Below are positions 1 through 22,846 of a stretch of DNA of 22,846 nt, one piece after another. Made by a program: the position numbers and the translations under genes. The notes under the pieces are model-generated. The model ran no database searches and was not told the origin of the DNA. It saw only the letters and a program-made list of their open reading frames with translations. The stretch lies in NCBI GenBank assembly GCA_013306675.1, contig JABLUY010000385.1, positions 1-22,846 of the forward strand. Direction: 5' to 3'. The DNA comes from Thraustochytrium sp. TN22. Lineage: Eukaryota > Sar > Bigyra > Thraustochytrida > Thraustochytriidae. The stretch's first letter is position 1; each line of letters begins with the position of its first letter.

Positions 1-63
1 TGTCTTCTCTGTCTTCTCTGTCTTCTCTGTCTTCTCTGTCTTCTCTGTCTTCTCTGTCTTCTC
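1..63. repeat. 9-bp tandem repeat (TGTCTTCTC) x7
   Basis: Seven perfect head-to-tail copies of TGTCTTCTC begin at the first base, so the array may extend beyond the window. It continues into a looser CT-rich tract to about position 140. The array lies about 155 bp upstream of the calpain start codon, so it is in the promoter or 5' leader of that gene. It is pure pyrimidine on the plus strand. Confidence 0.95.
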
Positions 64-218
64 TCCCCTCTCTCCCGTCGTCCCTTTCTCTCGCTCGCGC
101 GCGCGCTCTCTCGCTCTCGCGTCGTCGCCGCCCTCGCTACAGGAGCTGCAGCGCGCGTACGCGTACTTTAGCGGGTGCGGCTGCGAATTGACTTGTGGCT
201 GCAAACTGGCAAGCAAGC
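64..218 (+). promoter_or_regulatory. Polypyrimidine 5' leader of the calpain gene
   Basis: The CT-rich tract ends in CTCGCTACAG at about 133-142, which resembles a 3' splice site (pyrimidine tract plus CAG). A 5'-UTR exon further upstream could therefore be spliced here. Alternatively the tract is a pyrimidine-rich core promoter. A stop codon (TGA, 189-191) in frame with the calpain start excludes upstream coding extension in this reading frame without splicing. No TATA box was seen. Confidence 0.35.
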
Positions 219-3200
219 ATGCCCGTGCAGACGACGGGCGTTCTCGCGCGTCCGCGCATGGACATCTGGGCCGTGCGCGACGCGACGGGCGTGGCGGCAG
301 CCGCCGTGACGACGGTGGTGCTTTACGCACTGCTGGTGTTCGTCTTGAGCAAGGTCAAGTTCCGAACGTGGCTGCTGCCGGCGGCCGTGGCGAGGAGACG
401 CAAGTGGCTCGTGCCCTGGGCACGCAACGGTGGCAGCTTGCGCGCATTCTACTACGGCGTCACCGCCTGGACCTGGGCCGTGTACGCGCTGGCGGCCGCC
501 GTTGCTGCCGGCGCCGTGCTGACGTTCTACTACGCAGCCTCCGACAGCAAGTGGGGCAACTTCCGGCAAAAGCCCGTTGCTCTCGCCGCGCTGTGCGGCT
601 ATTGGATGGTCGTCATCTTTGCCGCGCTGATGTGGAAGCAGAACCAGTGGAGCCTGTCCGCGCAGCTGCGTGTCATGGCGTGGGTGCCTGGGTCGCTCGA
701 CCTCATGGATCTACAGGTGGCCGACCCGTGGACTCCGCATCGCGAGATCGAGGCGCGCTTGCGGTCCTCGCTCGGTGCGCTCTTGGCGCTCGCGCTCGTG
801 TTCATCACCGTCATGCACCTCTTCCTCATCCCCTTTGGCGAGTGCGAGGGTGAAGACATCCCGTGGCAGTACTCCTGGTGTAACAAGACGCTCACCACGC
901 ACACGCGCGCCGCGCACGACAACTACGTGGACGACGCGGCCTGGCACGTCGGCGCCAACTGGATCTTCATCATGTTCAACGCCTTCTTCGTCATCTTGAC
1001 CGCCTACCTGCTCGACCTCTACCTGCACGTGGGCGTTGACCTGGTCGTGGAGGTCCAGACGCGCGTCGCACAGAGCCTCATGCGCTACGGCGTCGGCGCG
1101 CACCTGCAGGTGGCCATAGCGTCCGATCCGCGCGTTGGCGCGGACGCCGGCGCTCGCCCGGGCGACAACTCGCCCGCGCCTTCGGCGCGCGATCGCATCG
1201 ACGCGCTCCTCAACCTCGACACTGACGGCAGCGCCGCCACCGCCGCCCCGGCGCCGGAGGCGCTCCCGTCGCTCGGCAACGACGGCGGGAAAGCAGGCGA
1301 CCAAGGGCCCAGCCGCGTGCCGCTCTCCAGCCCGGACGGCGACGAGCTCCTCAACAAGGAGCTTGGCCGCGCCTACACCGTACTCAAGACCTTTGTCTGG
1401 CAAAACATGGCGGACCTGCCCGGCCTGCGCAAGCACAAGGTGCACGCCCACACGTCGCAAGTCGCGACGCCCAAGTCGCGGCACGAGGGCGGCAACGACC
1501 TCGAGGAGGACGCCCACCACCACGATTCCGCCGAGGACGACGCCAGCAGCGAGCGGACGCCGCTGCATAAGGCCGCGCCGCCCTCGTACATGGCTGAACT
1601 CGCCACGCGGTACCAGCGCGTGCTGCGCGCCGGCATTCTGGTCACCTACGGCGCGTCGCTCACAGTCCTTTTAATGCACGCCGTGCTCATGCTCGTGCTG
1701 ACGCAGCGCACCGTGGCCTTTTTTCAGGCCGTTGGCATTTTGCTCACCGACAGCATCATGCTGCTCAAGTACTTTGAGACGGCGCGCACCCACGGTCCAC
1801 GCGCGCGCGACTCGCGCGCGCTCAAATTCGTGCGCATTAGCCGCGCACAACCCTGGCACGTGGCGCTCATGCTGCTGGCGGCGCGCACCGTGCTCATCAG
1901 CGTGCCGAGCAACTCGTGGTTCCTTGGCCAGGCCTGCCTCTACGTGCTGGCCGGCATCTACCTCAGCCGTGGCATCCTCGCCGACTACCTGTCGCCGCGC
2001 TCGCTGGGCGCCGCGGACCGCCGCCTCGCGCGCCGCGCGCTGGCGCGCGTGCGCAGCGCGCGCTCGCTCTTCCGTGCGGTGTGGCTCACGCTCGTCGTCT
2101 TCATGCGCGAGATTCTTCTCTTGCTCTTTATCGCCTACTTTGTCGTGCTCACCATGATGCTGCGCTCGCCGACCATGGACAACACACTGCGTCTCGGCGT
2201 GCAGGAGAATGCTGGAGGCTACGTGACCGTCTGGATTCTCGACGACGCCATCCCGCAGTGGAAGATCGGCGCCCTTGCGCACCTCATTGTGGCCAACTGC
2301 GTCGTCGGCTTCATCGCTTGGAACGTCTTCGTGCGCGAGCAGGGCAAGCGCCCGCTCCACCTGCTGAGCAGTGTGCGCGTGGCCGGGCGCGTCGTGCTCG
2401 CATTCGGGTTGGTCATGCTGCTTTCCATCTACAGCGCGCACTTCGTCTCGTACAGCATGTTCCACAAGACAAAGAAGTTTTCCATCGTCGGCACCGTCGG
2501 CACCATGCTGCCGGCGATCTTCATCGGCCTCTACGTGCACGAGCTTTGGGTGCGCGACGACTTTCGCTTTTGGCGCCCCCTGCCGCGCTCCGTCATCCTC
2601 CCCATCAACCCGGACCCGGAGGATGAGCGCTACGCCAAACTCTGCCGATTCGCCTGCAAAGTGCGCTCTGCGCGCCGGCTCATTTGGCGCCGCAACCTTG
2701 CCATGGTGTGCGGCGCTGCTCTCGTCGTTCTCTGCTTCTTTCTCTGGGGCTGGTCGCTCGCGTACGAGGTCGAAGACCTCGACGTCGAGTTTGCCGTGCT
2801 CTTCCCCACGGCCACCTTCGCACTGCTCTGCGGCCTGCTCGGCGCCCAGCTCTGGTACAATACGCTGCAGGTCTCCCGTGGCCTCATCGTGCTCTTTGCG
2901 CTGCTCGTCGCCTCGCTGCTCGTCGCCTACGTTGTCGGCCTCGAAGAGGTGCTCACGGCCCAGGGCACGCGCTACAACGACTTCCTCGACGTCGTCGGCT
3001 TTTGCCTGCTGCTCGTCCCCGTCACCATCTCCGGCGTCGGCGCCATGCACGTCTTCCGCGACGAGCATTTTCGGCCCAACACCTTCGTGGTGGCCGCCGC
3101 CGTGGTCAGTCTCTCCGCGCTCATTGGCCTCGGCATCTGGTTCATCGTGCGCTTCTCCGCCTTTGCAGGTGTCGTCTACTACTTGCTGCTCGTGCTCCTC

Positions 3201-6200
3201 GTCATCGTCGCGAGCATCTGGCTGTGGTGGCACTCCTCGCGCCTCGACGACGAGTCGCGCTTCCGTCCCACGCGCCGCCTGCTCTGGCTCGCCGTGGCCA
3301 TCGCTGCGCTCTTCGTGGCGCTCGGCATCTGGGACCTCTGCACAGCGGACTCCATCCTCATCGGCGACCTCGGCGACCCGCTCTACGGCATGACGTACTT
3401 CCTCGTGGCCTACCTGCTGGGCGTGGTCGTCGCCGTTCTGTACATTATGAGCCTGGGCCGCGAGCTCGCGCGCAACTCGACGCGCCTTTCGCCGGCACCC
3501 GCGCCCTTTGGCATCCCGTCCATCGCCTTCAAGGTCGAGAACCGCGGCGGCGAGCTGCACCGCAACAACACGCTCGTCAAGTGGGTCTCCGCGACCCTCG
3601 TCTCTCTGCAGCTGCTCGGCATGGGCATTGCCTGGTCCGTGCAGCCTAATGCGGGCGTGTCCATCACTTCGGTCGCCAACTGCCTGCTGGAGATCTACGC
3701 GTTGCACATGGCTGTGGCGCGTTTGAGCCAGTTCCGCGACAACATCCTCAGCATTGAGAATCTCTCGGAAATGGACACGGTCTTCCAGCGCATCCTGCGC
3801 GAGTCTGTCGAGCGCTGTCTGCAAATCTCGCAGCAGGCCATGATGGCGTCTTGGCTCAAGACCTCGCGCCCGCACCTGGATGAGGAGGAAGAGGAAGAGG
3901 AGAAGGAGGCCGCCGCCGCCGCTGCCGCCGCCGCTGCCGCATCTGGCGACCGCTTTGCGGCTGACCGCGCGCCCGTCCGTCTCCCGGCCTCCTTCTCGGA
4001 CGTCTCTGGCCTGCACCGGAGCGCCGCCGCTGCGCAGGCGGCGCAGGTTCGTGGCGACGTGGACGCCCTCGACCTCAACCTGCGCCCTGGCAGCCGTCTT
4101 GGCAGCAGCGTCAGCAGCCGCGCGCTCGCGCTGGGGACGTCTCGCCGTCGGCTCTCCTCGCGCGGGGCGCGGTCTGCGCCAGAGCTCGTCGTGCCGCCCA
4201 AGGCTGGGATCGCGCTTCGAGCGCTGAGCAGGCCAAATGGGATGTCCCCTGGCGCCACTTGCAACAACACCGCGGAGGCCGCGGAAGACGACACGACCGA
4301 GGGCGGCTCGACTGTCGAGGACGACGACGACGACGATGAGGTTGTGATGGTCAACACCGTCCGCGGCCTCGTCGCCTACTACGAGAAGATGCTCGCGGAG
4401 GACGCCGACCATGTGCGGTATCTGCGCGAGGGCCACAAGTACGATGCCCTCTTCAACGTTCTCCTGTGGATGCGCACGACGCAGGTGATTTTGGAGCAGA
4501 AGGCGGCTGAGAAACGCGGTCTTTGGATGTCGGGCGCCGGCAAGGACGACAGCGGAACGGAGCTCTCGAGCCCGAGCGACGATGGCGACGAGGACGGGCC
4601 GGGCCGGTCCATTTCGCTCGCGTCCGGGTCTGCGGAACACGTCTTTCTCGAGGAGTCGCGGCGCATCGTTCTCCAGCACGCCGAGGCACTCGGCGACGAC
4701 TCCCACCTCATGCCCGAGCGCATGGACACGCTCGGGAACGCCTCTCTGGCGCGTGCGCCTGGGCCAGTCCCGTTCGCTGCGGGCGGGCCGACGCCCACGC
4801 CGTCGCTGCGGGATCTTGCCGTCGACGGCGCGGACAACGATTTTCGCCTTGGCACAGAGCGCGACGCGCAGTACGCGCTCGCGCTGGTGGACGGCGGCGC
4901 GCGCGAGCTGGCGCCGCCTCCGCCCCCGGACGTGGACGGGCCGCGGCGCATGCCATCGCGCAAGGCGTCGTCGCGGACGCTCAAGTTCCTGCAGGGTGCG
5001 CGCGGCAGCATTCGCGCCGCGTCGAAGCGGCTCACGACGAGCGCTGACGTCGCCGCGGAGGCGCGCAACCGCGGTCGCCAGTCGCTGGCGCACGCCGTCA
5101 GCCAGCGCAAGAGCCTGCTGGCCAATCGGCAGGCGAGCCAGGAGGCGCTGTTGACGCCGCAGCTGTCGCGACGAAAGAGCAGTGGCCTGCACATGGTGAA
5201 CCACGCATGGAAGCACCTCCCTGGCGACCGCGCGCTGAGCGAGCTGCAGGCCATCATTGACGACGTCCAGCGCCAGGGGGCGCGGTGGTGCGATGAGGAG
5301 TTTCCAGCGACGAATGCCAGCCTCTTTTTGGACTGGGAGGATGAGGACTACGAGGACCTGGTGGAGGACATGGACGAGGACGACCTGCGCGGCGCGCTCT
5401 GGTGCCGGCCCGACGAGTTTTTCCCGGCGGAGGCGGGCGCTGCGCTGGGTCGCGAGCTCTGCGTCAAGCCTGCGCTCGACTCGTACGACCCGACCGAGGT
5501 GCTGCAGGGTGGCACGGGCGATTGCTGGCTGCTCAGTGCCATGTCTGTCGTGGCGCTCTTCCCTAAGCTGCTGGATGAGGTGGTGATCACCAAGCAGGTG
5601 GCGCAGGTGGGCGTCTATCACGTGTGCCTCTTCCTCGACGGCAAATGGGAGCACATTCTGGTCGACGACCGCTTCCCATGCTCGCTCGAGCAGAGCCTCG
5701 AGTACGACCCGAGCGACGAGCTGCGCGTGCTGCGTCTCTGTGACCAGCCGCCCGACCTCTTGGCGCACACGAACCCGGCCATGGACGGCCTTGGCGACGG
5801 CGGCAGCAACCCCGCCATGGATACCGAGGGCCGCGTGCGGCGGCTGCCGCTTCCGCAGTACTGCCGGTCACGCAGCGGCAACGTGCTGTGGCCCATGCTG
5901 ATTGAAAAGGCGTACGCAAAGCGCTTCGGCTCGTACGAGGCGCTGAGCGGCGGCCACGTGCACTCGGCGCTCGTGGACCTTACGGGCGGGCTCTCACAGG
6001 TGTTCTCGCTTCGCGACGACGTAGAGGTGGTCATGTCCGGCGCCCTCTGGGACAAACTGCTGGAGTTCTACCACCGCGGGGCCCTGCTGGCGGCCGGGTC
6101 GCCGGCGCCGCAGCAAGACGGCACGGGCGGCTTCGAAGACGGCCAGCTCGCCACGGACCGCAACGGCATCGTGCACGGCCACGCGTACTCCATCGTGAGC

Positions 6201-7181
6201 GTGGTGGATGAGTCCGACTACAACGGACACCACCGCCTCTTGCAGCTGCGCGACCCATGGGGCATCTCACGCTGGAACGGGCCGTGGTCGCGCAAGGACC
6301 GCAAGCGCTGGACGCGCCGCATGCAGCGGCGCCTGGGCTTCGAGGTGGACGCCGCCTCGCGCGTGGACGGGCTGCGCGAGATCCTCGCGCACATGGACGC
6401 TGCCAGCAGCGGGAGCGGCGGTGACGACGACTCCGAGGACCCGCTCGGCTCGCTGCCCAGCGGGATCGAGTCTGACACCTCGCGCCTCTTGGGCGGCCGC
6501 GACGACGGTTCCTTTTGGATCTCGCTCGAGGACTTCATCGCCCGCTTTCAGTGGCTCTACGTGTGCCAGCTGTTCAAGAAGGATGAGTGGGTGCACAGGT
6601 CCATTAGCGACGAGTGGATGGGCATCACGGCCGGCGGCCCGCCCAATCAACCCGGCGCGCTGTACAACCCGCAGTTCGGCTTCCGCATCAGCGCGCCCGC
6701 GCGCAAGCGCGCGCGGCGCGCGCCGTGCGGCGCTGCGCACGACGACTTCGTCACAGTCTTCTTCTCCATCGCCAACCTCCAGGAGTCTCACGCGGAACGC
6801 TACCAGGCGAGTGCGCAGGAGGACGCCATGCACCGTGCCATGGAGGAGGGCGCAGGCGTGGACCCCTTTGGCCAGTACGAGGCGGCGGCGCGCGAGAGTG
6901 GTCGCATCTACCCTTTCATGTCGCTGCTGCTGCTGGACCTCGACGGCAAGCGGCTCGAAGAGGAGCTCTTGGCCAAGCACGTCGTGGCGTCCACGGGCAA
7001 ATACAAGGACTCGCGCGATCTCTCTTTTGAGACCAAGCTGCCGTGCGACCCGAACATCACCTACACTATCTTCCCCTCGCTCTTCCCGCGCGGAAAGGAG
7101 GGCGCTTTCCGCATCAACATCTACTGCGAGACGGGCTTCGAGCTCTTTCCGCTTCCGCTCCCCAGCGACGCGCAAGTCTGA
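219..7181 (+). CDS. Transmembrane calpain (DEK1/TML-calpain-like cysteine protease)
   Basis: This 2,320-residue intronless protein begins at the first ATG after an in-frame stop at 189. Residues ~25-1170 hold about 23 hydrophobic segments, interrupted by a hydrophilic loop at ~280-460. A low-complexity cytosolic linker follows, with poly-Glu and poly-Ala near 1220-1240 and an Asp run near 1370. The calpain protease core spans ~1690-2115, with GGTGDCWLLSA (Cys1769) and GHAYSIVSV (His1988). The third catalytic position, Asn in the classical LRNPWG motif, reads LRDPWG (Asp2012). A calpain domain III-like beta-sandwich ends the protein (NPQFGFRI, then YTIFPSLFPRGKEGAF). The order of multipass membrane region, linker, CysPc and domain III is that of plant DEK1 and protist TML-calpains, which are about the same length. 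In plants DEK1 is a membrane-anchored protease controlling cell-layer fate; its role in a unicell is unknown. The family is clear. Activity is uncertain because of the Asp. Confidence 0.95.
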   Translation: MPVQTTGVLARPRMDIWAVRDATGVAAAAVTTVVLYALLVFVLSKVKFRTWLLPAAVARRRKWLVPWARNGGSLRAFYYGVTAWTWAVYALAAAVAAGAVLTFYYAASDSKWGNFRQKPVALAALCGYWMVVIFAALMWKQNQWSLSAQLRVMAWVPGSLDLMDLQVADPWTPHREIEARLRSSLGALLALALVFITVMHLFLIPFGECEGEDIPWQYSWCNKTLTTHTRAAHDNYVDDAAWHVGANWIFIMFNAFFVILTAYLLDLYLHVGVDLVVEVQTRVAQSLMRYGVGAHLQVAIASDPRVGADAGARPGDNSPAPSARDRIDALLNLDTDGSAATAAPAPEALPSLGNDGGKAGDQGPSRVPLSSPDGDELLNKELGRAYTVLKTFVWQNMADLPGLRKHKVHAHTSQVATPKSRHEGGNDLEEDAHHHDSAEDDASSERTPLHKAAPPSYMAELATRYQRVLRAGILVTYGASLTVLLMHAVLMLVLTQRTVAFFQAVGILLTDSIMLLKYFETARTHGPRARDSRALKFVRISRAQPWHVALMLLAARTVLISVPSNSWFLGQACLYVLAGIYLSRGILADYLSPRSLGAADRRLARRALARVRSARSLFRAVWLTLVVFMREILLLLFIAYFVVLTMMLRSPTMDNTLRLGVQENAGGYVTVWILDDAIPQWKIGALAHLIVANCVVGFIAWNVFVREQGKRPLHLLSSVRVAGRVVLAFGLVMLLSIYSAHFVSYSMFHKTKKFSIVGTVGTMLPAIFIGLYVHELWVRDDFRFWRPLPRSVILPINPDPEDERYAKLCRFACKVRSARRLIWRRNLAMVCGAALVVLCFFLWGWSLAYEVEDLDVEFAVLFPTATFALLCGLLGAQLWYNTLQVSRGLIVLFALLVASLLVAYVVGLEEVLTAQGTRYNDFLDVVGFCLLLVPVTISGVGAMHVFRDEHFRPNTFVVAAAVVSLSALIGLGIWFIVRFSAFAGVVYYLLLVLLVIVASIWLWWHSSRLDDESRFRPTRRLLWLAVAIAALFVALGIWDLCTADSILIGDLGDPLYGMTYFLVAYLLGVVVAVLYIMSLGRELARNSTRLSPAPAPFGIPSIAFKVENRGGELHRNNTLVKWVSATLVSLQLLGMGIAWSVQPNAGVSITSVANCLLEIYALHMAVARLSQFRDNILSIENLSEMDTVFQRILRESVERCLQISQQAMMASWLKTSRPHLDEEEEEEEKEAAAAAAAAAAASGDRFAADRAPVRLPASFSDVSGLHRSAAAAQAAQVRGDVDALDLNLRPGSRLGSSVSSRALALGTSRRRLSSRGARSAPELVVPPKAGIALRALSRPNGMSPGATCNNTAEAAEDDTTEGGSTVEDDDDDDEVVMVNTVRGLVAYYEKMLAEDADHVRYLREGHKYDALFNVLLWMRTTQVILEQKAAEKRGLWMSGAGKDDSGTELSSPSDDGDEDGPGRSISLASGSAEHVFLEESRRIVLQHAEALGDDSHLMPERMDTLGNASLARAPGPVPFAAGGPTPTPSLRDLAVDGADNDFRLGTERDAQYALALVDGGARELAPPPPPDVDGPRRMPSRKASSRTLKFLQGARGSIRAASKRLTTSADVAAEARNRGRQSLAHAVSQRKSLLANRQASQEALLTPQLSRRKSSGLHMVNHAWKHLPGDRALSELQAIIDDVQRQGARWCDEEFPATNASLFLDWEDEDYEDLVEDMDEDDLRGALWCRPDEFFPAEAGAALGRELCVKPALDSYDPTEVLQGGTGDCWLLSAMSVVALFPKLLDEVVITKQVAQVGVYHVCLFLDGKWEHILVDDRFPCSLEQSLEYDPSDELRVLRLCDQPPDLLAHTNPAMDGLGDGGSNPAMDTEGRVRRLPLPQYCRSRSGNVLWPMLIEKAYAKRFGSYEALSGGHVHSALVDLTGGLSQVFSLRDDVEVVMSGALWDKLLEFYHRGALLAAGSPAPQQDGTGGFEDGQLATDRNGIVHGHAYSIVSVVDESDYNGHHRLLQLRDPWGISRWNGPWSRKDRKRWTRRMQRRLGFEVDAASRVDGLREILAHMDAASSGSGGDDDSEDPLGSLPSGIESDTSRLLGGRDDGSFWISLEDFIARFQWLYVCQLFKKDEWVHRSISDEWMGITAGGPPNQPGALYNPQFGFRISAPARKRARRAPCGAAHDDFVTVFFSIANLQESHAERYQASAQEDAMHRAMEEGAGVDPFGQYEAAARESGRIYPFMSLLLLDLDGKRLEEELLAKHVVASTGKYKDSRDLSFETKLPCDPNITYTIFPSLFPRGKEGAFRINIYCETGFELFPLPLPSDAQV

Positions 7182-7337
7182 CCGCCACGGGCTGGAGGCG
7201 AGCGCGCGTGCGCGCGTCGAGTTGAGACTGACACTGATGATCTATGAGTATGCACAATGGCAATGATGATGTTTGAACATCTTGCTTTGCAGTTATTTTT
7301 TTTATTCCTCCGAGACAGGCGCCGTGGCGCGATTCTG
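7182..7337. other. Convergent 3' intergenic region between calpain and HAT1
   Basis: The 156-bp gap separates two convergent genes, so their 3' UTRs probably overlap. It contains a T-rich stretch (7291-7307) used by the HAT1 side and a GCGCGCGTGCGCGCG run just after the calpain stop. No plus-strand AATAAA was found for the calpain mRNA. Confidence 0.6.
7301..7306 (-). terminator. Candidate polyadenylation signal of HAT1
   Basis: The minus strand reads AATAAA here, about 32 bp beyond the HAT1 stop codon, followed by an A-rich stretch. Its position and sequence match the classical hexamer. Whether this organism uses AATAAA is not established. Confidence 0.45.
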
Positions 7338-8807
7338 TCACGAGGCGAGCGCCGCGACGCGCTTCGTGGCGGCCCGGAATTGCCCGACAAGGTCCTCGTA
7401 AAGCAGCTCAAGATTGCGCTTGAGGTCCTCGCGCGGGAGGTCCTGGACGCCCTCGACGTTGAGCTCAAAGAGGCGGCGTTTAAGCGCGAGGCGGTAGGCG
7501 CGCACCGCCGACTCGTCGCCAGCCTTCTCCAGACGGTGCAACTCGAGCATGTCGAAGCAGCGCTGCGCCTGGCGCCGGGTGAGCTTGAGCTCGTGCGTGA
7601 CGCGGTCCAGCGTGGCGGCGTCCAGCTGACCCTTGTCGTTGCCGTCGGCGGGCTTGGCATCCTTGAAGGCGCCGCGCTCTAAGCAGAGCGAGAGCTCGAC
7701 GGCGTCGCGCAGCCGCACAAAGGCCGGGCATGGCTCCTCGACGTTAAATTGGTGAACCTGGTCGTCCCCGATCGCCGCCTCGTAGATGCGCTTGAGAACG
7801 CGCTGCCCGATGCCGCGGCGCTGCGCGGGCGGCAGCACGACAGCCTGGCAGAGGCGGCGCGTGAGCGGGCGGTCCACGCGGAGCGGGTTGTGAAAGGTGA
7901 AGATGGACACGAAGCCGAGAAGGGGGGGCATGCCGCCGTCGTCGCGCGAACCCTCTTGCACGATATAGAGCGACCAACGCGGGTCCTCCGCGTCCGTTTG
8001 CTGCGCCGTCTCGATGAACCAAAAGGACATGGCCTGCGCGCGGCTCAGCAATGCCTTGCGCGCTTCGTCGTCGTGCACGTCGGCGCACAAAAGGAGCGTC
8101 TCGCTCGGGAAGCGCTCCACGCAGGTGGCGTCGCGCAGGCCGGGCTCGGCGTCCGCTTGTGCATCTTGCTCGCGCCAGGCAGCGAAAACCTTGGGGTCCT
8201 CCGTCACGCTCTCGGCCTCGCCGTACAGCGGCACGATGCCGCTCTCGCGGATCTTGTCAATGGGCTCCGGGTCCACCTCCCAGTCGGCGCCGCGTCCGGC
8301 CGCCGGCAGCACGCCCTCGTGCGAGACCTCAATCAGCAGGCGCCATCGCCGCGTGTAGGAAAACTTGGCGCGCAAGCCCTTGTACCCGAGCACGTATTTG
8401 TCCCGTGTGAAGACCTGGTGCGTGAACTCGGGCTTTGTCGACCCTACGCCATCCACCTCAATCTCCACGCACTCGCGCACCACGTTCACGTACTCCTCCG
8501 GGTAGTCCTCGGGCAGCAGTCGGTTGCCGTCTTCGTCCGTTTTGTCTTCCTCCTCGGGCTGCTCTGGATCGCCGCCGGCCTCCTTGGTTGCAGCCGCCAG
8601 CAGCTGCGCAGCCATTTCCATGCTTGGCGGTTGGACACTGCTGCTGTTGCTGCTGCTACTACTACTACTGCTACTGCTGCTCGCGCCGCCGCGGATGCGC
8701 TGCATCACGCTCGCGAACACGCTCATGGCCGCGTCGCCGGTGCCGGCCTCCACGCGCGCGCGCTTGGCAGGGGGCGCCGCCGCGCCGTTCTCATCCTCCT
8801 CCGCCAT
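7338..8807 (-). CDS. HAT1: Histone acetyltransferase type B catalytic subunit (HAT1)
   Basis: HAT1 acetylates newly made histone H4, classically at Lys5 and Lys12, before chromatin deposition. The 489-residue protein starts at the first in-frame ATG (8807). Residues 12-20 (PPAKRARVE) look like a nuclear localisation signal, followed by an 11-Ser run at 43-53. The conserved HAT1 N-domain includes EFTHQVFTRDKYVLGYKGL, as in animal and yeast HAT1. The GNAT acetyl-CoA motif is VVLPPAQRRGIGQRVL (~323-338, QxxGxG). NVEEPCPAFVRLRD (~355-368) aligns with the human ITAEDPSKSYVKLRD segment, whose Glu-Asp pair includes the catalytic glutamate; here it is Glu-Glu. The C-terminal helical part (AYRLALKRRLFELN) is also conserved. 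It is longer than human HAT1 (419 residues), mainly because of the N-terminal extension. It is convergent with the calpain gene and tandem with the AP-2 mu gene. Confidence 0.95.
   Translation of the reverse strand: MAEEDENGAAAPPAKRARVEAGTGDAAMSVFASVMQRIRGGASSSSSSSSSSSNSSSVQPPSMEMAAQLLAAATKEAGGDPEQPEEEDKTDEDGNRLLPEDYPEEYVNVVRECVEIEVDGVGSTKPEFTHQVFTRDKYVLGYKGLRAKFSYTRRWRLLIEVSHEGVLPAAGRGADWEVDPEPIDKIRESGIVPLYGEAESVTEDPKVFAAWREQDAQADAEPGLRDATCVERFPSETLLLCADVHDDEARKALLSRAQAMSFWFIETAQQTDAEDPRWSLYIVQEGSRDDGGMPPLLGFVSIFTFHNPLRVDRPLTRRLCQAVVLPPAQRRGIGQRVLKRIYEAAIGDDQVHQFNVEEPCPAFVRLRDAVELSLCLERGAFKDAKPADGNDKGQLDAATLDRVTHELKLTRRQAQRCFDMLELHRLEKAGDESAVRAYRLALKRRLFELNVEGVQDLPREDLKRNLELLYEDLVGQFRAATKRVAALAS
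8640..8683 (-). repeat. Trinucleotide (Ser-codon) microsatellite inside HAT1
   Basis: The plus strand shows runs of GCT and ACT triplets with one GTT. On the coding strand these are mixed AGC/AGT codons for an 11-Ser run, Asn, then three Ser. The mixed codons suggest slippage followed by synonymous drift. The run lies in the unstructured N-terminal extension, outside the catalytic domain. Confidence 0.8.
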
Positions 8808-9176
8808 GCCGACCGTCGCGCGCGGGCACCAGGGCCACGAGCGCAGGAGCGGCACGCAGCGCAGCCACACGCGGCCGCGCGCCTGCCCGAGGTGACGCGG
8901 AGGAAGTCGCTGTCCGTGCGGCGCTTCGCTCGGTTCTGGGTTGCCTGCCGACGCAGCCTCGAAGTCTAACCTCTAACCACCGCGACGTGACTCGGACTAG
9001 GCTAGCCCGGCGCAGCGCTCTCTGTCGAGCTCGTCGTCACGGTCGAGCAAGCCTTGTCTGCTCATTTGAGACGGTGCTGATGTCGTCGAGAGTCAAGTTT
9101 AGTTTATCGACCGAGGGTCGTCGTCATCGTCAAACGTTCTGAGCACCTTCACCAAGGAACGTAGTTGGCTACTTAG
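8808..9176. other. Intergenic region between HAT1 and AP-2 mu
   Basis: This 369-bp gap between two tandem minus-strand genes must hold the HAT1 promoter and the AP-2 mu 3' end. The HAT1-proximal half is very GC-rich and the distal half (about 8960-9176) is less so. No AATAAA, TATA box, RNA gene or convincing ORF was seen. Confidence 0.6.
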
Positions 9177-10496
9177 TTAGATGCGGATCTGGTATGAATC
9201 GGAAGCCTTGGTGAAGAACTTGACCCAGTTCCTGGCCTTGTAGCCAGATTTCTCGACGACCTTGAGGTAGCGAACCTTGAGGCCGGAGGAGGCCCACATG
9301 GGAACGCTAAATTCGAGCGAGATGGGCGGACGCGACCATGGCTTCTCCTTGGTGTTGGGCACGGTCTCAACGGCACAGGTGAAGGTGACTTCGGAGCCGC
9401 CGGCGAACTTGCGCAGGCGCCAGAGCACGGCGTGCTGCGCCGGCTCGTACTTGGCGCGGCCCTTGGTGACGTGCGGCTTGGCGCGAACAGTGTTTGGCGG
9501 GCACGGAATGCGCACGAGCACGTTGCGCGCGGACTCGTCCTTGGGCACGTCGCAGATGAGGCGCACGTTGTAGTAGACCTTGGTCTTGCCGAGCTCCTCG
9601 ATGACCGGAATGAGGCGGAAAGGCAGCGAGACGTTGGTGGAGATGCGGTAGCGCATGAGCTCGAAGTCGCCGTCCGGCGGCACAAAGGTGACAGTGCGGT
9701 CCGTGTCAAAGCGGCTGAGGTTGACGCAGCGGTGGAAGCTGCAGTCCTCGAGCTCGACGTTGCTGAAGCTGCGAACGGGCGCGCCGAGCGTGCCGGCGTC
9801 TGCCGCGGCAGCCTCGGTGCTGAGCGAGAGCTTGTCGTTGAAGGCGAGCTGGCACTCTGGCATGCCGGACAGAAAGGTGCGCAGCTTGACGACGCCGCGC
9901 GCCTCCGAGTTGAGCACGCTGCCGTCCGCCGACACGAGCAGGCTCACCTCCTCCATGACGTTGACGAAGACCTCGTTCGGCTTGTGCTTGATGCCCTGCT
10001 TTCGCCAGTCGATGGCGCCCGTGATCTGCGCCGTGATCTGCCGCGCTTTCTCGCTCGAGGCCGCGTCCCGCTCGCGCACCTTACCCAGATTGATGTACAG
10101 CTTCAAGTTGTCCACGGAGCAGTTCTGCGGATATCCAAAGTCCAGCGCCTCGTCCAGCACCTCATACATGAGCGTGAAGTTGTTGCGCACATCCGCCTCC
10201 GAGAACTCGTCCCCCAGGTACGCCGCCACCACGCGCTGCAGCTGGAAGAGCACCTCGAAGATCAGCGCCGGGTTCCCGTTGCTCTTGGTCACGGCCGTGA
10301 AGAAGAGCTTGTTGCGCCGCGTGTGGAGGAAGCTCGTCCCGTCCACCAGCTGCACCGGCGCCACGTTCCCGGCCTCCTTGCGCGCCACCACCTCCTGCCG
10401 GAACGCCTCCGCCGCCGCGCGGCTCGTGTCGTCCCTGTACCTGCGGAAGAGCACCACCTCGCCGCGCTCGTTGATGATGAGCAGCGCGCTGATCAT
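9177..10496 (-). CDS. AP2M1: AP-2 complex subunit mu (clathrin adaptor medium chain)
   Basis: Mu2 is the cargo-binding medium chain of the AP-2 adaptor at the plasma membrane and recognises Tyr-x-x-hydrophobic signals during clathrin endocytosis. The 439-residue product is close to the usual ~435. The longin-like N-domain occupies ~1-140 (NNFTLMYEVLDEALDFGYPQN). A linker carries QITAQITG, equivalent to the regulatory Thr156 region of mammalian mu2. The mu homology domain runs from ~165 to the end (GMPECQLAFNDK, FVPPDGDFELMRYR, ARPP-like SRPPISLEF, SGLKVRYLKVVEKSGY). MRYR and GMPEC favour AP-2 over AP-1, while the VEKSGY end resembles plant AP2M and AP-1. In the cargo pocket, Phe177 and Trp424 are present, but the human Asp176 and Arg423 equivalents are Asn179 and Lys426. 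The start is the ATG at 10496 and there are no introns. Confidence 0.94.
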   Translation of the reverse strand: MISALLIINERGEVVLFRRYRDDTSRAAAEAFRQEVVARKEAGNVAPVQLVDGTSFLHTRRNKLFFTAVTKSNGNPALIFEVLFQLQRVVAAYLGDEFSEADVRNNFTLMYEVLDEALDFGYPQNCSVDNLKLYINLGKVRERDAASSEKARQITAQITGAIDWRKQGIKHKPNEVFVNVMEEVSLLVSADGSVLNSEARGVVKLRTFLSGMPECQLAFNDKLSLSTEAAAADAGTLGAPVRSFSNVELEDCSFHRCVNLSRFDTDRTVTFVPPDGDFELMRYRISTNVSLPFRLIPVIEELGKTKVYYNVRLICDVPKDESARNVLVRIPCPPNTVRAKPHVTKGRAKYEPAQHAVLWRLRKFAGGSEVTFTCAVETVPNTKEKPWSRPPISLEFSVPMWASSGLKVRYLKVVEKSGYKARNWVKFFTKASDSYQIRI

Positions 10497-10868
10497 CCTG
10501 CCGAGCCAGGGCTCGCGCCGGAGCCGCCCGGCCCGACCAGCCTCCAGCGCACCGCCGCCGCCCGCCGCCCGCTCGCCCGCCCGCCGCCGCCGGCGAGCGT
10601 CGCAAGTAGCCGCCGGGCGCGGCGATTCCCTTTTTGCTCTCTCCCGCGCCGCTTCCCCTTTCTACCTTGGCAGCTCGCTGGCTCGAGCCTAACGGCGGCC
10701 GACTACGCCGCGTGCAGGCTCGCCGTCATCGTCGTGCAGCAGCTAAGTCAGAGCTCGACGGGCCTGTTTGCTAAAGCAAGCGCTCAGCTTGGTGCTCGTG
10801 CGTGCTCGTGCTCGTGCTCGAGCAGCAGCTATCGCTACGGCGCATGGATGGAGAAGAGGGAGCGCATG
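10497..10868. other. GC-rich upstream region of AP-2 mu
   Basis: Immediately upstream of the AP-2 mu start, positions 10500-10620 are an extremely GC-rich CpG-island-like stretch with CCGCC runs, probably its promoter. A short GCTCGTG iteration lies at about 10793-10825. No ORF with recognisable content was found. Confidence 0.5.
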
Positions 10869-11109
10869 GAGCTCGCCAAGGCAGGGCACGAGGCACAATC
10901 CTAAAGGCGAGCGAGTTTGAGCGCGATGCTTGAGCGTGATGCTTGATGAGTGTGGCTCAGCACGCTTCGGACTTGACGGCTTGATGTGAACTCGCCAAGG
11001 CAGCGGCACGAGGAGGTACAAATGAAAGCGTGCTTTGTGGAGCCCGATGCTTGAGCGATGATTGAGGCAAGGTTTGAGCAACCCGAAAGAGCTTGGGCTC
11101 GGCACGCTT
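10869..11109. repeat. Two diverged direct repeats, ~119 bp apart
   Basis: Unit 1 (10869-10967) and unit 2 (10988-11109) share the same order of blocks: GARCTCGCCAAGGCAG, GGCACGAGG, GATGCTTGAGCG and GGCTCRGCACGCTT. The second unit runs directly into the 19-bp minisatellite, and its last block (CGCTTGAG) resembles the minisatellite core. This suggests local duplication and then expansion. No coding content is seen. Confidence 0.7.
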
Positions 11110-11273
11110 GAGAGCTCAGCGCTTGAGAGCTCGCTCAGCGCTTGAGAGCTCGCTCAGCGCTTGAGAGCTCGCTCAGCGCTTGAGAGCTCGCTCAGCGCTT
11201 GAGAGCTCGCTCAGCGCTTTTAAGAGCTCGCTCAGCGCTTTTAAGAGCTCGCTCAGCGCTTGAGAGCTCGCTC
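11105..11273. repeat. 19/21-bp minisatellite, 8 full copies plus one partial
   Basis: The unit AGCGCTTGAGAGCTCGCTC recurs perfectly five times from 11118. Two 21-bp variants follow (AGCGCTTTTAAGAGCTCGCTC; 11213-11233 and 11234-11254), then one more 19-bp unit ends at 11273. A truncated copy precedes the array at 11105-11117. Each unit contains two 6-bp palindromes (AGCGCT and GAGCTC). The array ends about 80 bp from the stop codon of mitochondrial copy 1. Confidence 0.95.
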
Positions 11274-11352
11274 ATCTCCTTCTCGCAAAAACAAAAAACA
11301 CGGACAAAGAAGACTAGAATTCATGCACAAACGGGAGTCTAACAACCCGCAA

Positions 11353-11697
11353 TTAGTTCTTGTAGACGAGCTTCTCGTCGGAGGGCTTGATGCCGAGGAT
11401 CTCGCGGTTGTTGGCGTTGAAGAAGGTCTTCCACGGGCCCTTGCTCGGCTTCATGTCCATGTGCGCGATCTTCCAGATGCCGAACATGCAGCCGGCGCTG
11501 ACGGCGGCGACGAGCGGCCAAACCTCGGGCTTGGAGAAGAAGAGCATCTTCTCGCGGACCTCGAGCGGGGTGGTGACGCGGAAGCGTGCGTGGCCGCCCT
11601 CGGACTGGCCGAGCGGGAACTTGACCTTGACGGTGTCGGAGAGCATGCGCTTGCCGCCCATGCGGCGAGCCGCCATGCGAGCGCCGTTCTGCATCAT
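11353..11697 (-). CDS. NDUFA4/MLRQ (B12D)-like mitochondrial protein, copy 1
   Basis: This 114-residue protein has an Arg-rich, amphipathic N-terminus (MMQNGARMAARRMGGKRMLS) typical of a mitochondrial presequence. A single membrane segment lies at ~59-80 (VWPLVAAVSAGCMFGIWK). A conserved polar tail follows (PSKGPWKTFFNANN, then IKPSDEKLVYKN). The pattern of PEV-x-PL, helix, W, N, P-x-D and a C-terminal Tyr resembles the B12D/MLRQ family, which includes the respiratory-chain subunit NDUFA4. I infer a small inner-membrane subunit of complex I or IV. It is identical in protein to copy 2 and lies head-to-head with it, 772 bp apart. The family call is moderate; the reality of the gene is well supported by four conserved copies. 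Confidence 0.85.
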   Translation of the reverse strand: MMQNGARMAARRMGGKRMLSDTVKVKFPLGQSEGGHARFRVTTPLEVREKMLFFSKPEVWPLVAAVSAGCMFGIWKIAHMDMKPSKGPWKTFFNANNREILGIKPSDEKLVYKN

Positions 11698-11773
11698 CTT
11701 GCTTGCTAGCTAGCTGGTCGTCGACTACGAAACTGTTGCTTGGGCTTGCTTGATTTGGCTTTTGTTTACGCCT

Positions 11774-11790
11774 GGAGTTGCGGGTCTGCT
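11774..11790 (-). promoter_or_regulatory. Conserved promoter/5'-leader motif, copy 1
   Basis: The plus strand reads GGAGTTGCGGGTCTGCT, 77 bp upstream of the copy-1 start codon. The same block occurs at the same distance from copy 2 and 67 bp from copy 3, in the same orientation relative to each gene. It is preserved where surrounding upstream sequence of copy 3 is not similar, so it is probably a core promoter or transcription-start element. Confidence 0.55.
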
Positions 11791-11791
11791 G

Positions 11792-12376
11792 CAGCGCCAG
11801 CCGCGCCTCGCCCCGCCACGTCGCGTCGACGGGGCTCGCCAGGCCGCGGTCCGGACGTCCACCGCGCGGCCGCCGCAGCGCGAACCGGCCCGCACGCGCC
11901 GTCCCTTGCGGGGCGACCCGGACGCTTCCGCGCTCTGCGGGGTGTGCGTGCCGCGCACCCCCGCGCCCCCCCTTGCGCGCCTTTGGAAGCCCCGTACCCG
12001 AGCGGGCCGCCACAGTGCCGCGCGCGCGGGGCGGACGGGACGGGACGCCTGTGGTGACCGCGAAGCGCGCAGGACCCTGCGATCAAGTCGTGGGGCGGGC
12101 GGGACGCACGCGGGCACGCTCTCGGCGCGCTTTCCCATGTGCAAATTCAAGGCTCGCGCGTCCCGGCCGGCCGGCCGCGCGCTGCGCTGTGCTGCGCTGC
12201 TGGACTCTGCTGGACTGCGGCCGGGCTTGACGGATGGCGGAGAAGCCACGTGGGGCCGCGAGCGCCGGACGGTGGGGGGATGGGGGGGGAAAGCGGCCGG
12301 AACGCGGCCATCATTGACTGCAGGCGGACGGGTTGTGAGCCTGCGAGCGAGGGCGGCGCGCCAGGCCTGCCGGGGA
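11792..12376. promoter_or_regulatory. GC-rich spacer of the inverted repeat, probable bidirectional promoter
   Basis: This 585-bp unique segment separates the divergent copies 1 and 2. It is very GC-rich with many CpGs, G runs (12267-12292) and C runs (11958-11973). Long open frames cross it on both strands, but they are Arg/Ala/Pro-rich and begin in the repeat arms, so they look like compositional shadows. Its position implies that it drives both genes. Confidence 0.5.
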
Positions 12377-12377
12377 G

Positions 12378-12393
12378 GCAGACCCGCAACCCC
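12378..12393 (+). promoter_or_regulatory. Conserved promoter/5'-leader motif, copy 2
   Basis: GCAGACCCGCAACCCC lies 77 bp upstream of the copy-2 ATG. It is the complement of the block seen upstream of copies 1 and 3, with one substitution (GGGGTTGCGG instead of GGAGTTGCGG). Consensus on the opposite strand: GGRGTTGCGGGTCTGC. Confidence 0.55.
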
Positions 12394-12469
12394 AGGCGTA
12401 AACAAAAGCCAAATCAAGCAAGCCTAAGCAGCAGCTCCGCAGTCGACGACCAACTAGCTAGCCAGCAAG

Positions 12470-12814
12470 ATGATGCAGAACGGCGCTCGCATGGCGGCTC
12501 GCCGCATGGGCGGCAAGCGCATGCTCTCCGACACGGTCAAGGTCAAGTTCCCGCTCGGCCAGTCCGAGGGCGGCCACGCACGCTTCCGCGTCACCACCCC
12601 GCTCGAGGTCCGCGAGAAGATGCTCTTCTTCTCCAAGCCCGAGGTCTGGCCGCTCGTCGCCGCCGTCAGCGCCGGCTGCATGTTCGGCATCTGGAAGATC
12701 GCGCACATGGACATGAAGCCGAGCAAGGGCCCGTGGAAGACCTTCTTCAACGCCAACAACCGCGAGATCCTCGGCATCAAGCCCTCCGACGAGAAGCTCG
12801 TCTACAAGAACTAA
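12470..12814 (+). CDS. NDUFA4/MLRQ (B12D)-like mitochondrial protein, copy 2
   Basis: This 114-residue protein is identical to copy 1. Only two nucleotides differ in the 345-bp frame, both synonymous (in the Thr codon near residue 22 and the Val codon near residue 59). It has the same Arg-rich presequence, single membrane helix (~59-80) and conserved tail. The start is the first of two adjacent ATGs, shared by all four copies and preceded by a conserved GCAAG. It is divergently transcribed from copy 1 and shares the central GC-rich spacer. The extra copy may raise the dosage of an abundant respiratory subunit (inference). Confidence 0.85.
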   Translation: MMQNGARMAARRMGGKRMLSDTVKVKFPLGQSEGGHARFRVTTPLEVREKMLFFSKPEVWPLVAAVSAGCMFGIWKIAHMDMKPSKGPWKTFFNANNREILGIKPSDEKLVYKN

Positions 12815-12869
12815 TTGCGGGTTGTTAGACTCCCGTTTGTGCATGAACTCTTAGTCTTTCTTTGTCTGA

Positions 12870-13546
12870 TCCAGCTTGAGTGCGTTTCTGATGCCGCGTT
12901 TGTGGGAGCACCGAGAGAGAGCAACTTGATGGCCTCGCGCTTCGCAAGCGCGCGTCGCAAGCGCGGCATCAAAGGAAGCTTCTGCACCCAACTCACCTAA
13001 CTTGTGAAGAAGCCATCATGTTGGCCATGAGCTTGAGCGTTGGCCAGTGAGGAGCGAAGACAAGGACGACAAGCTCATGGCGGACCAGACGCACCTCCTG
13101 ATACTACAATGGACGTTGTGAAGAGCGCTGACAGCCTCGCAGCTGGCCTTCGCGGTGCTGACCGTGGCTGACGTTGGCTTCATTCTGAAATACGACGGCG
13201 AGCTGCTTCCTCTCTCTCTCTCTTGCTCTATCTGTCTGTCTGTACTCTTCTCTGCTCGTGCGACGATCGCGGCAACTACCGTGGTGTTGCGAAGCGTGAC
13301 CTCTCCAGGTGCTCCACATGACCTCGTTCGAGGCGAGGACGACGAAGAACTCCTAACCTAGGCCCTAAATACGCTTGCATCCTTGGCCTAGGCCCTCGTG
13401 AGAGCATTCGATTCGCGCAGGGACAAGAGCGCCTTTGCTGGCCATCACACTGCCAACGGCGTCGCTCTGAATCCGTCGGCGAGGTGCTTCAAGCTCTGGT
13501 GCTTCAAGCTGTCCATTGCGTAGGATCTGCAAAGTAAAATACGTTC
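12870..13546. other. Intergenic region between copies 2 and 3
   Basis: This stretch has noticeably lower GC than its surroundings. It holds a CTCTCTCTCTCTTGC/TCTGTCTGTCTG pyrimidine microsatellite (about 13207-13245), a twice-repeated CCTAGGCCCT block (about 13358 and 13386) and a duplicated GGTGCTTCAAGCT (13481-13508). Short open frames here lack recognisable content. It must contain the convergent 3' ends of copy 2 and copy 3. Confidence 0.5.
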
Positions 13547-13552
13547 TTTATT
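13547..13552 (-). terminator. Candidate polyadenylation signal of copy 3
   Basis: The minus strand reads AATAAA (within GAATCAATAAAGAACG), about 85 bp beyond the copy-3 stop codon, in a locally AT-rich stretch. The position fits a 3' UTR end. Copies 1, 2 and 4 show no equivalent hexamer, so usage is uncertain. Confidence 0.4.
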
Positions 13553-13636
13553 GATTCTTCATTGGATCAGCTGCCAGCAGGTGCTGCTGGCTAAGTACAT
13601 AGTCATCGGCCCGAGCGCGCGACGCGTGGCGGAGTC

Positions 13637-13984
13637 TTAGTCCTTGTAGACGAGCTTCTCGTCAGAGGGCTTGATGCCAAGAACCTCACGGTTGTTGGCA
13701 CCGAAGAAGGTCTTCCACGGGCCCTTGCTCGGCTTCATGTCCATGTGCGCCATCTTCCAGATGCCGACGGAGCAGCCGAAGGTGACGGCGGCGACGAGCG
13801 GCCAGACCTCAGGCTTGGAGAAGAACATCATCTTCTCGCGGATCATGAGCGGCTGGTTCACATGGAACTTGGCGTGGCCGCCGTCCGACTGGCCGGCCGG
13901 GAACTTGAGCTTGCTGGCCTCCGAGGAGAACAGCCGCTTCGCGCCCATGCGGCGGGCCGCCATGCGAGCGCTGTTCTGCATCAT
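13637..13984 (-). CDS. NDUFA4/MLRQ (B12D)-like mitochondrial protein, copy 3
   Basis: This 115-residue paralogue begins MMQNSARMAARRMGAKRLFS, again a basic presequence. It has a membrane helix at ~60-81 (WPLVAAVTFGCSVGIWKM) and the same tail PSKGPWKTFFGANN and IKPSDEKLVYKD. The open frame continues upstream of this Met, but the paired-ATG start with GCAAG just before it is shared with the other copies, so I use it. Compared with copy 1, substitutions concentrate in residues 18-55, and the last ~38 residues differ at only three positions. That pattern fits a functional C-terminal half under strong constraint. The 17-bp upstream motif of copies 1 and 2 is present. Confidence 0.84.
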   Translation of the reverse strand: MMQNSARMAARRMGAKRLFSSEASKLKFPAGQSDGGHAKFHVNQPLMIREKMMFFSKPEVWPLVAAVTFGCSVGIWKMAHMDMKPSKGPWKTFFGANNREVLGIKPSDEKLVYKD

Positions 13985-14883
13985 CTTGCTGGTTGGTTTG
14001 TCGGCTGGTGGCTGCTGTTCTGCTTGGCTCTTGCTCTTGCTTTGGCTCGAGGAGTTGCGGGTCTGCTCTCGCCGCGCCGTCGCCCGGCCTCGGTCGCCTT
14101 CTCGTCTGGCCGACCCACGTAAGCCGGCGCAGCAGCCTGTCGGAGCTACTACTACTAGTAAGCCGAGGCGTGCAGCGCGGCGCGGCGGCCGGGACTGGCC
14201 CTCGGAAGCGGCCAGGATACGTCCGGGGACAAGCCTGGGACGAGCGAATCCCGCGCTCGCCATCGGACTCCGCGCGTGCTGCTCGCGGCTGTCCGGCGCG
14301 GCGCGGCTGGCTGTCCGGCGGGACGCTTCTTGCCCTCTTCCCGCTCGGCGGGCGCGCGCCCGGGTGCGATTGGCGGCCACTTCGTCCCGCACCCGTGCTG
14401 CGGGGCGACAGCACTGCGCTGCACTCCGCCGCCTCCAAGTCAGGCTGAGGCTGGCCGACGACGATGCGGAGGACTCGAACGGCAGCGCCGTGCATCACCT
14501 GGCAGGGTCAAGGCGAGGCGCGCATGCTGGTACGTAGGCTGGCTTGCTTGCGCAGACGGTGGAGCGCGGCGGCGGAACGCGGAACGCGGGTTCTGCGCAG
14601 ACTCGTCCCGACTTGGCAGCGTTCGGCTCGTCTTTCCAAAAAGACTCGGACTCCGAGCAGATTATCAAGTATGTCTTCCATCGGCAGCTCCCATGATCGG
14701 TCACGGCCAGCTCGTCATGGGACCTGCCGGCGTCAACGGCAGACGCACCCAGAGGAGGCCCTGGGCTTTCTCAAGCCCTCTCGCAATTCTACAAGCCCGC
14801 TCTGCCGTGATCCGCCTTTCACGTCCGTCACTGGCACTGCACGTCAGCATCTCTTCATTCAATAGGTCCGGCAGCAGCTCGAA
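13985..14883. other. Upstream region of copy 3 and intergenic sequence
   Basis: From 13985 to about 14450 the sequence is GC-rich promoter-like DNA with a TACTACTACTAG run at 14147-14158. From about 14600 the GC content falls. Open frames crossing it have no ATG near their start and Arg/Ala/Pro-rich shadow-like translation. I see no RNA gene or recognised protein. Confidence 0.5.
14051..14067 (-). promoter_or_regulatory. Conserved promoter/5'-leader motif, copy 3
   Basis: The plus strand reads GGAGTTGCGGGTCTGCT, identical over 17 bp to the copy-1 block. It sits 67 bp upstream of the copy-3 start codon. Flanking sequence on the far side does not align with the copy 1/2 spacer, so conservation is local. 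Copy 4 lacks an obvious match. Confidence 0.55.
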
Positions 14884-15357
14884 ATGAGGGTCACGCGCGA
14901 CGGTGCGCCACGTTCTCCGGCGGCGGAGAGATGGAGGAAGCCATTCACTCGGATCAGGCCGGTAGGCCCACAGAGCATCCTCGGCATTCTCGCTCTCGGC
15001 ATTTCATGTCGCAATCTGAGCGCGTGGCGCTTGAATCAATTTTGTATGCCTCATGAGGTCATTGACCACCAGCAACCTCAAATCGAGGGCTTCTTCAAAC
15101 CAGTACCCGTCCTGCATCAAGAGCGCCGCGACGGCTTCTTCAAACCAGTACCGTTTTTGCATCAAGAGCACGTCGATGGCTTTTCTCCCAATCCGTACTC
15201 TTGCTGCTGCATCAAGAGCGCCGCGATCTACTCGTGCTGCTGGTGCAAGGGCATCGAGAGCTTCCACGAATCCTCAACAAGGTTGACGCCAGCTGCTAGT
15301 GCGCAAAGCCAGTACGAGCACCGCCGGAAAGCAGAAGCAAACAGAGAGCGAAATTAG
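14884..15357 (+). CDS. Doubtful small ORF with internal 15-residue repeats
   Basis: This 157-residue ATG-initiated frame has no recognised domain. Its middle contains two in-frame copies of GFFKPVP-x-LHQE-xx-D produced by a 45-bp DNA repeat, followed by a Cys-rich patch (YSCCCIKSAAIYSCCWC). Local GC and codon use are lower than in the confident genes. The opposite strand is also open across the repeat (LLMQ-xx-YWFEEA twice), so neither frame is favoured. It may be a non-coding repeat with chance open frames, or a lineage-specific gene. Confidence 0.18.
   Translation: MRVTRDGAPRSPAAERWRKPFTRIRPVGPQSILGILALGISCRNLSAWRLNQFCMPHEVIDHQQPQIEGFFKPVPVLHQERRDGFFKPVPFLHQEHVDGFSPNPYSCCCIKSAAIYSCCWCKGIESFHESSTRLTPAASAQSQYEHRRKAEANRERN
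15088..15228. repeat. 45-bp tandem repeat, three copies (third diverged)
   Basis: Copies begin at 15088, 15133 and 15178. Each starts GGCTTYTTC or a variant and contains GCATCAAGAGCRC near its end. Copies 1 and 2 are nearly identical. Copy 3 carries substitutions and about four inserted bases that shift the frame. A 45-bp period keeps the reading frame on both strands for the first two units. Confidence 0.85.
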
Positions 15358-15535
15358 TACATGTATGTGGTGCTACGAGTAGGAGGTCCTGCTCCTGACG
15401 CTCGTGGCCTTCCAAAGGCCGGGCAGCTCTCTCACTGCCTTGTCAGCGACGAGGTCTGGGCCCTGGCTAGACGGCTCGCTCGCTCTTGGCACGTCGAGCT
15501 CGGCCGCCTATCCATTCACCTGGCCTTGCTTTTGG

Positions 15536-15880
15536 TTAGTCCTTGTAGACGAGCTTCTCGTCGGAGGGCTTGATGCCGAGGACCTCGCGGTTGTTGGCGT
15601 TGAAGAAGGTCTTCCACGGGCCCTTGCTCGGCTTCATGTCCATGTGCGCGATCTTCCAGATGCCGAACATGCAGCCGGCGGAGACGGCGGCGATGAGCGG
15701 CCAGACCTCAGGCTTGACGAAGCGCTCCTTGAGCGCCTTGTGCGGCTGGTACACGGCGAAGATGGAGTGGCCGCCCTCGGACTGGCCGGCGTGCGGGAAC
15801 TTGAGATCCTTGGCCGACTGGGACAGCATGCGGTTGCCGCCCACGCGCCGCGCCACCATGCGAGCCCCGTTCTGCATCAT
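15536..15880 (-). CDS. NDUFA4/MLRQ (B12D)-like mitochondrial protein, copy 4
   Basis: This 114-residue paralogue starts MMQNGARMVARRVGGNRMLS and has the helix WPLIAAVSAGCMFGIWKI and the tail PSKGPWKTFFNANN and IKPSDEKLVYKD. It is the most diverged between presequence and helix (~20-57): HAGQSEGGHSIFAVYQPHKA replaces the other copies' segment, and the FFSKPEV of the others becomes FVKPEV. From residue ~58 onward it is almost identical to copies 1 and 2. The paired ATG start preceded by GCAAGA is conserved. The upstream GGRGTTGCGGGTCTGC motif is missing, so it may be differently regulated. The mitochondrial role is inferred from the family resemblance. Confidence 0.84.
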   Translation of the reverse strand: MMQNGARMVARRVGGNRMLSQSAKDLKFPHAGQSEGGHSIFAVYQPHKALKERFVKPEVWPLIAAVSAGCMFGIWKIAHMDMKPSKGPWKTFFNANNREVLGIKPSDEKLVYKD

Positions 15881-16951
15881 CTTGCTCTTGCTTCGAATCG
15901 AAGGCAGCTCTTAGCTCTTCAGGTTACGATTTTGCTCAGCTGCCTCGCCGCCGCCGCCGCCGCCGCCGCCCGCGAACGCCGCGCGCAATCCCCCGCGCGG
16001 GCTCCCCGCTCGGCTTAATCGATCTCGGCGGTCTCCCGGCCTCCTCGGGCCACCGCCCGCGGCACTTTGCGCGCACACCCGCAGCTCGCGCTCCTGGTCC
16101 CGGCTCGCAATCTCGCGGCTGCGCGCCGGTACCAGGCCGCTTCCGGCGCGCCTCGTCCGCCTCGCGCGGCCGTCGCCAGCCAGGCCCTTCCCGACCGCCG
16201 GCCGCCGCGGCGTCCTCCGCGCCGCCCGCCGCCTGCCTGCTCGCCCACTAGCGGCGGCGTGGCGCGGTCCTCCGGCCCTGGCCTGGAACCCCGGAACGTC
16301 CGGGCCGCCCGGCGTTTTTTCCCTGAGAGCCTGGCGCGGCCCGGCCGTCCGCGGCGGACGCCTCAAAGCTCCGCGCGGCGCCGCCGACGCCGGCGCCGCC
16401 ACGACGAGGGACAGTTTCTCGCGGCTGCTCGTCGCCAGGCCTGCCGAGGTCTCGGCGTCGTGATCGCTCGGCGCCGCTCGGCCTCGCGTCGGCGCGTTGG
16501 CGAGGAGGACTAAGTTGGGACGCTTCGCGCGCGTTGGTTGGGGCGGCCGCCTTGTCGTCTCGGCCCGGCCGCGTGCTGGCGGCGGGCTGTGGCGAAGCTG
16601 CTGCTTGCCCGCGAGAGCTGCGAGCTTGCTGTGCGCCAGAGCGCGAACGGGCTCAAGGCGTGGGGGGGCGGCTGCCTTGGCGGGCGGGCCTGGCCTGGGC
16701 TGGCCTGGCTGTCTGCGCGATGTCACAGTCTCATGTCAGGAAAGGAAATGGAAGCGTTTCTGATCATAATTAGATAGCAAAGAAAAAGGCCTGCCTGCCT
16801 ACCTGCCTGCGCGCGCTCTTTCTCCCTTTGCGACGAGGAGGCGCGCGCGGTGCAGCTTGAAAACGCAGAGTAGGGCGACGCGGAGGGCGACGAGAGGAGC
16901 GAGTCGAGCTCGTGCCGAGCTCCTCCCGAGAGTTTTTCCAAAGACTCAGGA

Positions 16952-16959
16952 TCTCTCTT

Positions 16960-16996
<37 letters not shown>

Positions 16997-16998
16997 CG
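16952..16998. repeat. (TC)n-(CG)9 compound microsatellite
   Basis: A TC-rich run (16952-16980) passes directly into nine CG dinucleotides (16981-16998). The first part is a mirror-type pyrimidine tract and the second an alternating CG tract. These are classical candidates for triplex and Z-form DNA respectively. The array lies 78 bp beyond the receptor stop codon. Confidence 0.9.
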
Positions 16999-17010
16999 TC
17001 CGCCCGCACG

Positions 17011-17044
17011 CTGATCTGAGATCAGTGATTGGAATTGTACAATT
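17011..17044. repeat. Two adjacent short perfect palindromes downstream of the receptor gene
   Basis: CTGATCTGAGATCAG (17011-17025) is a 7-bp inverted repeat around one base. AATTGTACAATT (17033-17044) is a perfect 12-bp palindrome. Both lie within 65 bp after the receptor stop codon, in its probable 3' UTR, and could form hairpins in RNA or bind dimeric proteins. No AATAAA is nearby. Confidence 0.6.
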
Positions 17045-17075
17045 GTTGCTTGTCGTGACCATCCTCGGCGCTCGG

Positions 17076-20000
17076 TCAGCAGAGGGCATCGAGGTCGAGG
17101 TCGGCGCCGGGAAGGGCGGCGAGGTCGCCGGCCAGGTGGATGATGGCGCGAGGGTTGCCTGCACAGGCGGCGACCACGGGGTGCTGTGCGACCTCTTGAA
17201 GCGTGGCCTCGCGGTGGCCGAGGAGAATCTTGCGCTTGAGGTGGCGCACGAAGAGCAGCGCGGCGTCGCCGGCGTGCATGCGCGGGAGCTCGTAGTTGAC
17301 GACGTTGACGTTGAGCGTGTGGCCGAGATGCAGAGGCTCCGCGGTGGTGAGGAGGATGCGGACGCCGGCGGCGCGGTCGAGCACAGCGTGCAGCACCGAC
17401 ATGGCGAGCGGGGTCTCGCGGAAGTCGTCGAGCACGAGCAGGCAGCGCGCCTTGCGCTGCGCGAGCGCGCGCGCCAGCACATCGGCCTTGGCCATGGCGC
17501 GGCGGCGCAGGTCGCTGAGCGCGAGGCGGCGGCTGCGCTTGCGGCGCAGGAGCGCCACCTCGTCGGCGCGGAAGGCGGCCGCAGCGCCCGAGGCAGAGTC
17601 GGTGCTGTCCTGCTCGTCGTCGGACTCGCAGTCGTCCAGCAGCGGCTGGGTGGTCTCGATGGTGGCGGCCGAGACGGCGCGGCGATCCGCGTAGTGCGGC
17701 GCGTCGAGCGCGGCAGCGTCGCTGTCCTCAAAGAAGTCGAGGTCGCCGTCGCCGGCGAAGGAGGTGGCCGGCATGGCGCTGAAGCTGCGCGGCGCCGCGG
17801 CGGGCGCCTCGGCCGTGCCGGCGGGCGCCGCGATGAGCGGGTAGACGGCCTCCCAGATAGCGTCCACAAGGCGCGCGGCGCCGTGGACGGCGGCGTGCGT
17901 CTCGGCGTCGCTGGCGTTGGCGCCCGCGGTGGCCACGGCGCTGAGGCTGCCGGAGCGCGCGAGGCGGCCGCCCTGCTGCCGCTGGTGCTGGTGCTCAGCG
18001 TCGTGGTGGTGCATCTCGTGGTGGTGGTCCTTGATGACAAAGACGCCGTCGCGCATGACGGCGGCGCAGCGGCGCTGGTGCAGGTGGTGCGCAACAGCCA
18101 GCACGACCTGCGTGCGGCCGGCGCCGGCCTCCTCGGCGTGCAGCGCCACGAGGCGGCGATGCTCCTGCATGAGAGCGCGCAGCAAGGTCCACATGGCGGC
18201 GTGGCGGCCGAGGAAGTCCTCGCAGACCGGCGGCAGCGCCAGCATGCGGTCGCTGCTGGGCCAGGCGCGCGAGGGCGGCCGCGGCACGAGCGCCGCGCCG
18301 GTGGCGGGCGCGTCGCGCCAGATGACCTCGCGGTGCGCGTCGCCCTCGGGCAGCAGCACGAAGGCGTCGAGCTCGTCCTCGTCCAGCGAGGGCGAGCTCT
18401 GCACGGCCTCGCGCGCCGAGTCGAAGGCGTCGCGCACCGTGCGGCCGCAGGCGAGCGCCAGGTAAAAGGCGCCCGTGAAGATGGCGGCCACCTGGTCGCG
18501 CACGCGCTTGCGGTACGCGATGACGTGCGCCACGCCGGCCAGAGCGAACTCGCGCGCCGCCGCCTCCGAGTTGCAGGCGTTGAGCACCACGAGCCGCAGC
18601 GTGCCGAGCGACCGCTGCGTCAGCGTCGACCGCAGCAGCCCGCGCAGCATCTCCATGCTCACGGCGTGCAGCTGGCCGGCCGAGTCCTCGAAGGCGACGA
18701 ACTTCTTCGTGCAGTGCCCGCTAAAGTGCAGGACGCGCGCGCGGTTCAGCGTCATGATGGTGTGGAAGGACTCCACCGTGGCGCACGAGACCGTCACGGG
18801 CACCTCGGCGCCGGCGGCGCGCCGCGACGCGCGCGCCGCATTGTGCAGGCTGCGCCGCAGCAGGCCGTACTCGCGGCGGATGTCCAGGCCCTGGATCGGC
18901 CTCACCTGCGCGGTCGCGGCGCCCGCGGACGGGCCTTGGCCCTGGCGGCCTGCCGCCGCCGCCGCCCCTGCCGTTGGCTCCTCATGCGAAGTCATGACGA
19001 GCGGCGAGGCGAACAAGAGGTGCACGACGCCCTCCTCCGCGGCCGGGTTGCACATGGACGAGGACGCCGAGGACGCCGAGGACGATCGCTCTCCCTCCAG
19101 CATCGGCAGCAGGCTGTCGCCGACGTCCATCTCGTGCAGAAAGGGGACACCGTCCGAGGTCGCGCGCATCGGCATGAGCGAGGGCAGCGCCGCGTGCGGC
19201 TGCGTCTGCTGCGCCTGCATCTGCTGCTCCAGCAGGGCGGCGAGCTGGCCCGCATCCGGGGCGCCGTCCAGCGGCAACTCGTCCAGGTCCTCGCCCTCGG
19301 CCTCGGCCTCGCACTCGTTCGCAAGGCGCCCGGACACCGACGCGGGCGGCGACGGTGCTGGTGGCGCGCCCAGTGGGCCACCGGCGGGCCGCTTCTTGTG
19401 AAGCTGCGAGGCGGCGGCACCACCCGCGCTGCCCGTCGAGATGCTCCGGCGCGCAGCCGCCGCCTTGCGCGAGGTCGGCGAGAGGTCGACGGCTGGCATG
19501 AGGTCCCCGCTGCCGCTGCCGCTGCTGCTGCTGGCGTCTTCGTCCGCGTCCTCCAGGGCCACGTACGGGTTCCGGCGGCGGTAAAACAGCGTCAGGAGCA
19601 CGAAGCCCACCACCATGAAGGCGGCCTGGAAGGCGGGCTGCGCCAGGCGGCGCAGCATGGACTCCTCGCAAAAGGGGCCGGCGAAGCCAAAGGCGCACTC
19701 GCAGTCGCCGTCGACGCAGTCGCCGCGGCCCGAGCAGACCTCGCCTCCGTGGCCCGCCATGCAGGCGACGGCGGCCGGGTTCTTGACCTCGGCGCCAAAG
19801 ACCTGAAGGTCGTGCACCTTGAGCTGGCCGAAGCTGAGGCGCTGCACGCGCACGAAGGCGCATGGGCTGTGCACGTGCATGCTGAAGTTGGCCGAGTCCT
19901 GCAGGACGACCTTCTTCCAGCTGAACGGCAGCTGCGAGACGTCGGCCACCGGGTCGGCGGTGGTCGAGTCCGTGCACCAGACGAGCAGCTTGTTGTCCGG

Positions 20001-20627
20001 CGCCGAGTTGTCCACGTTGACGCCAAAGGAGATGTGGTCCACGTAGTACAGGCCCTCGAGGTCAACGATCACGTACGGCGAGTCCTCACTGGCCGTCGCG
20101 ATGAGCTGTTGCTCCTCGGTGAGCCTGCAAAAGGTGCCAGCCGCCGAGGCCGAGGACGACTGCAGGCACGTCTTGTTGAGCGCCACGTTGGGCAGGAAGT
20201 CGGCCGGGTCGTCGCGGCCGTCCTCGGTCTCGAAGGCAGGCCGCGCGCGCGCGAAGCTCGAGCCCAGTGGCGTTGGCGACAGCGACACCGAGTGCAGCTG
20301 GCGCCAGCGCGCCGCCTCCTCCTCGCTGGCCGCCCTGTACGGGGTGCCGACCTGGGGCGACGCCGCCGGCGTGCCCACGAAGCCCGGGTAGCCCCACGCG
20401 AGCTGTCGCTCGCGGTCCTCGTCCTCGACGTCCTGCATGAATTCACGCTCCAGCTCCTCGCTGCGCGTGGGCCGCGGCGCCGCGGCGCCCGCCTGCTGCG
20501 CGCCGACCTGCTCCAGCAGGCGCGGCGACATGGCGGGTGTCAAGGCGCCCTCGGCCAGGCACATGCACATGGTGCACGTCACATTCGCCATGAGCGCCGC
20601 CGCATACAGCACGCGCGCCCTGGTCAT
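17076..20627 (-). CDS. Putative single-pass receptor: discoidin-like/EGF ectodomain with intracellular CHAT protease and NB-ARC/STAND-like module
   Basis: This 1,183-residue intronless protein starts at the only ATG before the first domain (20627, context AAAATGACC). A signal peptide covers ~1-28 (MTRARVLYAAALMANVTC). A galactose-binding (F5/8 type C)-like beta-domain spans ~145-281 (NVALNKTC, PYVIVDLEGLYYVDHISFG, LQVFGAEV). An EGF-like domain has six Cys at 289, 298, 304, 309, 311 and 320. A membrane helix lies at ~333-349, followed by YRRR. After a low-complexity linker comes a CHAT domain (~531-763) with the dyad motifs LHFSGH (His638) and VVLNACNS (Cys685). An NB-ARC/STAND-like module runs from ~803: DFLGRH, degenerate P-loop AGAGRT, a His-rich insert (867-887), Walker B CLLVLDDF (Asp1067, Asp1068), VRILLTT, and CAGNPRAI. 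No TPR, WD40 or LRR follows. By family analogy I infer a surface sensor that activates an internal protease, in defence or cell death. The ligand and substrate are unknown. Confidence 0.88.
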   Translation of the reverse strand: MTRARVLYAAALMANVTCTMCMCLAEGALTPAMSPRLLEQVGAQQAGAAAPRPTRSEELEREFMQDVEDEDRERQLAWGYPGFVGTPAASPQVGTPYRAASEEEAARWRQLHSVSLSPTPLGSSFARARPAFETEDGRDDPADFLPNVALNKTCLQSSSASAAGTFCRLTEEQQLIATASEDSPYVIVDLEGLYYVDHISFGVNVDNSAPDNKLLVWCTDSTTADPVADVSQLPFSWKKVVLQDSANFSMHVHSPCAFVRVQRLSFGQLKVHDLQVFGAEVKNPAAVACMAGHGGEVCSGRGDCVDGDCECAFGFAGPFCEESMLRRLAQPAFQAAFMVVGFVLLTLFYRRRNPYVALEDADEDASSSSGSGSGDLMPAVDLSPTSRKAAAARRSISTGSAGGAAASQLHKKRPAGGPLGAPPAPSPPASVSGRLANECEAEAEGEDLDELPLDGAPDAGQLAALLEQQMQAQQTQPHAALPSLMPMRATSDGVPFLHEMDVGDSLLPMLEGERSSSASSASSSMCNPAAEEGVVHLLFASPLVMTSHEEPTAGAAAAAGRQGQGPSAGAATAQVRPIQGLDIRREYGLLRRSLHNAARASRRAAGAEVPVTVSCATVESFHTIMTLNRARVLHFSGHCTKKFVAFEDSAGQLHAVSMEMLRGLLRSTLTQRSLGTLRLVVLNACNSEAAAREFALAGVAHVIAYRKRVRDQVAAIFTGAFYLALACGRTVRDAFDSAREAVQSSPSLDEDELDAFVLLPEGDAHREVIWRDAPATGAALVPRPPSRAWPSSDRMLALPPVCEDFLGRHAAMWTLLRALMQEHRRLVALHAEEAGAGRTQVVLAVAHHLHQRRCAAVMRDGVFVIKDHHHEMHHHDAEHQHQRQQGGRLARSGSLSAVATAGANASDAETHAAVHGAARLVDAIWEAVYPLIAAPAGTAEAPAAAPRSFSAMPATSFAGDGDLDFFEDSDAAALDAPHYADRRAVSAATIETTQPLLDDCESDDEQDSTDSASGAAAAFRADEVALLRRKRSRRLALSDLRRRAMAKADVLARALAQRKARCLLVLDDFRETPLAMSVLHAVLDRAAGVRILLTTAEPLHLGHTLNVNVVNYELPRMHAGDAALLFVRHLKRKILLGHREATLQEVAQHPVVAACAGNPRAIIHLAGDLAALPGADLDLDALC

Positions 20628-21270
20628 TTTTCTTTTGCTCCCGGCGCTGCTGCCTGGGCCGCAGCCGTCGGGCCTGCGCCTCGTCCCCGCGTCCCTCTTC
20701 CCCGTCTCGTGCTTGACTACGGACGCGCCGCTGGTCTTCCCAGGAGGGGAAGTTGAAGGGGGAATAGGAGGAGCGCGCGTCCGGCCCGGCCGCGCGGGCC
20801 TGCGCGGCGCGCTGCCCGTTTGCTCTTTGCTGCCCGCGCGTGCGGCCGCCCGGTGGGCTTTGCGATTCTTCAAGACAGGCTTGACGCGTCTCTGTGGACG
20901 CCCGGGCCGTCGGCGCCGGACGGCTCGCGCGTTCGCCTTGGCGGCGGCGCCGCAGCTCCGAGTTCGAGTCGAGTCGGCCTGAGCCCAGGCTGGCCTCAGG
21001 CTGCCTCCTCTCCAACTTCTCCGCCACTGGCAAGGCGGCCGCGAGGCCTCTGCGAGTGGCGCTCTCCCGCGCTCCGATCAGGATACCGAAGGCGGAAGAA
21101 GCGGAAGCGTGCAAGTCTTGCAAGACGCACCAGGAGAACCTGGGCGTCTGGCAAGACGCGGGAGGCGTCGCGTGCGATCTCTACACAATGCAAAATCTGG
21201 GTGGTAAAGTCGGCCGCTTCGGCGGCCGCGCCGCCTTGCGATCAGGTTCCCCTTCCTGGTAGCTATTAGC
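20628..21270 (-). promoter_or_regulatory. Upstream region of the receptor gene
   Basis: Just upstream of the start the minus strand is A-rich (GAGCAAAAGAAAAATGACC), giving a favourable start context. Further up it is GC-rich, with a GGGAAGTTGAAGGGGGAATAG purine tract on the plus strand at about 20747-20768. No TATA box was found. The reading frame stays open upstream of the chosen ATG but contains no earlier ATG. Confidence 0.4.
21211..21228. repeat. Perfect hairpin with TTCG tetraloop
   Basis: CGGCCGC-TTCG-GCGGCCG forms a 7-bp GC stem closed by C-G around TTCG. In RNA this is the exceptionally stable cUUCGg tetraloop class. It lies in apparently non-coding sequence upstream of the receptor gene. 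No flanking RNA-gene structure was recognised. Confidence 0.6.
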
Positions 21271-21760
21271 TAGCCGGAGCCGGCCTGGTGTCACGGAGGC
21301 GTGGCCCATGACGGCGCGCGCGTCGGGCCGCCTGGCCTGGCTAGTGCCCTCGGTTCGCGCCCTTGATTTGCCCAGGCTTGGCGGCCCTTTCCGTGCCAGT
21401 GCAGCGGGCAGGACTTACGCCGCTGCCAGGCCGCGGCGCGGGTGCCAGTGAGCGACGCTTCCCCGCTGGCCGAAGTGGCACGCGGCCTCGCGCGGTGACT
21501 GCAGCGACGCGAGTGGCGCCGGCAGGTGGACCCGCACTGCAGGCTGTCTCACCACTGCACCCCAGGCCCGCCAGGCTGCACTTTACCAGCGGGCCCGGGC
21601 CAGGTCTGCCACTGCAGCCAAGGCCGAGCCTCCGGCCGCACCACGAACCGAGCGGGTGGCGGCCGTGACGCGTGGCGCAGCGACGGCGCCTGTCGAGCTT
21701 CAGTCTGTTGGTTGGCTGATCGAGCCTGGTGCTGTGCAGCGGCGCATCTGGGCCGTCAAC

Positions 21761-22060
21761 ATGAAGACGGTCAAGGTGAAGCAGCGTGACACTGTGACAC
21801 CCGCAAAGAGAGCTTGCAGGCCCACGAAACAACTGCAGGCGCTGCGTTCAAGCGAGCGCTCGCGCACGCAAGAGGACAGGGCCGCGTGGCTCTCGCTCGC
21901 GCTGCGCGTCGGCGACAGCCGCAGCTTGCGGAGGAGAAGGCGAGGCTGTTCCAGAGCGCCGCGCGACGAGGCGCTGCACCACGCTAGCCTAGTAGGTAGC
22001 TCTAGCCAGCTTGTGGCGGTTCGTGATCGTTTGGGCCATGGTGGCTGGCCCGGGCCTTGA
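21761..22060 (+). CDS. Doubtful hypothetical ORF
   Basis: The frame encodes 99 residues beginning MKTVKVKQRDTVTPAKRACR and ending in WPGP. It is rich in Arg and Ser, with an RRRRR run, and has no domain, signal or membrane segment that I recognise. Start context and codon use do not stand out from background, and overlapping open frames exist. It is listed only because it is the longest ATG-initiated plus-strand frame in this end of the window. Confidence 0.12.
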   Translation: MKTVKVKQRDTVTPAKRACRPTKQLQALRSSERSRTQEDRAAWLSLALRVGDSRSLRRRRRGCSRAPRDEALHHASLVGSSSQLVAVRDRLGHGGWPGP

Positions 22061-22350
22061 GCAGCAACCGGAGCACGAGCGCGAGTAGCTCTTGCAAGAG
22101 TTCGAGGACAGCGAATCGCTCACGAAGGAGGGCCGGTACAGCGTGGACTCGCAGGCCGACCAAGCGCAGCACCTCCAAGGCCGGCAAATGAGGGAAGGAG
22201 AAGAAAATCCAAAGCGCGCGCTTTCGCAAAGGTGCTGCTGAGCTGCGAGGCCCTCGCCAGCACGGCCTCACTCGCCACCAACCGGCGCCACGAGCTTGCT
22301 CGCTGAAGTCTCGATGTCGCGCGACGTGGTGCGCAGCCGCGCAGGGTGGC

Positions 22351-22476
22351 GTATAAGTATGCGACGAGCTCACGACGTGGGCGAGCTCAGGCTCATCCTC
22401 TCGCGGCCGATCCCGTCGGCAAGCTCGCGCCGTGTCTCATGGACCATGAATCGAACCATCCACTGCTGAGGTAAGC
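22351..22476 (+). promoter_or_regulatory. Candidate promoter and first exon of a gene running off the right end
   Basis: TATAAGTA at 22351 lies 88 bp before an ATG at 22439. That frame encodes about ten residues (MDHESNHPLL) and meets GAG/GTAAGC at 22468-22476, a good match to a 5' splice-site consensus. Possible acceptors follow (CACCCAG, TGGCAG, TTCTGCAG to about 22546). All other genes here are intronless, so this would be an exception. It could easily be chance. Confidence 0.15.
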
Positions 22477-22846
22477 GCCGCCGCACCCAGCGCCGCGTCG
22501 CGCCCAAGCCACTGGCAGCGGGTGCGTGTGCTGCGTGTTCTGCAGCAGCCCCGGCCTCGGCGCTGGCAGCAGCCCACGAACGAAGCAACGCGCGCGGGGC
22601 CACGGCGCTGCGCCGCGAACCGGTGCGCCGTCTGCCGCTCGCGCTTGTCGTGGCAGAGCAACCAAGCCGACCGCCAGAGGTAGGCTGCGACCCCCCAGAC
22701 CGCCTTGCCCAGCGCGGCGCGCGCGCGACTCGGAGTGGCGTCGCTGGCGCGGGGCGGCGCGCGGCCGCGGTCGTGAGGAAGCGCTCGCCTCATGCTGGCG
22801 TAGGCGCGCAGGCGCGGCGAGCGCCGAGGTGCGCCAAGACGCGCGG

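Follow-up and report, generated by a model that had tools for sequence, protein, structure and literature searches.

The window, a stretch of 22,846 nucleotides, carries on its reverse strand a long reading frame, uninterrupted in translation, that encodes a putative membrane protein with an intracellular CHAT domain followed by a STAND/NB-ARC-like module (Table 1). Calpain, HAT1, adaptor mu and MLRQ-like genes lie alongside; these neighbours support the eukaryotic host, likely a protist, proposed in an initial sequence-only reading, and on their account a bacterial origin of the window was rejected.

Table 1 Features of the CHAT-STAND gene, in order from the start codon.
Feature	Position	Strand	Details
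Whole coding frame	17076..20627	-	1183 codons + TGA; ATG at 20627 is the earliest ATG of the open frame
Signal-peptide-like N-terminus	20547..20627	-	Residues 1-27; hydropathy 1.79 over 6-24
Discoidin (F5/8 type C)-like domain	19779..20195	-	Residues ~145-283; home-made profile
EGF-like domain	19668..19763	-	Residues 289-320; six Cys; Pfam EGF_2
Single transmembrane helix	19581..19637	-	Residues 331-349; hydropathy 1.84, the protein maximum; RRR on C-terminal side
Low-complexity cytosolic linker	19044..19580	-	Residues 350-528; sequence and codon scores
CHAT caspase-fold protease domain (predicted)	18318..19043	-	Residues ~529-770; Pfam and paralogue alignments
His638 codon	18714..18716	-	HFSGHC
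Cys685 codon	18573..18575	-	NACNSE
STAND/NB-ARC-like module	17079..18230	-	Residues ~800-1183; long low-complexity insert
Degenerate Walker A	18111..18134	-	EEAGAGRT; residues 832-839
Walker B-like motif	17421..17444	-	CLLVLDDF; residues 1062-1069

The opposite strand of the same region holds an open frame of 1299 amino acids, so that the absence of stops is by itself little proof of a gene. Codon scores were computed for 45 overlapping pieces of 50 codons between residues 20 and 1170. The gene frame ranked top of the six frames in 44 of them, the sole miss being the piece at 845-895, and third-position GC stayed at 0.82-1.00 across these pieces, falling only at both gene ends. The linker followed the same pattern (7 of 7 pieces, starts 345-495), with its lowest scores at 370-445. 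At or past the gene ends, the frame came top in 1 of 10 pieces scored with a six-gene codon table (residues 1195-1245, past the stop, where both scores were negative). Since the codon scores back the frame almost throughout (44 of 45 pieces) and do so across the linker as well, we read it as one gene, in agreement with the earlier proposal that a single frame joins all the domains.

At a hydropathy threshold of 1.6, two segments were detected, one signal-like (6-24) and one followed by three arginines (331-349); the next peak (1.56 at 713-731) lies within CHAT. An NLR is expected to be intracellular; the signal-like and transmembrane segments here speak for a putative membrane protein. Pfam EGF_2 matched the whole protein with E 1.6e-4 (22.4 bits against a cut-off of 22.1; 2e-5 for the piece alone), with cysteines at 289, 298, 304, 309, 311 and 320. 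The discoidin-like domain, with Cys 154, 167, 218 and 256 and N-glycosylation sequons at 151 and 247, was found with a profile that we built from 34 F5/8C domain copies. In a test accompanied by a control run, the ectodomain ranked first of 5002 sequences (itself, its reverse and 5000 shuffles) at 13.3 bits (single-test p 3.3e-6; best shuffle 6.0), and hhalign gave a probability of 82%. Neither PF00754 nor PF22633 matched the whole protein or its pieces in Pfam, and the protein was missing from own-genome matches to Pfam discoidin models. The ectodomain foreseen in the sequence-only reading was thus recovered, its EGF part by Pfam and its discoidin-like part by the home-made profile, and the domain order and membrane topology proposed there are supported as predictions.

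Pfam matched both CHAT and NB-ARC, the two families whose absence had been named beforehand as telling against the proposal. CHAT (PF12770) matched residues 591-763 with E 2.3e-16, scoring 60.5 bits where the family cut-off is 24. The His638 and Cys685 columns, which we take by their motifs to be the CHAT catalytic pair, were invariant in all three aligned own-genome copies, and in all four when a copy from an IMG/VR contig was added. The protein has the sequence features of the CHAT family, with the His/Cys pair that had been claimed, and is predicted to be a protease.

The NB-ARC match (E 3.6e-5 at 1045-1169) was barely above its cut-off, with 23.6 bits against 23.5, and a STAND profile made from three paralogues matched with p 6.3e-11 (best single stretch p 2.3e-7). 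The hhhhDD pattern of Walker B is present as LLVLDD at 1063-1068. In Walker A, Glu832 stands in place of Gly and Arg838 in place of Lys, and GxxxxGK[ST] is not matched; this degeneracy makes both a working ATPase and nucleotide-driven switching doubtful. Of the STAND-like ATPase originally suggested, the STAND relationship was supported and the working enzyme was not. The chain stops 24 residues past the GNP motif and has no C-terminal repeat sensor of the NLR kind; this early end, which had been pointed out, recurs in a paralogue, C153, which terminates about 60 residues past the motif. Against PDB sequences, the ectodomain and the CHAT-STAND part each drew chance matches only (E 1.2 or worse). 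NCBIfam returned zero matches for the protein, and PADLOC gave E 0.041 (BovA) for it, 0.048 for C153 and no match for paralogue C398. No death-fold family was among the 8 Pfam matches at E up to 10, a range in which filters drop most matches above 0.1.

The same genome yielded six CHAT or CHAT-like loci, each on a different contig, and this number is a lower bound. C153 combines CHAT (1.4e-9) with SPRY (1.2e-12) and an LRR-like part, and C398 combines CHAT (5.3e-14) with AAA_16 (8.8e-8) and SH2 (2.2e-6). C310 has AAA_16 (5.9e-9), SH2 (8.2e-6) and a STAT_linker match of 4.6e-4 that is yet below the family cut-off, together with a CHAT-like part (p 2.6e-10 with a four-copy profile) from which the catalytic His is gone. 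A further CHAT match, in C44 (27.7 bits), is by its motifs presumably a separase. The gasdermin model PF04598, which may miss distant gasdermins, had no match in the genome. These domain combinations point to a small CHAT-STAND family with swapped sensors, of which the window protein is probably the branch that acts as a surface receptor.

Outside this genome, one scan of genome contigs returned a sole locus, L017, a close relative but a broken copy; its Walker A reads ETGGAGKT, and the 1.2 kb of DNA upstream gave no ectodomain match. Three scans of viral contigs led to one contig (L030/L032). The CHAT tree included 24 of the 30 bacterial loci, omitting the partial matches L077, L086, L087, L093, L094 and L096 and retaining the partial match L084; C87 entered by its C-terminal half only. 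This half grouped with L081, from a bacterial genome, and L030, from the viral collection, on a well-supported branch. The five own-genome rows came together in 0% of 200 bootstrap trees, and there were no settled links among the window protein, C153 and C398; a single origin of the own-genome CHAT copies is not shown by this tree.

The sequence evidence shows the domains and their order, the kept His/Cys pair, a degenerate Walker A and paralogues with other predicted sensors. We consider that the gene probably encodes a receptor-like protein of type I membrane topology, whose single chain carries an intracellular CHAT domain and a STAND-derived module and which is the surface-sensing member of a sensor-swapped family. 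The discoidin/EGF ectodomain would bind a glycan, lipid or surface ligand and the receptor would cluster, bringing CHAT domains together for activation by proximity. The STAND module probably does not cycle ATP on its own; it could provide a scaffold for oligomerisation or docking, perhaps together with those paralogues in which the P-loop Lys is retained, and the activated protease would cut a local substrate in a defence, death or adhesion response.

A more specific and tentative version holds that a single chain serves as a death or immune receptor at the surface, in which extracellular ligand by itself clusters and switches on a caspase-fold protease without an adaptor, the paralogues carry SPRY/LRR-like and SH2 sensors, and the His-less copy is a possible regulator. 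The ectodomain would then read outside signals, the SPRY/LRR-like parts inside molecules and the SH2 parts phosphotyrosine; one SH2 paralogue would have a STAT-type linker.

A somewhat unlikely alternative is that the protein senses adhesion or the environment at the cell surface and that its CHAT-STAND tail is used for housekeeping proteolysis or as a scaffold (in the cell cycle, secretion or membrane remodelling, for example), unrelated to defence or death. The presumed separase and the small number of CHAT or CHAT-like loci (six, a lower bound) fit such a role, as do animal TTC28-type CHAT proteins, reported in the available excerpts as cell-cycle or cytokinesis proteins; however, the CHAT-STAND core resembles NLR-type proteins, and the SPRY, LRR-like and SH2 parts of the paralogues fit inducible switches. 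An inactive STAND module in a family member that is decaying or has lost its function, with the receptor perhaps a decoy or on its way to being lost, is improbable: the replaced Walker A residues, the lost His of C310 and the broken relative would agree with decay, but 1183 stop-free codons with strong codon bias and the retained catalytic pair and Walker B argue against it. That two adjacent genes (ectodomain-transmembrane and CHAT-STAND) were fused in our reading by chance in a GC-rich genome is very improbable and was rejected on the codon-score run, for although long antisense frames indicate that stops are scarce and the linker has the lowest coding scores within the gene (0.16 and 0.10, residues 370-445), the gene frame is top of six in all linker pieces and third-position GC there holds at 0.82 or above, falling only at both gene ends.

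If the receptor reading is right, the protein would combine the reception of ligands at the surface with an NLR-type module and a protease of the caspase fold, which are separate elsewhere, and a single-celled eukaryote could use one protein to couple an external signal to proteolysis. In the paralogue set, CHAT-STAND would serve as a general-purpose output unit to which different sensors can be fitted, and the SH2 parts among these would suggest phosphotyrosine control. How adaptor-based death-receptor pathways arose could then be tested in a small genome.

No CHAT-STAND protein with an ectodomain was among the matches listed in the open-licence literature, as far as their available text extends. 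Animal death receptors signal to caspases as separate proteins linked through death domains. The outline is alike, an outside ligand acting on an inside caspase-fold protease, but the window protein would be one chain, with CHAT rather than a caspase proper and with STAND attached. The bacterial EACC1-caspase membrane-associated two-gene system, in which, according to the available excerpt, at least 33% of proteins have transmembrane helices and STAND is among the domains fused C-terminal to the caspase domain (PMC7159879), is alike in its caspase-fold domain, helices and STAND fusions, but its caspase domain is N-terminal, it has a partner gene, and the excerpt mentions no discoidin/EGF ectodomain. 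TPR-CHAT proteins of the TTC28 type and of corals (PMC9145168, PMC12314368) likewise fuse a eukaryotic CHAT to a recognition module, but this consists of TPR repeats, and the excerpts mention neither STAND nor a membrane span. Also close are fungal NLRs whose N-terminal effector is a CHAT domain, some of them adjoining gasdermin genes (PMC10197012, PMC12881547, PMC9815663); the sequence-only reading, which knew CHAT and STAND pairs from prokaryotes, was incomplete in this respect. For ~19% of fungal gasdermin genes, a CHAT protease gene is reported no more than 10 kb away; NLRs carry some of the fungal CHAT proteases, and function has been demonstrated for one pair of TPR-CHAT and gasdermin. 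In the fungal proteins as in ours, a single eukaryotic chain appears to combine CHAT with an NTPase of the STAND/NB-ARC type, but ours has a degenerate Walker A and a genome without a PF04598 match, and whereas the fungal proteins are described as intracellular sensors with repeats, the likely sensor here is an N-terminal ectodomain across the membrane.

On the minus strand of the window, a single frame runs from the ATG at 20627 to the TGA at 17076 and encodes 1,183 residues. The opposite strand is open here too (1,299 amino acids), and because open frames are cheap in a GC-rich genome, we judged the gene by codon usage, comparing six frames in overlapping 50-codon pieces with a codon table compiled from three paralogue frames plus three further genes of the window. 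Over residues 20–1170 the gene frame ranked first in 44 of 45 pieces, the sole miss being a His-rich stretch (845–895), and did so again in 44 of 45 when the table came from the three window genes alone. Scores were weakest in the linker (0.16 and 0.10 at 370–445), where the gene frame nonetheless leads. Of the ten outer pieces, the six-gene table put it first in a single one, with a lead of 0.02 between two negative scores, and the three-gene table did so nowhere. Third-position GC was 0.82–1.00 in the 45 inner pieces, 0.70–0.78 in the four pieces entirely upstream of the start, 0.86 and 0.88 in the two spanning it, and 0.80, 0.74, 0.68 and 0.50 in the last four, across or beyond the stop. 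The observation is real, and we read the region as one gene, linker included; apart from its ATPase claim, the sequence-only reading described the protein well.

Elsewhere in the window are a long calpain-type frame (table), with numerous hydrophobic segments by eye ahead of its calpain domain, and four copies of an MLRQ-like small protein (11353–11697, 12470–12814, 13637–14392 and 15536–15880). Two of these encode identical proteins in opposite orientation, and the three copies scanned with Pfam matched B12D below its cut-off.

Coordinates and domain order of the calpain-type frame and of CHAT-STAND relatives
Locus	Positions	Strand	Features
Window	195-7181	+	Calpain-type frame, 2328 aa; C-terminal calpain domain (E 1.7e-59)
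C153 (G000, own genome; L005, L006)	16775-26317		3181-codon frame: SPRY, LRR-like repeats, with CHAT and STAND last
C398 (G000; L007)	326495-329251		One frame: CHAT, AAA_16-type STAND, intact P-loop, C-terminal SH2 (E 2.2e-6)
C310 (G000; L025)	55941-58247		CHAT-like part, AAA_16-type STAND, STAT-linker-like part, SH2 (E 8.2e-6)
L017 (genome contig)	1164-2038		Broken relative of the CHAT-STAND part

Pfam places CHAT at 591–763 (E 2.3e-16), and the columns of His638 and Cys685 are invariant in three copies from this genome and a fourth from an IMG/VR contig, so that the proposed catalytic pair is, as judged from these alignments, kept. NB-ARC is matched at 1045–1169 barely above its cut-off (E 3.6e-5). 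Residues 795–1183 also match a profile made from the C153, C398 and C310 STAND modules at 28.2 bits (p 6.3e-11), with a 14.4 bias correction already applied; the strongest single stretch has p 2.3e-7, and the top of 3,000 shuffles reached 10.4 bits. The STAND-like relationship is supported, but a working ATP switch is doubtful, since the Walker A motif reads EEAGAGRT, with the first Gly and the Lys substituted. The three paralogues have GPSGVGKL, GAAGIGKT and GTPGSGKS and the broken relative L017 has ETGGAGKT; among these five, Lys-to-Arg is confined to the window copy.

Two segments exceed a hydropathy of 1.6: a signal-like one at 6–24 and another at 331–349, followed by RRR; the third highest (1.56 at 713–731) sits within CHAT. 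Of the four N-glycosylation sequons, those at 151 and 247 lie between the two segments, as do ten Cys, an arrangement that fits an outside location for the ectodomain; the remaining sequons fall in the signal-like segment (15) and the tail (904). The EGF-like domain was recovered by Pfam (EGF_2, 289–320, E 1.6e-4). The discoidin-like assignment is supported but not proven by sequence comparison. Pfam F5/8C models do not match the ectodomain, nor was the window among the matches of own-genome searches with PF22633 and PF00754, but a home-made profile of 34 domain copies (from 30 loci, some in one protein, and four own-genome loci) scores 13.3 bits (single-test p 3.3e-6; hhalign probability 82%). 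The best of 5,000 shuffles reached 6.0 bits and the reversed ectodomain −1.2. Among 889 other pieces scored as a control, many of them overlapping and hence not independent, two from the receptor-like protein itself (171–331 and 91–251) score 13.9 and 6.4 bits and the rest at most 5.7.

The CHAT-STAND family context adds interest to this protein. Three further cores occur in the genome (table), and comparison of their domains reveals a variety of sensors. C153 has a SPRY match (E 1.2e-12) and an LRR_1 match slightly below cut-off. The order in C398 suggests a phosphotyrosine-linked CHAT protease. The front part of C310 has no Pfam CHAT match and finds C153 at only E 0.005 in a protein search, but a four-copy CHAT profile matches it (p 2.6e-10, 26.5 bits; top of 3,000 shuffles 6.6). 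It carries Thr in the His column and a Cys one column beyond the out-of-register Cys column, making it a possible pseudo-protease regulator; its STAT-linker match (E 4.6e-4) is below cut-off. CHAT also matches C87 (4.5e-7), which has no STAND match, and C44, whose motifs we take to be those of a separase. The Pfam genome search gives at least four CHAT loci, a lower bound because C87 and C310 surfaced only in the protein search. SH2 is matched at five loci, two of them CHAT-STAND genes; a frame on C28 (43900–44421) carries a tandem pair. Ordinary-type Peptidase_C14 matches are present on C45 and C429, and C332 has an NB-ARC match and no CHAT match among the 1,016 of 1,351 frame residues scanned.

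In a CHAT-domain tree, the nearest rows to the window are C153 and C398, the branching among these being unresolved. Not one of 200 bootstrap trees (0%) brings the five own-genome rows together, and the C87 half joins L081, from a bacterial genome, and L030 on a branch with good support; the tree thus does not show one origin for all own-genome copies. L030 (2431–3690) encodes a CHAT protein on an IMG/VR viral-collection contig, about 30% identical to the window CHAT. A single scan of genome contigs returned one close relative, L017, 73% identical over residues 652–724. This copy is broken: it lacks the His-bearing stretch, is internally duplicated, changes frame, and shows no match better than E 1.2 downstream of the P-loop and no ectodomain match within the 1.2 kb of upstream DNA at hand. 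Its contig is labelled a Phycisphaerae MAG and may be misbinned eukaryotic DNA or contamination; L017 counts neither for nor against this receptor order occurring elsewhere.

We propose that a ligand would cluster the receptor and activate CHAT through proximity, with the STAND module holding the assembly together; the output could be death, defence, adhesion or other. Gasdermin (PF04598) has no matches in this genome, which removes one simple substrate, although the model may miss distant gasdermins.

Our literature search met no extracellular domain on any CHAT-STAND protein, and nothing for 'CHAT domain' together with 'SH2'. The published parts include fungal NLRs carrying CHAT and a CHAT-gasdermin link (PMC10197012, PMC12881547, PMC9815663), bacterial caspase-domain proteins with transmembrane helices and STAND fusions (PMC7159879), and a target protein from bacteria that carries both CHAT and TIR. 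The components, and the pairing of CHAT with STAND, are thus known already; within the literature searched, neither the receptor order nor the SH2 order appears to have been described.
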